Shown here: positions 1 to 64,000 of the stretch, in pieces
Position numbering within the stretch: the stretch's first letter is position 1
Layout of the letters: the number at the start of each line of letters is the position of its first letter
Assembly (NCBI RefSeq): GCF_014191605.1
Contig: NZ_JACHWU010000009.1
Location: 1 to 64,000, forward strand
Direction: 5' to 3'
Source of the DNA: Prauserella isguenensis
Lineage (GTDB): Bacteria; Actinomycetota; Actinomycetes; Mycobacteriales; Pseudonocardiaceae
DNA: 64,000 bases
Program-made: the position numbers and the translations under genes
The notes under the pieces: model-generated
The model's database searches: none
What the model was told of the DNA's origin: nothing
The model's input: the letters and a program-made list of their open reading frames with translations, nothing else

Positions 1-49
1 TCTCCGGATAGATGTTGATCTTCTTGGTCGTTGATCCATCTACCGGAGA
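1..49 (-). terminator. Inverted repeat downstream of the Hyf-like operon
   Basis: The left arm TCTCCGGATAGATG (1-14) pairs with CATCTACCGGAGA (37-49), with one bulged base. The loop holds a direct repeat GTTGATC at 14-20 and 30-36. It lies about 60 bases beyond the stop of the last operon gene and could end that transcript. No T-run can be seen because the window begins here, so it may equally be part of an unrelated repeat. Positions 50-108 show nothing else. Confidence 0.35.
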
Positions 50-108
50 CCTCCCCACATCCCCACACCAGGGCCCGTTCTTAAACAGCTCCTAGGCCGC
101 GGTTGTGA

Positions 109-1638
109 CTAAAGGTCGTTGCCGGCGTAGGAGAGGTTGAAGCTCTTATTCGTCGGCGGGAAGTCCGGCACGATCGTGTCGGTCAGTGCGACGGGCAAGG
201 CGGGCCAGTTGAGGAAGCTGGGGTCGACGACCTTGACCCGGCGCAGGGTGCCGTCGGAGGCGAGTTCCACGCGGTGCACGATCGTGCCGCGCCAGCCTTC
301 GACGATGCCGACGCCGGAGCCAGCGGCATGGGGGCCGGCATCCGAGGTGTCGCCCGGAGAGGTCGTCCGGCCGTCGAGAACCTTGACCAGACGTGTGATC
401 AGCTCGATGGAGTGGGCGATCTCCTCAGTGCGGACAGTGAAGCGGGCCAGGACATCGCCCTGAGTGTGGCTGTGGGAGGCACGCTCCCCGGGTTCAGGAA
501 GAGTGGGATGGTCGTGCCGGGCGTCGACGGCAAGTCCGCTGGCGCGGGCCACGTAGCCCAGCGTACCGAGGTCGGTGGCCTGCTCATGAGTCAAGACCGC
601 GGTCCCCGAGAAGCGGTCCCGCACCACGCTATGGCCCAGCGCGAGGCTGGCCAGCTCGGCAATGTCCTCGCCGATGGAAGCCAGCGTATCGGTGTCGGGC
701 AGGTGCCGGACAGCGGTGCCGCCGAGGTGGATGCCGCCACGCAGGAGCCGGTGACCGGCGACGTGATCGTTGATGCGGAGCAGTTGTTCGCGGATGCGGC
801 CAGCGTGGGCGTTGAGAATGCTGTGTCCCGCGTCGTTACACAAGGCGCCGAGGTCGGTGACGTGGTTGTAGAGGCGCTCCAGTTCCAGCAGGATCGCGCG
901 GAGCTGCTGGGCTTGTACCGGGACTGACAGCGACCGGGCGTCTTCGATGGCCTGGCAGAACGCGAGCGTGTGCCCGACAGCCGTGTCGCCGCTGACGCGT
1001 TCGGCGAGTTCGAATGCTTCCTCGGGGCGGCGTCCTTGGAACAGCTTTTCCAGTCCTTTATGGACGAACCAGAGGCGGGCTTTGAGGTTGAGGATGGTTT
1101 CGCCGACGACCGAGAAGCGGAAGTGGCCGGGTTCGATCATCCCGGCGTGTACTGGCCCCACGGGAATCTCGTAGACGCCGGGGCCTTCGACGGTGCGAAA
1201 GGGGTAAGGACCGTCGACGTCGCCGAACTCTGGTGGCTCCCCGGCGTCGTGCAGCATCGGGTACCAGCCTTGGGGCCAGTGGAAGTGCCGGACCAGTCGG
1301 CGTGGCAGCGGGTGGTCGTCGGGCACGATGCCGAACAGATCGCGCATTTCGCGTTCGAAGCGGCCGGCGGAGAAGGACAACCTTGCCACGCTCGGCAGGT
1401 GCGGATGGTCGCGGTCGAGTGGCACGTGCAGTTCGATGCGACGATCGGTGCCCGCCTGCGTGAACAGGTAGACGGCGCGCAGCGCGTCGCCGTCGTCGTG
1501 CCCGGCGATCAGAGCGATCCGGAATCCGGCATCCAGCAGCTCCCCCACCTGTCCGGGGACCGCGTCGGGGCTGATCGTGAGCGCGGTGCGGCGGTAGCCG
1601 ACCGATTCGCCGTGAGCGTGGTGTTCGGGTGTGGTCAT
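109..1638 (-). CDS. hyfG: Hydrogenase-4 component G-like / NuoC-NuoD fusion subunit lacking NiFe ligands
   Basis: This 509-aa protein is the peripheral large subunit of a complex-I-like membrane complex. The NuoC-like (30 kDa) part occupies about residues 20-125, with the EREMRDLFGI signature near 95-104. The NuoD-like (49 kDa) part follows from about 165. Where NiFe hydrogenases have RVCGIC this protein has RVSGDT (214-219), and the C-terminal DPCxxC is DPSFLN (near 472). All four NiFe-binding cysteines are therefore absent, so a hydrogenase reaction is unlikely. The start MTTPEHH was chosen because it overlaps the hyfF stop by four bases (ATGA). The upstream open frame is arginine-rich shadow. 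The equivalent in M. tuberculosis is Rv0087 (annotated HycE). The electron donor is unknown. Confidence 0.9.
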   Translation of the reverse strand: MTTPEHHAHGESVGYRRTALTISPDAVPGQVGELLDAGFRIALIAGHDDGDALRAVYLFTQAGTDRRIELHVPLDRDHPHLPSVARLSFSAGRFEREMRDLFGIVPDDHPLPRRLVRHFHWPQGWYPMLHDAGEPPEFGDVDGPYPFRTVEGPGVYEIPVGPVHAGMIEPGHFRFSVVGETILNLKARLWFVHKGLEKLFQGRRPEEAFELAERVSGDTAVGHTLAFCQAIEDARSLSVPVQAQQLRAILLELERLYNHVTDLGALCNDAGHSILNAHAGRIREQLLRINDHVAGHRLLRGGIHLGGTAVRHLPDTDTLASIGEDIAELASLALGHSVVRDRFSGTAVLTHEQATDLGTLGYVARASGLAVDARHDHPTLPEPGERASHSHTQGDVLARFTVRTEEIAHSIELITRLVKVLDGRTTSPGDTSDAGPHAAGSGVGIVEGWRGTIVHRVELASDGTLRRVKVVDPSFLNWPALPVALTDTIVPDFPPTNKSFNLSYAGNDL

Positions 1639-3116
1639 GGTGTTCCCGCGAGGAGATCGGCGGCCAGGGACAGCAACGGGTGCAACGGGCCGGTGGTGAC
1701 CCCGATCGCGGCGCAGGCCAGGAGGCCGACGACCAGTGCGGCACCGGCGATGACGTTCATTCGGGGCGACGCGGTGGCCGCACCCGGCCCATCGGGCGCG
1801 GCCCCGAGCACCATGCGGCTGGTATGGGTTACCAAGGCGGCGGCGATCACGAGGACGAGGACGAGCGCAGCGGCCATCGCCCAGCCGAGTCCTGCGGTGA
1901 ATCCTGCTCGGGCGATGCCAAGCTCGCTGGCGAACAGGCTGAACGGTGGCAACCCGATGAGGGCGAGGACACCGAGCCCGAAACATCCGGCCAGGACCGG
2001 CTGTCGGGCGGCCAGGCCCCGAACCTGGTCGATGCGGCTGGTGCCGGTGATCTGCAGGATGTGTCCGGACCCGAGGAACAGCACGCTCTTGGCCAGCCCG
2101 TGGCCGAGGATGTGCAGCAAGACCGCAGCGATCGCGAGTCGTCCGCCGACCGCGGCCCCCAAGGCCAGCAGGCCCATGTGCTCGATGCTGGAGTAGGCCA
2201 ACATCCGCTTGTAATCACGTTGGGCCAGCAGCAGTGACGCCGAGAGTGCCAGCGAAGCCAGGGCGATCACCACCAGGAGCGTCCGGGCGAAGCCGGTTCC
2301 CAGTGCGGCGTCGGCGATCACTTTCACCCGCAGAATTGCGTAGAAGGCCACGGAGAGCAGCACCCCGGACATCAACGCCGACACGGGCGCCGGTGCTTGG
2401 CTGTGCGCATCGGGCAGCCACGCATGCAAGGGCGCCAGGCCCGCTTTGGTCCCGAACCCGACGATCAGCAGCACGACGGCGATGCGAGTGACGCCCGGGT
2501 CGAGGGTGTGGGCACTGGCAGCCAACTCCGCCCAGTTCAGACCCGCACCGGGAGCAGTGTGCTGCGAGGCGTAGTTGAGCAGGAACGTGCCCAGCAGCGC
2601 CAACGCGATGCCCGCTGAGCAGATCACCACGTACTTCCACGCCGCCTCCACCGCGGGACGAGTTCGCCGCTGTCCCACCAGAAACGCGGTCACGATGGTG
2701 GTGGCCTCGACCGCGACCCACAGCATCCCCAGGTTCGCGGCCAACACCGCGAGTGCCATCGCCGCCAGGAACAACTGGACCAGCAGGCAGTGCCGAGCGG
2801 CGGTGCGCGAACTGGCCCGCCCGGCGATGATCTCGGTACGCAGGTGGTCTGGTGTCGCTGCCGTGGCCAAGAAAGCGATGGCTCCGATCACGACAAGCAT
2901 GAACGCGCTCAGCGCATCAACCCGCAGCAACCCTGCCAAGACGGTGTGAGGATCGTCGTTGACGACCGCGGCGGAGGTGGCGATCGCGGTGGCGAGCACG
3001 AGCGCCGCGCTTGCGGCGCTGACCCAGGCGGTGGCGCGGCGCCATCCCGCCAGCGCGTAGATCACGGCTCCGAGCGCGGGGACGACGACGGGGGCAAGGA
3101 GGAGAAGGTGAGTCAT
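1635..3116 (-). CDS. hyfF: Hydrogenase-4 component F-like antiporter subunit (NuoL/M/N family)
   Basis: A 493-aa polytopic membrane protein of the proton-antiporter family (Proton_antipo_M). The family core is visible as WVAVEATTIVTAFLVGQ near residues 125-140 and the lysine/histidine-bearing helices KAGLAPLHAWLPDAHSQAP and RMLAYSSIEHMG. It should form part of the proton- or ion-translocating arm. The ATG start shares one base with the hyfE stop (TGATG), and its own stop overlaps hyfG by four bases, so translation is coupled. The order and type match Rv0086 (HycQ) of M. tuberculosis. Confidence 0.9.
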   Translation of the reverse strand: MTHLLLLAPVVVPALGAVIYALAGWRRATAWVSAASAALVLATAIATSAAVVNDDPHTVLAGLLRVDALSAFMLVVIGAIAFLATAATPDHLRTEIIAGRASSRTAARHCLLVQLFLAAMALAVLAANLGMLWVAVEATTIVTAFLVGQRRTRPAVEAAWKYVVICSAGIALALLGTFLLNYASQHTAPGAGLNWAELAASAHTLDPGVTRIAVVLLIVGFGTKAGLAPLHAWLPDAHSQAPAPVSALMSGVLLSVAFYAILRVKVIADAALGTGFARTLLVVIALASLALSASLLLAQRDYKRMLAYSSIEHMGLLALGAAVGGRLAIAAVLLHILGHGLAKSVLFLGSGHILQITGTSRIDQVRGLAARQPVLAGCFGLGVLALIGLPPFSLFASELGIARAGFTAGLGWAMAAALVLVLVIAAALVTHTSRMVLGAAPDGPGAATASPRMNVIAGAALVVGLLACAAIGVTTGPLHPLLSLAADLLAGTP

Positions 3117-3778
3117 CAGTCGTGCAGCTCCCGCAGTTCGTCCAGGTCGGTATCGCCGAACGTGGCCCGCATGCGCGTGGTCAGAATTTGCAGGACCAGG
3201 ACGGCCAGCAGCACGTCCAGGGACACCCCCAGCTCCACGACGAGTCCGACTCCGGAGGTGGTGAGGAATCCGACTGCGGTGATGCCGTTGTCCATCAGCA
3301 GGAAGCCGACCAACTGGGATAGGGCGCGCCGTCGAGTGACCAGCACGAAGAACCCGATCAATACGACGGTCATGCCCACGGCGACGGCCTGCGTCGCCGG
3401 TGACGGAGCCAAGGCGACCAACGGTTGGGACACCGCATACCCCAGCAGCGTCAGCACCGCTGCAGCGAGCAGGGACGAGGCGACGTTGACCAGTGGCCGG
3501 GTCTCCCGGCGCTCTTCGCCAGCCGCCGCCAGCGCGCGTCGCAGCAACGCGGGAAGCACCCCAGCACGCAGCACTAGGATTCCGACTGCGACGGCCCCCA
3601 ACTCGATCGAGCCTTCGTGCGCAGCCAGGACCGCGACGAGAGCGGCCAGTGCCAGTCCTTGCAGCGCGAACACGCGGATGATGACGGCCAGTTCCCGGCG
3701 CCACAGCACGAGTACAGCAGTGAGCAGCAGGACGCCGCAGGCCAAGTCCAACAGTTGGACGTAGAGGTCGTGACTCAT
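3116..3778 (-). CDS. hyfE: Hydrogenase-4 component E-like membrane subunit
   Basis: A 220-aa, almost wholly hydrophobic protein with about six predicted membrane segments, ending in a charged tail (TDLDELRELHD). It resembles the HyfE family, in which the N-terminal part is related to NuoK. It is the third subunit of the membrane arm here and corresponds to Rv0085 (HycP). It starts 48 bases after the hyfC stop, the only real gap inside the operon, and its stop codon overlaps the hyfF ATG. Confidence 0.85.
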   Translation of the reverse strand: MSHDLYVQLLDLACGVLLLTAVLVLWRRELAVIIRVFALQGLALAALVAVLAAHEGSIELGAVAVGILVLRAGVLPALLRRALAAAGEERRETRPLVNVASSLLAAAVLTLLGYAVSQPLVALAPSPATQAVAVGMTVVLIGFFVLVTRRRALSQLVGFLLMDNGITAVGFLTTSGVGLVVELGVSLDVLLAVLVLQILTTRMRATFGDTDLDELRELHD

Positions 3779-3826
3779 CGCGATCTCAGATGCTCGGTCG
3801 TCATGGTGGTTCCCATCGAAGATTCG

Positions 3827-4783
3827 TCAGTGGGGCTGTGCCAGGAAGAAGGAGGCGGTGACGGCCAGCAACGACAGCAGGAATGATCCGGCCAGCAGCT
3901 CGGGCACCCGGAACAGACGCAACTTGGCCAGGAACACCTCCCCCGCAGAGAGCAGGACCCCGAGCAGCACCACCTTGATCACGAAGGCCGCGACTCCCGC
4001 GAGCAGGGCGACGGGCGTGGCGGCGGTCGCGATGCCCCACGGAACGAACAGGTTCGCCAGCAACCCGAGAAATGCCGTCAGTCGCATCGCCGAGGCCCAT
4101 TCGACCAGGCCCAGGTCCCGGCCTGCGTACTCCAGGATCATTGCCTCGTGCACCATCGTCAGTTCCAGGTGCGTGGAGGGGTTGTCCACCGGCAGCCGCC
4201 CTGTCTCGGCAATGATCACCACGACCAGGGCCACCGCGGCCAAAAGGCTGACCGGGGAGATCACCCGGGCCGGGTCCTGCAAGGTCGAGGTCACGATCGC
4301 GCCCAGATTGGTCGACCCGACTCGCACCGACAACGCGAAGATCGACACCAGCAGTGTCGGCTCGACGAGCGCGATGATGGTCATCTCGCGGCTGGCGCCC
4401 ATGCCGCCGAACGCGGTGCCGGTGTCCAACCCGGCCAACGCCAGCGCGACGGTGCCCAGCGCCAGCAGGGCGACCACCGCGAACAGGTCTGCGACCGAAT
4501 CCACGGCGGATGCGGTCGTCACGAACGGGGCCACGATCGCGACGACCACGGTCGTGGCCACTAGCACCAACGGCGCGATCCGGAACACCTCGCTGGTGCC
4601 GCGTGGCGTGATGGACTCCTTGCGCAGCAGCTTGCGCAAGTCCCGCCACGGTTGACCGATTCCCGCCCCGGCACGGCCTTCCAGCCGTGCCCGCACCTGG
4701 CGCATCACCCCTACCAAGAAGGGTGATCCTGCGACGACGAGCACGAACTGCAGGACCCCGCCGATCACGCCCAACGCGTTCAT
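3827..4783 (-). CDS. hyfC: Hydrogenase-4 component C-like / NuoH-type membrane anchor
   Basis: A 318-aa NADHdh-family (NuoH/HycD) protein that joins the peripheral and membrane arms in complex-I relatives. The cytoplasmic loop RAGAGIGQPWRDLRKLLRKE (about 38-57) and the later VDNPSTHLELTMVHEAMILEYAGRD are family hallmarks. The latter carries the conserved acidic residues of the quinone-tunnel loop. The start MNALGVIGG was chosen because it overlaps the hyfB stop by four bases. It corresponds to Rv0084 (HycD). Confidence 0.9.
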   Translation of the reverse strand: MNALGVIGGVLQFVLVVAGSPFLVGVMRQVRARLEGRAGAGIGQPWRDLRKLLRKESITPRGTSEVFRIAPLVLVATTVVVAIVAPFVTTASAVDSVADLFAVVALLALGTVALALAGLDTGTAFGGMGASREMTIIALVEPTLLVSIFALSVRVGSTNLGAIVTSTLQDPARVISPVSLLAAVALVVVIIAETGRLPVDNPSTHLELTMVHEAMILEYAGRDLGLVEWASAMRLTAFLGLLANLFVPWGIATAATPVALLAGVAAFVIKVVLLGVLLSAGEVFLAKLRLFRVPELLAGSFLLSLLAVTASFFLAQPH

Positions 4784-6798
4784 CGGATCACCACCAGCAG
4801 GATCAACAAGCCGCACACGGTGTAGAAGCCGTAGCCGAGGTAGCGGTGCACACTGCCGGTGGCCAGCCGGCGGGCAACACTCCCCCAGGCAGTGATCAAT
4901 CGCAGAACAGGCTCGTAGAGGCGGCGTTCGAGGCGATCGGGCACGCGCTGGCGGTATTCCACGGCTTGCACGAGGTAGCTCGACTCCTGATGGTGGGTCA
5001 CGTCGATGTCCTGTTCTGGCTGCACCACGTCGTCGAAGACCCGTTGCAGCGGTTCGGCGAAGGACGTCGCCGTGTACTCCATGCGGGGCGACAGTGGTCC
5101 CGCACCGCAGTCCCACAGTCGGGCGGTGCGCCGGGCTCGGCGTGCCGCGATCAGGCGCACCGCTCCGACAAGGACGACGCTGACCACTAGAAGGGCGACG
5201 GTCAGCAGCAAGGGCGAGAGCGCTCCCGCGACCCCGTTCAACTGCAGCGTGACCTGCCCGCTCACAGCGGGCTGCGCAGTCCCCAGGGTCATGGTGCTCG
5301 CGGAGCCGACCGCGGGCAGGACCACGCTGGGCACCAGGGCCAATGTGACGCAGGCCACTGCCGCAAGCCCCATCCCGGCCAGCATGCTGACCGGGCTTTC
5401 GGTGGCATTCGCGGCAGCGCTGCTGCGTGGCCGAGCCAAAAACCCGACTCCGAACGCCTTGACGAAGGTGGCCACGGCCAACCCGGCGGTTAGTGCCACG
5501 GCCGCCACGGCCACCGGCATCACGATCGCGGTCGCCGCGCCCGAGGCGGGCAGCCCGTGGATCAGGGCCTGCAACAGCAGCCACTCGCTGACGAACGCGG
5601 TTCCTGGCGGCAATGCCGAGGCTGCCAGCGCTCCGAGCCCGAAGCCCCACGTGGTGACTGGCATACCTGCCCGAAGCCCACCCAACGCGTCGAGATCACG
5701 GCTGCCGGTCGCGTGCAGCACCGAGCCGGCAGAGAGGAACAACAAGGTCTTGAACGCGGCATGATTGATCACGTGCAGCAGCGCCGCAGACAACGCCACC
5801 CCCGCCAGCACATCGTCGCCCGCGGAGGCGAAAAGCCCGGCCGCTCCGACTCCGACCAGCACAAGTCCCATGTTCTCGGTCGTCGAATTGCCCAAAAGCC
5901 GCTTCAGGTCGCTGCTCATTGCGGCCTGCAAGATCCCGTAGACCGCAGACAGTGCGCCCAGCACGAGCACCAGCAGCCACCACCATCTGGGGCCGCCGCC
6001 CAGCAGGTCGAAACCGACCCTGGCGATGCCATAGATACCGAGGTTGACCATCGCTGCCGACATCAGCGCCGACACATGACTCGGGGCCTCGGGATGCGCC
6101 CGCGGCAACCAGGCGTGCAGCGGCAAGATCCCGGCCTTGGATGTGAACCCCACCAGAGTCAACACGAACACGACGTTGGCCACGACCGGCGACAGATTCG
6201 TTGCAGCGGCCCGCAAAGCTGGGAACGAGTCATCGGCGGAATGCGCCACCAGCACGAGCAACCCGATCAGGATCGCCACCATGCCCAGATGGGTCATCAC
6301 CGCGTACCAGCGCCCGGCGACCGCCACGGTGTCGCGCTGCTGATGCTCGGCGAGCACCAGTACCAGCGAGGTCAGCGCCATCAGTTCCCAGCACACTAGG
6401 AACGTGCCCACGCTGGCCGCCGCCGGAACCAGCAGCATGGCCAGCACGAACAGCGGCAACACCGCTTGGACGCCCCGGCCGTCGAGTCCGTGGCGGGCAT
6501 AACCGATGCCATACACCGCGACCGCGATCGCGACACCCCCGGTCACAACCAGGAATAACCCGCTCAGCGCGTCTACCGCAAACGACACACCAAACAACGG
6601 CAACAGCGCGGGGATCTCCACCGAGTACGCCTGTCCGGCCACAGCAACAGCCCCTGCCAGCACGCCAAATGCCCCAACGAGCACCGTCCCGACTCCGACA
6701 GGGACGAGACGAAGTCGTCGCGGAGTGATCAGGGCGAGCAACGCGCTCAGCACACCGACGGCCACGGCCGCACCGAGGCCCGCATGGACGAGGTTCAT
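4780..6798 (-). CDS. hyfB: Hydrogenase-4 component B-like large antiporter subunit
   Basis: A 672-aa member of the NuoL/MrpA antiporter family with roughly 14-16 membrane helices. The core helices are visible in WELMALTSLVLVLAEHQ, SKAGILPLHAWLPRAHPEAP and RLLGNSTTENMG. A C-terminal extension beyond residue 550 ends in a hydrophobic helix (YGFYTVCGLLILLVVIR). The start MNLVHAGLG overlaps the preceding NuoB-like stop by four bases. It corresponds to Rv0083. Together with HyfF it gives two ion-channel subunits. Confidence 0.9.
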   Translation of the reverse strand: MNLVHAGLGAAVAVGVLSALLALITPRRLRLVPVGVGTVLVGAFGVLAGAVAVAGQAYSVEIPALLPLFGVSFAVDALSGLFLVVTGGVAIAVAVYGIGYARHGLDGRGVQAVLPLFVLAMLLVPAAASVGTFLVCWELMALTSLVLVLAEHQQRDTVAVAGRWYAVMTHLGMVAILIGLLVLVAHSADDSFPALRAAATNLSPVVANVVFVLTLVGFTSKAGILPLHAWLPRAHPEAPSHVSALMSAAMVNLGIYGIARVGFDLLGGGPRWWWLLVLVLGALSAVYGILQAAMSSDLKRLLGNSTTENMGLVLVGVGAAGLFASAGDDVLAGVALSAALLHVINHAAFKTLLFLSAGSVLHATGSRDLDALGGLRAGMPVTTWGFGLGALAASALPPGTAFVSEWLLLQALIHGLPASGAATAIVMPVAVAAVALTAGLAVATFVKAFGVGFLARPRSSAAANATESPVSMLAGMGLAAVACVTLALVPSVVLPAVGSASTMTLGTAQPAVSGQVTLQLNGVAGALSPLLLTVALLVVSVVLVGAVRLIAARRARRTARLWDCGAGPLSPRMEYTATSFAEPLQRVFDDVVQPEQDIDVTHHQESSYLVQAVEYRQRVPDRLERRLYEPVLRLITAWGSVARRLATGSVHRYLGYGFYTVCGLLILLVVIR

Positions 6799-7277
6799 CG
6801 ACCAGTCAACTTCCGCAAGCCCTCGACGATCTCCTCCGGGCGAGGCGGACAACCCGCGATCTCCACGTCCACAGGCACCACGTCCCGCACGGCACCCGTG
6901 ACCCCGTACGCCTCGGCGAACACTCCGCAGTTCCGGGCGCAGTCGCCGACGGCCACAACGAACTTCGGCTCCGGCAGCGCCTCGTAGGTCCGCCGCAGTG
7001 GCTCGGCCATGTTCCGAGTCACCGGGCCGGTCACTAGCAGCGCGTCCGCATGACGAGGCGAGGCCACCAGCCGAGCACCATAGCGTTCGGCGTCATACAC
7101 CGGCCCGAACGCAGACCCAATCTCGACCTCGCAGCCGTTGCACGACCCGGCATCCACATGCCGGATCTGCACCGAACCACCCAACTCCGCCGCAACCGAA
7201 AGCTCCTCGCTCGGCTGCGACGGTGCAGGCTCGGCGACCCGACCCGTCCTGCGGATCTTGCGCCACAAACTCAACAC
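6795..7277 (-). CDS. NuoB/HyfI-like small iron-sulfur subunit
   Basis: A 160-aa protein of the NADH-quinone oxidoreductase 20 kDa (NuoB) family. Cysteines at 46 and 49 (GSCNGC), 113 (GDC) and 143 (AGCPPRPEEI) match the ligands of the proximal [4Fe-4S] cluster (N2-type). Cys117 is extra. This is the only iron-sulfur protein in the operon: no HyfA, HyfH or NuoI-type ferredoxin is encoded. It is the first structural gene after the regulator, and it corresponds to Rv0082. In the complex it would pass electrons to the quinone or active site at the HyfG interface. Confidence 0.88.
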   Translation of the reverse strand: MLSLWRKIRRTGRVAEPAPSQPSEELSVAAELGGSVQIRHVDAGSCNGCEVEIGSAFGPVYDAERYGARLVASPRHADALLVTGPVTRNMAEPLRRTYEALPEPKFVVAVGDCARNCGVFAEAYGVTGAVRDVVPVDVEIAGCPPRPEEIVEGLRKLTGR

Positions 7278-7307
7278 ACTGTGCTCCCAATTCCTCTTCG
7301 GAGGGGA

Positions 7308-7355
7308 GCGGTCACCCTGCCGATCGGCAGGACCCCGGTACGGCAGGGTGACCGC
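7308..7355. promoter_or_regulatory. Perfect 15-bp inverted repeat between arsR-type gene and NuoB-like gene
   Basis: The arm GCGGTCACCCTGCCG (7308-7322) is repeated in inverse at 7341-7355 with an 18-base spacer. Inside it, CTGCCGATCGGCAG (7317-7330) is a perfect 14-bp palindrome, so two mutually exclusive hairpins are possible. It occupies most of the 81-base gap between the regulator stop and the first structural gene. It could be a transcription attenuator, an mRNA-processing hairpin or a second regulator-binding site. Confidence 0.6.
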
Positions 7356-7358
7356 AGC

Positions 7359-7703
7359 TCACGCGCTCGCGGACGCGCCAGGATTGCGTAGGTCGTCCAG
7401 CAGCTCGGCCTGCCCGGACAGCACCTTGGTCAGGATTGTCCGCGCCACCGCCAACAGTTCCGCCACATGCGGACTCGTCAATGAGTAGTAGACGGCGGAG
7501 CCTTCCTTGCGCGTGGTGACAAGCCCGGCCCGGCGCAACACCGCCAACTGCTGCGAGAGGTTTGCCGACTCGATCCCGACCTCCGGGAGCATTTCGGAGA
7601 CGGCATGCTCACGCTCACTCAGCAGCTCCAGCACCCGAATCCGCGCAGGATGTCCCAGCGTCTTAAAGAACTCAGCCTTCAGCTGATACAGCGGCGTGCT
7701 CAT
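7359..7703 (-). CDS. ArsR-family regulator, Rv0081-like
   Basis: A 114-aa winged-helix repressor. The HTH region is LGHPARIRVLELL through NLSQQLAVLRRAGLV (about 14-62), followed by the wing (TTRKEGSAVYYSL). It contains no cysteine, so the classical CVC metal site of ArsR/SmtB sensors is absent. Length and sequence closely resemble my recollection of M. tuberculosis Rv0081, a hypoxia-network regulator at the head of the same gene order. The start MSTPLYQ was chosen for the GGAGGG sequence seven bases upstream; the longer open frame lacks such a site. It probably autoregulates through the inverted repeat at 7842-7861. Confidence 0.88.
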   Translation of the reverse strand: MSTPLYQLKAEFFKTLGHPARIRVLELLSEREHAVSEMLPEVGIESANLSQQLAVLRRAGLVTTRKEGSAVYYSLTSPHVAELLAVARTILTKVLSGQAELLDDLRNPGASASA

Positions 7704-8280
7704 CCAGCTCCCTCCACGGAACCCTCGATGCGTGTCCACCACCAGCGTGCACACGCCAGGCCCCGGCCTGCGCCTGCCCGACGAAGTCGAGTCCTACGCA
7801 TCGATCCCTCCGCGCCGCTCAGCCGAACACAAGAAGTCAGCAATTGCAAACCTTAGCAATTATTTACTCCGGGAAGGCACGCGGGGACAGACGTCATACA
7901 CCGCAACAAGACTGCACGAAGCCAGTCCGACAGCAGGCGGATGGAGCGGATAGATCGCCATCCCTGCCCACCACGCCTCGGTTCGAGGCAAGCACGCGAG
8001 CTGGCTTTAAGTTAAGAGAGCGGGAGCAAGCGGCGCGGCGATCCAGCACTGCCATCCGCCCGCGCCCGCTCGGTGACCTCGGCTCGCGCCGGGAGCTACG
8101 AGGCGAAACCCGAGGGGCAGGCAGCTATGACGGAGCGGCGCGACTGGCATCAGCGCTGACGTGCCCGGGGGGCATCTCCGGAGATACGATGGATTTCACC
8201 AAGACGCTGACTGTCGGCTTGCTACGAGCAATCGAGTCCGCCACGGATGACGTCCACTAGAAGATCCGCTGGGCGCCGAT
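7704..8280. other. 577-base gene-poor stretch upstream of the ArsR regulator
   Basis: The left part holds the regulator's promoter and operator. Apart from that I see only a possible 23-codon reading frame at 8189-8260 (ATG preceded by GGAG), which could be a leader peptide but has no supporting homology. Base composition is lower in GC than in the rest of the window around 7800-7900 and 8000-8030. No RNA gene or transposon end was recognised. Confidence 0.4.
7842..7861. promoter_or_regulatory. Candidate ArsR-type operator
   Basis: AATTGC (7842-7847) and GCAATT (7856-7861) form a perfect inverted repeat with an 8-base spacer, in a locally AT-rich patch about 140 bases upstream of the regulator start. 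The minus strand reads GAGTAAATAATTGC here, a plausible -10 region. The position and symmetry suit an ArsR dimer. Confidence 0.5.
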
Positions 8281-8658
8281 GTGATCAAGCAGACATGGGT
8301 GGCGCACTCAGGACCTCGTGGAGGTGGCCCCCTCCCCGAGGAGACCTGGAACGGGTGGGCGGCGATGGCGATGACACAGCAGTACCTCGCCGGTGAACTG
8401 TCCCTGCGCTTGGCGCAGCTGCAGACACTGGCCGCGGACGAGACCTCGCTGCGTAGGGTCGCGTCGCTGCGTCACCACGCGGAGACCGACCCGCTGACCG
8501 AGCTGGCCTCGATCGCCAATCGTGCGATCGACCTCGCCGATGTCTTGTGCTGGAGCTCAGTGACACGCGGAGACGTGGCCTCGTTCAACCGCGAGGCCGC
8601 GGTGTCCGCCGAGCTTTACGAATTCAGCGTGTGCGCTGGGCTGCTCACCGAGGGCTAG
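8281..8658 (+). CDS. Hypothetical helical protein
   Basis: A 125-aa protein that I do not recognise. It is rich in alanine and leucine and is predicted mostly helical (LSLRLAQLQTLAADETSLRRVASLRHH), with no signal peptide or membrane segment. The GTG start at 8281 has no strong ribosome-binding site, so a start at one of the internal ATG codons is possible. It ends 45 bases before the acetyl-CoA synthetase start on the same strand and may be co-transcribed with it. Confidence 0.55.
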   Translation: MIKQTWVAHSGPRGGGPLPEETWNGWAAMAMTQQYLAGELSLRLAQLQTLAADETSLRRVASLRHHAETDPLTELASIANRAIDLADVLCWSSVTRGDVASFNREAAVSAELYEFSVCAGLLTEG

Positions 8659-8703
8659 CGCCGAAGCCCTCCCAGATCGAAGTTACCTACGGGAGGTTAA
8701 GCC

Positions 8704-10819
8704 ATGACCACAGCACATGAGCCGCAGGTCTCCGAGGCGCAGATCTCCGTCCATTGGCGTGAGGAGGAGTACTACCAGCCGCCGGCGAGGTTCATTGGCC
8801 AGGCGAATGCGGCCGATCCGGCTATTTTTCGAACGCTTTAGCGAACAGTACTTTCCCGACTGCTTCAAGGAGTACGCGGAACTGCTCACCTGGGACTCCT
8901 ACTGGCACACCATCCTCGATTCCAGTAACCCACCGTTTTGGAAGTGGTTCGTCGGGGGTCGGCTCAACGCCTGCTACAACTGCGTCGACCGGCACCTGGC
9001 CACGCGACACAACGAGGCAGCCCTGATCTGGGTACCCGAGCCTGAAGGCGAGACCACGCAGGCGATCACCTATCAGGAGCTATACCAGCAGGTCAACGAG
9101 TTCGCCGCCGTGCTGCGCGAGTTCTGCGGCGTCGAGACCGGCGACCGGGTGACCTTCCACCTACCGATGGTTCCGCAACTGCCCGTTGCCATGCTCGCCT
9201 GCGCCAGGCTGGGCGCCATCCATTCCGAGGTGTTCGGCGGGTTCAGCGGTGCGGCGTGTGGGGACCGAGCCGCTGACGCGACCAGCCACGTCCTGGTGAC
9301 GATGGACGGTTACTACCGGAACGGTCAGCTGGTCGATCACAAGGCCAAGGCCGACGAGGCTGTCGCGACCGCCCACGAGCGCGGCCACGAGATCGACAAA
9401 GTGCTCGTGTGGCGGCGGCACCCCGGTAGCTACGGGTCGCAGAGTCCGATGGTCGAGGGCCGGGACTTCTTCGTCGACGAGTTGCTCGCCGAGCAGCGCG
9501 GGAAGGTGGTCGATCCCGTGTCGATGCCCGCGGAAGCCCCGCTGTTCCTGATGTACACCAGCGGCACGACGGCACGGCCCAAGGGCTGCCAGCATTCGAC
9601 CGGCGGGTATCTCGCCTACGTGGCGGGCACCTCGAAGTACTACCAGGACATCCATCCCGACGACACGTACTGGTGCTGCGCGGACATCGGGTGGATCACC
9701 GGGCACTCCTACATCGTCTACGGGCCGCTGGCACTGGGCACCACGAGCGTGATGTACGAGGGCGCACCGGCCTATCCGGATCCTGGCCGGGTCTGGCGAA
9801 TCGCCGAACGGCTCGGGGTGAGCATCTTCCACACCGCGCCGACGACGATCCGGATGCTGCGCAAGCTCGGCCCGGACGAGCCGGGCAAGTACCACTACCG
9901 CTTCAAGCACATGACGACGGTGGGCGAGCCGATCGAGCCGGAGGTGTGGCGTTGGTACTACGAGACCGCCGGCAAGCGCGAAGCAGCCATCGTCGACACC
10001 TGGTGGCAGACCGAGAACGGGGGATTCCTCGGCAGCACCTTGCCTGCCCTGCAGCCGATGAAACCCGGTAGCTGCGGTCCCGGCGTACTGGGTATCTACC
10101 CGGTGATCTACGACGAGGACGGCAACACCGTCGAGGCCGGGAGCGGTCAGGCGGGAAACATCTGCATCCGCAACCCCTGGCCCGGGATCTTCCAGACCAT
10201 TTGGGGCCAGCCGGAGCGGTTCGTCGAGACCTACTACCAGAAGTACTGCCGCGACCCCGAGAGCAAGGACTGGCACGACTGGCCGTACTTCGCCGGTGAC
10301 GGCGCCGTGCAGGCCGCCGATGGTTATTTCCGGATCCTCGGCCGGGTCGATGACGTGATCAACGTGGCTGGCCACCGGCTCGGCACCAAGGAGTTGGAAT
10401 CGGCCAGCCTCACCGTCGAGGAGATCGCCGAAGCCGCCGCGGTCCCGGTTGTCGACGAGCTCCGTGGGCGGGCCGTCGAGATGTATGTGTCCCTGAAACC
10501 GGGGTTGAAGCCCAGCAAGGACATCGAGGACAGGGTCGCCCAGGCGATCGACCGCGAGATCGGCAAGATCGCGCGACCAAAGAACGTCTGGGTCGTCACC
10601 GACATGCCCAAGACCCGCTCCGGGAAAATCATGCGACGCGTCATCGCAAGCATCTCCAACTTCGGCGACGTCGGGGATGTCTCGACACTGGCGAACCCGG
10701 AGATCGTTGACGACATCCGCCACCACATCCAGAGCGACAAACTGGCCCACGGCGATGTCCCCCGCCAGCTCACACCACAGGAAGCCGAGGAGATCCAATC
10801 GTTCGGCCGGGTCGAATAG
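8704..10819 (+). CDS. acs: Acetyl-CoA synthetase (AMP-forming) with apparent +1 frameshift near the N-terminus
   Basis: The enzyme converts acetate, ATP and CoA to acetyl-CoA. The true start is ATG 8704, preceded by GGGAGG (8691-8696). That frame encodes a typical N-terminus (MTTAHEPQVSEAQISVHW...) but stops at TAG 8839-8841. The rest of the protein (ERFSEQYFPDCF onward, to 10819) is in the next frame. The shift maps to the T5 run at 8825-8829, where four T would restore ADPAIFERFSEQ. Downstream features are intact: YTSGTTARPKG (AMP-binding P-loop), WWQTENGG, GRVDDVINVAGHRLG and PKTRSGKIMRR, which carries the lysine acetylated in Acs. An ATG at 8717 opens the downstream frame but gives an arginine-rich nonsense N-terminus. 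Whether this is a real mutation or a sequencing error cannot be decided here. Confidence 0.85.
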
Positions 10820-11059
10820 TCGCTGGCCCCGCCGGGCCGGTCATGTCCCCACCCGGTTGGCCCGCTGAGACTCGTCGACTTCCTGGCTTGGAGGGGCATC
10901 GAGTCGAGCTACCGGCCGGCTAACCGCAAGACACCCTCGGCGCTGCGGTGGGCGGTGGAGAGCTGGGAAACGGGAAGTTGCGCAACCAGGCGTCAACTAA
11001 GTACGAAGTTCCGCAACCGACATACCAGCAGCATGTACCCCGACCCCGACAACGTGCGA

Positions 11060-11389
11060 TCAGCGCGTTACGGACCGTGGACTATGAAGCGAGTCGACCG
11101 AAACGAACCCTGGGGCCGGTTTGCCGCACACGGCCATGTCCGGGGTGGTTTCCTGGTCGAACTCGCCTTTGGCGACGCCGTCTAGGAAGGCTACGACCTC
11201 CGCCTCGGTGAACTTCAGCTCAGCGCCGGTCCCGGAGGGCTGGGGCACGGTGCCGCGGAAGGCGTACATCCCGTCGGTGCGGCGGGTCATCTCCAGGCAA
11301 AGACCGACGGTCTCACCGGAGCGCACCCCGGTCAGGAAGGTGTCGAACTGCGTCTCAGTGAACAGAGTCTCGACCCGGCTGGCACACGG
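11060..11389 (-). pseudogene. DUF397-domain gene fragment
   Basis: The frame from 11389 to 11060 encodes the end of one DUF397 unit (FTETQFDTFLTGVRSGE) followed by a second, shortened unit (LKFTEAEVVAFLDGVAKGEFD). DUF397 proteins usually accompany XRE-type regulators in actinobacteria. An in-frame stop (plus-strand TCA at 11390-11392) cuts off the upstream part, and the only start is GTG 11326 in mid-domain. I read it as a remnant. The flanking 10820-11059 shows no supported gene. Confidence 0.55.
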
Positions 11390-11391
11390 TC

Positions 11392-11799
11392 ATGCGGTGT
11401 TCCGACCATGCGTCCGGCGGAACGTTGAATCGGCCAGGGCTGCAACGCGTTCTGGACGCCGCACGCGCAGGATTGCTCGACGTCCTGCTGGTAGGCCACG
11501 TCCACAGCCTGTCCCGCAAGGAGCGTCACCTCCACTTCCTGTTCGGAAAACTCGACTCGTACGGCGTGGTCTTCCACTCGGCCCTCGACCACTCCTTCGA
11601 CACCTCGACTCCCACGGGCCGGTTCCAGATGCAGATGCTGGGCTCTTTTGCCCGGTTCGAGGAAGAAGGAGCGCTCGAAGATCGCCGTGCTGCACGAGGC
11701 TCCAGCGCCGGGTTGAGCAACGGCTGTTCGCCTGGCCAGGACCTGGGCCGCTCGGTCACTGGCCGACAGGTTGGCCAGAGCGCCGCTATTAACCAGTGA
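11392..11799 (+). pseudogene. Serine recombinase fragment
   Basis: The translation contains pieces typical of the resolvase catalytic domain: DHASGGTLNRPGLQRVLDAARAGLLDVLLVGHVHSLSR, then FDTSTPTGRFQMQMLGSFARFEEE. The N-terminal strand with the catalytic serine and the whole C-terminal DNA-binding part are missing, and the sequence after residue 95 is unrelated. The expected arginine-rich VDRLSR motif has degenerated to HVHSLSR. It is a decayed recombinase directly upstream of an intact integrase. Confidence 0.65.
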
Positions 11800-11847
11800 G
11801 CCCTTGGACGAAATCCGTTTGCTCACAACGAATCACGAAGGGCTGTC

Positions 11848-13863
11848 ATGACCAGCGCATACGCTGACTCCAACGACGAGTTGCAGCAGGATATCGCTGT
11901 TCCTGTCGAGCACCCTGCGGATGGCGTGGAACCAGGGACGCGTGCGGTGATCTACCTGCGCGTGTCCTCCACCGGGCAGGTCAAGACCGACTACGACCCC
12001 GAGGGCATCTCCATCCCGGCCCAGCGGGAGGCGTGCCTGCGCAAGGCCAAGGACTTGGGCCTGACCGTCATCGATGAGTACGTCGAGCCCGGCCGCTCGG
12101 CGACGGAGATGACCAAACGGGAAGCATTCCAACGGATGCTGGCCCGTGTGCGCGGCCAAGGCGATGTCGACTACGTCATCGTCTACATGCTCTCCCGCAT
12201 GGCACGGAACCGCTACGACGACGCCATCGTCATGGCCGACCTCCGCAAACGCGGCGTCACGCTCGTCTCCGCCACCGAGGCAGTCGATGACTCGCCTGTC
12301 GGACAGCTCATGCACGGCATCCTGGCCACCTTCAACGAGTACCAGTCCCGCCAGTCCGGCGCCGACATCGCCAACAAGATGGGTCAAAAGGCGCGCACTG
12401 GCGGGACTCTCGGCCGCGCCAAGATCGGGTATCTCAACCACATCGACCACTCCGACGGCCGGGTGATCCGCACCATCGTCCTCGACGACGAACGGGCACC
12501 TTTCGTACAGCTCGCTTTCGAGCTGTACGACACCGGGGACTACACGCTCGATGAGCTGGCCGACGAACTCTACGACCGCGGCCTCCGCACGCGACCCACC
12601 GCCAAGCACCCGGCGAAGAAGGTCTCGATCAACAAGCTCTCGCAGATGCTGCGGGACCGCTACTACATCGGCTACGTGACCTACAAAGGCGAGGAGGTCC
12701 GAGGCCGACACGAGCCGTTGATCGACGAAGACCTCTTCGACCGGGTTCAGGACCGGATCAACTCCCGATCCGCGGCCAAGGAGCGGCGCCGGCTGCACCA
12801 CCACTACCTCAAGGGCTCACTGTTCTGCGGGCGCTGCCGACGAGCAGGGGTGACCCAACGGATGATCATCCAGCGCACCATCAACTCCAAGGGGGCCGAG
12901 TACCTGTACTTCTTCTGCCGCAACCGGCAGAACAGCACCTGCGACGCCCCGCACGTCAACGCCGAACTCGTCGAGGACGCCATCGAACGGCACTACGCCA
13001 CGATCCGCTTCAGCCAGGCGTTCATCAGCGACGTGCGAGCCCAGATCGACACCGTCATCAGTGAACAGGAAAAGTCCGCACGGCTGCTGCACCAGCAGCT
13101 CTCCACCCAGCTCGCCGAACTCGACACCCAGGAGGAGAACGTGATCGACCTGGCAGCCGACGGCACCCTGCCGCAAACCAAGGTCAAAGCCAAGCTCCGC
13201 GACATCGAACGCCAGCGACGGCACCTCACCGGGCGCCTGGCCACCGCCTCCGCCGACCTCACCGATGCCGCCCGACTGATCGACGTGAGCCTGAAGCTGC
13301 TCGAACGCCCCGAGGACCTGTACCGGCGGTGCAACGACGAGCAGCGGCGCCTACTCAACCAGGCGATCTTCCACAACATCTACATCGAGGACGAGGAGGT
13401 CACCGACCACGACCTCCAGGAACCCTTCAATCAGCTCCACGCCATCCAGCAGACGCAACGGTCAACGCACGCACAGCACACCATGCCCGCCATTCCGGAG
13501 CCCCGAGACAGCAAAAAGGCCACCCGCCAAGCGGGTGGCCCATCCACGCCTTCCGGCGTTGAGGTACTACTCCAGGGCCTTCAATCAGGCACGTGTTCTA
13601 GTAGTACCTCTAAGGTGGAGCTAAGGGGATTCGAACCCCTGACCTTCTCACTGCCAGTGAGACGCGCTACCAACTGCGCCATAGCCCCGTATGTCTGTTC
13701 GCGGCTCTCACCGCTGCCTGTGCGAAATAATGTACCCCATCGCCCGCAGGCACCCGCACAGGGGGTCCGCCTCGCGCAGCCGACGCGGCCGGACCCGCCG
13801 CCGACCGGCGTCGCACGGCCTCGTCATGCCTCAGTCAGAGCTCGTCGCGCAGGTGGGCGCTGA
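11848..13863 (+). CDS. Large serine recombinase / integrase
   Basis: The protein catalyses site-specific recombination through a serine-DNA intermediate. The resolvase domain spans about residues 31-180: YLRVSSTGQ carries the nucleophile at about Ser40, and MLSRMARNRYD and GQLMHGILATFNEYQSRQSG follow. The recombinase domain follows (LGRAKIGYLN to IDEDLFDRVQDRI). Next is a zinc ribbon (LFCGRCRR and FFCRNRQNSTC), then a coiled-coil region at about 395-470. The recognisable protein ends near residue 545 (EPFNQLHAIQQ). The remaining frame crosses a terminator hairpin and the antisense tRNA-Ala, producing the RGFEPLTF peptide seen when tRNAs are translated backwards. The natural stop therefore seems to have been lost at the integration site. 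Confidence 0.85.
   Translation: MTSAYADSNDELQQDIAVPVEHPADGVEPGTRAVIYLRVSSTGQVKTDYDPEGISIPAQREACLRKAKDLGLTVIDEYVEPGRSATEMTKREAFQRMLARVRGQGDVDYVIVYMLSRMARNRYDDAIVMADLRKRGVTLVSATEAVDDSPVGQLMHGILATFNEYQSRQSGADIANKMGQKARTGGTLGRAKIGYLNHIDHSDGRVIRTIVLDDERAPFVQLAFELYDTGDYTLDELADELYDRGLRTRPTAKHPAKKVSINKLSQMLRDRYYIGYVTYKGEEVRGRHEPLIDEDLFDRVQDRINSRSAAKERRRLHHHYLKGSLFCGRCRRAGVTQRMIIQRTINSKGAEYLYFFCRNRQNSTCDAPHVNAELVEDAIERHYATIRFSQAFISDVRAQIDTVISEQEKSARLLHQQLSTQLAELDTQEENVIDLAADGTLPQTKVKAKLRDIERQRRHLTGRLATASADLTDAARLIDVSLKLLERPEDLYRRCNDEQRRLLNQAIFHNIYIEDEEVTDHDLQEPFNQLHAIQQTQRSTHAQHTMPAIPEPRDSKKATRQAGGPSTPSGVEVLLQGLQSGTCSSSTSKVELRGFEPLTFSLPVRRATNCAIAPYVCSRLSPLPVRNNVPHRPQAPAQGVRLAQPTRPDPPPTGVARPRHASVRARRAGGR
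13513..13540 (-). terminator. Intrinsic terminator of tRNA-Ala
   Basis: On the minus strand GGCCACCCGC and its complement (arms 13531-13540 and 13518-13527, loop 13528-13530) form a 10-bp GC-rich stem followed by TTTTT (plus-strand A-run 13513-13517). It lies about 75 bases downstream of the tRNA, as expected for its terminator, and inside the over-long integrase frame. Confidence 0.8.
13561..13610. other. 50-bp att-like inverted repeat beside the integrase
   Basis: GAGGTACTACT (13561-13571) and AGTAGTACCTC (13600-13610) are perfect 11-bp inverted arms of a site exactly 50 bp long, centred on the dinucleotide at 13585-13586. Serine integrase attP sites are typically about 50 bp with such symmetry and lie next to the integrase gene. 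It could instead be an RNA hairpin, but the 28-base loop and absence of a T-run make that less likely. Confidence 0.5.
13616..13688 (-). tRNA. tRNA-Ala (GGC anticodon)
   Basis: The minus strand gives a full cloverleaf of 73 nt: acceptor GGGGCTA/TAGCTCC with one G-U pair, a D-arm, and anticodon stem TCTCA/TGAGA around the loop CTGGCAG (anticodon GGC). The T-arm contains GGTTCGAATCC, and the discriminator is A73. The 3' CCA is not encoded. A terminator follows at 13540-13513, and an AT-rich -10-like patch lies about 40 bases upstream (AATAATGTA on the plus strand at 13726-13734). Confidence 0.95.
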
Positions 13864-14638
13864 TGGGCAGCACGAGCGGGGTGCCCGCGACCGGGTCGGA
13901 CACGACCTTCGCGTCGAGGCCGAAGACGTCGGAGAGCAGGTCCTCGGTGAGAACCTCATCGGGTGTGCCCCGGGACACGACGGCGCCGTCGTGCATGGCG
14001 ACGAGCGTGTCGGCGTAACGGGCGGCGAGGTTCAGGTCGTGCAGCACCATGACGACCGTCGTGCCGCGTTCGGTGTGCAGCCGGTGCACCAGGTCGAGCA
14101 CGTCGACCTGGTGGGCGAGGTCGAGATAGGTGATGGGTTCGTCGAGCAGCAGCAGTGACGTCTCCTGCGCGAGGGTCATCGAGATCCACGCGCGTTGCCG
14201 CTGACCGCCGGAGAGTTCGTCGACGGCGCGGTCGGCGTAGGCGCTCATGCCCGTGACCGAAAGCGCGTGGGCGACGGCCTCCTCGTCGCCGGACGACCAC
14301 TGCCGGTACCAGTGCTGGTGCGGCTGCCGACCGCGCGCGACGAGGTCGGCGACGGTCAACCCGGCCGGGGCACTCGGGGTCTGCGGCAGCACGCCGACGG
14401 CCTTGGCGACGTCCTTGGTCGGCAGCCGGTCGATGCGTTTCCCGTCGAGGAGCACAGATCCGCTGCGGGGACGCAGCAACCGTCCCATGCCGCGCAGCAG
14501 CGTCGACTTGCCGCAGCCGTTGGGCCCGATGATCACGGTGACGGACTCGTCGGCGACGTCGAGGTTCAGGCCGTCGACGACGATCCGCTCGTCGTAGCCG
14601 AGCCGGACGTGCTCGGCCTGCAGTCGGGGCGTGGTCAC
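13835..14638 (-). CDS. Iron-siderophore ABC transporter, ATPase
   Basis: A 267-aa FecE/FepC-type ATPase that powers ferric-siderophore uptake. Walker A is GPNGCGKST (about 38-46), followed by the Q-loop, the signature LSGGQRQR, Walker B SLLLLDEP and the switch histidine in MVLHDLN. The GTG start overlaps the permease stop (GTGA). It is the last gene of a three-gene operon controlled from the iron box at 16830. Confidence 0.92.
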   Translation of the reverse strand: MTTPRLQAEHVRLGYDERIVVDGLNLDVADESVTVIIGPNGCGKSTLLRGMGRLLRPRSGSVLLDGKRIDRLPTKDVAKAVGVLPQTPSAPAGLTVADLVARGRQPHQHWYRQWSSGDEEAVAHALSVTGMSAYADRAVDELSGGQRQRAWISMTLAQETSLLLLDEPITYLDLAHQVDVLDLVHRLHTERGTTVVMVLHDLNLAARYADTLVAMHDGAVVSRGTPDEVLTEDLLSDVFGLDAKVVSDPVAGTPLVLPISAHLRDEL

Positions 14639-15714
14639 GCGCGGGCCTCCTTGCGCGTTCGCAGGAACAGGAAGATCAGGTACGGCGCGCCGAGGATCGC
14701 GGTGAGCACGCCGACCGGCAGGCCGGGCGTCACGGTACGTACCGCGAGGTCGGCGCTCACGGTCAGCAGCCCGCCGAGCACCATCGAGCCGACGATCGGC
14801 GGCTGCGGGCTGCGGACGAGTCGCAGCGCGATCTGCGGCGTGGCCAGCGCGACGAACGTGATCGGCCCCGCCACGGCGGTCGCCACCGCGGCAAGGGCCG
14901 CTGCGAGCAGCAGCAACGTCGCCCGCGCCCCGTCGACGCGGATGCCAAGGCCACGGGCCGTGTCGTCGCCGAACTGCAGCCCGCCGAGGGTGTGCACGCC
15001 CGCGATCGTCACCGGGACCAGCAGCGCCAACGCCAGTGCCAGCGGCCCGAGCGCCTCCCAGCCGACGGCGGCCAGGTTGCCGACGATCCACGTGGTCGCG
15101 CGCGTGGCGTCGTCCACGTCGCCGACGGTCAGCAGCCAGTACACGACGTTGTTGCCGATCGCGGCCAGGCCGATCCCGACCAGCACCATCCGGTAGCTGT
15201 CCAGGCCCCGCCGCCACGCCAGCGCGTACAGCAGCAGCCCCGCCAGCAGGCCGCCCGCCAGTCCGGCCAGCGGCACGCCGAGTTCCGCGACCATGCCGCT
15301 CACCTGGCCCGCCGACCCGCCGAGCACGATCACCGACACCGCGCCGACACCCGCGCCCCACGTGATGCCGAGGATGTCCGGACTGGCCAGCGGGTTGCGC
15401 GCGACCGTCTGGAACAGCGCCCCTGCCAACCCGAACGCGGCGCCCACGAGCACACCGGCGAGCGTGCGGGGCAACCGCAGGTCGAAGATGATGCCCGTCT
15501 CGGCGCGGTCTCCCCCGCCCGCCAGCGTGCGCAGCACGTCCAGCAACGCGATGTCCGAGCTGCCGCGCCCGATGTTCAACGCGGCGACCAGCACCAGCAA
15601 CACCAGGCAGATCACGGGCACGAGCACCGACCGGGGCCGGAACGAGGCCGCCAGCCCGCCCACCTGCACCTGCTTGCGGCCGGGTACGGATTCGATGTCA
15701 CGCACGGCACTCAT
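14635..15714 (-). CDS. Iron-siderophore ABC transporter, permease 2
   Basis: A 359-aa FecCD-family permease with about nine or ten membrane helices. Family motifs include RLPRTLAGVLVGAAFGLAGA and NPLASPDILGITWGAG, plus a late GPITFVALATPQIALRLV loop that contacts the ATPase. The start MSAVRDIE overlaps the preceding permease stop by four bases, so the two subunits are coupled and probably form a heterodimer. Confidence 0.92.
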   Translation of the reverse strand: MSAVRDIESVPGRKQVQVGGLAASFRPRSVLVPVICLVLLVLVAALNIGRGSSDIALLDVLRTLAGGGDRAETGIIFDLRLPRTLAGVLVGAAFGLAGALFQTVARNPLASPDILGITWGAGVGAVSVIVLGGSAGQVSGMVAELGVPLAGLAGGLLAGLLLYALAWRRGLDSYRMVLVGIGLAAIGNNVVYWLLTVGDVDDATRATTWIVGNLAAVGWEALGPLALALALLVPVTIAGVHTLGGLQFGDDTARGLGIRVDGARATLLLLAAALAAVATAVAGPITFVALATPQIALRLVRSPQPPIVGSMVLGGLLTVSADLAVRTVTPGLPVGVLTAILGAPYLIFLFLRTRKEARA

Positions 15715-16757
15715 ATCTTGCTCAACCCTCGCCGCCGGACCAGATGAATGAACCCGGGCGCACCGACGGCGGCCAGCAGAATGCCGACCTCCAGGGTGTC
15801 GCCCGCGATGAGCCGCCCGAGCACGTCCGCGAGCAGCACCAGCACCGCACCGAGCAGTCCCGCGCACGGCACGAGCCACCGGTAGTCGGGCCCGGTGAGC
15901 ACCCGCGCGATGTGCGGCACGAGCAGCCCGACGAACGCGATCGGACCACACGCCGACACCGCGGCGCCGACCAGCAGTGTGATCGCGACGATGCCGAGCA
16001 GCCGGGTGCGGCGCACGTTGCGGCCGAGCGCGGTCGACACGTCCTCCCCGAGCGCCAGGCTGTTCAGGCCCGGTGTGTTGGCCAGGGCCAGCACGAATCC
16101 GGCGATCAGGAACGGCGCCAGCTGCCCTGCCACGGCCAGTTCCCGGCCCGCGATCGACCCGACGTGCCAGAACCGGTAGGTGTCCATGCCTTGCCGGTCG
16201 GTCAGGACGATGGCCGAGATCAGGCCGTAGAGCAGGGCGCTGACGGCGGCGCCCGCCAGCGCGAGCGTGACCGGCGTCGCACCTCCGCGCACGGTGCCGA
16301 GCACGAACACGAGCACCGCCGCGACCAGCGCACCGGCGAAGCCGAACCAGATGTAGGAACCGAGTGCGGTGACGTCGAACACGACCACGGCGGTGACCAC
16401 GCCCAGCGCAGCACCCTGGTTCACGCCGAGCAGGCCCGGGTCGGCCAACGGATTGCGCGTGTGGCCCTGCATCAGCGCGCCGCCGACGCCGAGCGCGAGG
16501 CCCGCGAGGATGCCGAGCACGGTGCGGGGCACGCGCAGCGACCGCACGATGATGTCGTCCTCACCACCCGCGGGCGCCACCAGCGCCTGCCAGACCGCGT
16601 CGAACGGCACCGGGTGCGCGCCGTAAGCCAGACTGGCCGCCGAGGCGAGCAATAGCGCCCCCAGCAGCGTGACCAGGCACAACAATCGCCTGGTGCGCCG
16701 CCGGTGCAGCGCACGCCGACCCGTCGGGGCCGGATCCGCCGCGAGCGTGGCGTTCAT
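15711..16757 (-). CDS. Iron-siderophore ABC transporter, permease 1
   Basis: A 348-aa FecCD-family permease and the first gene of the minus-strand operon. It shows RVPRTVLGILAGLALGVGGALMQ, NPLADPGLLGVNQGAALG and, near the end, GPIAFVGLLVPHIAR, the coupling loop for the ATPase. The N-terminus is arginine-rich and cytoplasmic. It is divergent from the binding-protein gene, and both share the iron box region. Confidence 0.92.
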   Translation of the reverse strand: MNATLAADPAPTGRRALHRRRTRRLLCLVTLLGALLLASAASLAYGAHPVPFDAVWQALVAPAGGEDDIIVRSLRVPRTVLGILAGLALGVGGALMQGHTRNPLADPGLLGVNQGAALGVVTAVVVFDVTALGSYIWFGFAGALVAAVLVFVLGTVRGGATPVTLALAGAAVSALLYGLISAIVLTDRQGMDTYRFWHVGSIAGRELAVAGQLAPFLIAGFVLALANTPGLNSLALGEDVSTALGRNVRRTRLLGIVAITLLVGAAVSACGPIAFVGLLVPHIARVLTGPDYRWLVPCAGLLGAVLVLLADVLGRLIAGDTLEVGILLAAVGAPGFIHLVRRRGLSKI

Positions 16758-16829
16758 CTCGTCCGCTCCTGGTTTCGTCGTGACGCCCCTTTCGCACCGG
16801 GCGTCGCTCGTCTATGGTCCCTGAACCTG

Positions 16830-16848
16830 TTAGGGAAGCCTAACCGAA
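16830..16848. promoter_or_regulatory. Iron box (IdeR/DmdR-type operator)
   Basis: TTAGGGAAGCCTAACCGAA matches 15 of 19 positions of the mycobacterial IdeR consensus as I remember it (TTAGGTTAGGCTAACCTAA). It lies between divergent permease and binding-protein genes, 18 bases before the latter's start. Iron-loaded IdeR would be expected to repress both directions. Confidence 0.8.
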
Positions 16849-16866
16849 ACGGAAAGGTGGGCACTC

Positions 16867-17862
16867 ATGCTCCTGTCTTACAGACGGCGCACGGCCGTCA
16901 CGGCCGCGGCCCTCGGACTCGCGGCATGCCTGGGCCTGACCGCCTGCGCGTCGGAGGAAGGGGCGTCGTCCGGTGGCCAGGGACAGTCCGGCTTCCCCCG
17001 TACCGTCTCCGACGCCATGGGCGAGACGACCATCGAGACCAAGCCGCAGACCGTGGCGGCACTGGACTCGAGCTTCGCCGACGCGGCGGCCGCACTCGAG
17101 ACCGAGGTCGCGGCGTACACGAAGTACCCGTCGTCCGACGGCCCGCCGGAATACCTCGGTGACGACCGCAAATACCTGGAAGGCGGCAAACAGGTCGGCG
17201 AACTCGACTCCCCCGACGTCGAGGCGCTGTACGACATCGCCCCGGACCTGATCGTCTCGGCCAAGATCCGCCACGAGCAGATTCACTCCAAACTGTCCAA
17301 TGTGGCCCCGACGGTGTTCAGTGAGTCGACGGGCGCCACGTGGAAGGAGAACATCCGACTGCTGGCCGAAGCGCTCGGCAAGGAGAAACTGGCCGAACAG
17401 AAGATCGGCGCCTACGAGGAGCGGGCCAAGGCGATCGGCGACGCGATCAAGAAGAAGGAGGGCGAGACGCCCACGTACTCGCTCGTGCGGTTCATCGAGG
17501 GTGAGCAGACCGTGCGGCTGTATGCGAGCGAGTCCTTCCCCGCGCTCGTCATGCGCGACGTGGGCCTGAAGCGGCCGAAGGGCCAGCCGGACACCTCCGA
17601 CGAGATCAACGTCGACGTCAGCCAGGAGGACATCGGCAAGCTCGACGCCGACCGCGTGTTCGTCTCCTCCTACGCCGACGAGACCCAGCAGGCGGCCGAT
17701 CCGCGCAAGAAGTTCGAGTCGAACCCGCTGTGGAACCGGCTGTCGGGCGAGATCACCGACGTCGACGACGAAACCTGGTACGTCTCGGTGAGCCTGCAGG
17801 GCGCGCACGCCATGCTCGACGACATCGCCGAGCAGTACGGCGTCGACCCGGCTCGAGGCTGA
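16867..17862 (+). CDS. Iron-siderophore ABC transporter, substrate-binding lipoprotein
   Basis: A 331-aa FepB/FhuD-like periplasmic-binding-type protein anchored as a lipoprotein: the basic N-terminus is followed by a hydrophobic stretch and the lipobox LTAC (Cys about 27). The type III binding fold shows as RTVSDAMGETTIETKPQTVAAL and the PDLIVSAK hinge. The ATG is preceded by GGAAAGGTGG. The siderophore is not identifiable and no siderophore synthesis genes lie nearby. Confidence 0.9.
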   Translation: MLLSYRRRTAVTAAALGLAACLGLTACASEEGASSGGQGQSGFPRTVSDAMGETTIETKPQTVAALDSSFADAAAALETEVAAYTKYPSSDGPPEYLGDDRKYLEGGKQVGELDSPDVEALYDIAPDLIVSAKIRHEQIHSKLSNVAPTVFSESTGATWKENIRLLAEALGKEKLAEQKIGAYEERAKAIGDAIKKKEGETPTYSLVRFIEGEQTVRLYASESFPALVMRDVGLKRPKGQPDTSDEINVDVSQEDIGKLDADRVFVSSYADETQQAADPRKKFESNPLWNRLSGEITDVDDETWYVSVSLQGAHAMLDDIAEQYGVDPARG

Positions 17863-17868
17863 ACGGAC

Positions 17869-17908
17869 GGCGACGGCGGGCAGCACCCGGACGCGGCCCG
17901 CCGTCGCC
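17869..17908 (+). terminator. Terminator hairpin after the binding-protein gene
   Basis: GGCGACGGCGGGC (17869-17881) pairs perfectly with GCCCGCCGTCGCC (17896-17908) across a 14-base loop, starting six bases after the stop codon. There is no T-run, which is common for actinobacterial hairpin terminators. Confidence 0.65.
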
Positions 17909-18055
17909 CGGCGAGTCGGACATCGCCGCCCGAGCGAGGCGCGACCGACCGCACAGCAGCGCAGGACTCACAACCTCCGAACGGATCTGGTGAACCGCTG
18001 ACGAACCGTGCCATGGTCTCCCCGACTGCCGGTATCCTCTGGGGAGGAATTAGCT

Positions 18056-19012
18056 ATGGCGCATTTACGCACACGATTCCAGCGTTTCACCGCTGTCGGT
18101 GCAGCGATATCACTCGCACTCGTCGCAGCACCCACCGTTGCCCATGGGCAAGCTCCGCACGCCGCACAGCAGGAAGATTTCAGCATCGTCGTCCTGCCGG
18201 ACACCCAGTACAATTCCAAGAGCTTTCCGACGGTGTGGGACTCGACCGGGAAATGGATCGCGGCCGAAGCAGAGTCACGCAACATCCGCTACGCCCTGCA
18301 CGTGGGGGACGTGGTGCACAATTCGGATGAGGCCATCCAGTGGCAGCGTGCCGTCAACGGCATGGACTACCTGCACAACGCCGTGCCGTACATCATCGGG
18401 CCGGGCAACCACGACATGGACGACGCGGCGAACTCGCGCGATGCGACGGCGTTCAACGAGAACTTCCCACGGTCCGAATTCGCCGATCTTCCCTCGTTCG
18501 GCGGCACGTACCCCTCCGACGGAAACGACAACAGCTACCACACTTTCTCGGCCGGCGGCACCGATTGGCTCGTTCTTGCGCTGAAGTACGAGCCCACGGA
18601 CGCCGAACTCGAGTGGGGCAACCAGGTCATCGCCGACCATCCAGACCATCAAACGATGGTCGTCACGCACTCGTACCAGAAGGGCGACCAGCGCAACGAG
18701 ACCGGCGAGGAGGTCTGGAACAAGCTCGCCTCGAAACACGAGAACGTGTCCTTCGTCTTCTCGGGACACCATGTCGCGGCGGGAATGATCGAAAGTGAGG
18801 GCGAGAACGGGAACACGGTGTACCAGGTCCAGGCCGACTACCAGGACCCGGACAATCCCGATCCCAACAGCTTCCTGCGCTACATGCGCTTCAGCCCAGC
18901 CGACAAGACCGTGAAGGTCACCACGTACTCGCCGCACCTCGACGAGAACAAGGGCGACGCCGACAATGAGTTCACGATCGAGAACTTCGAGTTCCTGACG
19001 CCCACCGGCTGA
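18056..19012 (+). CDS. Secreted calcineurin-like metallophosphoesterase
   Basis: A 318-aa exported phosphoesterase. A Sec signal peptide covers about residues 1-30 and ends near AHGQA. Metal-binding motifs are VVLPDTQ (DTQ in place of the usual DxH), HVGDVVHN, GPGNHDMDD, VVTHSY and FSGHHV. The physiological substrate is unknown. The start was set at ATG 18056 because of GGGGAGGA eight bases upstream; the longer frame would break the signal peptide. It is a single-gene unit with its own terminator downstream. Confidence 0.85.
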   Translation: MAHLRTRFQRFTAVGAAISLALVAAPTVAHGQAPHAAQQEDFSIVVLPDTQYNSKSFPTVWDSTGKWIAAEAESRNIRYALHVGDVVHNSDEAIQWQRAVNGMDYLHNAVPYIIGPGNHDMDDAANSRDATAFNENFPRSEFADLPSFGGTYPSDGNDNSYHTFSAGGTDWLVLALKYEPTDAELEWGNQVIADHPDHQTMVVTHSYQKGDQRNETGEEVWNKLASKHENVSFVFSGHHVAAGMIESEGENGNTVYQVQADYQDPDNPDPNSFLRYMRFSPADKTVKVTTYSPHLDENKGDADNEFTIENFEFLTPTG

Positions 19013-19050
19013 GCGGCCGACGCGGCGTATCGCCGGATGGCTGAACGGCA

Positions 19051-19094
19051 CACGTGAGCCCGCTCCCGAGCACGCCCGGGAGCGGGCTCACGTG
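19051..19094. terminator. Bidirectional terminator
   Basis: CACGTGAGCCCGCTCCCG (19051-19068) and its exact complement (19077-19094) form an 18-bp perfect stem with an 8-base loop, lying between the converging phosphoesterase and DsbA-like genes. Confidence 0.9.
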
Positions 19095-19116
19095 CCGTGT
19101 CGACCGTTGCCCGACG

Positions 19117-19923
19117 TCAGCTGTTGCCGGAGGTGAGCTGGTCGAGCCAGTTGTCGGTCAGCTGCACGATCTCGCCCTGGTGCGTGACGGTCGGCGTGCT
19201 GAAGCCCTTGCCGCGCGGCCCTTCCTGCATCAAGTCGGGGTTCTGCGAGGTCTTCTGGAACTCCGACTTGAGCCGATCATCGTACTTGCCGTTCCTGATG
19301 CCCTGGGCGAACGCATCGCTCTCGATGCCGAGGTCGCGGCCGAGCTGGATGAGCTGCTCGTCGCTGTACCCGCGGCCACCCTCGGCGGGCTGGTTCTGGA
19401 ACAGGCTGTCGTGGAACGCCGTGAACTTGCCCTCGTCTGCGGCCAGCAGTGAGGCGTTCGCGGCGTCCAGCGAGTACCCGGGCGGGTCGGACGCGTCCAT
19501 CAGCATCGGCACCGGGTGCGTCCGCACCAGCAACGACCCGTCGTCGATCTTCTGCTGGATCTGATCGCCGAACTGCTCGTAGAACGACCCGCAGGCCGGG
19601 CACAGGAAGTCGGCGTAGATGTCGATGGTCGTCGGGGCGTCCTGGTCGCCGGTCTCGACGACGACGCCCTCACGCTTCTCCGGGGCGTCGAACTGGGTCT
19701 GCGCCGCGGGGATCTGCTGCCCCTCGGTCTCGTTCTTCGACGCGTTCGTCCACAGCACACCGCCGACGACCACGGCGGCGACCAGCACGACGACGCCGAC
19801 GATCAGGCCGACGCGCTTGCCGTCCGCCATGCCCGCCGAGCCCCGTGCCTGGGCCACGACGTTCTTGCCCTGCTGATGTTGCTGCTGCCGCCGCTTCCGT
19901 GCGTTGCGTTCCGCTCCGCCCAC
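19117..19923 (-). CDS. Membrane-anchored DsbA-like thiol oxidoreductase
   Basis: A 268-aa thioredoxin-fold protein (DsbA/Thioredoxin_4 family) acting outside the membrane. A basic cytoplasmic segment comes first (VGGAERNARKRRQQQ), then one membrane helix at about 38-57, then the redox site CPAC at 108-111 in DFLCPACGSFYEQFG. The cis-proline loop is near FSTPTVTHQG. The GTG start at 19923 was chosen because the basic stretch before the helix is typical of actinobacterial homologues and AGGAAGG precedes it. It probably helps form or isomerise disulfides in exported proteins. Confidence 0.87.
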   Translation of the reverse strand: MGGAERNARKRRQQQHQQGKNVVAQARGSAGMADGKRVGLIVGVVVLVAAVVVGGVLWTNASKNETEGQQIPAAQTQFDAPEKREGVVVETGDQDAPTTIDIYADFLCPACGSFYEQFGDQIQQKIDDGSLLVRTHPVPMLMDASDPPGYSLDAANASLLAADEGKFTAFHDSLFQNQPAEGGRGYSDEQLIQLGRDLGIESDAFAQGIRNGKYDDRLKSEFQKTSQNPDLMQEGPRGKGFSTPTVTHQGEIVQLTDNWLDQLTSGNS

Positions 19924-19997
19924 TGGGGTCCTTCCTCGCGTTTGGTCCCCTTCTAGGCTACGTAAACCGGGTAAAACCCCTGTCCAGGGAGGCGTGC

Positions 19998-22499
19998 ATG
20001 CAGGTTCCGCAGCTGCCGGAGCTTCCCGCGGCCGCGGTCGCGGGGGAGGTCTGCACCGCACTGGCGGGCGACGGCGCGGCGGTGCTCGTCGCACCACCCG
20101 GCACGGGCAAGACGACGCTGGTGCCGCTGGCGCTGGCGCAGGCGTTCGACGACCACGGTCGCGGCGGGCGGATCGTCGTCGCAGAGCCGCGCAGGCTGGC
20201 CGCGCGAGCTGCAGCGAAACGGATGGCCGACCTGCTGGGCGAACGGGTCGGCGACACCGTCGGGTACGCGGTGCGCGGCGATCGCCGCACGTCGGCGCGC
20301 ACGCGTATCGAGGTCGTCACGACGGGTCTGTTGGTTCGTCGGGTGCAGCGCGATCCGGAGCTGCCGGGCGTCGCCGCGGTGATGCTCGACGAGTGTCACG
20401 AACGCCACCTCGACGCCGACCTGTTGCTCGCACTGCTGCTCGACGTGCGCGCGGGCCTGCGCGACGACCTGCGCCTGCTGGCGACGTCGGCGACCGTCGC
20501 CTCCGACCGGCTCGCCGCGCTGCTCGGCGACTGCCCCGTCGTCACCGCCGACGCGCGCACGTACCCGGTCGAGATGCGGTACTCCCCGCCCGCGCGTGGT
20601 GAACGCACCGACGCCTGCGTCGCCCGGACGATCAGCACGGCGCTGGCCGAGACCGACGGCGACGTACTGGCGTTCCTGCCGGGCGCTGCCGAGATCGGCC
20701 GGGTCACGCGCGCGCTCGACCTGCCCGGTGTCGACGTCCTGCCCCTGCACGGCAGACTCTCGGCGGGCCACCAGGACGCCGCGTTGACCGAAGGCCCGCG
20801 GCGGCGGGTGGTGCTGGCGACCGCAGTCGCCGAGTCGAGCCTGACCGTGCCGGGGGTGCGTGCCGTCGTCGACTCCGGACTGTCACGGGTACCGCGGGTG
20901 GACCACCGGCGCGGACTGTCCGGGCTCGTCACCGTGCGGACCCCGCTGGCGATCGCCGAGCAGCGGGCGGGCCGCGCCGGTAGGCAGGGCCCCGGCGTGG
21001 CGTACCGATGCTGGCCGGAGTACGAGACGGCGAGCCTGCCCGCCTACCCCGAACCGGAGATCCGCACCGCCGAACTGTCACGCCTCGCACTCGAACTGGC
21101 GTGCTGGTCGACACCGGACGGGCGGGGGTTGTCGTGGTGGGACCCGCCGCCGGAGGGCGCGCTGGCCGCGGGCACGGAACTGCTGCGCACCCTCGGGGCG
21201 ATCACCGGCGACGGCACCGTCACCACGCGTGGCGGCCGACTCGCCGACGTGGGGCTGCATCCCCGGCTCGCCCGGGCGCTGGTGGACGGCGCCGACGAGA
21301 CGGGCGCCGACGTGGCGGCGGAGGTCGTGGCACTGCTCGACGCCGGGTCGGCGGGAGACATCGATGTCGAGGAGGCTCTCCGGAACCTGCGCCGATCGCG
21401 CTCGCCCGAGGCCTCCCGGGCGCGCCGCGAGGCCCGCCGCCTCGCGGGTCTCGTCGGGCAGGAGGGCCGTTCGACCCAGACCGGTTCCGGGCGGGGCGGT
21501 TCAAGGCGGGGCGGTTCGGCAGACGGCGACGCGGGCGACGTCGCCGCCGTCGTGGCGCTCGCGTACCCGGAGCGACTCGCCCGCAGGCGCGACGCGACCT
21601 CGCAGGTGTACCTCATGGCGAGCGGCACCGCGGTGGAACTGCCGCCGGGGAGCGGGCTCGCCGACGCGGAATGGCTGGCCGTCGCCGACGCCACGCGGGA
21701 ACCCGGCCGTGCCCACGGCGTCGTGCGGCTGGCGGCGCGGGCCGACGAACAGCTGGCGACACTCGTCGCGGCGAACCTGCTGACCGAATCAGACGAGGTC
21801 TCGTGGACCGGCGGGGACGTGGCAGCGCGGTCGGTGCGGGCCCTCGGCGCGATCACCCTCGCCGAGCGCCGGGTGCCCGACCCCGAGCCGCGACGCGTGC
21901 GCGCGGCTCTGCTCGACGGGCTGCGCGACGAGGGATTCGACGTGCTGACGTGGCCGGACGCCGCGGTGCGCCTGCGGCAGCGGCTGGCGTTCCTGTACGC
22001 GCGACTCGGCGAACCGTGGCCGGATGTCGGCGACGACGCGCTGCTCGCCCGCGCCGACGAGTGGCTCGAACCGGAGCTGTCGGCCGCGCGCCGCCGGGCC
22101 GACCTGGCACGGATCGACACGGCGTCGTCCCTGCGCAGGCTGCTGCCGTGGCAGGAGGCGCGCAGGCTCGACGAACTCGCCCCCGAGCGGATCGACGTGC
22201 CGTCCGGGTCCAGCGTCCGCGTCGACTACTCCGGTGACGATCCGGTGCTGGCGGTGAAACTCCAGGAGACGTTCGGCTGGCGCGCCACCCCGCGGATCGC
22301 AGGCGGCAACGTGCCTGTCGTGCTGCACCTGCTCTCGCCGGCGGGCAGGCCGGCCGCCGTGACGTCCGATGTGGACTCGTTCTGGGATTCGGGGTACGCC
22401 TCGGTGCGGGCCGAACTACGCGGCCGATACCCGAAACACCCGTGGCCCGACGACCCGCGCACCGCCACGCCGACCCGCGGGACGAAACGCAGGACCTGA
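19998..22499 (+). CDS. hrpB: ATP-dependent helicase HrpB
   Basis: An 833-aa DEAH-family helicase. Walker A is PPGTGKTT (about 35-42) and motif II is DECHERH (DECH in place of DEAH, as in HrpB). Motif III is SATV and motif VI QRAGRAGRQGPG; the HrpB-specific C-terminal domain follows (about 600-833). Its cellular role in bacteria is poorly defined; RNA remodelling is assumed. The start ATG 19998 has GGGAGG six bases upstream. A glycine/arginine-rich insert (GSGRGGSRRGGSADG, about 500) looks like a low-complexity addition. Confidence 0.92.
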   Translation: MQVPQLPELPAAAVAGEVCTALAGDGAAVLVAPPGTGKTTLVPLALAQAFDDHGRGGRIVVAEPRRLAARAAAKRMADLLGERVGDTVGYAVRGDRRTSARTRIEVVTTGLLVRRVQRDPELPGVAAVMLDECHERHLDADLLLALLLDVRAGLRDDLRLLATSATVASDRLAALLGDCPVVTADARTYPVEMRYSPPARGERTDACVARTISTALAETDGDVLAFLPGAAEIGRVTRALDLPGVDVLPLHGRLSAGHQDAALTEGPRRRVVLATAVAESSLTVPGVRAVVDSGLSRVPRVDHRRGLSGLVTVRTPLAIAEQRAGRAGRQGPGVAYRCWPEYETASLPAYPEPEIRTAELSRLALELACWSTPDGRGLSWWDPPPEGALAAGTELLRTLGAITGDGTVTTRGGRLADVGLHPRLARALVDGADETGADVAAEVVALLDAGSAGDIDVEEALRNLRRSRSPEASRARREARRLAGLVGQEGRSTQTGSGRGGSRRGGSADGDAGDVAAVVALAYPERLARRRDATSQVYLMASGTAVELPPGSGLADAEWLAVADATREPGRAHGVVRLAARADEQLATLVAANLLTESDEVSWTGGDVAARSVRALGAITLAERRVPDPEPRRVRAALLDGLRDEGFDVLTWPDAAVRLRQRLAFLYARLGEPWPDVGDDALLARADEWLEPELSAARRRADLARIDTASSLRRLLPWQEARRLDELAPERIDVPSGSSVRVDYSGDDPVLAVKLQETFGWRATPRIAGGNVPVVLHLLSPAGRPAAVTSDVDSFWDSGYASVRAELRGRYPKHPWPDDPRTATPTRGTKRRT

Positions 22500-22516
22500 C
22501 AGCGCCGTGACCGTTC

Positions 22517-23329
22517 TCAGCTGAAGAGCGACCGCTCCGGCCGGGCGGGCAGTCGCTCGGCGAGTTCGGGATCGTCCTCGTAGTGCAGACCGAGGCTGAC
22601 GGCCTCACGGATCTGCTGCCGGTTCTCGCGCACCACCTCGGCGAAGAAATGGTCGATGCGATCATCGGCGAGCACTTCCAGCACGATGCGGATCACCGTG
22701 TCGGTCACCGAATGGACGACCTCGTCGTGGAACGGCAGCCGCGAGAACCGGCCCGCCTGCGGATCGTTCTTGAGCTTCTCGGTGACGATCTCGCGCAGCA
22801 TCTCCTGGTTCTGCGACAGCGACCGCGCCAGGTTCTCCGGATAGTTGCCGGTCTCGAGGACCTTCACCACCTCGTCGAGCACGACGACCGTCACGGGCTT
22901 CTTGATGGCCTGCACGATCGTCGTCGAATAGCGCTCGACGAGCTTCTGCGTGAAACGTTCCCCGAAGGCCCGGTCCGCGGTGCGCGCAAGCCGCACGACC
23001 ACCACGACGATGCGCAGCAGGCGGAACCCACGCAGCGCCGGGTGGGCGATCGGGATCATGCCGAGGATCTCGTACCACCCGCGGACAGGGAACATCTTGT
23101 CCCAGCCCGCCCGGTGCCATCGCCACAGGAATTCGACGAGGAACACACCGCAGATCGCCGTGTCGACGACGAAGATCGTCTGCGCCGTCTCCGCTGGGAC
23201 GTCGAAGAACATCAGGTAGCACAGCAGCGCCACCGAGCCGGCGGCGAGCACGAGCATCGCCAGGTCGACGAGGCTCGGCCGACGCCCGGCCCGCGGCGTT
23301 CCGGTGGTCATGGGCGCACATTGTGCCAC
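22517..23329 (-). CDS. Voltage-sensor-like ion transporter protein without a pore domain
   Basis: A 270-aa protein with four N-terminal membrane segments. S1 is about 22-43, S2 about 48-70 (ending FLVEFLWRWHRAG), S3 about 80-93 and S4 about 100-118. S4 carries regularly spaced arginines (LRGFRLLRIVVVVVRLARTADR). No S5, selectivity filter or S6 follows; residues 120-270 are soluble and helical. It matches the ion-transport family only over the voltage sensor. The start at 23329 has AGGTGG upstream; ATG 23311 is an alternative. Confidence 0.75.
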   Translation of the reverse strand: MAQCAPMTTGTPRAGRRPSLVDLAMLVLAAGSVALLCYLMFFDVPAETAQTIFVVDTAICGVFLVEFLWRWHRAGWDKMFPVRGWYEILGMIPIAHPALRGFRLLRIVVVVVRLARTADRAFGERFTQKLVERYSTTIVQAIKKPVTVVVLDEVVKVLETGNYPENLARSLSQNQEMLREIVTEKLKNDPQAGRFSRLPFHDEVVHSVTDTVIRIVLEVLADDRIDHFFAEVVRENRQQIREAVSLGLHYEDDPELAERLPARPERSLFS

Positions 23330-23445
23330 CTGTGATCACTCACACGCGTACAGCGCGTCGACCGCCCTCCGCAGCCGGCCTGTGCCCTCGAGGGCCCCTC
23401 GGGGCGTTGAGCGCCACTACGGTGCCTTTGGCTGCGCCCCGTACG

Positions 23446-24159
23446 TCAGGTGGTCGTCGCTCGGACGAACGACAGCACCTGGGGTTGCGACACGGCGTAG
23501 GCGGCCTCGTTGACCTCGGCACCGTGACTGCGGGTGTCGCTGAAGCCGTGGTGGGCCTCGGGGTACAGGTGGACGATGCTGGCGGCGCCGGTGCGCGACT
23601 GCAGGCCCTCCTGCAGCTTGGCGAACACCTCGTGGGGAACGATCGTGTCCTGCCCCGGGTAGAGCATCATCACCGGCGCGCCGATCCGCGGAGTCTGCTC
23701 GAACGGGTCGGCCGTGTGGTTGTCCGCGGGCGTGGCGGGCACCGTCGGGTGGTAGGCGACGACGTTGGCGAGCCGCTCGTCCCGCGCCCCCAGCAACAGT
23801 GCGAATCGCCCACCGAGGCAGTAACCGATCACGCCCACCTTCGTCAGCCCGAGCTCGCCGAACATGTGGTCCAGCAGCCGCTGCATCTCCGCCAGGCACG
23901 TCTCGTCGTCGAGGCCGTGCATCAGTTCGACCATGGTGTCGAGCTCGTGATCGTCCATGCTCACGCCGTGGAACGGGTCCCAGCTCAGGGTCGTGACGCC
24001 GGCCTCGGCGAGTTCGGCGGCGAACTCACGGACTCGCTGTCCGATGCCGGTGATCATGGGAAGCAGCAGCATCCCTGCGCCCGTCGGCTCGGCAGGGCGC
24101 GCCAGATACGCGCCCAGGCCGCCGACACCGATCGTCGAAGTGTCGATCTCCTCTGCCAT
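23446..24159 (-). CDS. Dienelactone hydrolase family protein
   Basis: A 237-aa alpha/beta hydrolase. The catalytic triad is visible as Cys in GVIGYCLGGRFALLLG, Asp in YPGQDTIVPHE and His in EAHHGFSD. The Cys nucleophile in GxCxGG is the mark of the DLH family, which hydrolyses dienelactone in chloroaromatic breakdown, though most chromosomal homologues have unknown ester substrates. No aromatic degradation genes are adjacent. The start MAEEIDT follows the upstream AT-poor gap shared with the divergent gene at 24208. Confidence 0.85.
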   Translation of the reverse strand: MAEEIDTSTIGVGGLGAYLARPAEPTGAGMLLLPMITGIGQRVREFAAELAEAGVTTLSWDPFHGVSMDDHELDTMVELMHGLDDETCLAEMQRLLDHMFGELGLTKVGVIGYCLGGRFALLLGARDERLANVVAYHPTVPATPADNHTADPFEQTPRIGAPVMMLYPGQDTIVPHEVFAKLQEGLQSRTGAASIVHLYPEAHHGFSDTRSHGAEVNEAAYAVSQPQVLSFVRATTT

Positions 24160-24207
24160 GGGTGCGAAACTATCCCTCACCTGCACAGCCGTCCGCGGAG
24201 GGGATCG

Positions 24208-24432
24208 ATGACGACGGACCGCACGCTCGCCGAGCAGCTCGACGGACCCCATTTCGACGGGTTGCCCGCCGGTATCGACGCCCTTCCCGATGAGCAGAAA
24301 CAGGTGCTCGCCGACGCGCTGCGGCAGGCCAGGCGCCGGCAGGCCGCGGCGCTGCAGGAGTCGGCCGACAGCGCGTTGTCGCACATCCCGTTCTTCATCC
24401 GGCCCGCGGTCCGCAAGGCGGTGGGACTGTGA
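24208..24432 (+). CDS. Small conserved-looking hypothetical protein
   Basis: A 74-aa soluble protein (MTTDRTLAEQLDGPHFDG...) with a central charged helix (DEQKQVLADALRQARRRQAAALQE) and a C-terminal FFIRPAVRKAVGL. CGGAGGGG precedes the ATG, and its stop overlaps the next gene's GTG start (GTGA), so the two are translationally coupled. I do not recognise a family. Confidence 0.65.
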   Translation: MTTDRTLAEQLDGPHFDGLPAGIDALPDEQKQVLADALRQARRRQAAALQESADSALSHIPFFIRPAVRKAVGL

Positions 24433-25208
24433 CCGGGGCGCTCGACCGGCTCGCCGCGCGCGCCGAGATCGTCAAGCTCGCCCGGGTGCTCGGCCAATCG
24501 GAACAGCGCCTGGAGTTCCTGCGGGACGTGCCCGCCGCCGACATCCGCGCGTTGCGCGATCAGGCCACCGAGGCTCTGCACGGCGCGCACCAACCGGTAT
24601 TGCGCAAGCTCGTGGCGGCCAGCGGGATCATCCCGGTCCCGGTGCTGGTGACACTGGCGCAGAAGGCGTTCGGACCACTGCTCAGCGCACGTCTGGCCGG
24701 GCTGATCGACGGCGACCGGGGCGTGGCGATCGCGCTGAAGCTGCCCGCACCGTTCCTCGCCGATGTCGCGGCGGAGCTCGATCCGCGCCGCGCCGTCCAC
24801 ATCCTCTCCGAACTGCCGACGGCCACCGTCACCGACGTCAGCAGGGAACTACGCAGACGCGAGGACTGGATCACCCTCGGCCGGTTCGTCGGCGGCGTGC
24901 CTCCCGAGATCGCCGAGGCCGGCCTGGCCGAGCTGAACGAACGACAGGTCCTCGAGGTCGCGTTCGTCGTCGACGACAAGTCGTCGCTGAGCACGCTGGT
25001 CGCACGCCAGCCGGCGGAACAGTGTGCCGCCTACGCCCGCGCGGCCGACGAGTACGACCTGTGGCACGCGCTGTTCGACCTGCTCGCGCACCTCGACGAC
25101 GGCCTGCGGGAACGCCTCGTCACCGCAGGCCTCGACGAGGACCCCGAGCTCCATTCCCGCGCCCACGAAGCCGCCGCGGACCTCGGCGTCGAGTCCCTGC
25201 TGACCTGA
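24429..25208 (+). CDS. Hypothetical helical-repeat protein
   Basis: A 259-aa protein made of repeated helical pairs such as ALKLPAPFLADVAAELDPRRAVHILSELP and FVGGVPPEIAEAGLAELNERQ. These recall the superhelical N-terminal domain of MgtE magnesium transporters, but no transport or CBS domain follows. It could be a scaffold or regulator acting with the 74-aa partner. The resemblance is weak and the function unknown. Confidence 0.65.
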   Translation: MTGALDRLAARAEIVKLARVLGQSEQRLEFLRDVPAADIRALRDQATEALHGAHQPVLRKLVAASGIIPVPVLVTLAQKAFGPLLSARLAGLIDGDRGVAIALKLPAPFLADVAAELDPRRAVHILSELPTATVTDVSRELRRREDWITLGRFVGGVPPEIAEAGLAELNERQVLEVAFVVDDKSSLSTLVARQPAEQCAAYARAADEYDLWHALFDLLAHLDDGLRERLVTAGLDEDPELHSRAHEAAADLGVESLLT

Positions 25209-25274
25209 CGGCCCGGCCCGCGGCACAGCGGTCGCCGGCGAGCCCAGCGGTCGTGCGGGTGCAGGACACGCAGG

Positions 25275-26522
25275 TCAGGCCGCGCGGTGGCCGCAGCGCC
25301 ACACGGCCCACGTGAGCGGGACGCCGGGCCGGTAGGCGAGGTGGGTGGCCGACGGTGCGTCGAGTACGTGCAGGTCGGCGCGCGCACCGGCACGCACCGT
25401 GCCGACGGCGCCGTCGCCGGTGTCACGGCGCAGGGCCCGCGCGCCGCCCGCGGTTGCGGCCCACACGGCCTCGCGCACCGTCAGGCCCATCTGCAACACG
25501 GCCGTCGCCACACAGAACGCCATGGACGTCGTGTACGAACTGCCCGGGTTGGCGTTGCTGGCGAGGGCGACGGCGGCACCCGCGTCCCACAGCCTCCGCG
25601 CCGGGGCGAGCGGCTGCCGGGTGGACAGGTCGCACGCGGGCAGAAGGGTCGCGACGGTCGACGACGAGGCCAGCGCGTCGACGTCCTCGTCGGTCAGGTG
25701 GGTGCAGTGGTCGACACTCGCCGCGTCGTGGCGCACCGCGAGCCGCACGCCGGGCCCGTTGCCGAGCTGGTTGCCGTGCACCCGCACCCCGAGGCCCCTG
25801 GTCGCGGCCGCTGCCACGATGCGCTCGGACTGCGCCTCGTCGAACGCACCCGCTTCGCAGAACACGTCGACCCACGCGGCGTACGGGGCGACGGCGTCGA
25901 GCATGTCGCCGCACACGAGGTCCACGTAGGACTCCGCGTCGGCCCCGGGCGGTACGAGGTGCGCGCCGAGATAGGTCACCTCGTCGGCGTGCCGGGCGGC
26001 GAGCCGGGCCGAGCGGGTCTCGTCCTCGACGGTCAGGCCGTAGCCGGTCTTCGTCTCCAGGCACGTCGTGCCCTGCCGGACGGCCTCGTCGAGGTGGGCC
26101 GTCAGGTTGGCTTCGAGGTCCGCGTCGCTCGCCGCCCGCGTGCGGGCGACGGTCGTGGCGATGCCGCCCGCCTGGTACGGCTCCCCCGCCATGCGCGCCT
26201 CGAACTCGGCGGTGCGGTCGCCCACGAAGACGAGGTGCGTGTGGCTGTCCACCCAGCCGGGCAGCACCGCGCGCCCGCCGACGTCCACGGCGGCGTCGGC
26301 CGCCGGAGCCACGGCGGACTCGCCCACCCAGGCGATCCGATCGGCCTCCAGTACGACCGCTGCGTCGCGCAGGATCCCCAGCCCGGGATCGTTCGTGGTC
26401 AGCTCGCCGATACCGGTGATCAGAGTGGACGCCGGGTGCACAGTGGACGGCGGGTGCACAGTGGACGGCGGGTGCGGCGGGGCCGTCGAGGGGTCGGCGG
26501 CGGGACGCGGGTTCGGGGTCAT
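25275..26522 (-). CDS. hutI: Imidazolonepropionase
   Basis: A 415-aa amidohydrolase converting 4-imidazolone-5-propanoate to N-formimidoyl-L-glutamate, the third step of histidine breakdown. Metal-site motifs are WVDSHTHLVF, GVRVHGNQLG and VDHCTHL; the catalytic region includes ETKTGYGL and ASNANPGS. The start overlaps the hutF stop by four bases (ATGA). The first 35 residues contain a proline-rich triplicate HPPST/VHPAST from an 18-bp tandem repeat, absent from usual HutI proteins. A GTG inside the repeat could be the true start. Confidence 0.92.
   Translation of the reverse strand: MTPNPRPAADPSTAPPHPPSTVHPPSTVHPASTLITGIGELTTNDPGLGILRDAAVVLEADRIAWVGESAVAPAADAAVDVGGRAVLPGWVDSHTHLVFVGDRTAEFEARMAGEPYQAGGIATTVARTRAASDADLEANLTAHLDEAVRQGTTCLETKTGYGLTVEDETRSARLAARHADEVTYLGAHLVPPGADAESYVDLVCGDMLDAVAPYAAWVDVFCEAGAFDEAQSERIVAAAATRGLGVRVHGNQLGNGPGVRLAVRHDAASVDHCTHLTDEDVDALASSSTVATLLPACDLSTRQPLAPARRLWDAGAAVALASNANPGSSYTTSMAFCVATAVLQMGLTVREAVWAATAGGARALRRDTGDGAVGTVRAGARADLHVLDAPSATHLAYRPGVPLTWAVWRCGHRAA
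26423..26476. repeat. 18-bp tandem repeat, three copies, at the hutI 5' end
   Basis: Units at 26423-26440, 26441-26458 and 26459-26476 read approximately CAGTGGACGGCGGGTGCA and differ at one or two positions. On the coding strand they give the repeated peptide VHPPST. Because 18 is a multiple of three the frame is kept, so the copy number could change without inactivating the gene. Confidence 0.85.
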
Positions 26523-27895
26523 AGTAGTTTTCCGATCTCGGCCGCCAGGTCGGCGGCGGGACGTTCGATACGAGTGTGCTCCCCGTCGGATACCACGGAC
26601 CGCCCGGCGACGAGCACGTCGGTGACGTCGGCCCCGGTCGCGGTGAGCGGGGCGCCGTCGGGTGCCCCGCCCGCGGTGCGGACCGAGTCGAGTCGCACGG
26701 TCACGAGGTCGGCCTGCCCGCCCGGTTCGATCCGGCCGACGTCGTCGAAGCCGATCGCGGCGTGGTCGGTCGCCGCGGCGACCAGGTCGTCGACGGCGAA
26801 TCTGCCGCGCGCCTCCGCGGCCAGCCGTTCGTTCAGTTCCAGCGCCCGCGTCTCCTCGAAGGCGTCGATCACGGCGTGGCTGTCGCTGCCCAGACACAGC
26901 CGCACGCCCGCTGCCGCCAACGCCGAGGCGGGCCCGATGCCGTCGCCCAGGTCACGTTCGGTCGTGGGGCAGAAGCACGCCCGCGTCCGCGACGCTCCGA
27001 GTGTCGACATGTCGTCGTCGGTCAGATGCGTCGCGTGGACGGCGGTGGTGCGCTCGGCCAGCACGCCGTGACGCGCCAACAGCGCCGTCGGCGTCACGCC
27101 GTGCACCCGCAGGCAGTCCTCGTTCTCGGCGCGCTGCTCGGACAGGTGGACGTGGAGCGGCCTGCCCGCTGCCCACTCGGCCACGACGGGCAGTTGCGGC
27201 GCCGGCACGGCGCGCACCGAATGCGCAGCCGCCCCGACGACGACGTGCTCACCGCCGGGCCGGAAATCCTCCGCCCGGGAGGCCCAGCCGTCGGCGTCGC
27301 CGTCACCGAACCGCAGCTGGACACCCTCGAGGGGCTTGTCCGGACCGCCCGCGAGGTAGCACGTGTCGAGCAGGCAGATACGGATCCCGGCGTCGGCGGC
27401 CGCCGCGACGAGCGCGGCGCTCATCGCGTTCGGATCGTCGTAGCGCCTGCCGCCCGGGCCGTGGTGCAGGTAGTGGAACTCACCGACGCTCGTGTACCCG
27501 GCCAGCACCATCTCCGCGTAGACGGCCCGCGCGAGACGGTAGTACGCGTCCGGGTCGAGCCGTTCGGCGAGGCGGTACATCAGCGCGCGCCAGGTCCAGA
27601 ACGTGCCGCGGTCGCCGTGCGTGCGCCCGCGCAGCGCTCGGTGGAACGCGTGCGAGTGCGCGTTCGCCATGCCGGGCAACGTCAGACCCCGCAACGTCCG
27701 GCCGCGCCGTGCTCTGCCGGGTTCGACCGCGACGATCGCCCCGCCGGCCACGTCGACGCCCACACCCTCGGCCACCCCGCCGGGCAGCCAGGCGTACTCG
27801 CACCAGTACTCGCTCACCCCGGCCGCGGCGGTGCTCCGGGTCCCACGGCTCCGCGGCCCACGGCTGTCCGGCTCATCACGCACCGGCCCGCTCAC
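26519..27895 (-). CDS. hutF: Formimidoylglutamate deiminase
   Basis: A 458-aa amidohydrolase releasing ammonia from N-formimidoyl-L-glutamate to give N-formyl-L-glutamate. Family motifs are MANAHSHAFHRALRG, PLHVHLSEQ, VHATHLTDDD and LCLGSDSHAVID. The presence of HutF rather than a formimidoylglutamase marks the five-step variant of the Hut pathway, which needs a later deformylase. The GTG start overlaps the preceding stop (GTGA). The first ~27 residues look nonconserved, so a slightly later start is possible. Confidence 0.9.
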   Translation of the reverse strand: MSGPVRDEPDSRGPRSRGTRSTAAAGVSEYWCEYAWLPGGVAEGVGVDVAGGAIVAVEPGRARRGRTLRGLTLPGMANAHSHAFHRALRGRTHGDRGTFWTWRALMYRLAERLDPDAYYRLARAVYAEMVLAGYTSVGEFHYLHHGPGGRRYDDPNAMSAALVAAAADAGIRICLLDTCYLAGGPDKPLEGVQLRFGDGDADGWASRAEDFRPGGEHVVVGAAAHSVRAVPAPQLPVVAEWAAGRPLHVHLSEQRAENEDCLRVHGVTPTALLARHGVLAERTTAVHATHLTDDDMSTLGASRTRACFCPTTERDLGDGIGPASALAAAGVRLCLGSDSHAVIDAFEETRALELNERLAAEARGRFAVDDLVAAATDHAAIGFDDVGRIEPGGQADLVTVRLDSVRTAGGAPDGAPLTATGADVTDVLVAGRSVVSDGEHTRIERPAADLAAEIGKLL

Positions 27896-29115
27896 GCCGA
27901 CAGCCCCGACAACACGGTCGCCAGCGCCTCCGCACCGGCGTCCACATCGGAGTCCTCGGCGAACTCCTCGGGGGCGTGGCTGACGCCGGTCGGGTTGCGC
28001 ACGTACAGCATCGCCGCGGGCACGTGTGCCGACAGCACGGCCGCGTCGTGCCCGGCGCCGGTCGGCAGCGCGGGCACGCCGCCCAGTTGGGCCGACACCG
28101 CGTCGCGCAGCGCCGGGTCGAACACCACCTCGTCACCCCACGACTCCTCGCTCAGCGCGACGGTGCAGCCCTCCGCCTCGGCGGCGGCCCGCGCCGCGGA
28201 CTCGACGTCCCGCACCACCGACGGCACGTCGGGACCCCGGGCGTCGAGCCAGAGGTCCACGGTCGAGGCGATGACGTTGGTGCCACCGGGGTTCGCCGCG
28301 AGTCTGCCGACCGTGGCGCGCGTTCCGGGGGCGGACGCGGCGATACGGCGCACGGCGGCGACGGTCTCCGCGGCGGGCAGCATCGGATCCCGGCGATCGT
28401 CCATGGGGGTCGCTCCGGCGTGGTTGCCCTGGCCCGCGAACGTCAGCCGCCACCGCCCGTGCGCGATCACGGTGCTGCCGACGGCGACGGGCCCGCCGAG
28501 ATCGATCAGGCCGCGCCCTTGTTCGACGTGCAGTTCGACGAACCTGCCGATACGGCCGACGAAGTCCGGATCGGCACCGATGCGCTCCGGGTCGAGGCCG
28601 GCGCCCCGCACGGCGTCGGCGAACGTCGTGCCGTCGGGATCGCGCAGCCGGAGGGCCTTCTCCGCGGGCAACGACCCGGTCAGCAGCCGCGATCCGAGGC
28701 ACGGCACGCCGAACCGGCCGCCCTCCTCCTCGCTGAACACGACGACGCCCAGCGGCTTCGCAGGTGTCACACCCCGCGCCCGCAGAATGTCCACTGCGGT
28801 CAGTGCACTCACGACGCCCAGTGGCCCGTCGAACGCTCCGCCACCGGGAACCGAGTCGAGATGGCTGCCGGTGACGACCGCGTCCGGGCCGGGGGCGCCC
28901 CACCACGCCCAGAGATTGCCGCACCGGTCCTGCTCGAGATCGAGCCCGCGACGCCGCGCCTCGCCCGCGAACCACTCACGCAGTTCCAGCTCGGCGGTGT
29001 CGAACACGTGCCGGGAGTATCCGCCGCGCGTGCGGTCGCGCCCGACGTCGGCGATGTCGGCGAGCAGTCCGCTCGCGCTCGGCTCCGGTGTGCCTGTCAC
29101 GTCCGCCATGGTCAC
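27892..29115 (-). CDS. M20-family amidohydrolase (allantoate amidohydrolase-like) in the hut operon
   Basis: A 407-aa zinc amidohydrolase of the AllC/HyuC (M20) family, visible in [41 protein letters not shown] and GAGHDAA. Annotation pipelines would call it allantoate amidohydrolase or N-carbamoyl-amino-acid hydrolase. Its position between hutU and hutF, coupled to both by GTGA overlaps, argues for a role in histidine degradation. The missing step is N-formylglutamate to glutamate and formate (HutG), a chemically similar amide hydrolysis. That assignment is inference. Confidence 0.88.
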
Positions 29116-30728
29116 CGCCGCATCGGCACGGTCAGGCCACCGGCCGTGGCGGCCTCCGCGGCACGCTCGTACCCGGCGTCGACGTGCCGCAGCACTCCGG
29201 TGGCGGGGTCGTTGCTGAGCACCCGTTCGAGCTTGCGAGCGGCGAGCTCGGTCCCGTCGGCGACGGTGACCTGGCCCGCGTGGATCGAACGGCCCATGCC
29301 GACGCCGCCGCCGTGGTGGATGGACACCCAGGTCGCGCCGGAGGCCGTGTTGACAAGGGCGTTCAACAGCGGCCAGTCCGCGATCGCATCAGAACCGTCC
29401 ATCATGGACTCGGTCTCGCGGTACGGTGAGGCGACGCTGCCCGAGTCGAGGTGGTCCCGGCCGATGACGACCGGTGCCGAGAGCTGCCCGCTGGCGACCA
29501 TCTCGTTGAACCGCAGGCCGGCCAGATGCCGCTCGCCGTGACCGAGCCAGCAGAGCCGGGCGGGCAGGCCCTGGAACGACACCCGCTCGCCCGCCATGCG
29601 GATCCAGCGCGCGAGCGACTCGTTCTCGGGGAACAGCTCCAGCACGGCCCTGTCGGTGGCGGCGATGTCCGCCGGGTCGCCCGAGAGTGCAGCCCACCGG
29701 AACGGGCCCTTGCCCTCGCAGAACAGCGGCCGGATGTAGGCGGGCACGAAGCCGGGGAAGTCGAACGCCCGCTCGTACCCGCCGGCCTGAGCCTCGCTGC
29801 GCAGCGAGTTGCCGTAGTCGAACACCTCGGCGCCGCGGTCGGAGAACCCGACCATCGCCCTCACGTGCTCGGCCATCGACTCCCGCGCCCGGTCGGTGAA
29901 CTCGTCGGGCTTGGCGGCGGCGTAGTCGTGCCAGTCCCCGACGTCCACACCGGACGGCAAGTAGGCCAGCGGATCGTGTGCCGACGTCTGGTCGGTGACG
30001 ATGTCGACGTCGACGTCTCGGCGTAGCAGTTCGGGCAGGATCTCGGCGGCGTTGCCGATCACGCCGACCGACAGCGCGCGGCGGTTCGCCTTGGCCGTCG
30101 TCACGCGGGTGATCGCGTCGTCGAGGTCGGTGGCCAGCTCGTCGAGGTAGGCGGTCTCGAGCCGGCGCTGCGCGCGGTGCGGATCGCACTCGATCACCAG
30201 GGCCGCGCCGTCGTTCATCGTCACCGCAAGCGGTTGCGCACCGCCCATGCCGCCGAGCCCCGCGGTGACCGTCAGGGTGCCGGCGAGCGTGCCGCCGAAG
30301 CGTTTCTCCGCCACGGCCGCGAACGTCTCGTACGTGCCCTGGAGGATGCCCTGGGTGCCGATGTAGATCCACGACCCGGCGGTCATCTGGCCGTACATCG
30401 TCAACCCCATGGCCTCGAGCCTGCGGAACTCCGGCCAGTTGGCCCAGTCGCCGACGAGGTTGGAGTTGGCGATGAGCACGCGCGGCGCCCACTCGTGGGT
30501 GCTCAACACGCCGACGGGTTTGCCCGACTGCACGAGCAGGGTCTCGTCCTCGGCCACCGTGGCCAGCGTGGCGGCGATGGCGTCGTAACTGGCCCGGTCA
30601 CGGGCGGCCTTGCCCGTGCCGCCGTAGACGACGAGGTCCTCGGGCCGCTCGGCGACCTCGGGATCGAGGTTGTTGCGCAGCATCCGCAGCGCAGCCTCGG
30701 TCTGCCAGTTCTTGGTGGTCAGGCTCAT
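29112..30728 (-). CDS. hutU: Urocanate hydratase
   Basis: A 538-aa NAD-dependent enzyme converting urocanate to imidazolonepropionate. Highly conserved stretches include [14 protein letters not shown]-like [43 protein letters not shown] and [17 protein letters not shown]. Length is near the usual 550-560. The ATG start overlaps the hutH stop by four bases. Confidence 0.96.
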
Positions 30729-32260
30729 GCTTCCTCCACACAGCTCTGCACGGCACCGGAGGCGATGAGCTCCTCGGCCGCGGCGATCTCGGGGGCGAGG
30801 TGACGGTCGGGGCCGGGACCACCGACGCGGGTGCGCAGTAGGTCGCGGACCGCACCGGTCACCGGAGCGGGGCGCAGCGGGGCGCGCAGGTCGAGCGCAC
30901 GCGCCGCGGTGAGCAGTTCGACGGCCAGCACGGTGCGCAGACCGTCGACGCCGCGGCGCAGTTTCCGCGCCGCCGACCAGCCCATGGAGACGTGGTCCTC
31001 CTGCATCGCGCTGCTCGGGATGGAGTCGACCGACGACGGCGTGGCCAGCCGCTTGAGCTCGCTGACGATGCCCGCCTGCGTGTACTGGGCGATCATGTGC
31101 CCGGAGTCGACACCCGGGTCCTCGGCGAGGAACGCGGGCAGCCCGTGCGAACGCGCGACGTCGAGCATCCGGTCGGTGCGGCGCTCGGCGATCGACGCGA
31201 CGTCCGCGACCGGGATGGCGAGGAAGTCGAGCACGTACCCGAGCGGCGAGCCGTGGAAGTTGCCGTTGGACTCGACGCGCCCGTCGGCGAGCACGACCGG
31301 ATTGTCCACAGCGGACACGAGTTCGCGGTCGGCGACGGCCTCGGCGTGGGCGAGCGTGTCCCGCGCCGCTCCGTGCACCTGCGGTGCGCAGCGCAGCGAG
31401 TAGGCGTCCTGCACGCGGGTGCAGTCGGGGCCGCGGTGGCTGGCGACGATCTCCGAACCGGCCAGCGCCTCGCGCATGCGCCGCGCGGAGACGGCCTGTC
31501 CCGGGTGCGGGCGGAGTGCCTGCAGGTCCTCGGCGAACACCCGGTCGGTGCCGAGCTGCGCCTCGACGCTCATCGCCGCGGTCAGGTCGGCGACGTCGAG
31601 CAGCGCGGCGAGGTCACGAATGGCCAGCGCGAGCATTCCGAGCATGCCGTCGGTGCCGTTGGTCAGCGCCAGGCCCTCCTTCTCCGCCAGGGTGACCGGG
31701 GTGATCCCGGCGTCCCGGAGCGCGTCGGTGGCGGGGCGGGTGGCGCCGTCGGGCCCGACGACCTCGCCCTCCCCCATCAGCGCGAGAGCGACGGCCGACA
31801 GCGGCGCGAGGTCCCCGGAACAGCCGAGCGAACCGTACTCGGGCACGACCGGCGTGATGCCGGCGTTGAGCAGGGCGGCCAGCGCGTCGACGGTGGAGGT
31901 CCGCACACCCGTGTGCCCGGTGGTCAGGGTGCGCAGGCGCAGCAGCATCAGCGCGCGCACCACCTCGGTCTCGACGGCCGGTCCGGCACCGGCCGCGTGC
32001 GAGCGGATCAGCGAGCGCTGCAGGTCGGCCCTGCGTTCCGGTGGGATGCTGCGCACGGCCAGCGCACCGAAGCCGGTGGACACGCCGTACGACGGCGTCG
32101 TCGCGTCGGCGAGGGCGTCGACGTGTGCGCGGGCGGTGGCGACGTTCTTCCGCGCCACCGCGTCGACGGCCACGGGGGCACCGCCGCGGGCGACGGCGAC
32201 GACGCCGTCGCGCGTCAGCGGAGCGGATCCGATCACTACCTCGTTCGGCTCGTTCGGCAT
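30725..32260 (-). CDS. hutH: Histidine ammonia-lyase
   Basis: A 511-aa lyase that deaminates L-histidine to trans-urocanate. The tripeptide forming the MIO prosthetic group is Cys147-Ser148-Gly149 in [13 protein letters not shown]. The Cys replaces the more common Ala and is a variant I recall from streptomycete enzymes. Other signatures are [10 protein letters not shown] and [15 protein letters not shown]. It is the first gene of the five-gene operon and is divergent from the IclR regulator with an 81-base gap. Confidence 0.95.
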
Positions 32261-32341
32261 GTCCTCATTGCACCGCGTGGAGGGCGGGCTCATCAGCGCC
32301 GACGGTAGGATTTCCGTCTCGGATCCCAGACAGGAGGACTG

Positions 32342-33217
32342 ATGGCGCAGGACAGCACCTCCACCAGGAGCGAGCAGGCCGCCCAGGGAAACGTACCTGC
32401 GCTGCGGCGCGGGCTCGCGCTGCTCGGCGTACTCGCCCGGCACGCGGGACCGGTCTCGGCGGCGACGCTGGCACGCGAGGCGGGCGTGCCCCGGTCCTCG
32501 ACGTACCACCTGCTCACCGAGCTGCAGGTCGCCGGATTCGTCGTCCACCTGCCCGCCGAGCGACGGTACGGGCTGGGCATCGCCGCGTTCGAGCTCGGCT
32601 CGTCGTACCTGCGGCACGACCCGCTCGAACGCCTGGCGGGGCCGATCCTGCGCAGGCTCGTCGACGAGACCGGGCACACCGCGCACCTGGGCGTGCTGCA
32701 CGGGGGCGAGCTCGTCTACCTCATCAAGGAACGCCCACCACAGCCTCAGACGGTCGTCACCGACGTGGGTGTTCGCCTGCCCGCGCATCTGACCGCCTCC
32801 GGCAGGGCGATGCTCACCCACCTGCCGAAACCTCAGGTCAGGGCGCTGTATCCGGCTGCGTCGGCGTTCGTCCGGCGCACCGCCAGGGGACCGCGGAGCC
32901 TGGCCGAACTGCGGGCGACGCTCGCAGCCCACGACCGGCTCGGCTGGGCGGTCGAGGACGGCCACGTGACGGCGGAGTTCGCGTCCGTCGCCCACCCGGC
33001 GTTCGACCACGGCGGCAGGCCGTTGGCGGCCATCAGCCTGACCTTCCGCCACCGCTGCCACGACGGCGACGACGCGGGCGGCGGGTCCGGCGGGTCCGGC
33101 GGGTCCGAGGACGCCGACGTCGAATGCGGCGCCACCTGGCCCGACCTCGCCGCGAGCGTCCGCCGTGCCGCGGCCGAACTCACGACGCGAATCGGAGGCC
33201 TGCCGCCCACCGCGTGA
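32342..33217 (+). CDS. IclR-family regulator (probable hut regulator)
   Basis: A 291-aa regulator. The N-terminal winged HTH is about 17-80 (LARHAGPVSAATLAREAGVPRSSTYHLLTEL) and the IclR ligand domain about 95-280. A glycine/serine run (GGGSGGSGGSEDAD) near 245 is an unusual low-complexity insert. The ATG has AGGAGG six bases upstream. Its divergent placement from hutH suggests control of the hut operon, with histidine or urocanate as the likely effector. Confidence 0.85.
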   Translation: MAQDSTSTRSEQAAQGNVPALRRGLALLGVLARHAGPVSAATLAREAGVPRSSTYHLLTELQVAGFVVHLPAERRYGLGIAAFELGSSYLRHDPLERLAGPILRRLVDETGHTAHLGVLHGGELVYLIKERPPQPQTVVTDVGVRLPAHLTASGRAMLTHLPKPQVRALYPAASAFVRRTARGPRSLAELRATLAAHDRLGWAVEDGHVTAEFASVAHPAFDHGGRPLAAISLTFRHRCHDGDDAGGGSGGSGGSEDADVECGATWPDLAASVRRAAAELTTRIGGLPPTA

Positions 33218-33326
33218 ACGTCCTGCCGACAGCGCGTCGTGGGGTTTGCCGGCCCTGCCGGAGAGCGGCCGGCGGGGCCGCGCTCGCCGGAGCGTCACCG
33301 TCGGTGCGGACCGGCCGGACGAATCA

Positions 33327-33360
33327 GGCCGAACGGTCGTTGACATTGGGCCGTTCGGCC
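33327..33360. promoter_or_regulatory. Inverted repeat flanking a TTGACA hexamer upstream of phoX
   Basis: GGCCGAACGG (33327-33336) and CCGTTCGGCC (33351-33360) are perfect inverted 10-bp arms with a 14-base spacer containing TTGACA at 33340-33345, a canonical -35 hexamer. This suits a repressor-controlled promoter for the phosphatase gene, though no clear -10 follows at the normal distance. It lies in the 272-base gap 33218-33489. Confidence 0.4.
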
Positions 33361-33489
33361 CCGCCCCGGTTCCTCGGCACACTCTCCGATCGGCAGTCGG
33401 TCAAAGATCGTTCATCGCGACCTGCGCGGCGGGCAATGTCGGACGTGTGGGGTGAAATCGACCTTCCGGACTTTCAAGGAGCGCCAGTC

Positions 33490-34827
33490 ATGGTCGAACG
33501 CCCCACCACACCCTCCAACCTGTCCCGCCGCGGTTTCCTCCGTAGCGGAGCCGCCGTCGGCGCCACGTCGGCACTACTCGGCATGATGGGAGCCACGACC
33601 GCGTCGGCGAAGCCGGGCCGTGGTCCGCAGCAGGCCGAGAACAACGGCGGGTACGGCCCCCTCCAGCCGGCCCCCGGAGGGGAGCTGCTGCTGCCGGCAG
33701 GCTTCTCGTGTGTCGCGTTCGGACACACGGGCACGCCGATGAGCGACGGCAGACCCACTCCGGGGATGCACGACGGCATGGCCGCGTTCGCCGGTGAGGA
33801 CGGGCGTATCCGCCTGGTGCGCAACCACGAACAGAGCGAGGGCGCGGCGTTCGCCTCGCCGTCGTACGACCCGGCCGCCGCGGGCGGTACCACCACGATG
33901 GTGTTCGACCCGGAGAAGATGGAGCTCGTCGACACGTTCCCGAGCCTCACGGGCACGATCCGCAACTGTGCGGGCGGCCCGACGCCGTGGGGTTCGTGGC
34001 TGTCCTGTGAGGAGACGTTCACCGGCCTCGACGTCGACACCCCGCACGGGTACGTCTTCGAGGTTCCCGCCGGTGCGGACGGCCCCGTGGATCCGGTGCC
34101 GTACAAGGAGATGGGCCGGTTCACGCACGAGGCCGTCGCGATCGACGAGGCGACGGGCATCGTCTACCAGACCGAGGACCGCGGTAGTGCCGGGTTCTAC
34201 CGGTTCGTGCCGAACAAGCCGGGCGAGCTGGCCGCGGGCGGCAAGCTGCAGATGCTGGCGATCAAGGACAAGCCGGGGTTCGACACGCGGCTCGGTCAGA
34301 AGCCGAACCGGACGTTGCCGGTCGAGTGGGTCGACATCGACGATCCGGACCCGGACAGCGACGACAGCCTCGCGGTGGCCCGGCAGGGCTGGGACAAGGG
34401 CGCGGCCGTGTTCGCGCGCCTCGAGGGTGCCTGGTTCGGCGGTGGGTCGATCTACCTGGTCTCGACCAATGGCGGCGACGCGGGCATCGGTCAGGTGTGG
34501 GAGTACCGGGCGCGTGGCAACTCGGGCGGCCAGCTCGTGCTGGTGTACGAGTCGACGAACCCTGACCTGCTCGAAAGTCCGGACAACATCTGCGTCTCGC
34601 CGAACACGGGCGGGTTGGTGCTGTGCGAGGACGGCAGCGGGAAGGATCTGCTACGCGGTGTGACGAACCGGGGCGAGATCTTCGACCTCGCGGAGCTCAA
34701 CTCGTCGAACACGAGCGAGCTCGCGGGTGCGACGTTCTCCCCGGACGGGAAGATCCTCTTCTTCAACGTCCAGTCGCCGGGTGTCACCTACGCGGTCACC
34801 GGGCCGTGGGAGCGCGGAGCGCTCTGA
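33490..34827 (+). CDS. phoX: Tat-exported alkaline phosphatase PhoX family (DUF839)
   Basis: A 445-aa calcium/iron-dependent phosphomonoesterase of the PhoX family, exported folded. The Tat signal is SRRGFLRSGAAVG (about 10-22), followed by a hydrophobic stretch ending TASA. Family hallmarks are RLVRNHEQ, NCAGGPTPWGSWLSCEET (metal-site cysteine and glutamate), RFTHEAVAID, EDRGSAGFYRF and SPDNICVSP. The start ATG 33490 was chosen for AAGGAG upstream and the twin-arginine position. The last codons and stop form the first unit of the tandem repeat at 34811. Confidence 0.9.
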   Translation: MVERPTTPSNLSRRGFLRSGAAVGATSALLGMMGATTASAKPGRGPQQAENNGGYGPLQPAPGGELLLPAGFSCVAFGHTGTPMSDGRPTPGMHDGMAAFAGEDGRIRLVRNHEQSEGAAFASPSYDPAAAGGTTTMVFDPEKMELVDTFPSLTGTIRNCAGGPTPWGSWLSCEETFTGLDVDTPHGYVFEVPAGADGPVDPVPYKEMGRFTHEAVAIDEATGIVYQTEDRGSAGFYRFVPNKPGELAAGGKLQMLAIKDKPGFDTRLGQKPNRTLPVEWVDIDDPDPDSDDSLAVARQGWDKGAAVFARLEGAWFGGGSIYLVSTNGGDAGIGQVWEYRARGNSGGQLVLVYESTNPDLLESPDNICVSPNTGGLVLCEDGSGKDLLRGVTNRGEIFDLAELNSSNTSELAGATFSPDGKILFFNVQSPGVTYAVTGPWERGAL

Positions 34828-34905
34828 TGAATCGGTAGCGCGGAGCGCTCTGACGGCCCGGGAGCGCGGCGCGCTCTGACAAATCGGGAGCGCGGCGCGC
34901 TCTGG
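34811..34905. repeat. 26-bp tandem repeat, four copies, spanning the phoX stop codon
   Basis: Units start at 34811, 34837, 34863 and 34889. Each begins AGCGCGG(A/C)GCGCTCTG and holds a short palindrome (AGCGC-N3-GCGCT). The first unit encodes the phoX end (ERGAL stop), so the gene's terminal codons are reiterated downstream. Each copy can fold into a small hairpin. Confidence 0.88.
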
Positions 34906-34929
34906 TCAGCGGTGGTCGAGCGCGTTGAG

Positions 34930-34961
34930 GGCCCCGTTGGTCCGCGGGAACCGCCGGGGCC
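34930..34961 (+). terminator. Probable phoX terminator
   Basis: GGCCCCG (34930-34936) pairs with CGGGGCC (34955-34961), with partial pairing inside the loop, followed by GTTTCCC. It lies about 100 bases after the phoX stop, beyond the repeat block. Confidence 0.5.
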
Positions 34962-35221
34962 GTTTCCCGTGTCGCGACAGCGACGCCACCGCCGGCCGCA
35001 CTCCTCCGGTAGGATGACGTCATCCGGTTTGTCCGGCCGTCGGCCGGAACCGGCGGAAGCGGCGCCGACGCAGCGGTTTCGCCTGTTGAATGGCGAAGCG
35101 GCTCGCCGGGAATGCCGTGACCCGGGGGATGTCTTGACGGTGACCTGCCAGGAAGGGCGATGGACGACAGTTGTAGTACCGGCACCCGGATCGTGAGCGA
35201 GAGCACCGCGAGGTGCCGCAC
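34962..35221 (+). other. Leader region of the DUF21 gene pair
   Basis: There is no coding sequence in this 260-base stretch before the first DUF21 gene. A tight hairpin-forming sequence TCCGGCCGTCGGCCGGA (near 35031-35047) and several GC-rich complementary patches suggest a structured 5' untranslated region. I could not match it to a known riboswitch. Metal-responsive leaders are known upstream of some CorC-type genes, so it merits a covariance search. Confidence 0.3.
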
Positions 35222-36619
35222 ATGATCTGGGCCCTCAGCCTCCTGCTCGGCATCGTCGTCATCCTGGCCGTGATCGCGGTCAACGGCTATTTCGTGGCGC
35301 AGGAATTCGCCTACATGGCTGTCGACCGTTCCCGGCTCGCCGCCCTGGCCGAATCGGGCGACCGGTCGGCGCAACGTGCGCTGGCGATCACGCGCCGTAC
35401 GTCGTTCATGTTGTCCGGTGCGCAACTCGGTATCACCGTGACGGGCCTGCTCGTCGGTTACGTGGCCGAACCTCTGGTCGGCAACGCACTGGGAACGGCA
35501 CTGGGTGGTGTCGGTGTGCCGACGTCGGTCGGTATCGCGGTCGGCACGGTGGCCGTGCTGGTGGTGTCGACGTTGGTGCAGATGCTCGTCGGCGAACTGT
35601 TCCCCAAGAACCTGGCGATCGCCGTCCCCGAACGCGTCGCGCTGTGGCTGGCCGGGTCGACGACGCTGTATCTGACGCTGTTCGGCTGGCTCATCAGGTT
35701 CTTCGACGCCGCGTCGAACGCGCTGTTGCGGCTGCTGCGCATCGAGCCGGTGCACGACGTGGAGCATTCGGCGACGGCGCGCGACCTCGAACACATCGTG
35801 GCCGACTCGCGCGCCACGGGTGATCTGCCCGCGGACCTGTCGGTGCTGCTCGATCGGGTGCTGGACTTTCCCGATCAGGACGTCGAGCACGCGATGAATC
35901 CGCGGACGCGGGTGGACGTGGTGGCGGCCGAGACGCCGATCTCCCACGTCCGTGAGCTGATGGCCGCGGGCCACACGCGCTACCCCGTGGTCGACGAGGC
36001 GGGTGATGTCCTCGGCGTCGCCGAGTTGGCCGCCGTGTTGGCCCGGCCGGCCGACGACGAGACGCCGGTGTCGCAGCTGTGCCGCCCGCCGTTGCTGGTT
36101 CCGACGACGATGGCCCTGCCGGACGCCTACGCCAGGTTGACCGCGACCCGCAACGAGCTCGCCTGTGTGCTCGACGAGTACGGCGGGTTCACGGGCATCC
36201 TCACGATCGAGGACCTCGCCGAGGAGCTCGTCGGCGAGCTGCAGGACGAGCACGACGGTCCGGAGCCCCCGCCGGTGACGGTGCAGGACGACGGCAGCTG
36301 GCTGGTGAGCGGCGACGTGCACGTCGACGAGGTGGAGCGTGCGGTCGGTCACGACCTGCCGTCCGAGGACGTGGAGACGGTCGCGGGCCTGACCATCGCT
36401 GCTCACGGCGCGTTGCCTCCGGCGGGCGCGACCGTGCTGGTCGGCCTGCCGCAGTCGGGGGCCGAACTCGCCGAGCCGGACCCGCCCGCACCGCCGGTGC
36501 TGCGCGTGGACGTGCTCGACGTCGACCGCCACGTGCCGTCGCGGCTGCGGCTCACGCTGCAGTCCGCCGATACGTCCGCCGAAGCCGGCAGCGGATCCAC
36601 GAGGGAGGAGGCGCGATGA
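35222..36619 (+). CDS. Hemolysin C / CorC family membrane protein (DUF21-CBS-CorC_HlyC)
   Basis: A 465-aa membrane protein. The DUF21 domain (about 5-190) has membrane helices and the conserved VGELFPKNLAI segment. Two CBS motifs follow at about 215-335 (MNPRTRVDVVAAETPISHVRELM and NELACVLDEYGGFTGILTIEDLAEELVGEL). The last part is a CorC_HlyC domain at about 355-440. Relatives are linked to magnesium or cobalt efflux and tolerance. ATG 35222 was preferred over GTG 35213 because GAGGTG precedes it. Confidence 0.88.
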   Translation: MIWALSLLLGIVVILAVIAVNGYFVAQEFAYMAVDRSRLAALAESGDRSAQRALAITRRTSFMLSGAQLGITVTGLLVGYVAEPLVGNALGTALGGVGVPTSVGIAVGTVAVLVVSTLVQMLVGELFPKNLAIAVPERVALWLAGSTTLYLTLFGWLIRFFDAASNALLRLLRIEPVHDVEHSATARDLEHIVADSRATGDLPADLSVLLDRVLDFPDQDVEHAMNPRTRVDVVAAETPISHVRELMAAGHTRYPVVDEAGDVLGVAELAAVLARPADDETPVSQLCRPPLLVPTTMALPDAYARLTATRNELACVLDEYGGFTGILTIEDLAEELVGELQDEHDGPEPPPVTVQDDGSWLVSGDVHVDEVERAVGHDLPSEDVETVAGLTIAAHGALPPAGATVLVGLPQSGAELAEPDPPAPPVLRVDVLDVDRHVPSRLRLTLQSADTSAEAGSGSTREEAR

Positions 36620-37632
36620 GCAACCCCTGGATCGTGATCTCCGCTTCCGTGCTGATCCTCGTGGCCAGCGCGTTCTTCGTGGCGGTCGAGTTCGCCACGT
36701 TGGGGGCGAAACGCCATCGCCTCGAGGAAGCCGCCACGACGAGCCGTTCGGCGCGCGCCGCACTGCGCAGCTCCCGCGAACTGACACTGCTGCTGGCGGG
36801 CTGCCAGCTCGGCATCACCGGCTGCACCCTGGCGCTCGGTGCGGTCACCAAACCGGCCGTGCACCACTGGCTCACCCCGCTGTTGGAGACGGTGGGCGCG
36901 CCCTACTGGCTGGCCGACGCGGCCGCGTTCACGATCGCGCTCGTCGCGATGACGTTCCTCCATCTGGTCGTGGGCGAGATGGCACCGAAGTCCTGGGCGA
37001 TCGCGCATCCGGAACGGTCGGCGACCCTGCTCGCGCTGCCCGCCCGTGTGCTGGTGACCACGACGCGGCCGCTGTTGTCGACCATCAACACGGCGGCCAA
37101 CGGCCTGGTGCGATGGGCCGGTGTCACCCCCGCCGACCAGGTGGCGACCGGGCAGAACCCGGAGGGACTGCGGCAGCTCGTGAAACACTCCGTCGAGGCG
37201 GGCACGCTCGACGACCGGTCGTCGGAGCAGCTCTCCGGCGCGTTGGACCTGCAACGCGTGACGGTGCGCACCGTCGCGACCGGCCCGCTGGTCACGGTGC
37301 CCGCATCGGCGACGGCCGCGGCGGTCCGGGAGGCGGCCCGCGAGTCCGGCCACCGGCGCATCCTCGTGGGAGACGGCGACCCGCGCTCGGTCGTCCACGT
37401 CCGCGACACCCTGCTGCTCGCCGACGACGCGCCGATCACGCCGGTGGCGTACCGGGTGCTCGACCTGCCGCCGGACACACCGCTCTACACGGCACTGACG
37501 CGGATGCGGGAGACGTCGCAGCACCTCGCCGTGGTTCGGACCGCCGGGGACACCAGGGTGATCACGATCGCCGACATCCTGGGCCGCGTGCTGCCGGGTG
37601 AGTCGACGACCGCGGACGCGGGCAGCGTCTGA
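36616..37632 (+). CDS. DUF21/CBS membrane protein, short paralogue
   Basis: A 338-aa paralogue coupled to the previous gene by an ATGA overlap. The DUF21 part keeps VVGEMAPKSWAIAHPE, and a degenerate CBS pair covers about 215-330 (RVLDLPPDTPLYTALTRMRE). The C-terminal CorC_HlyC domain is missing. Such long/short tandem pairs are common in actinobacteria and probably form heterodimers. Confidence 0.85.
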   Translation: MSNPWIVISASVLILVASAFFVAVEFATLGAKRHRLEEAATTSRSARAALRSSRELTLLLAGCQLGITGCTLALGAVTKPAVHHWLTPLLETVGAPYWLADAAAFTIALVAMTFLHLVVGEMAPKSWAIAHPERSATLLALPARVLVTTTRPLLSTINTAANGLVRWAGVTPADQVATGQNPEGLRQLVKHSVEAGTLDDRSSEQLSGALDLQRVTVRTVATGPLVTVPASATAAAVREAARESGHRRILVGDGDPRSVVHVRDTLLLADDAPITPVAYRVLDLPPDTPLYTALTRMRETSQHLAVVRTAGDTRVITIADILGRVLPGESTTADAGSV

Positions 37633-37723
37633 CCCGTCGCTGCGGCCCGGCACCGGGCTCGACCCGAACGCGGACGGCGACAGCGGCCGGAGCGGGCCCC
37701 GGGTGCCGCGCTCGGCGGTTACA

Positions 37724-37768
37724 TCGTCGAACACGGCCTCCTCGAACACGGCCTCGTCGAACACGACG
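37724..37768. repeat. 15-bp tandem repeat, three copies
   Basis: Units at 37724-37738, 37739-37753 and 37754-37768 read TCGTCGAACACGGCC with one to three changes. The block sits in the convergent gap between the DUF21 pair and the ABC transporter operon and encodes nothing that I can support. Confidence 0.75.
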
Positions 37769-37793
37769 GCGTGACCCCGACGCGATCCGGCCA

Positions 37794-38429
37794 TCAACGC
37801 CACCGGACGACGTCGTCGGCCCAGGCTTCGAGGAGCGCGTCGTCGTGGCTGACGGCCAGGACACCGGTGCCTTCGGCGGCGACGCTCCGCACGAGACGGA
37901 CGAGCAGGGCGGTCGTCGAGGCGTCGACCATCGACGTCATCTCGTCGCAGATCAGGTAGCGCGGCCGCAGCACCAGCGCACGCGCCAGGCACGCGCGCTG
38001 CAACTGGCCGTCGGAAACCTCGTGCGGCCGCCGTGCCAGCAGTTCCCGGGTGAGGCCGACGGCCTCCGTCAGTTCGGCGACGATCCCGTCGTCCCGGCGG
38101 CGCGACGCCACCAGCGGTGCGCGGACGACGGCGTCCAGGGTCCATCGTGGCTCGACGGCGAGTCGCGGTTGCTGGAACACCACGCCGATGGCGGTGCGCT
38201 GCGTGGCCGGTGCGCGATGCCGGAAACCTCGCACCGGCTGCCCGTCCAGTGTCACGCTCCCCGACCACGGCTCCAGCAACAGCGCCAGCACGGCGGCGAG
38301 TGTCGACTTGCCGCACGCGCTCGGGCCGGCCAGACCCAGCGTCGCACCGGGGTGGAGTTCGACGTCGACGCCGTCCAGCACCGGCCGTCCCCGCCGATAG
38401 CCCACGACCAGGTCTTTCGCGCTCAGCAC
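37794..38429 (-). CDS. Peptide/nickel-type ABC transporter ATPase (DppF/OppF-like)
   Basis: A 211-aa ATPase, short for its class (usually ~300). Walker A is GPSACGKST, the signature is VSDGQLQRA (a variant of LSGGQ), and Walker B YLICDEMTS (Met in place of Pro after the catalytic Glu). The C-terminal oligopeptide-binding domain of DppF is missing. The GTG start lies inside the preceding gene (7-base overlap). It is the last gene of a five-gene importer operon. Confidence 0.85.
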   Translation of the reverse strand: MLSAKDLVVGYRRGRPVLDGVDVELHPGATLGLAGPSACGKSTLAAVLALLLEPWSGSVTLDGQPVRGFRHRAPATQRTAIGVVFQQPRLAVEPRWTLDAVVRAPLVASRRRDDGIVAELTEAVGLTRELLARRPHEVSDGQLQRACLARALVLRPRYLICDEMTSMVDASTTALLVRLVRSVAAEGTGVLAVSHDDALLEAWADDVVRWR

Positions 38430-39454
38430 GGCACGTGCCCCGCGATCAGCCGACCACCCACGGCGACGGGCTCCGGGTCACCGTTGCACGGCGGCCCCGG
38501 AGCGTCGGGCACCCTGGCGCAGAACGCGCACCCGTCGGGCACGTCGGTCAGCTCGGGCGGATGGCCGGGAATCGGCTCGAATCCGCCGTCCGGCAACGCT
38601 CCCAGCAGACCGCGGGTGTAGGGATGCCACGGGTCGGCGAACACGTCACCCGCGGGTCCCGCCTCGACGATGCGCCCCGCATACATCACGGCGACGTCGT
38701 CGGCCACGCGCCGCCCGGCCGCGAGGTCGTGGGTGATCAACAGGACCGCCGTGTCCTCGGCGGCCGCCGTCGCGAGGCCGTCGGTGACGTGGTCGACGAG
38801 GGCCCGGTCGAGGCCGGTGGTCGGTTCGTCGGCGAGCAGGACATCCGGTTCTCCGGCCAGGGCCAGCGCGAACCCGACCCGCTGAGCCATGCCGCCGGAC
38901 AGCTCGTGAGGATAGGCGTCGAGCGAGGCCGGGGCGAGGCCCGCGCGCTCGGCGAGGGCGTCGACGTCGCTGCGCGACGCGGCACCGCGCAGGTGCCGCA
39001 TGCTCTCGGCCAGCTGGGAGCGAGCGGTGCGCACGGGTGTGAGGTGGCTCGCCGCCGACTGCGGGACGAGCCCGATCCGCCTGCCCCTGACCTGCCGGGA
39101 CATCCGGCGCTCCGGCGCCGTGCACAGGTCGAGGTCGCCGCCGGGCCCGTGCAGGAGTGCGCGTCCGCGCGTCTGCGCGTTCGCGGGCAGCAGTCCCAGC
39201 AGCGCCGACGTCAGGACGGACTTGCCGCAGCCGCTCTCCCCGACCAGTGCCAGCACGCGACCTCGACGTAGCCGCAGCGACACGTCCGCCGCCGCGTGCA
39301 CGATCCCTGCTTTTCCCTTTCGTCCCAGCCGGAATCGCACCGAAAGCCGGTCCACGGTGAGCGCACTCGCGGGCTGCCGTGTTCCCGTGAACGTATCCGC
39401 GTTCGCCACGGGCGTCTTCGTCACAGATGTCTTCGTCACCGATGTCTCCCTCAC
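38423..39454 (-). CDS. Peptide/nickel-type ABC transporter ATPase (DppD/OppD-like)
   Basis: A 343-aa ATPase. Walker A is GESGCGKS, the signature ELSGGMAQR and Walker B DVLLADEPTTGLD. The oligopeptide C-terminal domain has the expected cysteine pair (GCAFCARVPDAPGPPC), which binds an iron-sulfur cluster in some relatives. The N-terminal 30 residues include a repeat VTKTSVTKTPV. The GTG start overlaps the permease stop. Confidence 0.88.
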   Translation of the reverse strand: MRETSVTKTSVTKTPVANADTFTGTRQPASALTVDRLSVRFRLGRKGKAGIVHAAADVSLRLRRGRVLALVGESGCGKSVLTSALLGLLPANAQTRGRALLHGPGGDLDLCTAPERRMSRQVRGRRIGLVPQSAASHLTPVRTARSQLAESMRHLRGAASRSDVDALAERAGLAPASLDAYPHELSGGMAQRVGFALALAGEPDVLLADEPTTGLDRALVDHVTDGLATAAAEDTAVLLITHDLAAGRRVADDVAVMYAGRIVEAGPAGDVFADPWHPYTRGLLGALPDGGFEPIPGHPPELTDVPDGCAFCARVPDAPGPPCNGDPEPVAVGGRLIAGHVPC

Positions 39455-40365
39455 AGGGCCAGCTCCGATCGGCGCCGGGGGACGAGCCGGTCGCGCAGGG
39501 TCGCGGCGATGCCGGCGGTCGCGAGCGTGGTCAGCACGAGCAGCACCGACGGGAAGGCGACGTTCCACCAGCCTCCGAGCAGCAGCTCCGACCGGGCGTC
39601 CGACAGGATGTTGCCGATGCTGGCCAGGTGCGGCGGCAGGCCGAGCCCGAGGAAGCTCAGTGCCGTCTCGTGCCACACCGCGTGCGGCAGCACGAGCACC
39701 GCCGACAGCGCGGCCTGCCCGGCGACGGCGGGAAGGATGTGCCTGCGCAGGATGTGCCCGCGCGTGGCGCCGCCCGAGATCGCCGCATCGACGAAGGGGC
39801 GGCGCCGCAGCGACAGCACCTCGGCGCGCACGATGCGAGCCACGGTGGTCCAGTGGGTGACCACGATGGACACGATCACGGCCGTCAGGCTCCCGCGGTA
39901 CAGCGCCACGATGACGATGCCGAGCAACAGGTGCGGGACAGCGTTGACGGTGTCGAGCAGGCGCATGAGCAGCCGGTCGGGCCACCCCCCGAGGAATCCG
40001 GCCACAGCGCCGACGACGGTGCCGAGCGTGATCGTCCCGACGGCGCAGATCACCGCGACGAGGAGCGACACGCGCAGGCCCGCCAGCGTGCGGACGAACA
40101 GGTCGCGGCCCGCCTGATCGGTGCCGAACACGTGCTCACCGCTCGGCGGCCGCCGCACCTGTGTGTAGTCGAACAGCTGCTCGCTCGCGGGCCAGAGCCA
40201 GGGCACGACGATCGCCGCCAGCACCAGCACGCCGAGCAGGCCGGCGCCGACGCCGAGCCGCAGCCGCGCCCGGGCGCCCGCTCCGCCGCGCGGCGTGCCC
40301 GCCCGGGTCCGAGCGGCAGACCGCCATTCCCGCACCGAGCCGTCCACGACCTCCCGCTCAACCAT
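39451..40365 (-). CDS. Peptide/nickel-type ABC transporter permease (DppC-like)
   Basis: A 304-aa inner-membrane permease with an extended basic N-terminus. Family features are HVFGTDQAGRDLFVRTLAGLRVSL and the EAA loop near RPFVDAAISGGATRGHILRRHILP. About six membrane helices are expected. The start MVEREVV overlaps the upstream permease by eight bases. Confidence 0.88.
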   Translation of the reverse strand: MVEREVVDGSVREWRSAARTRAGTPRGGAGARARLRLGVGAGLLGVLVLAAIVVPWLWPASEQLFDYTQVRRPPSGEHVFGTDQAGRDLFVRTLAGLRVSLLVAVICAVGTITLGTVVGAVAGFLGGWPDRLLMRLLDTVNAVPHLLLGIVIVALYRGSLTAVIVSIVVTHWTTVARIVRAEVLSLRRRPFVDAAISGGATRGHILRRHILPAVAGQAALSAVLVLPHAVWHETALSFLGLGLPPHLASIGNILSDARSELLLGGWWNVAFPSVLLVLTTLATAGIAATLRDRLVPRRRSELAL

Positions 40366-41371
40366 CGGCGCGCACTCTCGGATCGGTCGCCACGGTGGCG
40401 ATGTCGGCCAGCAACGAACCGAGCAGCACCGCGACGGTCGCCAGCAGGGCCAGCACCGCCAGCAGCGGGTAGTCGACCGCGAGGCCCGCCTCGACCATCG
40501 CCGAGGCGACACCCGGCCACGAGAACACGGTCTCCACCAGCACGGCACCCGTCACGAGCTCGGGCACGCGTGTACCCAGCACGTTCAGGAACGGCAGCAG
40601 CGCGGTCGGCAGCGCGTGCCCGGTGACGACCAGTCGTTCCGGCAGGCCCCGGGCCCGGGCACCGATCACGTGGTCGTCGGCGAGCGCGGTGAGCAGCGAC
40701 TGCCGCAGGTGCAGCACCAGCCACGGCGCCTGCGACACGCCGAGCACGAGCGCCGGCAGGACGAGATGTTCGACGACCTGCGCGAACGTGGCGTCGGAGT
40801 CTCCGTCGGTCACCCCTGCGACCGGCAGCCACCCCAGGCCCAGCGAGAACACCCCGATCGCCGCGAACGCGACGACGAAGCTCGGCAGGCCCTCCATCCC
40901 CTGGCCGACCGCCGTCACGATGCGGTCGAGCAGACCACCCTGCCGCCACGCGGTCACGACGCCGAGCACCAGCGCCAGCACGGCGGCGATGACGATGCCC
41001 GTGCCCGCCAGCAGGAGTGTCCACGGCAGACGCTCGGCCAGCACCTCGGCCACGGGCTGATGGAACACCCGACTGGTGCCGAGGTCACCGGTGACGATCC
41101 CGCCGAACCAGTGTCCGAACTGGACGACTATGGGATCGTCGAGACCCAGTTCGACACGGGTGTGCGCCAGCTGCTCGTCGCTCGCGGTGAAGACGTCCTC
41201 ACCGTAGTACTGGTGGATCGGGTCGAACGGCGACGCGGCGCCCAGGAGGAACACCCCGCAGGCGACCACGAGCAGGACCGGCACCGCCAGTGCGATCCGC
41301 CGCAGCACGAGGACGCCGACGGCACGACGCCGGGACACGGCGCCCCGCTCGGCCCCCACCCCGGCGTTCAC
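40358..41371 (-). CDS. Peptide/nickel-type ABC transporter permease (DppB-like)
   Basis: A 337-aa permease beginning with the typical N-terminal helix (LVLRRIALAVPVLLVVACGVFLLG). A DPI/LG-type region follows (TRVELGLDDPIVVQFGHW), then the coupling loop ARARGLPERLVVTGHALPTALLP. The GTG start at 41371 overlaps the binding-protein stop by four bases; the longer frame adds 30 non-conserved residues. Confidence 0.88.
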   Translation of the reverse strand: MNAGVGAERGAVSRRRAVGVLVLRRIALAVPVLLVVACGVFLLGAASPFDPIHQYYGEDVFTASDEQLAHTRVELGLDDPIVVQFGHWFGGIVTGDLGTSRVFHQPVAEVLAERLPWTLLLAGTGIVIAAVLALVLGVVTAWRQGGLLDRIVTAVGQGMEGLPSFVVAFAAIGVFSLGLGWLPVAGVTDGDSDATFAQVVEHLVLPALVLGVSQAPWLVLHLRQSLLTALADDHVIGARARGLPERLVVTGHALPTALLPFLNVLGTRVPELVTGAVLVETVFSWPGVASAMVEAGLAVDYPLLAVLALLATVAVLLGSLLADIATVATDPRVRADG

Positions 41372-42984
41372 GACGCAGCCGTCCAGTTCTGCACGTTCCA
41401 CCACGGTCCCCAGGTCAGACCGTGCGTGTGCGGTTCGACCACCGGCCGGTAGCCGCGCCACCCGGCGTCCCGCAGCACGTAGCTGTGGTCGAGGAAGGCC
41501 AGGAACACGAACCCCGGGTCGTCGCGCAGCTCCCGCTGCACGTCGCGATAGGCCCGCGTGCGCGCACCGGGCGAGGACGCCGTGCGCGCACGGTCGAGCG
41601 CATCATCGACATCGGAATCCGAGTAGAACCCCGGGTTGTTGTAGCCGTCGCCGCCGTACGACGAATGCAGCAGCGGGTACGCGACCAGGTCCGGTTCGAA
41701 CGGGTTGCCGCCGCCGAGGACGACGGCGTCGCGCGCCATCCGCGGTTCGATTGCCTCCCAGCCGAGCCCTTCCAGGCTCACGTCGACGCCGACGGCGCGG
41801 GCGTCGGACGCGAACGCCTGCGCGAACAGTTTCCGCACGCTGTCGTCGGCGGGGTACAGGAGCGTGAACGCCGCCCGGGTGCCGTCTCGGTTGCGGACGC
41901 CGTCGCCGCCGGTCCGCCAGCCTGCGCGGTCGAGGATGCGGCGCGCCTCGGCCCTGTCGAACGGGAACGCCGAGGAGGGTTCGTGCAGGTCCCCGAGCAC
42001 GGGCGGGATCGGCGTGCTCGCGGGCCTGCCGTGTCCCCCGAGGATCGCGTCGATCATTCCCTCACGGTCGACGGCGTGGTTGAGCGCGCGGCGGACGGCG
42101 AGGTCTCCGGTGACGGGATGGCGCGTCGGGAGCGTCACGGCACGGTGGTCGGCGGTGCGGTGGTGGACGACGCGGTAGCCGTCGAGGTCGCGCAGGGTGT
42201 CGGCGAGCGCGGGCGGGAGGGATGCGCCGTCGAACTCGCCCGCGCGCAGGCGCTGGGCGCGCGTGTTGTCGTCGCCCGCGAAGACGACGGTGATGGTGCG
42301 CACCGCAGGCCGACCGCCCCAGTAGTCGTCGTTGGCGGTCAGCACCATGCGGTCGCCTCTACGCCATTCCGCGAGTTCGTACGGCCCGGTGCCGACGGGG
42401 TGACTGCCGAACGACGAGGTGTGGAGCGGTTCCGGCTCCGCTCCGGGACCGGGGTCCAGCGACTCGGCGGGCACGATGCCGAGCGTCAGTTTGTGCGGCA
42501 GCGGTGCGTAACGGTGGGCGAGGTCGAACCGGACCGTGTGGTCGCCGACGGCACGCACCGAGTCGATCATCTCGTACTCCGACGCCACGGTGGCCGCGTA
42601 GCGCGGATCGGCGAGCGAGCGGTACGTGGCGACGACGTCGGCGGCCGTGAACGCGGACCCGTCGTGGAACCGGACGCCGCGCCGCAGCGGCACCGTCCAC
42701 GTGAGCCCGTCCTCGGACGCGTGGGCCCGACCTGCCGCGAGCGCGGGGCGAAGCTCGCGGTCGGCGCCGTAGTCGTAGAGGCCGTCGAAGATCTTCGACG
42801 CGCCTTCCTGACCGTGGCCGAGCAGCGGGTGCAGACTCTCCTCCTCGTACGCCGCGGCCAGTACGAGGCCGTCGTTGCCGGTGTCGCCACCACTGCCCTG
42901 CGGCACGGCACATGCGGCGGAGACCCAGGTCAAGGCAGCGAGGGCGCACACAAGCAGGCGGCGGTACATGCGTCTTCGCGGCAT
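41368..42984 (-). CDS. Extracellular solute-binding lipoprotein, family 5
   Basis: A 538-aa SBP_bac_5 protein, the substrate receptor of the importer. The signal peptide ends at lipobox SAAC (Cys about 25). Family hallmarks are WTVPLRRGVRFHDGSAFTAADVVATYRSL and GTGPYELAEWRRGDRM. The start MPRRRMY has GGAGGAGG upstream. The ligand (peptide, nickel or other) cannot be told from sequence. Confidence 0.9.
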   Translation of the reverse strand: MPRRRMYRRLLVCALAALTWVSAACAVPQGSGGDTGNDGLVLAAAYEEESLHPLLGHGQEGASKIFDGLYDYGADRELRPALAAGRAHASEDGLTWTVPLRRGVRFHDGSAFTAADVVATYRSLADPRYAATVASEYEMIDSVRAVGDHTVRFDLAHRYAPLPHKLTLGIVPAESLDPGPGAEPEPLHTSSFGSHPVGTGPYELAEWRRGDRMVLTANDDYWGGRPAVRTITVVFAGDDNTRAQRLRAGEFDGASLPPALADTLRDLDGYRVVHHRTADHRAVTLPTRHPVTGDLAVRRALNHAVDREGMIDAILGGHGRPASTPIPPVLGDLHEPSSAFPFDRAEARRILDRAGWRTGGDGVRNRDGTRAAFTLLYPADDSVRKLFAQAFASDARAVGVDVSLEGLGWEAIEPRMARDAVVLGGGNPFEPDLVAYPLLHSSYGGDGYNNPGFYSDSDVDDALDRARTASSPGARTRAYRDVQRELRDDPGFVFLAFLDHSYVLRDAGWRGYRPVVEPHTHGLTWGPWWNVQNWTAAS

Positions 42985-43031
42985 GCCCACCTCCTCCCAC
43001 ACTCGCGGCCCACAGCTACACGTCAAATTAT

Positions 43032-43055
43032 CTTTTCAGTTGGTCAGATGAAAAG
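43032..43055 (-). promoter_or_regulatory. Promoter/operator candidate for the ABC importer operon
   Basis: CTTTTCA (43032-43038) and TGAAAAG (43049-43055) form an inverted repeat with a 10-base spacer, in the only AT-rich patch upstream of the binding-protein gene. On the minus strand GATAAT follows it, a good -10 element about 45 bases before the start codon. Confidence 0.5.
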
Positions 43056-43179
43056 CCGAGGCTGGCGAACGGGTCGTCAGCGCGTCCCACTCGCGGCGGA
43101 CCTCGCCTACGGCGTCTCCGCCGGAGCCGCCGCGAACCCCCTGTCCGGGGCGAGCTCTCGACCCACGAGGCCGGACCGG

Positions 43180-43602
43180 TCAGAGCGAGCCCATGTCGGC
43201 CGACAACCAGTGCTCGGGCCGCATCGTGATCACCGTGTGCTCGCCCAGGTGCGTACGCTCGAACTCCAGGAACTCCTCGGCCTGCTCCGCGGCCAGATAC
43301 CGGACGGCCATCTCGACGGACAGGTCGTGACTGTCCTCCGAGAACTCAGCCGGACCTTCCACGCTGACGTACCGGATGGTCGGCTCCACCCGCTGCACCA
43401 TCAGGCTGAAGCGGCCCGCGGCGCGAATGGCCCGTGCCTTACGGGACTCGGGCCCGGTGCGGATCCAGAGGTTTCCACCGAGCGTGTACTGGTACCAGAT
43501 CGGCACGTTCAGCGGCGCCCGTTCGGCCGATTCGACCACGGACAGTGCGCCGATGTGCGGTTGTGCCAGGAATTCTTCGCGTTCTTCCACTGTGAGCGCC
43601 AT
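43180..43602 (-). CDS. Pyridoxamine 5'-phosphate oxidase-related flavin/F420-binding protein
   Basis: A 140-aa split-barrel protein of the PPOX class. Typical features are IGALSVVESAERAPLNVPIWYQYTLGGNLWIRTGPESRKARAI and RYVSVEGPAEF. Relatives in actinobacteria bind FMN, F420 or heme, and the cofactor here is unknown. It stands alone between two unrelated loci. Confidence 0.82.
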   Translation of the reverse strand: MALTVEEREEFLAQPHIGALSVVESAERAPLNVPIWYQYTLGGNLWIRTGPESRKARAIRAAGRFSLMVQRVEPTIRYVSVEGPAEFSEDSHDLSVEMAVRYLAAEQAEEFLEFERTHLGEHTVITMRPEHWLSADMGSL

Positions 43603-43700
43603 GACTCGACGCTAACGCCGGCCACCGACATCCGCCGGATGCTCCGACCCGGACGGCCCGACCACGACAGCAGGACCCGCCGCATCACGGCAGCGGTCCG

Positions 43701-44297
43701 TCAGCGGTCGAGGAGCCTGCGGAACGACGCCTCGACGTCCGCTCGTTCGGGGAGCTGTTCGCGCACGATGCCCTGTAGCTGCCAGCCGCAGAACAGCACC
43801 GACAACGCACGGCCGGTCGCGGCGTCGGTGTAGCCGGCGAACAGCTCGGCCAGCGCGGTGTCCCACTCCTGGCTGACGTGCTGCAGCGCGGGCCGGTGCA
43901 GTGCCGCGATGTAGAGCTGGTGTTCGACGATCGTCTTCGCGCGCGCCGGCCCGAGGTAGTGCAGTACGAGTTCCGCGAGCGCCTCGGCGAGGTCACCCCC
44001 GGCGTCCAGTCCGGCGGCCCAGCTGCGCAGGTGCTCGACGTCGTCGTCGGCCGCCTGCCGGAGCGCACTGGCCAGCAGGTCGTCGAGCGTCTTGAAGTAG
44101 TAGGTCGTCGAGCCGAGCGGCACGCCCGCGGCCGCGGCGACCTTCCGGTGCGTCAGCTTCTCGACCCCGACCTCGGCGACCACCTCGATGGCCGCGCGCG
44201 CGATGCGCTGCCGCCGGTCCGGATCCCGCTGCCCGGCCGCGCGCGCACCGTTCGACCGCGGCGTCGGGCCTGCGGGGGTCGCATCGGGGGTAGTCAC
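43701..44297 (-). CDS. TetR-family regulator of the choline/betaine locus (BetI-like)
   Basis: A 198-aa TetR regulator. The HTH lies at about 28-75 (RIARAAIEVVAEVGVEKLTHRKVAAAAGVPLGSTTYYFKTLDDLL). It is divergent from the betaine aldehyde dehydrogenase gene, with the TGTACA palindrome pair in the gap, so it probably represses the choline oxidation operon until choline is present. The GTG start is followed by a low-complexity 25-residue leader. Confidence 0.82.
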   Translation of the reverse strand: MTTPDATPAGPTPRSNGARAAGQRDPDRRQRIARAAIEVVAEVGVEKLTHRKVAAAAGVPLGSTTYYFKTLDDLLASALRQAADDDVEHLRSWAAGLDAGGDLAEALAELVLHYLGPARAKTIVEHQLYIAALHRPALQHVSQEWDTALAELFAGYTDAATGRALSVLFCGWQLQGIVREQLPERADVEASFRRLLDR

Positions 44298-44756
44298 AGT
44301 CTCGGAATCCTCGTCTCTGACGTGTCACGTTCGGTCCGTTCACCCTGCCATGCAGGCGGACCGAAGCGGTGCGGCGCAGATCACCGGTGCCGCGAATCCA
44401 CTGCTCGGCGGCGCATTTTCACCCACTCGAACCGAACCGCCGAATTCGTTGGTGTACAGATGTACAGGTCTGGTGTTAGTGTCCTCCACCGACGCCGCAC
44501 GGCCCGCGAGAAAACGCGATCACGGGGAAACCCTCCGCGACCACGTCGCCCGCGCCGAAGACCGTTTCCCACGCGCGGAATCGCCGGGAACGCGGTGTCC
44601 AGGAAACGGTGCGCGGCACCGGATCCGCGCGCCCAGGCGGCCCCGGGAAACCGCACGAACAACGCATGCGACCCGGCGGGAGCGGACACGCGAGCCGCCG
44701 GGGAACGCTACCGAAGAAACGAACGCCGACGAACGAGGAAAAGGGCGGAAACGACC
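44298..44756. other. 459-base divergent intergenic region
   Basis: It carries the TGTACA operator candidate near its centre. The 290 bases between that site and the aldehyde dehydrogenase start form an unusually long, GC-rich leader in which I see no gene. The open frames there are arginine-rich and lack ribosome-binding sites. Confidence 0.4.
44453..44466. promoter_or_regulatory. TetR operator candidate
   Basis: TGTACAGATGTACA consists of two palindromic TGTACA hexamers separated by GA. It is 156 bases from the TetR start and is followed by GTGTTAGTGT, a possible -10 region on the plus strand. Confidence 0.55.
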
Positions 44757-46250
44757 ATGCCGCACGCCGACAATTCGGCTGCCACGCTGTTCATCGACGG
44801 CGAATGGAGAACCGCCGCGGGCGGACACACGAGAGAGATCCGCTGCCCCGCGGACGGGACACTCGTCGCCACGGTCGCCGAAGCGAGCCGCACCGACGCC
44901 GAACAGGCCGTGGCCGCCGCGCGCCGGGCCTTCGACGACGGCGCGTGGCCGTCGAGCTCGGCGTGGGACCGCGGCGACCTGCTGCTGCGCGTGGCCGACA
45001 TCCTGGCGCGCGACAAGGCCGAGTTCGCCCGCGCGGAATCACTCGACACCGGTAAACGGCTCGTCGAGAGCGAGTTCGACATGGACGACATCGCCGCCTG
45101 TTTCCGCTATTTCGGCAAGCTCGCGGGCACCGATTCCGGACGGGTCGTCGACACCGGCACGCCCGATGCGATCAGCCGCGTGCAGTACGAGCCCGTCGGG
45201 GTGTGCGGCATGATCACGCCGTGGAACTTTCCGCTGCTGCAGGTGGCGTGGAAGGTGGCGCCCGCGATCGCCGCCGGTGACACGTTCGTGCTCAAGCCCA
45301 GTGAGTTGACGCCGAGCACCGCGATCCTGCTCATGCAGGCGCTCACCGAGGCCGGACTTCCCGCGGGCGTCGGAAACCTGGTGCTGGGCGCGGGCGCCGA
45401 GGTCGGCAGCGTGCTCGCCGAGCACCCCGACGTCGACCTGGTCTCGTTCACGGGCGGACTCCACACGGGACGCACGATCTCCGCGCTGGCGGCACCGACG
45501 GTGAAGAAGGTCGCGCTCGAACTCGGCGGCAAGAACCCGAACGTCGTGTTCGCCGACGCCGACTTCGACACGGCCGTCGACTTCGCCCTCACCGCGATCT
45601 TCCTGCACTCCGGCCAGGTGTGCTCCGCGGGCGCACGGCTGATCGTACAGGACGAGCTGCACGATCAGCTCGTCGACGAGATCGTGCGCAGGGCGGAGCG
45701 GATCCGCATCGGCGGGCCCTTCGACGACGACGCCGAGACCGGTCCACTGATCTCGGAGGGTCACCTGCGCAAGATCGAGGACTACGTCGCCAAGTCGGTC
45801 ACCGAGGGGGCCGTCCTGCGCACCGGTGGCGGACGTCCGGAGGGTGAGCGCTACGTCGATGGCCACTTCTACCTGCCGACCGTCCTCGACGAGGTGCAGC
45901 AGGGCTCGTATGCCGTCACCGAGGAGTCGTTCGGGCCGGTGCTGACCGTCGAGCGGTTCACCGACGAGGACGACGCCGTGCGGATCGCCAACGACACGCA
46001 CTACGGCCTCGCCGGGGCCGTGTTCACCGGTGACCCCGCCAAAGCCCAGCGCGTGGCGAACCGGCTGCGCCACGGCACCGTCTGGATCAACGATTTCCAC
46101 CCGTATCTGCCCCAGGCGGAATGGGGCGGCTTCAAGCAGTCCGGAATCGGCCGCGAACTCGGCCGCGGCGGTCTGGGTGAATACCAGGAAGCCAAGCACG
46201 TCTACCAGAATCTGCGACCCGGACCGCAGCACTGGTTCTCCGGCGAATAG
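44757..46250 (+). CDS. betB: Aldehyde dehydrogenase, probable betaine aldehyde dehydrogenase
   Basis: A 497-aa NAD(P)-dependent aldehyde dehydrogenase. Motifs are the TPWNFPLLQVAWKVAPAIAAG cofactor region, catalytic Glu in LELGGKNPNVVF, catalytic Cys in SGQVCSAGARL, and EESFGPVL. Together with the choline dehydrogenase downstream it would complete choline to glycine betaine. The start was placed at ATG 44757, where the conserved sequence begins. Substrate assignment rests on the locus. Confidence 0.88.
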   Translation: MPHADNSAATLFIDGEWRTAAGGHTREIRCPADGTLVATVAEASRTDAEQAVAAARRAFDDGAWPSSSAWDRGDLLLRVADILARDKAEFARAESLDTGKRLVESEFDMDDIAACFRYFGKLAGTDSGRVVDTGTPDAISRVQYEPVGVCGMITPWNFPLLQVAWKVAPAIAAGDTFVLKPSELTPSTAILLMQALTEAGLPAGVGNLVLGAGAEVGSVLAEHPDVDLVSFTGGLHTGRTISALAAPTVKKVALELGGKNPNVVFADADFDTAVDFALTAIFLHSGQVCSAGARLIVQDELHDQLVDEIVRRAERIRIGGPFDDDAETGPLISEGHLRKIEDYVAKSVTEGAVLRTGGGRPEGERYVDGHFYLPTVLDEVQQGSYAVTEESFGPVLTVERFTDEDDAVRIANDTHYGLAGAVFTGDPAKAQRVANRLRHGTVWINDFHPYLPQAEWGGFKQSGIGRELGRGGLGEYQEAKHVYQNLRPGPQHWFSGE

Positions 46251-46358
46251 GCCGGAATCACGGCGCGGAATCCCCTCGCCGCATTTTTCGCACTACGCAG
46301 GAAACGACCACCCGGGACACGTGTGTCCGCACACCGCCCCGGGAAAGGAGTTCAGGGC

Positions 46359-47945
46359 ATGAGTGCGCCCAACCACGACGCCGGACTCGGCGAGTTCGGC
46401 TACACGAACAAACTGAAACGCAGTCTCGGCGGATTCCATACGTTCGCCGCAGGGATCAGCTACATCTCGGTGCTCACCGGCACCTTCCAACTGTCCTATT
46501 TCGGACTCGGCCTCGGCGGCCCCGCCTACTGGTGGTCCTGGCCGATCGTATTCGTCGGGCAGTTGCTGGTGGCGTTGAGTTTCGCCGAGCTGGCCGCGCG
46601 CTATCCCATCGCGGGTTCGGTCTACAACTGGGCGAAGAAGCTCGGCGGACGCCACGTCGGCTGGCTCGCCGGCTGGATGATGCTGCTGGCCTCGATCGTG
46701 TCGATCTCGGCCACGGCACTGGCCTACCAGAACACGCTGCCGCAGATCTGGGAAGGATTCCAGTTCGTCGGCGACGGCGGCAACGCCACGGACGCGGCCG
46801 TCAACGGAATCGTCCTCGCGATGCTGCTGATCCTGTTCACCACGCTCGTCAACGCCTACGGCGTACGGCTGATGGCCCGGATCAACAGCACGGGCGTGTT
46901 CATCGAGCTGGTCGCCGCGGTGGCACTGATCGTGGCGCTGGCGCTGGTCGTGGTGAATCCGCCGACCGTCGTGTTCGAGACGGCCGGCACCGAGGCCGCC
47001 CACGGCGGCAGCTACCTGACGGCGTTCCTGGTGGCCGGGATCGCCTCGTCGTACGTCATGTACGGCTTCGACACCGCGGCCTCGCTCGGCGAGGAGTCGA
47101 TCGACCCGCACCGCAACGCTCCGAAGGCGATCCTGCGGGCGCTGGTCGCGTCGTTCGTGCTCGGTGGTCTGATCCTGCTGTTCGGCATGATGGCCATCCG
47201 CGACCTCGACGCCCCCGAACTCGGCGTCTCCGGCCTGCAGTACGTGCTCAGCGACGCGCTCGGCCCGTTGGTCGGCAGGCTGTTCCTGCTGGGCATCTTC
47301 GTGGCGATCACCGTGTGCGTGCTGGCCGTGCACACCGCGGCGATCCGCATCATGTTCGCCATGGCCCGTGACAACGCGCTTCCCGGTGGCAAGCGGCTCG
47401 CGCGCGTCAGCCCGCGGTTCCGGACGCCCGTGCTGCCCGCGGTGTTCATCGGAGTGCTAGCCGTCGTGCTGCTGCTGGTGAACATCGGCCAGCCGCAGAT
47501 CTTCACCGCGGTGACGTCGCTGGCGATCATCCTCATCTACATCTCGTATCTACTGGTCACTATCCCGATGCTGGTCGCACGGCTACGCGGGAAGTGGCGG
47601 CCGACGAAGGAGGAAGGCCGGTTCAGCCTCGGCAGGCTCGGTCTGCCGATCAACGTCCTCGCCGTCGTCTGGGGTCTGGGCATGACGGTGAACCTCGCGT
47701 GGCCGCGCACCGAGGTGTACAACGCCGAGCCGCCACACCACTGGTACCTGCAGTACAGCGCCGTGTTGTTCGTCGGGATCGCGGCCGCGGGCGGATTCGC
47801 GTACTACTGGTTCGTCCAGCGGCACAGGGTCGGCGTGCTCGCCGACCACGCCGCCGAGACGTCCGCACCGGACTCCACCGCCTCCGGGTCCCACGACGAC
47901 ACGACCACGCCGACGACCGACCGCGAAGCCTCGAGCCTCGCCTGA
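46359..47945 (+). CDS. APC-family amino acid/choline-type permease
   Basis: A 528-aa transporter with about 12 membrane helices of the amino acid-polyamine-organocation family. The N-terminus (LGEFGYTNKLKRSLGGFHTFAAGISYISVL) is typical of the BAT1/choline-like branch. Between betB and betA it is a good candidate for uptake of choline or a related precursor. GAAAGGAG precedes the ATG by nine bases. The last 40 residues are a Ser/Thr/Asp-rich cytoplasmic tail. Confidence 0.85.
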   Translation: MSAPNHDAGLGEFGYTNKLKRSLGGFHTFAAGISYISVLTGTFQLSYFGLGLGGPAYWWSWPIVFVGQLLVALSFAELAARYPIAGSVYNWAKKLGGRHVGWLAGWMMLLASIVSISATALAYQNTLPQIWEGFQFVGDGGNATDAAVNGIVLAMLLILFTTLVNAYGVRLMARINSTGVFIELVAAVALIVALALVVVNPPTVVFETAGTEAAHGGSYLTAFLVAGIASSYVMYGFDTAASLGEESIDPHRNAPKAILRALVASFVLGGLILLFGMMAIRDLDAPELGVSGLQYVLSDALGPLVGRLFLLGIFVAITVCVLAVHTAAIRIMFAMARDNALPGGKRLARVSPRFRTPVLPAVFIGVLAVVLLLVNIGQPQIFTAVTSLAIILIYISYLLVTIPMLVARLRGKWRPTKEEGRFSLGRLGLPINVLAVVWGLGMTVNLAWPRTEVYNAEPPHHWYLQYSAVLFVGIAAAGGFAYYWFVQRHRVGVLADHAAETSAPDSTASGSHDDTTTPTTDREASSLA

Positions 47946-47962
47946 GCCGGAAGGGAATTCCC

Positions 47963-49504
47963 ATGACCGATCAGTTCGACTACGTCGTGGTGGGCGGTGG
48001 CAGCGCGGGCGCCGCGGTCGCATCGCGCCTGTCCGAGGACCCCGACGTCACCGTGTGCCTGCTCGAGGCCGGACCGTCCGATGTGGGCGATCGCAACATC
48101 CTCGAGCTGAACCGCTGGATGGCACTGCTGGAGTCCGGTTACGACTGGGACTACCTCATCGAGCCGCAGGAGAACGGCAACTCGTTCATGCGGCACGCCC
48201 GTGCGCGCGTGCTGGGTGGCTGCTCGTCGCACAACTCGTGCATCGCGTTCTGGGCGCCCGCCGAGGACCTCGACGAGTGGGAGTCGATGGGCCTGCCGGG
48301 CTGGGGCGCGAAGGACGTCTTCCCGTTGTACAAGCGGCTGGAGACCAACGACGGCCCCGGTGAGCACCACGGCCGCAGCGGTCCGGTGACCATCCGCACC
48401 GTCCCGCCGAACGACCCGTGCGGTGTGGCGCTGCTCGAGGCGTGCGAGCAGCAGGGCATCCCGACCACGGAGTTCAACTCCGGTACGACCGTGACCCGTG
48501 GGGCGAACTGGTTCCAGATCAACGCCCGCGAGGACGGCACTCGCTCGTCGTCGTCGGTGTCGTATCTGCATCCCGTGCTCGACCGGCCGAACCTGGAGAT
48601 CCGGACGAACGCGTGGGCGAAGAAGGTCACCTTCGACGGCACCCGCGCCACCGGGGTGCAGTACCTCGACGACGACCAGATCCACACGCGCGCCGTCACC
48701 GCCCGCCGCGAGGTCGTGCTGTCGACGGGCGCGATCGACACGCCGAAGCTACTCATGCTGTCCGGCATCGGCCCGGCCGAGCACCTGCGCGAGTTCGGCG
48801 TCGACGTGCTGGTCGACTCCCCGGGCGTCGGCTCTACGTTGCAGGACCACCCCGAAGGTGTCATCAGCTGGGACGCGAAACAGCCGATGGTCGCCGACTC
48901 GACGCAGTGGTGGGAGATCGGCATCTTCACCCCCACCGAGGACGGCCTCGACCGGCCGGACCTGATGTTCCACTACGGCTCGGTGCCGTTCGACATGCAC
49001 ACGGTGCGGCAGGGCTATCCGACGTCGGAGAACGCGTTCTGCCTGACGCCGAACGTCACCCGTGCCCGCTCCACCGGTACGGTTCGCCTGCGCAGCAGGG
49101 ACTTCCGCGACAAGCCCGCCGTCGACCCGAGGTACTTCACGCATCCCCACGACATGCGCGTCATGACCGCGGGCGTCACACTCGCGCGCAAGATCGTCGA
49201 GCAGCCCGCGATGCGCGACTGGGCCGGCGCCGAGCTCTTCCCCGGGCCGGATGTGCGCACCGACGACGAGATCGCCGACTACGTCCGCCGCACCCACAAC
49301 ACCGTCTACCACCCGGCGGCGTCCGTCCCGATGGGCGCCGAGGCCGACAAGCCGCTCGACGAGCGGCTGCGGGTGAAGGGCGTGCACGGGTTGCGCGTGG
49401 CGGACGCCTCGGCCATGCCGTTCCTCGTGGCGGTGAACCCCAACATCACCACGATGGCCATCGGCGAGAAGTGCTCCGACATGCTCAAGGCCGACAACGC
49501 CTGA
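47963..49504 (+). CDS. betA: GMC oxidoreductase, probable choline dehydrogenase
   Basis: A 513-aa FAD enzyme. The FAD-binding motif is VVVGGGSAGAAVASRLSE (about 8-25), GMC signature 1 lies around RARVLGGCSSHNSC, signature 2 is STGAIDTPKLLMLSGIGP, and the catalytic His region is YHPAASVPMG. It would oxidise choline to betaine aldehyde. The spacing to the permease (17 bases) indicates one operon, ended by the terminator at 49621. Confidence 0.88.
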   Translation: MTDQFDYVVVGGGSAGAAVASRLSEDPDVTVCLLEAGPSDVGDRNILELNRWMALLESGYDWDYLIEPQENGNSFMRHARARVLGGCSSHNSCIAFWAPAEDLDEWESMGLPGWGAKDVFPLYKRLETNDGPGEHHGRSGPVTIRTVPPNDPCGVALLEACEQQGIPTTEFNSGTTVTRGANWFQINAREDGTRSSSSVSYLHPVLDRPNLEIRTNAWAKKVTFDGTRATGVQYLDDDQIHTRAVTARREVVLSTGAIDTPKLLMLSGIGPAEHLREFGVDVLVDSPGVGSTLQDHPEGVISWDAKQPMVADSTQWWEIGIFTPTEDGLDRPDLMFHYGSVPFDMHTVRQGYPTSENAFCLTPNVTRARSTGTVRLRSRDFRDKPAVDPRYFTHPHDMRVMTAGVTLARKIVEQPAMRDWAGAELFPGPDVRTDDEIADYVRRTHNTVYHPAASVPMGAEADKPLDERLRVKGVHGLRVADASAMPFLVAVNPNITTMAIGEKCSDMLKADNA

Positions 49505-49620
49505 CGCAGGGCGGTGTCCGCACCGTCTCGCCACGTCCGGGTGCGGTCCCCCGGTACCCGGCCGCGGCGGAGCCTGCCCGCGTCGCGAACCCCGAGCGCG
49601 CCGCGGGCACGGTCCCCACG

Positions 49621-49660
49621 GCGTGGCCCCTCCCGGATCTCAGTCCGGGAGGGGCCACGC
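49621..49660 (+). terminator. Terminator of the choline operon
   Basis: GCGTGGCCCCTCCCGGA (49621-49637) pairs perfectly with its complement (49644-49660), a 17-bp stem with a 6-base loop, 117 bases after the betA stop. Confidence 0.88.
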
Positions 49661-49740
49661 GACCGGGCCCGGAGTGTGACCTGCGCCCGAGATGTCGGGT
49701 ATCGGCCCGGCCGCGGCGGCTCATCGGTGATACTCCTGCG

Positions 49741-50037
49741 GTGACATGGACGATCTGGCTGATCGGCGCGCTCGTGCTGATCAGCGCCGGTGTGGCGAGC
49801 GCGTACCTGCCCCGGCTGCGCGCGCACGCGGACCGGAAACGCGCGGCCTGGGCGACGGCGACAGCGGCGATCGCCGCCGCGGGTGTGAGCCGCGACGCCT
49901 GCACCGCCGATGTTCCCGAAGCACGGCGACTGCTCGCCGAGGCCGAGGCGCTGAGCGGTGGCCCGGCCGCGGCCCGGGTCGCGACGGAGCTGGCCGAACG
50001 GGCCGACCCGCTGTGGCGGGAGGCGCGCGATGGCTGA
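49741..50037 (+). CDS. Small hypothetical membrane protein
   Basis: A 98-aa protein with one N-terminal membrane helix (about 3-22, IWLIGALVLISAGVASAYL) and a cytoplasmic alanine-rich helical tail. It is the first gene of an unrecognised three-gene operon and overlaps the next gene by eight bases. The GTG start has only a weak ribosome-binding site. Function is unknown. Confidence 0.6.
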   Translation: MTWTIWLIGALVLISAGVASAYLPRLRAHADRKRAAWATATAAIAAAGVSRDACTADVPEARRLLAEAEALSGGPAAARVATELAERADPLWREARDG

Positions 50038-51484
50038 CCGCACTCTCGGCCTCGCCCGTTGGGTGCTGGCGGGCGTCGCCGTCACCGTCGCGGTGGTCTT
50101 CCTCCTCCACCAGCGCCAGGGCGACATCGACGTCAGCTACGGGCAGTCGCCGTCGTCGGATTACGAGGAAGGTGACGCGGGCGAGCTGAGCGGCCACTCC
50201 GCACCCTCCACCGCCGAGATGGTCCGGCGCGTGCAGGCCGAGCCCGTCGTCCGGCTTCCGGGGTCGAACGCGACGTGGCACCGGCGGTGGCTGCGCGAGC
50301 ACGTCGGCATCGACGGCGTGCGGCTGCTGTTCGCCCCGCCGGGGCTCGACGAGCAGGATACCGAGCGGGTGCGCGACGTCGCCGAGGATCCCGCCATCGT
50401 CGACGCGCCGTTCGAGCTGGTCACGGTCACCGGCACGAAGGTCCGCAGCGGCGTGTACACGGCCGTTCCCGACGACGTCGACGGGTTCCAGCGGCAGTTC
50501 GCCGCCGGCGACGTCACCGGGCTGCTCGCCGCGGTGATCACCGGTATGCGGGACGAGGGCGACCCTCCGGCGGCCCCGCGTGTGGCGTGGCGTGAGCCCA
50601 CGACTGCCGAGGTCGACGCCGTGGCCGCCGACCTGGAACGCGACGGGGTTCACGTGGCCGAGGGCGCGACGCTGTCGGACGTGCCCGGCAACGCCTCGAA
50701 CGCGTTCCCCGACACCGAACCGCTGGTCGTCGCATTGCCACGACAAGACACCGCGTTGCCGCGACAAGACGGCGCATCGCCGCGGCAGGACACCGCGCTT
50801 CCGCGGCAGGACACGGGCCGGCCGGTTCCGGACTACGCACCGGCCCTCGCCGACCGGTTCCCGGACACTCCGGTCGTCGTCGTGTACGGCTCCTACATCG
50901 ACTACGCCGGTCCGCACCGCGACGAGTTCTACGAGGTTGCGACCGCGGGGGTGTACGGCATGCTCGGCGACCGCCTCGGCCGGTACGACTACCCGCAGGA
51001 CAACGTCCTGTTCGCGTGGCTGAACAAGGTCACCGACATCCGGTATGCAGGCCTGTTCGACCGGCCGCTGCCGTATCAACCGTTCGACCCGCTGCAGGTC
51101 ACGATGCCTGCGCTGCCGTTCGTGTTCGCCGGGTGTGTGCTGGGCTTCGTCGTGCTGTCGGTGACCGCGCTGCGCCGCAGGCCCTCGCACGGCAGGCCAC
51201 CGACGGTGCGGTTGGCCGCGCTGTCGGCGTTGTCGGTCGAGGTGTCGGGGCTGACGACGGAGACCGGCAACCCGTCGTTGACCCGCGCGATCACGCACCT
51301 CGACGCGGCGAAGGAACTCGACTGCTCCCTCGTGGCCACCAGGAACGCTCACAAGCTCCTGGACAAGGCCGAGGAGGAACTGAGCGAGACGGCGCGGCTG
51401 ATCGGGCGTCGTGACTACGAGCCGCGGCGCTACGTCATGGGCTGGGAACCGTCGTCGCAGGCTGGGGAGTGTGGTCGGCGGTGA
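50030..51484 (+). CDS. Hypothetical membrane protein with extracytoplasmic repeat region
   Basis: A 484-aa protein of unknown function. One membrane helix lies at about 9-27 and a second at about 363-382 (LPFVFAGCVLGFVVLSVTAL), placing about 335 residues outside the cytoplasm and a helical tail of about 100 inside. The external part holds four copies of the heptapeptide (A)LPRQDT between about residues 235 and 262. It is coupled by overlaps to both neighbours. The architecture (two helices, large outer domain) would suit an envelope sensor or assembly factor, but this is a guess. Confidence 0.7.
   Translation: MADRTLGLARWVLAGVAVTVAVVFLLHQRQGDIDVSYGQSPSSDYEEGDAGELSGHSAPSTAEMVRRVQAEPVVRLPGSNATWHRRWLREHVGIDGVRLLFAPPGLDEQDTERVRDVAEDPAIVDAPFELVTVTGTKVRSGVYTAVPDDVDGFQRQFAAGDVTGLLAAVITGMRDEGDPPAAPRVAWREPTTAEVDAVAADLERDGVHVAEGATLSDVPGNASNAFPDTEPLVVALPRQDTALPRQDGASPRQDTALPRQDTGRPVPDYAPALADRFPDTPVVVVYGSYIDYAGPHRDEFYEVATAGVYGMLGDRLGRYDYPQDNVLFAWLNKVTDIRYAGLFDRPLPYQPFDPLQVTMPALPFVFAGCVLGFVVLSVTALRRRPSHGRPPTVRLAALSALSVEVSGLTTETGNPSLTRAITHLDAAKELDCSLVATRNAHKLLDKAEEELSETARLIGRRDYEPRRYVMGWEPSSQAGECGRR
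50732..50815 (+). repeat. 21-bp tandem repeat, four copies, inside a membrane protein gene
   Basis: The units 50732-50752, 50753-50773, 50774-50794 and 50795-50815 encode ALPRQDT, ALPRQDG, ASPRQDT and ALPRQDT. Codon use differs between copies, so the array is not a very recent duplication. Confidence 0.88.
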
Positions 51485-51895
51485 CCGTGTTCAAGAAGCC
51501 GTTCACACCGGCCGTCCTCGTCGCCGTCGCACTCGCGGGCTGGGCGGCGGTCAGCGGCGGGCTGTTCGACGGTCCGGTCGCGAGCACGCTCCGCGCCTCG
51601 TCGGTCCACGCCGCGCCGGACTACGACCTGGACACGTACGCCGCGGAACGCGTGATCGGCAACCGCAAGCTCACCGTCGGGTTCCTCTCCCCCGACGACG
51701 ACGCGAGCGAGGTGTGCGACGACGTCGCAGCGGAACTTCGTCACGCGCTACCGCGGTCTGGTCGACGACTATGTGGCTCTGACCCGTGACGTCGCGGGCG
51801 CGGACGACGAGAATCTGAACGCGCTCGTCGAGCAGGCACGCGAGCTGCACCGGAAGGCCACCGCGCTGCAGGATGCGACGCCGGCACCGGTGTGA
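51481..51895 (+). pseudogene. Hypothetical exported protein with apparent frameshift
   Basis: The GTG at 51481 overlaps the previous stop. The first frame encodes an N-terminal membrane helix or signal (PAVLVAVALAGWAAVSGGLF) and runs to ASEVCDDVAA, then turns into nonsense ending at 51789. One base further, an uninterrupted sequence continues (NFVTRYRGLVDDYVALTRDV ... ALQDATPAPV, stop 51893-51895). The total is one base more than a multiple of three. Removing one G at 51732-51733 restores a 137-aa protein, the third member of the unknown operon. Confidence 0.6.
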
Positions 51896-51973
51896 CGGCC
51901 GGCGCGTGCTGCGCGGAGACGTCCGCGCGGGACCGCAGGCTCCGGACCCGCCGGCCCCGGCCGTCGCCGCGGG

Positions 51974-52588
51974 TCACTGATCGCTGGTCAGTGGCACGAA
52001 CGCAACGGGCATGAGGTCCTCGCGACGCCCGCCCCGGACCCGGACGAGCTGCCCGGTGTCCCCGGCTCCCACCGGGCACACCAACGTCCCGTCGGGAGTG
52101 AGCTGGTCGAGCAACGCGCGAGGGATGTCACCGGCCATGGCCGCCACGGAGACGGCGTCGAACGGGGCCCGGTCCGGGGCGCCGCGGGTTCCGTCCGCGT
52201 TGCGGACCTCGACGTTGTCGTGACCGAGTTCGGCGAGCAACTCACGCGCACGACCGGCGAGCTCCGGCTGCCGCTCGATCGCCACGACCCGACCGGCGCA
52301 CAGGGACAGCACCGCCGCGGCGTACCCGGTCCCCGCGCCGACCTCCAGCACCTCGTCGCCGGGGTTCAGGTCCAGCATCTCCGCCATCCGGGCGACCATG
52401 TCCGGCGCAGAGATCGTCTGGCCCGCGCCGATCGGCAGCGGACTCTCGTCGTAGGCCTCCCCGGCGCTGTCCGGGTGGACGAACCGTTCACGGGGAACGA
52501 CGGCCATGGCATCGAGCACCCGCGCATCGGTGACCCCGGCACGCCGCACTCGCGCAACCATCGCCTCACGGGCCTCTTCCGTACTCAT
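51974..52588 (-). CDS. pcm: Protein-L-isoaspartate O-methyltransferase
   Basis: A 204-aa SAM-dependent methyltransferase that repairs isoaspartyl residues. Motifs are RERFVHPDSAGEAYDESPLPIGAGQTISAP (substrate-binding region), VLEVGAGTGYAAAVLS (SAM motif I) and VGAGDTGQLVRV. The start MSTEEAREA was chosen at the family's normal N-terminus; the longer frame adds 35 unrelated residues. Confidence 0.9.
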   Translation of the reverse strand: MSTEEAREAMVARVRRAGVTDARVLDAMAVVPRERFVHPDSAGEAYDESPLPIGAGQTISAPDMVARMAEMLDLNPGDEVLEVGAGTGYAAAVLSLCAGRVVAIERQPELAGRARELLAELGHDNVEVRNADGTRGAPDRAPFDAVSVAAMAGDIPRALLDQLTPDGTLVCPVGAGDTGQLVRVRGGRREDLMPVAFVPLTSDQ

Positions 52589-52976
52589 CCGGCCAACCTC
52601 GTTCTCGTTCCGCGCGACCTCGACCCGTGGTCTACCCCGCCGCTGCGCCGTCGAATCACCCGTGGCGGCGCACCACGTGCGCGTGTTCTGCACTCGCGGG
52701 GCCGTGTTGCGGTTTCAGGGGCGCGTATTGCGGATTCAGGGGCGCGTGTTGCACTTCCGCGTTTCCCACGGAGGACGCCCCGGTCGGCGCGTGGGCGGGT
52801 GCTGCACCGTGCGCCGCGACCACGTGAACGTCGACGCTCGACCGTTGCCGTCGGGCCGCGCGGGCCCGCCTCGATGAGATCGATGTCCGGAAAGACGGAG
52901 GAGGCACGGTCACGGCTGCCGATCGAGGCCCGTCGGGGCCGTGGCCACACCGGACCACGGCCCCGAACGCCGAGTG
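52589..52976. other. 388-base intergenic stretch with short repeats
   Basis: It contains the 21-bp repeat block at 52697-52759. No reading frame on either strand has a plausible start site or recognisable product. Confidence 0.4.
52697..52759. repeat. 21-bp imperfect tandem repeat, three copies
   Basis: The units 52697-52717, 52718-52738 and 52739-52759 resemble GGGGCGCGTATTGCGGATTCA, with a further decayed copy just upstream. The array lies about 110 bases upstream of the pcm start. Confidence 0.7.
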
Positions 52977-54916
52977 TCAGCTGCGCGCGTCGACGCCGAG
53001 CGCGTCGATCACCGCGAAGAAGACCTCCGTGTTGTCGAGTACGCCGTTGAAGCGGGCCGCACCCGGACCGGAGGTACACACACCGACGTCCTCGACTGTG
53101 TGCACGCAGTTCGTCTCCTCACCCGGCAGGTTGCCGACCTGCAGCTCGGCGCCGGGGTCGCGCTCCGGGTTGTCGACGGCCTTACCGGTGTCCTCGTCGG
53201 TGAGCGCGGGCTCGGCGAAGGCGTGGTTGTGCTGGAAGTCGTCGGTGTGGTCGGGGTGGTTGGACCAGCCGAAGAACAGCTGCACGTCGGGGTTCGGGTC
53301 GTCGGGGAACCCGTCACCGTCCTCGTCCGAGTAGGTCGGGTAGTCGGCGTCGCCGTAGACGCCGTTCGCGTCACGGCCCGCGGCGTCCCGGCGGTCGTGG
53401 GTGCCGACGATGCTCATCGAGTGGTTGTGGTCGGCGGTGACCACGACGAGCGTGTCGTCACGTCCCTGGGCCCACCGCTTGGCGACACCGACGGCCTGGT
53501 CGAGCTCGATCGCGTCGTACACGGCACGCGGGCCGTCGAGCGGGTGCTCCATCTTGTCGATCGAGGCACCCTCCACCATGAGGAAGAAGCCGTCCTCGGA
53601 ATCCTCGAGCACCTTGAGTGCGGCCTCGGTCATCTCGGTCAGCGTGGGCTGATCGTCCCACTTGCCGAGCACCTCGGGCTTCTTGACGTGTTTGCGGTCG
53701 AGGTAGACGTTCAGATTCCCGGTGTGGAACGTGCCGAGCAGTTTCTCCGGAGCCTTGCCCCGCACCGCACGTGTCAGCTCGGCACTCGTGGTGACATGCG
53801 TGAAACCCTGGTCGGCGAACTCCTTCACGAGGTCGCGGTCGTCGTCGCGCGAGGAGTCCTCGTGCGACTGCGGCAGCAACGACGCCAGCCCGCCGCCCAG
53901 GTACACCGTCGGCTGCTGCTCCTCGCGCAGCGACTGGTCCATGATCTCCTGGTACTCGGACCGGCGACGCGTGTGCGCGAACACCGCGGCGGGGGTGGCG
54001 TCCTGAATCTCCGCGGTGGTCACGACGCCGATCTTCATGCCGCGGACGCGTTTGAGCAGTTCGGCCATCGTCTCGACCCGCGGGTGCTTGTTGGGGTCGG
54101 GCTCACTGCCCTCGTAGACGCCCATCGCGTTCACCGACGACTTGTGCCCGCACATGTACGCCGACATCGAGTTGGCCGAGTCGGTGGCCAACGCGTCCAT
54201 TCCGGACGTGGTCACCAGCCGCGGTAGTCCATCCGGTCCATTTCGAGCAGACCGTGGTACTTGCCCTCGGTCAGCCCCTTCGACAGGATCCGCGCCGCGG
54301 TGACAGCCGGCTGGCCCATGCCGTCGCCGAGGAAGAAGATCACGTTCTTCGCGGGCGCGGCAGGGGCTTCTGCGAGGACGACCTCGTGACCGACCTCGTC
54401 CTTCGACGTCCGGTTGCCCGACCGCACCTTCGCTTCGACGGTGTAGTCGCCGGGTTCGGGATAGTGCAGACCACGGTAGGTGATCTCGAGGCTGTCGTCG
54501 GCGGAGCTGGTCCGTTCGGGTTCGCCGACGAGGATCTCCGCCGGGCCCTTCGGCCCCTTCACACGGATGTCGATGCGTGCCGTCTGCGGGTCGACCCCCA
54601 CGGCTTCGACCCGAAGGTCGAACGTGGCGCCCGCGAGGAACTTGGCCCGGTCGATCGGCAGGACGGTGATCTCGGCGGCGTCGGGCCCGCCCCGTCGCCG
54701 AGGGCGCGTGCGCTGGGTCAGCGCGTGCGGGTCGGCGGCCTTCAGCGGCCCCACCGGGCTGCGGCTCCCGGCGGGGCCCGCCTGCGCGGCTGCGGACTGC
54801 GCCGCGGCCGGTTGTGCGCCCAGCCCGACGATCGCCGCCGCTGCGGCACCCCCGCCACCGGCCGCCTGCAGCAGTGCTCGCCGGCTCAGGCCGCCCTGTC
54901 CGTCGTTCTTGTTCAT
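52977..54916 (-). pseudogene. Tat-exported alkaline phosphatase (PhoA family) split by a frameshift
   Basis: The N-terminal frame starts at ATG 54916 with a Tat signal (LSRRALLQAAGGGG, about 9-22) and includes the metal-binding FFLGDGMGQPAVTAARI. It stops at MDYRGW (stop at 54212-54214). The C-terminal frame resumes at once with LVTTSGMDALATDSANSMSAYMCG, holding the active-site serine (DSA), and continues through VVTADHNHSMSI to the natural end at 52977. One missing base around 54217-54222 accounts for the break. Both halves are otherwise well conserved, so the event is either recent or a sequencing error. An intact product would be a secreted phosphomonoesterase of about 646 aa. Confidence 0.8.
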
Positions 54917-54989
54917 CTGTGTCGCCCTCCGCGCCCGCCGTGGCCCGCGATCGGCCACGGCCTGGAATAGGTCCACCTCCCACTCCAAC

Positions 54990-55110
54990 GGCCGATTTCC
55001 TCGACCCACTGAATGAAAAGTGACGCAACGGGATACAGAAGCACAAAAGTGTCGATATGCCGCAAATATCACACTCGAATTTTTGTTTTATTCAGAAAGA
55101 ACCTTGACGG
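54990..55110 (-). promoter_or_regulatory. AT-rich promoter region of the alkaline phosphatase gene
   Basis: The stretch 55012-55110 is the most AT-rich of the window (for example ATTTTTGTTTTATTCAG near 55079-55095). It lies 100-190 bases upstream of the phosphatase start and downstream of the sbnB-like stop. It probably holds the phosphatase promoter; I did not see a repeated Pho-type box. Confidence 0.35.
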
Positions 55111-55178
55111 TGGTCTCGACCTCCACCGCACAGGTCCAGACCTTGCCCGCGGGCGCGGCGTCGGCCGCGAGCGTGGTG

Positions 55179-56216
55179 TCACAGAGCGAAGAAGTCCCCG
55201 ATGAGCTGTCCACCACCGCGCGCGGCGACCTCGTCGTACACCCAGCCACCGATCGCGACGTCGAGTACGCCCATTCCGAACGGCGAGAAGAGCGCCGGCT
55301 TCCCCGGTTCCCTCGCGAGATCGCCGCGCACGACGTCGGCGATCGTGCCGTGCACGAACTCCCGGTGGCCGACCTGCTGCTCGGCGAGGTGCAGCGACGT
55401 CCGCTCCCGGACGGCGTGGTCGACGTCGTCGGTGACGTTGGTGGCGGTGAGCACGAGCTCGGGGGCGAAGTCGCGCAGCGAGATGTGCAGCACCACCGGA
55501 GCGTCGGCGAGCAGCGCGGGATCGGTCAGATGCGGCGTCCCGGCCACCGTGGCGACCACGACCAGGTCCGCACCGGCGAACGCGCCGGCGACGTCGTCGA
55601 CGACCGTCACGGGCGCATCGGGACCGTCGGCGGCGAGCACACCGGCGAACCGCTCGGCGTTGCCGCGGTCGGTGTCGAACAGCGCGAACTCACCGACCTG
55701 CCACGACAGGTCACGCAGGAACATCCGCACGTGGTCGCTGATCAAGCCCGTGCCGACGAATCCGACCTTGCCCGCCCTGCGCTCACCGAGCAGTTCCTGC
55801 GCGCCCAGCACAGCGGAGGCCGCCGTGCGCGTCGCGGAGACGATCGACGCCTCGAGCAGCGCGTACGGGTAGCCGGTGTCGTAGTCGTTGAGCACCATCG
55901 TCGCCGAGGCCCGAGGAAAGCCGTGGGCGACGTTGCCGGGGTAGCTGGCGATCCATTTGATGCCCGACCGCGGCGCGGCACCGTCGTCGAGGAACGCGGG
56001 CAGCGCGATGATCCGGTCCCGCGGCCGGTCGGGAAAGCGCAGGAAACTCGAATGCGGATTGCTGCTCGCACCGTCGGCGTGCGCCAGGTAGGCGGCACGG
56101 ACGGCGTCCAGGGCGCCTTCGCGATTCCCCTCGATCGTCGCGGTCACGTCCGCGGCGCCGATGACGCGCAGTCCTTCGGGCGGGCGCGGGCCGGTCTCGA
56201 TCGGTCCCTCGGTCAC
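55179..56216 (-). CDS. SbnB-like / ornithine cyclodeaminase family dehydrogenase
   Basis: A 345-aa mu-crystallin-family protein. The features FRFPDRPRDRIIALPAFL, GIKWIASYPGN, ASATMVLNDYDTGYPYAL and the NAD-binding GFVGTGLISDHV are those of the SbnB subgroup. SbnB releases L-2,3-diaminopropionate from N-(1-amino-1-carboxyl-2-ethyl)-glutamate in siderophore and antibiotic pathways. Its usual partner SbnA is not in the window, so the role here is uncertain. A GTG start is used. Confidence 0.8.
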   Translation of the reverse strand: MTEGPIETGPRPPEGLRVIGAADVTATIEGNREGALDAVRAAYLAHADGASSNPHSSFLRFPDRPRDRIIALPAFLDDGAAPRSGIKWIASYPGNVAHGFPRASATMVLNDYDTGYPYALLEASIVSATRTAASAVLGAQELLGERRAGKVGFVGTGLISDHVRMFLRDLSWQVGEFALFDTDRGNAERFAGVLAADGPDAPVTVVDDVAGAFAGADLVVVATVAGTPHLTDPALLADAPVVLHISLRDFAPELVLTATNVTDDVDHAVRERTSLHLAEQQVGHREFVHGTIADVVRGDLAREPGKPALFSPFGMGVLDVAIGGWVYDEVAARGGGQLIGDFFAL

Positions 56217-56230
56217 GTGCGGTCCTCCTC

Positions 56231-56290
56231 GTCGGTTCAGTGGTTCTCGGGTCGGTTCAGCAGTTCTCGGGTCGGTTCAGTGGTTCTCGG
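56231..56290. repeat. 20-bp tandem repeat, three copies, spanning the tetR stop codon
   Basis: The units 56231-56250, 56251-56270 and 56271-56290 read GTCGGTTCAGTGGTTCTCGG; the middle copy differs at two bases. On the minus strand the rightmost unit encodes the regulator's last residues and stop (ENH stop), which are then reiterated downstream. Confidence 0.88.
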
Positions 56291-56876
56291 AGTGCCGATG
56301 GCCCTCGATGACGAGCCGGGCCGCGGCGACGGACTTGCGCACCACCAGTTCGGGCGCGTAGCCGTGCTTCGTGAACACGCCGTCGAGCCAGAACATGCCG
56401 TAGCCGTGGGCCTGCGTGAACAGCTGCTCCATGAGTTCGAGCGCGTTCTCGGGCCGGTCGGAGACCGCGAAGCACAGCATGAGGAACCGGTCCGTCAGCC
56501 GCCGGGTCTGCTCGTGCAGTTCGATGTACTCACCGCCCTGAAGCCCGTCCGCGTAGATGACGTTCATGCCGGCGCGGCGTTCGATGACGTACTCGGTGTA
56601 GGCGCCCGCCGCCGCGGAGAGCGCCTCGGCGGGGTCGGCGATGCCGTCGGCCGCGGCGGCGACCCGGTCGGCGAGCCTGCTCGCGACGGCCGTGGCGACG
56701 GCGGCGAGCAGGCTCTCCCGCTCGGGGAAATGCCGGTACGGCGCACCCGGGCTGACCCGCGCACGGCGGGCCACCTCGGCCACGGAGAACCCGGCGACCC
56801 CCTGCTCTGCGATGAGGTCGAGCGCGACGCGGACGAGCTCGTCACGAAGCTCGCCGCGGTGGTACCGGTCACCCAT
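56277..56876 (-). CDS. TetR-family regulator divergent from adh
   Basis: A 199-aa TetR regulator. The HTH (about 10-55) reads ELVRVALDLIAEQGVAGFSVAEVARRARVSPGAPYRHFPERESLL, and a TetR_C-type ligand domain follows. ATG 56876 (MGDRYHRGEL) was preferred to GTG 56888. The gene faces an alcohol dehydrogenase across the long palindrome at 56905-56948, which it probably binds. The 3' end lies inside a tandem repeat. Confidence 0.83.
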   Translation of the reverse strand: MGDRYHRGELRDELVRVALDLIAEQGVAGFSVAEVARRARVSPGAPYRHFPERESLLAAVATAVASRLADRVAAAADGIADPAEALSAAAGAYTEYVIERRAGMNVIYADGLQGGEYIELHEQTRRLTDRFLMLCFAVSDRPENALELMEQLFTQAHGYGMFWLDGVFTKHGYAPELVVRKSVAAARLVIEGHRHSENH

Positions 56877-56904
56877 GGCCGTGATCACATTTCTACATCG
56901 GAAT

Positions 56905-56948
56905 ATGTAAGACCCCTCTCACGTCGTTACGTGAGAGGGCCCTTACAT
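56905..56948. promoter_or_regulatory. 44-bp palindromic operator between tetR and adh
   Basis: The outer arms ATGTAAG (56905-56911) and CTTACAT (56942-56948) and the inner arms CCCTCTCACG (56914-56923) and CGTGAGAGGG (56930-56939) share one axis of symmetry. The centre is 6 bases, and two unpaired bases separate the arm pairs. It lies 28 bases from the TetR start and 33 from the adh start, as expected for an autoregulating TetR operator. Confidence 0.8.
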
Positions 56949-56981
56949 CGGGCCTCGTGATCGAGTATCTCAGGAGTTCTG

Positions 56982-58031
56982 ATGAGCACAACGACGCACG
57001 CCATCGCCGCGCCCGGCCCTGGGGCGCCGCTCGAGCAGACGACGATCGAGCGGCGCGACCTGCGTCCCGACGACGTCCTGATCGACATCGCCTACGCGGG
57101 TATCTGCCACAGCGACATCCACCAGGCCCGCGGCGAATGGGGCGAGGCGATCTTCCCGATGGTGCCCGGGCACGAGATCGCGGGCACGGTCGCCGCGGTC
57201 GGCTCCGCGGTGACCGAGTACCAGGTCGGAGACCGGGTCGGCGTCGGCTGCATGGTCGACTCGTGCGGCGAGTGCGAGTACTGCCAGGCGGGCACCGAGC
57301 AGTTCTGCGTCAAGGGCAACGTGCAGACCTACAACGGCGTCGGCTTCGACGGCGAGCCCACCTACGGCGGCTACAGCCGGCAGGTCGTCGTCACCAGCGC
57401 CTTCGTGTGCCGGATCCCGGACGGCATCGGCCTCGACGTCGCCGCGCCGCTGCTCTGCGCGGGCGTCACCACCTACTCGCCGCTGCGCCAGTGGGGCGCC
57501 GGCCCCGGCAAGAAGGTCGCGGTCGTCGGCCTCGGCGGCCTGGGCCACATGGCGGTGAAGCTGGCGGCCGCGATGGGCGCCGAGGTGACGGTGCTGAGCC
57601 AGAGCCTGAAGAAGCAGAAGGACGGCAAGCGGCTCGGCGCGACCGACTACTACGCCACCGCCGACGAGTCGACCTTCGACGTGCTGCGCGGGCGGTTCGA
57701 CCTGATCCTCAACACCGTGTCGGCACAGATCCCGGTCGACGCCTACCTCGGGCTGCTGCGGACCGGCGGCGCGATGGTGAACGTCGGCGCGCCCGGCGAG
57801 CCGCTGTCGTACAACGCGTTCTCACTGATCGCGGGCAACAAGGCGCTGGCCGGTTCGATGATCGGCGGCATCCCGGAGACCCAGGAGATGCTGAACTTCT
57901 GCGCCGAGCACGGGATCGGCGCAGAGATCGAAACGATCTCTGCCGACGACGTCAACGAGGCCTACGAGCGCGTGTCGGCCAGCGACGTGCGCTACCGCTT
58001 CGTGATCGACACCGCCACGATCGGCGCCTGA
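56982..58031 (+). CDS. Zinc-dependent NAD(P) alcohol dehydrogenase
   Basis: A 349-aa medium-chain dehydrogenase, cinnamyl-alcohol/AdhC-like. The catalytic zinc region is [15 protein letters not shown] and GHEIAGTV, structural zinc cysteines lie in [15 protein letters not shown], and the Rossmann motif is [15 protein letters not shown]. It reduces or oxidises aldehyde/alcohol substrates, with the physiological one unknown. AGGAG precedes the ATG. It is probably induced through the adjacent TetR, perhaps in aldehyde stress. Confidence 0.88.
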
Positions 58032-58036
58032 CGACT

Positions 58037-58077
58037 CCACCGGCGGCCCGGGGGTCTCTCCTCCGGACCGCCGGTGG
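58037..58077 (+). terminator. Probable adh terminator
   Basis: CCACCGGCGG (58037-58046) and CCGCCGGTGG (58068-58077) form a 10-bp stem starting five bases after the adh stop. Confidence 0.6.
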
Positions 58078-58260
58078 CCATCGTGCATCTGCCACTCGGC
58101 GCAGAGACAGGACGACCTGCGTGCGGGCACGTCCACCACCCACAGCGACCACCACCACAGCGAGCCGTGACCATGCGATGGCGACGCCGCAGCACACGCA
58201 GTGCCGACGATGGGCGGCTATAGAGTGCCGAGCGTGAGTACCACCACGCTGGGAGCCGAC

Positions 58261-60189
58261 GTGAACACCGACGCGGACGAGAAGGACCTCGACGCACCGG
58301 GCCCGCGGCAGCCCGCGGGCGGTGTCACACGCCGGGTCGCGCGGCGGATCGGACGTCGGATCGGACCGTCCACCACGGCCATCGCAGGCTACGTCGCCAT
58401 GATGGCGCTGTCGTGGCTGCTGGTCGAGGTAGCCGGCCTCAGCCCGCTCACCCTGCGCGGGGCGGTCACGCCGATCGCCGCCGGAGCCGTGGTCGCCGTC
58501 ATCGCGATCGCACTGGCGATCCGGTTCGCCTCCGACCGCCTCGCGGGCGCGGTCGCGGGTCTGTACGCGGGCTGGATCGGTCTGGTACTCATCAACGCGC
58601 TGCACGGCACGCCCTTCGGCCACAACGAGCTGCACAACTGGGACACCGTCCGGATGTCCGCGCTGGCCAACCGGCTGACCACCACGTGGCGCAGCACCGA
58701 CGCGTTCCTTCCCGGACTGCCGTCCGAGTACCCCGTGCTGTATCCGTGGCTGGTGGCCCGCGCCTCCGAACTTCTCGACCGGCCCACCTGGAGCCTGGTC
58801 GGGGGCATGGAGATCCTGTTCATCTCGGCGTCGGCGCTCGTGGCCTTTCTGCTGTGGCGCAGGCTCACGACCCCGCCCGTCGCACTGGCCATGGCCGCCG
58901 TCGCCCCGGTCGTGTTCATGCACGGTCACAAGAGCTACGAGATCCTCACCCTCGCGGTGTTCGTGCCGTGGGCGCTCGCCACGTTCGCGGGCCTGTCGCG
59001 CGAGCGGGGCGGTCTGCACTGGCTGCCCGCGGGCGTCATCGGTGGGCTGTTCGTCTGCACCTACACCGGGTACCTGGTGTTCGGCGCGGCAGGCGGACTG
59101 GCGATCATCGCCGCACGGCTGCTGCGACCGAACCGCAAGCCGTACCTGCTCCATCTCCTCGGCGTGCTGGTGACCTCGGTCGTCGTGTCGTCGTGGTACG
59201 TCGTCCCGCTGGTGTGGGCCTACCTCACGAAGACGCGCAACGTCGTCTCCGACACCTATCCGAACATCGTCATCGGCGAGGATCCGGTGCCGCTGCCGTT
59301 CCTCGAGGTCACCCCCATCGGACTGCTGACTCTGGTCGGACTGTTCGGCCTGTTCTGGTACCGCAAGCGCGAATGGTGGGCCCTGCCCATGCTGCTGTTG
59401 CTCGGCGGCATCTACCTGTACTGGGCCGTCTACATGGTCCAGTTGGTCGGCAACGGGCACACCGGGTTCCTCGTGAAGATCCCCCGCATGGTGACCATGG
59501 TGCTGGTGACGGCCGGCGTGCTCACGCTGGTGCGCGCGGCAAAACCGCTGGCCGAGCGGTTCCGGCTCGTACCGCCGCGCAGTGTCGGCGTCGCCGCACT
59601 GGCCGTGCTGCTGGTGTCGTCGGGACTGCTGGCGTGGGACAAGTGGACACCCGGCAACCCCAAGGGTTTCGCCGACGCGGAACCGCAGGTACAGCAGTCT
59701 CAGCTCGAACCCAATCCCGCGCTGCACGCCCACATGCAGCCGGGCCCCGACGGCGAACCGTCCAGGTTCGTCCCGCGAGACCTGGTCGCCACGCCGATGC
59801 CCGCGGACCGGATCGCCGCCGAGGTCGAGGCACGACTCGGCCCCGACGCGCGGCCGATGTCACTGTCGACCGACATGCGGCTCTACGCCTACGAGCTCTG
59901 GTGGGGCTACCTGCAGCGCGGCCACTACTCGGCCAACAGCCTCATGCGCTACACCGATCGGTCGGCCGAGCTGGAGAAACTCGAGGCGATCACGGATCCC
60001 GAGCGGTTCGCGGCCGCGTCGGCCGACACGCGGTTCGGCGGCATCGACGTGTTCGTGCTGCGGAAGGACGACGGCGGCTGGTACTTCAACAACCGCGTCA
60101 CCTTCGACCCCGCGTCCTTCCGCGGCGGCGCGTTCGACATCGTCGACGACCTGCCTGCCGGCCTCGTGCTCGCCGTGCGGAATCCGTGA
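58261..60189 (+). CDS. AftA-like galactan 5-O-arabinofuranosyltransferase (GT-C fold)
   Basis: A 642-aa integral membrane glycosyltransferase. It has about 11-13 helices up to residue 480 and an extracytoplasmic C-terminal domain. The loop LHNWDTVRMSALANRLTTTW...LPGLPSEYPVLYPWL and the end GGWYFNNRVTFDP...GLVLAVRNP resemble AftA (Rv3792), which adds the first arabinofuranose to cell-wall galactan from decaprenyl-phospho-arabinose. Length matches AftA closely. GTG 58261 with GGGAG upstream was taken as the start; GTG 58234 is possible. It stands alone, without emb genes nearby. Confidence 0.75.
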   Translation: MNTDADEKDLDAPGPRQPAGGVTRRVARRIGRRIGPSTTAIAGYVAMMALSWLLVEVAGLSPLTLRGAVTPIAAGAVVAVIAIALAIRFASDRLAGAVAGLYAGWIGLVLINALHGTPFGHNELHNWDTVRMSALANRLTTTWRSTDAFLPGLPSEYPVLYPWLVARASELLDRPTWSLVGGMEILFISASALVAFLLWRRLTTPPVALAMAAVAPVVFMHGHKSYEILTLAVFVPWALATFAGLSRERGGLHWLPAGVIGGLFVCTYTGYLVFGAAGGLAIIAARLLRPNRKPYLLHLLGVLVTSVVVSSWYVVPLVWAYLTKTRNVVSDTYPNIVIGEDPVPLPFLEVTPIGLLTLVGLFGLFWYRKREWWALPMLLLLGGIYLYWAVYMVQLVGNGHTGFLVKIPRMVTMVLVTAGVLTLVRAAKPLAERFRLVPPRSVGVAALAVLLVSSGLLAWDKWTPGNPKGFADAEPQVQQSQLEPNPALHAHMQPGPDGEPSRFVPRDLVATPMPADRIAAEVEARLGPDARPMSLSTDMRLYAYELWWGYLQRGHYSANSLMRYTDRSAELEKLEAITDPERFAAASADTRFGGIDVFVLRKDDGGWYFNNRVTFDPASFRGGAFDIVDDLPAGLVLAVRNP

Positions 60190-60199
60190 TCCCCCGGCA

Positions 60200-61504
60200 T
60201 CACTCGAGCAGGCCCATCACGCCGGGCAGCCCGAGCGACAACTCGGGCACGAACGTGACGGCCAGCAGTACCACGATGAGTCCGGCGAAGTACGGCAACA
60301 GTTTCGGCACGACCTGTTCGATCGACACGCCGCTGACGCCGGTGCCGACGAACAGGACCGAACCCACGGGCGGAGTCATCGTTCCGATGCACATCGCGAG
60401 GATGAGCACCATGCCGAAGTGGACCGGGTCCATTCCGAGTTCCTCGGAGATCGGCAGCAGGATCGGCGTGAAGATGAGGATCGCCGGCGTGATGTCCATG
60501 AACGTGCCGACGATCAGCAGCACGAGGAGCATCAGCAGCAGGATGACCGTCTTCGAGTCGGCGACCGACAGCAGCGTGTCCGTGATGGCCCCCGGGATAC
60601 CGGTGTAGGCCATCACCCAGGACATGCCCGCGGACGCGGCGATGAGGAACATGACGATGCCGGTCGCGGTGACCGTGCGGGTCACGACCTCCTTGAGATC
60701 CCGCCACGACATGCTGCGGTACGCCAGCGCCAGCACCAGGGTGTACAGCACGGCGATGCCGGCACCCTCGGTCGCGGTGAAGACGCCGAACACGATGCCG
60801 CCCACCACGACGACGATCAGCAGCAGTCCGGGCACGGCCCTGAGGAGCACCCGCGCGGCCTCGGCCATCCCGACTCGGCCCAGCTTCGGGTACCGCTGCC
60901 GCCGCGTGAACACGTACGCGATCGTCATGATCACGAGGCCCATGAGGATGCCCGGTACGTATCCGGCCATGAACAGCGCCGACACCGACACCCCGCCCGC
61001 GACGGTCGAGTAGACGATCGCGGCCGTCGTCGGCGGGATGAGCAGGCCGGTCGGGGCGGAGGCGACGTTCACCGCGGCACCGAACGCGGGGTCGTAGCCC
61101 GCCTCCTTCTGGCGGTCGTGCAGGGTGCTGCCGACCGCGGCGGCCGACGCGACGGCCGAACCGGACAGGGACCCGAACAGGGTGTTGGCCAGCACGTTGG
61201 TGTGAGCCAGTGCGCCCGGTACCCGTCCCACCGCGACGAGCGCGAGGTCGACGAGTCTGCGGGCGATGCCACCGGTGTTCATGATGTTGCCCGCGAAGAT
61301 GAACAGCGGGACGGCCAGCAACGAGAAGCTCTCGATGCCGACGTTCATCTGCTGGCCGACGATGTAGGTGGCGTCATCCCACGGCAGGAACATCAGCGCG
61401 GTCACCAGCGAGGCGACACCGAGCGAGACCGAGATGGGCACGCCGGAGAACAGCAGGATGAGGAAGGCGCCGAACAGGATGGCGGCCGCGGTCAGAGCAC
61501 CCAT
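60200..61504 (-). CDS. dctM: TRAP transporter large permease (DctM)
   Basis: A 434-aa DctM-family permease with about 12 membrane helices. Typical features are GSLSGSAVASAAAVGSTLHDRQKEAGYDP and APTGLLIPPTTAAIVYSTVAG. It uses ion gradients to import the ligand captured by DctP. Its start shares one base with the DctQ stop. It is the last gene of a GH31-dctP-dctQ-dctM operon. Confidence 0.92.
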   Translation of the reverse strand: MGALTAAAILFGAFLILLFSGVPISVSLGVASLVTALMFLPWDDATYIVGQQMNVGIESFSLLAVPLFIFAGNIMNTGGIARRLVDLALVAVGRVPGALAHTNVLANTLFGSLSGSAVASAAAVGSTLHDRQKEAGYDPAFGAAVNVASAPTGLLIPPTTAAIVYSTVAGGVSVSALFMAGYVPGILMGLVIMTIAYVFTRRQRYPKLGRVGMAEAARVLLRAVPGLLLIVVVVGGIVFGVFTATEGAGIAVLYTLVLALAYRSMSWRDLKEVVTRTVTATGIVMFLIAASAGMSWVMAYTGIPGAITDTLLSVADSKTVILLLMLLVLLIVGTFMDITPAILIFTPILLPISEELGMDPVHFGMVLILAMCIGTMTPPVGSVLFVGTGVSGVSIEQVVPKLLPYFAGLIVVLLAVTFVPELSLGLPGVMGLLE

Positions 61505-62016
61505 CAGTCTGTCCCCTCCGTCTCGATCGGGACCTCACCGGTGAGGTCCTCCCAGATGTTGAGCACCTGCGCGAACACGATCGCCACACCGGCGATCGGT
61601 CCGATCGTGTAGACCAGGCCGCGCGACACTCCCAGCAACGCCGAGTAGTTGGTGTCCGCGCTGAGCGCGAGCATCGTGCCGCCGATCACCAGCACGACGA
61701 CGGCGAACACCAGCACGAGGACGTCCGTGCCGACGATCAGCCCGCGCTGCACCGGAGGCGCGAACTTGTCCCGCAGGAACAGCAACGACATGTGCTTGCG
61801 GTGCAGGAAGGCGTACGCGGCGCTGATCATCGACGTCCAGATGAGGGCGTAGCGCACGAGTTCCTCGGTGAAGGCCGCGGGCGTTCCCAGCACGTAGCGG
61901 GTGAACACCTGGTACAGCACCAACAGGGTCATGAGGACGAGCAGGGTGCCCGCGACGGCGGCGAGGACGCCGCCGAGTACCCGCCGGACCCGGTTCAGGC
62001 GATCGCGTGTGGTCAT
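61504..62016 (-). CDS. dctQ: TRAP transporter small permease (DctQ)
   Basis: A 170-aa protein with four membrane helices and the DctQ hallmark FTEELVRYALIWTSMISAAYAFLHRKHM. It supports assembly of the large permease. It begins six bases after the DctP stop. Confidence 0.9.
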   Translation of the reverse strand: MTTRDRLNRVRRVLGGVLAAVAGTLLVLMTLLVLYQVFTRYVLGTPAAFTEELVRYALIWTSMISAAYAFLHRKHMSLLFLRDKFAPPVQRGLIVGTDVLVLVFAVVVLVIGGTMLALSADTNYSALLGVSRGLVYTIGPIAGVAIVFAQVLNIWEDLTGEVPIETEGTD

Positions 62017-62022
62017 AGATCC

Positions 62023-63057
62023 TCAGTTCCTTCCCGACTCGATGACCGAGAGGAGCTGTGCGACCTCCGGGTACTGCGCGGCGTATCGGTCGACGACAGG
62101 CCGGGTGGCCTTCCGGAAGGCCTCGGTGTCGACGTCGGTGACGAACCGGACGCCCATCTCCTTCGCCTCGGCGACCGACTCCTCGATGCGCTTCGCCCAC
62201 GCGACCTTCTGCCGCTCGGTCGAGGCACGGGCGGCCTCGGAGAGCAGTTTCGCGTCGGCCGGGGAAAGCCGGTCCCACGTCTCGGTGCCGATCACGAGCA
62301 TGTCCGGGATCCAGGTGTGCTCGGTCATCGAGAACACTTTGGACACCTCGCCGTGCGCGCTGTCGGTCAACACGGTCTCGTTGCTCTCTGCGCCGTCGAT
62401 CAGGCCGGTCTGCAGCGAGGTGTAGGTGTCGCCGAAGGCCATCACGACCGGTGCGGCTCCAAGCGCACCGACGAAATCGGTCTGGGACCGCATGTCCTGC
62501 ACGCGCAGCTTCAGCCCCCGCAGGTCCGCCGGCTTCCGCACGGGGGTGCCCCGCGTGTAGAACGACCGCGCACCGGAGCTGTAATAGGTGAGGCCGAGGA
62601 ATCCCTTGTCCGCCGTGGAACGGAAGTACTCCGCCATCTCGGGCGAGTCCATCACCTCGTGGAACTCCCGCTCGGAGTCGAACAGGTACGGCAGGCCGAA
62701 GGTGTGGTAACCGGGGTCGTAGGTCGCCAGTCCCGGCGCGCTGACCCGCGTCATGTCGACGATGCCCTCGTGGAGCTGGCCGAGCACGTCCGGTTCGTCG
62801 CCCAGCTGGCCGTTGCCGTAGATCTTCACCACGATCCGGCCGCCGCTGCGCCGCTCGACGTCCTCGGCGAACGAGGCGAGCGCCTGGGAGGTGACGTGGT
62901 CGTCGCCGAGGTTGTTCGCCAGGGTCAACACCAGCGGGTTCTGCGGTGTCGCCTCGACGCTCGTCCGTGCGCCCGACGTGGGCGCGCACGCGCCCACGGC
63001 CGCGACGAGGATCAGGGCAACGATGCCGCTGATGCCACTGATCAGTCGGTTCCTCAT
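62023..63057 (-). CDS. dctP: TRAP transporter substrate-binding lipoprotein (DctP)
   Basis: A 344-aa DctP-family receptor with lipobox VGAC (Cys about 24). The conserved carboxylate-binding arginine lies in LKLRVQDMRSQTD (about 185), and the AFGDTYTSLQTGLIDGAESNE segment is diagnostic. The arginine implies an acidic ligand such as an organic or sugar acid. GGAAGG precedes the ATG. Confidence 0.9.
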   Translation of the reverse strand: MRNRLISGISGIVALILVAAVGACAPTSGARTSVEATPQNPLVLTLANNLGDDHVTSQALASFAEDVERRSGGRIVVKIYGNGQLGDEPDVLGQLHEGIVDMTRVSAPGLATYDPGYHTFGLPYLFDSEREFHEVMDSPEMAEYFRSTADKGFLGLTYYSSGARSFYTRGTPVRKPADLRGLKLRVQDMRSQTDFVGALGAAPVVMAFGDTYTSLQTGLIDGAESNETVLTDSAHGEVSKVFSMTEHTWIPDMLVIGTETWDRLSPADAKLLSEAARASTERQKVAWAKRIEESVAEAKEMGVRFVTDVDTEAFRKATRPVVDRYAAQYPEVAQLLSVIESGRN

Positions 63058-63069
63058 GGCCTGCCTTCC

Positions 63070-64000
63070 TCACATGCCGATCATGTCGACGGGCTCGAAC
63101 GAGACGTCGACGGTGAGATCACCGCCGGGATCGGGGGTTTTGATCAGCACGGACCCGAGCCCGATGTCGTAGTGCCAGCCCATCTCGGCGGCGTCGAACC
63201 GGCCGCGGTGCAGGAACTGCGGGAGGCGCTCGCCGTCGAGGTCGACGCGGTGCGGACACCGCCCCGGCCGGACGACGTCGAACAGCAGCCTCTGGACGGA
63301 GCTGCGGTACTCGCCGCGCCGGGACAGCTGCACCTGCACCCGCTCCCCTGCGCTCATGCGGACCTCGGTCTCTCGGAACGCGCCCCGTTCGTGATCGCGG
63401 GTGAGGCCGTCGTCCTCGTACAGCGTGAACCGTCCGTCCCGGTCCGGGACACAGATCAGCCGCAGCTCCGTCACCTCGTCGCGGGTGAGGCTGTCCAGGC
63501 GGTTCTCCGCGAGCGGCACGATGCCGCCGCCGCGCAGCAGCAGCGGGATGGAGCCGAGATCGACCGGCCTGTCCACGACCCGGCCGCCCTCGTGGCGTTC
63601 CCGGGTCCAGAAGTCGTAGAACACCTCGCCCGCGGGCAGGTGCACGCTGCGGGTGTCGAGCCCCGGGTCGAGCACGTTCGCGACGAGCAGCGAGTCGCCG
63701 AGCATGAAATCCTCGAAGACCTCGTCGACGGCCGGGTCGTCCTGGAAGACGCTGACCAGCGGCTCCATGATCGGCCCGCCGGTCGCCGCGGCCCGCGCCG
63801 TGAGCGAGTACAGGTACGGGAAGAGCCGGTAGCGCAGCTTGATGGCGTCCCGGACGTAGTGCGTGTGGTCGGGGTACATCCACGGTTCGGTCACCGTGTT
63901 GTCGGAGTTGACCGAGTGGATCGACAGCCGCGGCTGGAAGACGCCGTGCTGGACCCAGCGGACCAGCAGCTCCGGATCCGGCGCGGGCCCATGGAATCCG
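63070..64000 (-). CDS. Glycoside hydrolase family 31 enzyme, C-terminal part (continues beyond the window)
   Basis: The visible 309 codons are the C-terminal part of a GH31 alpha-glycosidase. The catalytic-domain end reads GFHGPAPDPELLVRWVQHGVFQPR then SIHSVNSDNTVTEPWMYP, followed by beta domains including FTLYEDDGL (DUF5110-like). The nucleophile and acid/base residues lie upstream, outside the window. It ends 12 bases before dctP and is probably co-transcribed, linking a glycosidase to TRAP uptake. Confidence 0.85.
   Translation of the reverse strand, partial: GFHGPAPDPELLVRWVQHGVFQPRLSIHSVNSDNTVTEPWMYPDHTHYVRDAIKLRYRLFPYLYSLTARAAATGGPIMEPLVSVFQDDPAVDEVFEDFMLGDSLLVANVLDPGLDTRSVHLPAGEVFYDFWTRERHEGGRVVDRPVDLGSIPLLLRGGGIVPLAENRLDSLTRDEVTELRLICVPDRDGRFTLYEDDGLTRDHERGAFRETEVRMSAGERVQVQLSRRGEYRSSVQRLLFDVVRPGRCPHRVDLDGERLPQFLHRGRFDAAEMGWHYDIGLGSVLIKTPDPGGDLTVDVSFEPVDMIGM

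What the first reader, a model, noticed from the sequence alone, without database searches (positions are those of the whole stretch)
109..7703. Complex-I-like Hyf module without NiFe ligands or ferredoxin subunit, under an Rv0081-like regulator
Seen: HyfG has RVSGDT and DPSFLN where hydrogenases carry the four NiFe cysteines. The operon encodes one iron-sulfur protein (NuoB-like) and two antiporter subunits. It has no NuoEFG, NuoI, HyfA/HyfH or maturation genes. Known: the gene order regulator-NuoB-HyfB-C-E-F-G is that of M. tuberculosis Rv0081-Rv0087, a hypoxia-responsive locus. Inference: this is a respiratory or ion-pumping complex with an unidentified electron donor, perhaps a soluble partner or a reaction other than H2 chemistry.
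Basis: partly seen in the sequence, partly recalled or inferred. Interest (0 to 1): 0.75.

Follow-up and report, generated by a model that had tools for sequence, protein, structure and literature searches.

The report
Hydrogenase-like ion pump without hydrogenase site
This actinobacterium carries a membrane ion-pump complex built from hydrogenase parts that has lost the metal site for hydrogen, and in many relatives it sits beside a carbon-fixing enzyme and a dead malic-enzyme relative under the same type of switch, so its usual label of formate hydrogenlyase is very probably wrong.

Summary
The operon is real (7 genes, minus strand, 109-7703) and belongs to a conserved actinobacterial family with an Rv0081-like regulator. 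HyfG lacks all four NiFe cysteines. One of the two cited motifs was misplaced: DPSFLN is an ordinary motif; the true site reads KSFNLSYAGND. The replacement residues are kept in 44-45 of 45 named relatives, as are cluster cysteines and proton-channel residues. HypD is absent from the genome. So this is very likely a working, H2-independent, energy-converting-hydrogenase-related (Ehr) complex with one 4Fe-4S cluster.

The proposed partner-gene search succeeded. Rv0081-like regulators also head units with a small protein, a dead malic-enzyme relative (MEL) and often GTP-PEP carboxykinase, many directly behind hyfG. In 150 family genomes MEL and hyfG co-occur in 13 (7 hyfG-only, 4 MEL-only); outside the family the link is weaker but recurs in two families. 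In this genome that tail lies on another contig, across an IS5 element (inferred join). Electron donor, acceptor and mechanism remain inferred.

Sister complexes, several under fluoride riboswitches, keep a ferredoxin-type cluster but have lost the NiFe site and the inner cluster. Verdict: new variant of a known kind.

The parts
1..96 (.). end of an IS5-family-type insertion element at the contig edge (CTAG at 92-95), directly behind hyfG
   Evidence: the same sequence starts contig C3 (98%); matches the right end of an IS5-family element of Pseudonocardia alni plasmid pPaSha1, whose left end matches the end of contig C6
109..1638 (-). hyfG: large subunit (NuoC-like + NuoD/hydrogenase-like domains), no NiFe ligands
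   Evidence: Pfam Complex1_49kDa 1.7e-24, Complex1_30kDa 3.8e-16, NiFeSe_Hases 1.3e-11; PDB HycE 7z0s_E 4.4e-52
982..993 (-). SGDT at the place of hydrogenase CGIC (residues 217-220, counted from window base 1641)
   Evidence: alignment to HycE; S, G, D in 45 of 45 and T in 44 of 45 named relatives
115..147 (-). KSFNLSYAGND at the place of the hydrogenase C-terminal CxxC (residues 499-509)
   Evidence: every residue in 44 of the 44 named relatives whose sequence reaches this far, one of 45 being cut short
1635..3116 (-). hyfF: antiporter-like subunit
   Evidence: Pfam Proton_antipo_M 2.3e-53; NCBIfam hydrogenase 4 subunit F 5e-113, below its cut-off; Glu134, Lys221, Lys340 in 45 of 45
3116..3778 (-). 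hyfE: small membrane subunit
   Evidence: NCBIfam hydrogenase 4 membrane subunit 1.1e-24, below its cut-off; no Pfam match
3827..4783 (-). hyfC: NuoH/HycD-like membrane subunit
   Evidence: Pfam NADHdh 5.7e-41; PDB HycD 7z0s_D 2.6e-41
4780..6798 (-). hyfB: antiporter-like subunit
   Evidence: Pfam Proton_antipo_M 5.7e-45; PDB HycC 7z0s_C 2.8e-56; Glu141 in 44 and Lys224, Lys302, Lys353, Glu408 in 45 of 45
6795..7277 (-). hyfI/NuoB-like small subunit, the only iron-sulfur protein; Cys 46, 49, 113, 117, 143
   Evidence: Pfam Oxidored_q6 5.4e-33; PDB MbhJ 4.2e-38, HycG 4.2e-35; all five Cys in 43 of 43 named relatives whose locus holds the gene; Cys117 is Arg in the more distant L158
7359..7703 (-). 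R: ArsR-family regulator of Rv0081 type
   Evidence: Pfam HTH_5 3.7e-10; PDB 6jmi (Rv0081) 4.4e-39, 136 bits, next 53 bits
7844..7859 (-). palindromic operator-like site TTGCTAAGGTTTGCAA, about 140 bases in front of R
   Evidence: derived from R upstream regions of related loci; only exact match of TTGCTAANNTTNGCAA in the genome; 0.06 matches expected in the window at up to 2 mismatches

Best explanation
The operon encodes an Ehr complex of the Rv0082-Rv0087 type: a membrane arm (HyfB, C, E, F) that moves H+ (or Na+), and a small soluble head (HyfI, HyfG) with a single 4Fe-4S cluster and a rebuilt, metal-free pocket in place of the NiFe site. R represses it; when R lets go (low oxygen or a related redox or metabolite signal, by analogy with Rv0081) the complex is made. 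In many lineages a GTP-PEP carboxykinase and a dead malic-enzyme relative (MEL, perhaps a C4-acid sensor or scaffold) come under the same type of regulator. Likely working: during oxygen shortage a soluble low-potential carrier such as ferredoxin docks on HyfI, passes electrons to its one cluster and on to an acceptor in the rebuilt pocket, and this drives ion pumping, while PEPCK and MEL adjust the PEP/oxaloacetate/malate node towards CO2 fixation and reductive C4 acids. Shown: loss of NiFe ligands, kept cluster Cys, kept pump residues, conserved new pocket, no HypD, linkage to MEL and PEPCK. Inferred: repression and oxygen response, electron donor and acceptor, ion moved, roles of MEL and PEPCK.
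For: NiFe ligands absent and the replacements kept in 44-45 of 45 named relatives. HypD absent. Small-subunit Cys kept in 43 of 43, although sister complexes show that the fold survives without them, so the cluster is probably kept for use. Channel Glu/Lys of HyfB/HyfF and the acidic stretches of HyfC conserved. Regulator Rv0081-like with an operator-like palindrome. MEL: 13 of 20 hyfG+ against 4 of 130 other genomes in the family sample. Of 45 named loci 16 have MEL and 12 have PEPCK near hyfG. In all 4 genomes of that sample with MEL but no hyfG an Rv0081-like R (80-89% to the window's) lies within about 2.5 kb of MEL. Outside the family R, MEL and PEPCK lie by hyf in G509, R-MEL just before hyf in G399, PEPCK divergent from R-hyf in G281. 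In M. tuberculosis PEPCK and malic enzyme are reported up in low oxygen and tied to a reductive TCA branch (PMC3188519, passages; PMC5335906, passages).
Against: No electron donor or acceptor is identified; no ferredoxin gene stood out near the locus (not searched by profile). Known energy-converting relatives feed the inner cluster through a ferredoxin-like subunit (recalled), which is missing here. The nearest relatives of this hyfG (G120, Saccharopolyspora dendranthemae) have no MEL or PEPCK match beside it, and none of the 18 loci from Actinomadura, Nonomuraea and Mycobacterium among the 45 has one (one of the 18 is cut inside hyfG), so these partners are not obligatory. In the class sample MEL is rare: 11 of 394 genomes, 7 of them without hyfG, and 27 of 31 hyfG genomes lack it; without this genome the overlap is 3 of 30 against 7 of 363 (p 0.03, relatedness not corrected). 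Mutants of pckA and mez in M. tuberculosis showed no anaerobic survival defect (PMC3188519, passages). Six other genomes of the same genus lack hyfG. No DosR-type box above chance in the window. The join to contig C6 is inferred.
Confidence: 0.45

Rival explanations
1. Redox-decoupled, gated ion antiporter: the head no longer does redox catalysis; ligand binding in the Ser/Asp/Thr/Ser pocket or the oxidation state of the lone cluster opens or closes an Mrp-like H+/cation exchanger that holds pH and membrane potential during low oxygen.
For: No electron-input subunit. Sister complexes have lost the NiFe site and, in 9 of 10 small subunits of that gene order, all inner-cluster Cys, yet keep most pump residues; five of the nine sit behind fluoride riboswitches, where pH and ion homeostasis genes gather (PMC11139923, passages).
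Against: The window family keeps its HyfI Cys in 43 of 43 named relatives, which a pure antiporter would not need; the sister complexes still carry a distal ferredoxin-like cluster motif, and one of them (L189) keeps the inner Cys.
Confidence: 0.3
2. CO2/bicarbonate or carboxylate machine: the rebuilt polar pocket binds bicarbonate, formate or a C4 acid, and ion flow through the membrane arm drives uptake or conversion that supplies PEPCK with CO2.
For: PEPCK and a malic-enzyme relative as neighbours; a beta-carbonic anhydrase directly before a MEL in this genome (contig C6), before R-MEL in L121 and behind hyfG on the other strand in L059.
Against: Carbonic anhydrase in only 3 of 98 searched sources (62, 20 and 16); CO2-uptake subunits of CupA or DabA kind were not searched for; nothing shows substrate binding.
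Confidence: 0.12
3. Hybrid complex: HyfI/HyfG dock on the electron-input part (NuoEFG/NuoI) of the genome's own NDH-1 or a similar soluble dehydrogenase.
For: A normal NDH-1 set is encoded on contig C1, so input modules exist in the cell.
Against: Not linked; no sequence evidence for shared docking was looked for or seen.
Confidence: 0.07
4. Formate hydrogenlyase or [NiFe] hydrogenase, as the tuberculosis homologues are annotated.
For: Homology to HycE/HycG/HycD/HycC and annotation of the homologous locus (PMC6901956, passages).
Against: All four NiFe ligands gone in the 45 named relatives as far as their sequences reach; HypD absent from the genome; ferredoxin subunits absent; formate-dehydrogenase candidates all score below the family cut-off, the top one resembling a nitrate reductase.
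Confidence: 0.02
5. Decaying relic without function.
For: Patchy distribution, IS5-type element directly behind hyfG, broken copies in relatives (L084, L091, L092).
Against: Seven intact frames and near-perfect conservation of specific residues across several Actinomycetes families.
Confidence: 0.04

Closest known systems
M. tuberculosis Rv0081-Rv0087 locus (annotated hycD/P/Q/E, predicted formate hydrogenlyase)
   Same: Rv0081-type ArsR regulator in front of the gene order that the finding names; three Mycobacterium relatives carry the same SGDT and NKSFNLSYAGND residues (L061, L062, L078)
   Different: the tuberculosis proteins themselves, other than Rv0081 in the PDB search, were not compared here; no MEL or PEPCK match beside the three Mycobacterium loci
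Ehr complexes (energy-converting hydrogenase-related)
   Same: group-4 hydrogenase-like subunits without NiFe ligands; papers say so for other phyla (PMC6349859, PMC10284858, PMC7304191, passages)
   Different: here no ferredoxin-type input subunit, one cluster only, ArsR regulator, and a PEPCK/malic-enzyme-like partner module
E. coli formate hydrogenlyase (PDB 7z0s) and hydrogenase 4 (Hyf)
   Same: HycC, D, E, G homologous; HyfE/HyfF-like genes
   Different: no NiFe Cys, no separate iron-sulfur subunits beyond HyfI, hyfG ends at the former metal motif, no HypD
Respiratory complex I (NDH-1)
   Same: homologous B, C, D, H and L/M/N-type subunits
   Different: no NuoE/F/G/I in the operon; the residues aligned with the quinone-site His38 and Tyr87 of Nqo4 (roles recalled) are Ile169 and Gly218
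Fluoride-riboswitch-linked 'formate hydrogenlyase' complexes of actinobacteria (L087, L089, L090, L186, L190)
   Same: HyfB/C/E/F/G/I-like subunits, NiFe site lost
   Different: gene order C-E-F-G-I-B, HyfI fused to a single-cluster ferredoxin domain, inner-cluster Cys lost, fluoride riboswitch in front

Membership tests
[NiFe] group 4 hydrogenase / formate hydrogenlyase | two CxxC motifs binding NiFe in the large subunit | tested here: not met
   SGDT and NKSFNLSYAGND instead; no Cys at these places in 45 (first site) and 44 (second site) named relatives
[NiFe] group 4 hydrogenase / formate hydrogenlyase | NiFe maturation machinery in the genome (HypD) | tested here: not met
   no match to PF01924 in a genome given as 100% complete
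[NiFe] group 4 hydrogenase / formate hydrogenlyase | formate dehydrogenase partner | tested here: inconclusive
   12 matches to TIGR01591, all below cut-off; the best resembles an assimilatory nitrate reductase, the second is closest to Fdh-alpha but below its cut-off; none is near the operon
[NiFe] group 4 hydrogenase / formate hydrogenlyase | H2 evolution or uptake | not testable with these tools
   needs an assay
Ehr complex | group-4 hydrogenase-like large and small subunits without NiFe ligands | tested here: met
Ehr complex | antiporter-like (Mrp/Nuo L-M-N) membrane subunits with conserved channel residues | tested here: met
   HyfB, HyfF; conserved Glu and Lys
Ehr complex | placement in the published Ehr clade | not tested
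   no reference Ehr sequences were placed in a tree here
Rv0081-Rv0087-type locus | Rv0081-type regulator in front of NuoB/HyfI-B-C-E-F-G | tested here: met
   regulator closest to 6JMI; gene order; the tuberculosis genome itself was not fetched
Complex I | NADH input module and chain of iron-sulfur clusters | tested here: not met
   absent from the operon; the genome's NDH-1 is a separate locus
Malic enzyme (the neighbour MEL) | catalytic Lys, metal-binding Glu/Asp and GxGxxG of the NAD domain (roles recalled) | tested here: not met
   in the profile alignment to 2a9f LFKAF faces LIEEL, INLED faces VYLTR, HDDQHGT faces TE-EDTT, NGGGSAG faces AGADTLP; fold kept (pLDDT 89, Foldseek E 7e-13 to malic enzyme 5cee)

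The most novel reading that the evidence does not exclude
Actinobacteria have turned a group-4 hydrogenase at least twice into a complex that no longer does hydrogenase chemistry: one form (here) keeps only the inner cluster and works with PEP carboxykinase and a dead malic enzyme under an Rv0081-type regulator; the other (several under fluoride riboswitches) keeps only an outer cluster. The membrane arm would then be driven or gated by something other than a complete electron chain, for example a carboxylate bound in the rebuilt pocket, which would make these complex I relatives whose ion pumping does not rest on an electron wire.
Probability: 0.25. Interest if true: 0.88.

Novelty: new variant of a known kind. 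Interest (0 to 1): 0.6.

Why it matters
The homologous locus in tuberculosis bacteria is described as a formate hydrogenlyase or [NiFe]-hydrogenase in the passages read. The relatives examined here, three Mycobacterium loci among them, lack the NiFe ligands. Linking the complex to PEPCK and a malic-enzyme pseudoenzyme gives a concrete, testable metabolic context: oxygen-limited CO2 fixation at the PEP-oxaloacetate node. The sister complexes also suggest why 'formate hydrogenlyase' turns up among fluoride-riboswitch genes: those read here look like ion-transport machines without a hydrogenase site. Both bear on an open question, namely how much of the redox arm a complex I relative needs in order to move ions.

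Tried and rejected
Fluoride link for the window operon: no Rfam match but one tRNA in window 1-30000. DosR box (pattern recalled): 3 matches at up to 2 mismatches against 6.4 expected. Wider R regulon by operator search: only the site before R is exact; the other places have 2 mismatches and are no commoner than the control pattern. Quinone site: the Nqo4 His38 and Tyr87 positions (roles recalled) hold Ile and Gly. A clade of hyf-linked PEPCKs: the tree of 20 is mostly open and does not set the linked copy of this genome apart from the unlinked one. Reading the sister complexes as wholly cofactor-free was withdrawn once the fused ferredoxin domain was seen. Literature: 9 of 10 searches used. 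Judged by their listings, searches returned no paper that ties Rv0081-type loci to a PEPCK/MEL module; the papers listed were not read for it except in the passages named. Read as passages only: PMC6901956, PMC6349859, PMC10284858, PMC3188519, PMC2799521, PMC6985099, PMC13332983, PMC11139923, PMC5037454, PMC7304191, PMC5335906; no paper was read whole. The primary paper on the tuberculosis locus (PMC3187382) is not held and was not seen.


Full report
What is there. The window is the start of contig C9 of a 4.95-Mb genome held as 15 contigs, given as 100% complete. Its family f1 is Pseudonocardiaceae by inference: G genomes of f1 share coordinates with named loci, for example G131 and Actinocrispum wychmicini. 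On the minus strand lie an ArsR regulator (7359-7703), a NuoB/HyfI-like protein (6795-7277), HyfB (4780-6798), HyfC (3827-4783), HyfE (3116-3778), HyfF (1635-3116) and HyfG (109-1638); starts of HyfB, C, F and G are those of the gene caller, and the Pfam and NCBIfam scans used starts up to 9 bases away. The best NCBIfam matches stay below the curated cut-offs except two subfamily models (NuoB for HyfI, HTH_metalloreg for R). Residue numbers for HyfG count from base 1641, one codon before the likely ATG.

The hydrogenase site. Against E. coli HycE (PDB 7z0s_E, 4.4e-52), HycE's RVCGICG faces RVSGDTA. HycE's SLDPCY faces SFNLSY (500-505), where the printed alignment ends; by extension HycE's C-terminal CxxC corresponds to the last residues of the window protein. 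In the 45 named loci S217, G218 and D219 are kept in 45 of 45, T220 in 44, and residues 499-509 in all 44 whose sequence reaches that far; no Cys stands at any of these places. A larger set of 60 rows, some loci perhaps held twice, says the same. The genome has no HypD (4 of 14 control genomes rang). This is very unlikely to be an H2-metabolising enzyme.

What is kept. HyfI has Cys 46, 49, 113, 117 and 143 in 43 of 43 named loci that hold it (in the more distant L158 Cys117 is Arg), so one 4Fe-4S cluster is likely. HyfB and HyfF keep the Glu and Lys of antiporter-like subunits in 44-45 of 45 and HyfC its acidic stretches; that these are the proton-path residues is recalled. There is no ferredoxin-like subunit. 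The quinone-site His38 and Tyr87 of Nqo4 (roles recalled) face Ile169 and Gly218.

Distribution. In the family sample 26 of 150 genomes match HyfG at 1e-30. Twenty hold the window type at 67% identity or more (one of them, G022, only a fragment), five hold only a 31-34% sister type, and one (G137) holds only a 130-residue fragment and was counted as negative. The six other genomes of the same genus in the sample have none, and the operon has lower GC (67.5%) than the window beyond 13900 (70.8%), so horizontal arrival is likely. In the class sample 36 of 394 match, 31 of them at 57% identity or more over the matched stretch. G148, G154 and G538 hold both types.

Partner genes. Neighbourhood comparison of 45 named loci shows a recurrent tail behind hyfG, mostly on the same strand: a small unknown protein (S83), sometimes a second ArsR (R2), a roughly 270-residue protein here called MEL, and a GTP-dependent PEP carboxykinase (NCBIfam 3.5e-294 for L038, above cut-off). 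Near hyfG, 16 of 45 have MEL and 12 of 45 PEPCK (L054 in the opposite orientation); several loci end at contig edges. None of the 18 loci of Actinomadura (12), Nonomuraea (3) and Mycobacterium (3) has either. Across the 150 family genomes MEL is found in 17: 13 of the 20 hyfG genomes and 4 of the other 130 (Fisher p 8e-11; relatedness not corrected). In the hyfG tree the MEL-near label, with the window counted as near by inference, needs 9 changes, at least 5 forced by well-supported branches, against 19.0 on average in 500 shuffles, none as low (quick method, long branches flagged). In the 4 family genomes with MEL but no hyfG, an R with 80-89% identity to the window's lies within about 2.5 kb of MEL; G100 also has a divergent PEPCK (39%; NCBIfam 599 bits, above cut-off) beside it. 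In G109 hyf and R-S83-MEL are two separate units, each with its own R; a second MEL of G019 (L131) has no R in view.

Outside the family. MEL is found in 11 of 394 class genomes, this one included, and hyfG in 4 of those 11. Without this genome the overlap is 3 of 30 hyfG genomes against 7 of 363 others (p 0.03), so co-occurrence alone is weak there. All 12 MEL loci from the other 10 genomes were fetched: 8 have an R hit (52-76%) next to MEL, 4 have none. G509 (family f2) has PNPOx-I-B-C-E-F-G-R-MEL with R, PEPCK and MEL beyond it; G399 (f20) has R-MEL just before hyf; G281 (f20), fetched for its hyfG, has PEPCK divergent from R-hyf. So the same type of regulator heads two kinds of unit, which is the best functional link found.

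MEL. Its profile finds malic enzymes in the PDB (2a9f, 8.6e-14), and its AlphaFold model (mean pLDDT 89.4) matches malic enzymes best (5cee, E 7.1e-13, TM 0.77 by query length, rmsd 4.7). The match starts at residue 62 of 2a9f, so the N-terminal part is missing, and the catalytic Lys, the metal ligands and the GxGxxG (roles recalled) are replaced. It is a pseudoenzyme by sequence; that it senses or scaffolds is a guess.

This genome. Contig C9 begins with an insertion-element end behind hyfG. Contig C6 ends with S83, R2, MEL and PEPCK (151864-153672, 75% identity to the PEPCK of L038), oriented as expected, then the other end of such an element. An IS5-family element of a Pseudonocardia alni plasmid carries both ends in that order and orientation (C6 end 85.7% over 56 bases, C9 end 92.3% over 39 bases, each with a short terminal match); a second element read, from Streptomyces aurantiacus, matches the C6 end equally but the C9 end only over about 22 bases. 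I take the true order as R-I-B-C-E-F-G-[IS5]-S83-R2-MEL-PEPCK. This rests on synteny and matching element ends: contig C3 shares the C9 end, and the two nearest hyfG relatives lack the tail. Further along C6 lie a second MEL and, directly before it on the same strand, a beta-carbonic anhydrase (Pfam 5.8e-33), which is found in only 3 of 98 searched sources, this one included. A second, unlinked PEPCK lies on C1.

Regulation. R is closest to Rv0081. Its upstream regions in many relatives share the palindrome TTGCTAAnnTTnGCAA, present at 7844-7859 as the only exact site in the genome. Rv0081 is described as a hypoxia hub and as regulating the homologous genes (PMC6901956 and PMC5335906, passages). 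PEPCK and malic enzyme are reported up in low oxygen in tuberculosis bacteria and tied to a reductive TCA branch, although single mutants showed no survival defect (PMC3188519, passages). Whether this strain responds to oxygen was not tested.

Sister complexes, which bear on mechanism. At 30-34% HyfG identity there is a second actinobacterial type, order C-E-F-G-I-B. Of 13 small subunits aligned (L087-L090, L186, L188, L190, L191, L196) have all inner-cluster Cys replaced (for example SDGSEE, GTDAISGG, GSPP); four keep them, of which L189 has the same gene order and L187, L192, L193 another. In the eight of the nine read at full length a fused N-terminal domain carries one ferredoxin-type Cys set (Pfam for L089). 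Five of the nine have a fluoride riboswitch directly before the first gene (L087, L089, L090, L186, L190); in three of the other four (L188, L191, L196) the stretch read begins inside the operon, and L088 showed none. In L089 the neighbours include CrcB twice, DUF190, enolase and a MutS-like protein. A review lists formate hydrogenlyase among the commonest fluoride-riboswitch genes (PMC11139923, passages); those read here lack the hydrogenase site. Since the fold tolerates loss of the inner cluster, its strict retention in the window type argues that the cluster is used there.

Judgement. Identity as a non-hydrogenase Ehr complex: about 0.95. Ion-translocating: about 0.85. Functional link to the PEPCK/MEL module in the lineages that have it: about 0.75. 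Electron-driven rather than gated: slightly favoured. Papers already describe Ehr complexes without NiFe ligands in other phyla and HydDB excludes Ehr from hydrogenases, so the kind is known; the single-cluster layout, the conserved pocket and the partner module make this a new variant.

Noticed in passing
L087-L090, L186, L188, L190, L191, L196 (related loci): Sister Hyf-like complexes, 5 of these 9 with a fluoride riboswitch in front, with NiFe site and inner-cluster Cys lost but a fused single-cluster ferredoxin domain; in L089 beside a CrcB pair, DUF190, enolase and a MutS-like gene. L189, same gene order, keeps the inner Cys.
   Followed up: partly
L095 (contig C6 142000-155917): Beta-carbonic anhydrase directly before a second MEL gene, converging on S83-R2-MEL-PEPCK; a DUF2637 protein nearby.
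   Followed up: partly
11848-13863 and 13614-13688: Large serine recombinase whose open frame overlaps a tRNA-Ala (GGC) gene on the other strand, about 4 kb from the operon start: possibly the edge of an integrative element; no exact second copy of the tRNA 3' end was found in the loci held.
   Followed up: partly
8717-10819: Acetyl-CoA-synthetase-like AMP-binding enzyme (Pfam ACAS_N, AMP-binding), divergent from R, behind an unknown 125-aa frame; it clustered with no gene of the 45 named loci.
   Followed up: no
L194, L195: Distant HyfG-like proteins (32-35%, L195 in two pieces) with no other Hyf match in the 16 kb read, divergent from an Rv0081-like regulator (77% to the window's) amid universal-stress-protein matches.
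   Followed up: no
L192, L193: HyfG of about 40% identity in 2-Mb genomes with RISGDS or RICGDS and NKSFNL(T/S)Y: the same rebuilt site, in one case with a single Cys, perhaps an intermediate.
   Followed up: no
L084, L091, L092: Broken hyfG remnants in relatives; L092 keeps S83-R2-MEL-PEPCK beside the remnant.
   Followed up: no
L040, L038, L042, L049, L080 and other related loci: CBS-BON proteins near R or hyf; PNPOx-like proteins (both by Pfam), and by eye PRPP synthase and universal stress proteins near others, a dormancy-type neighbourhood.
   Followed up: no
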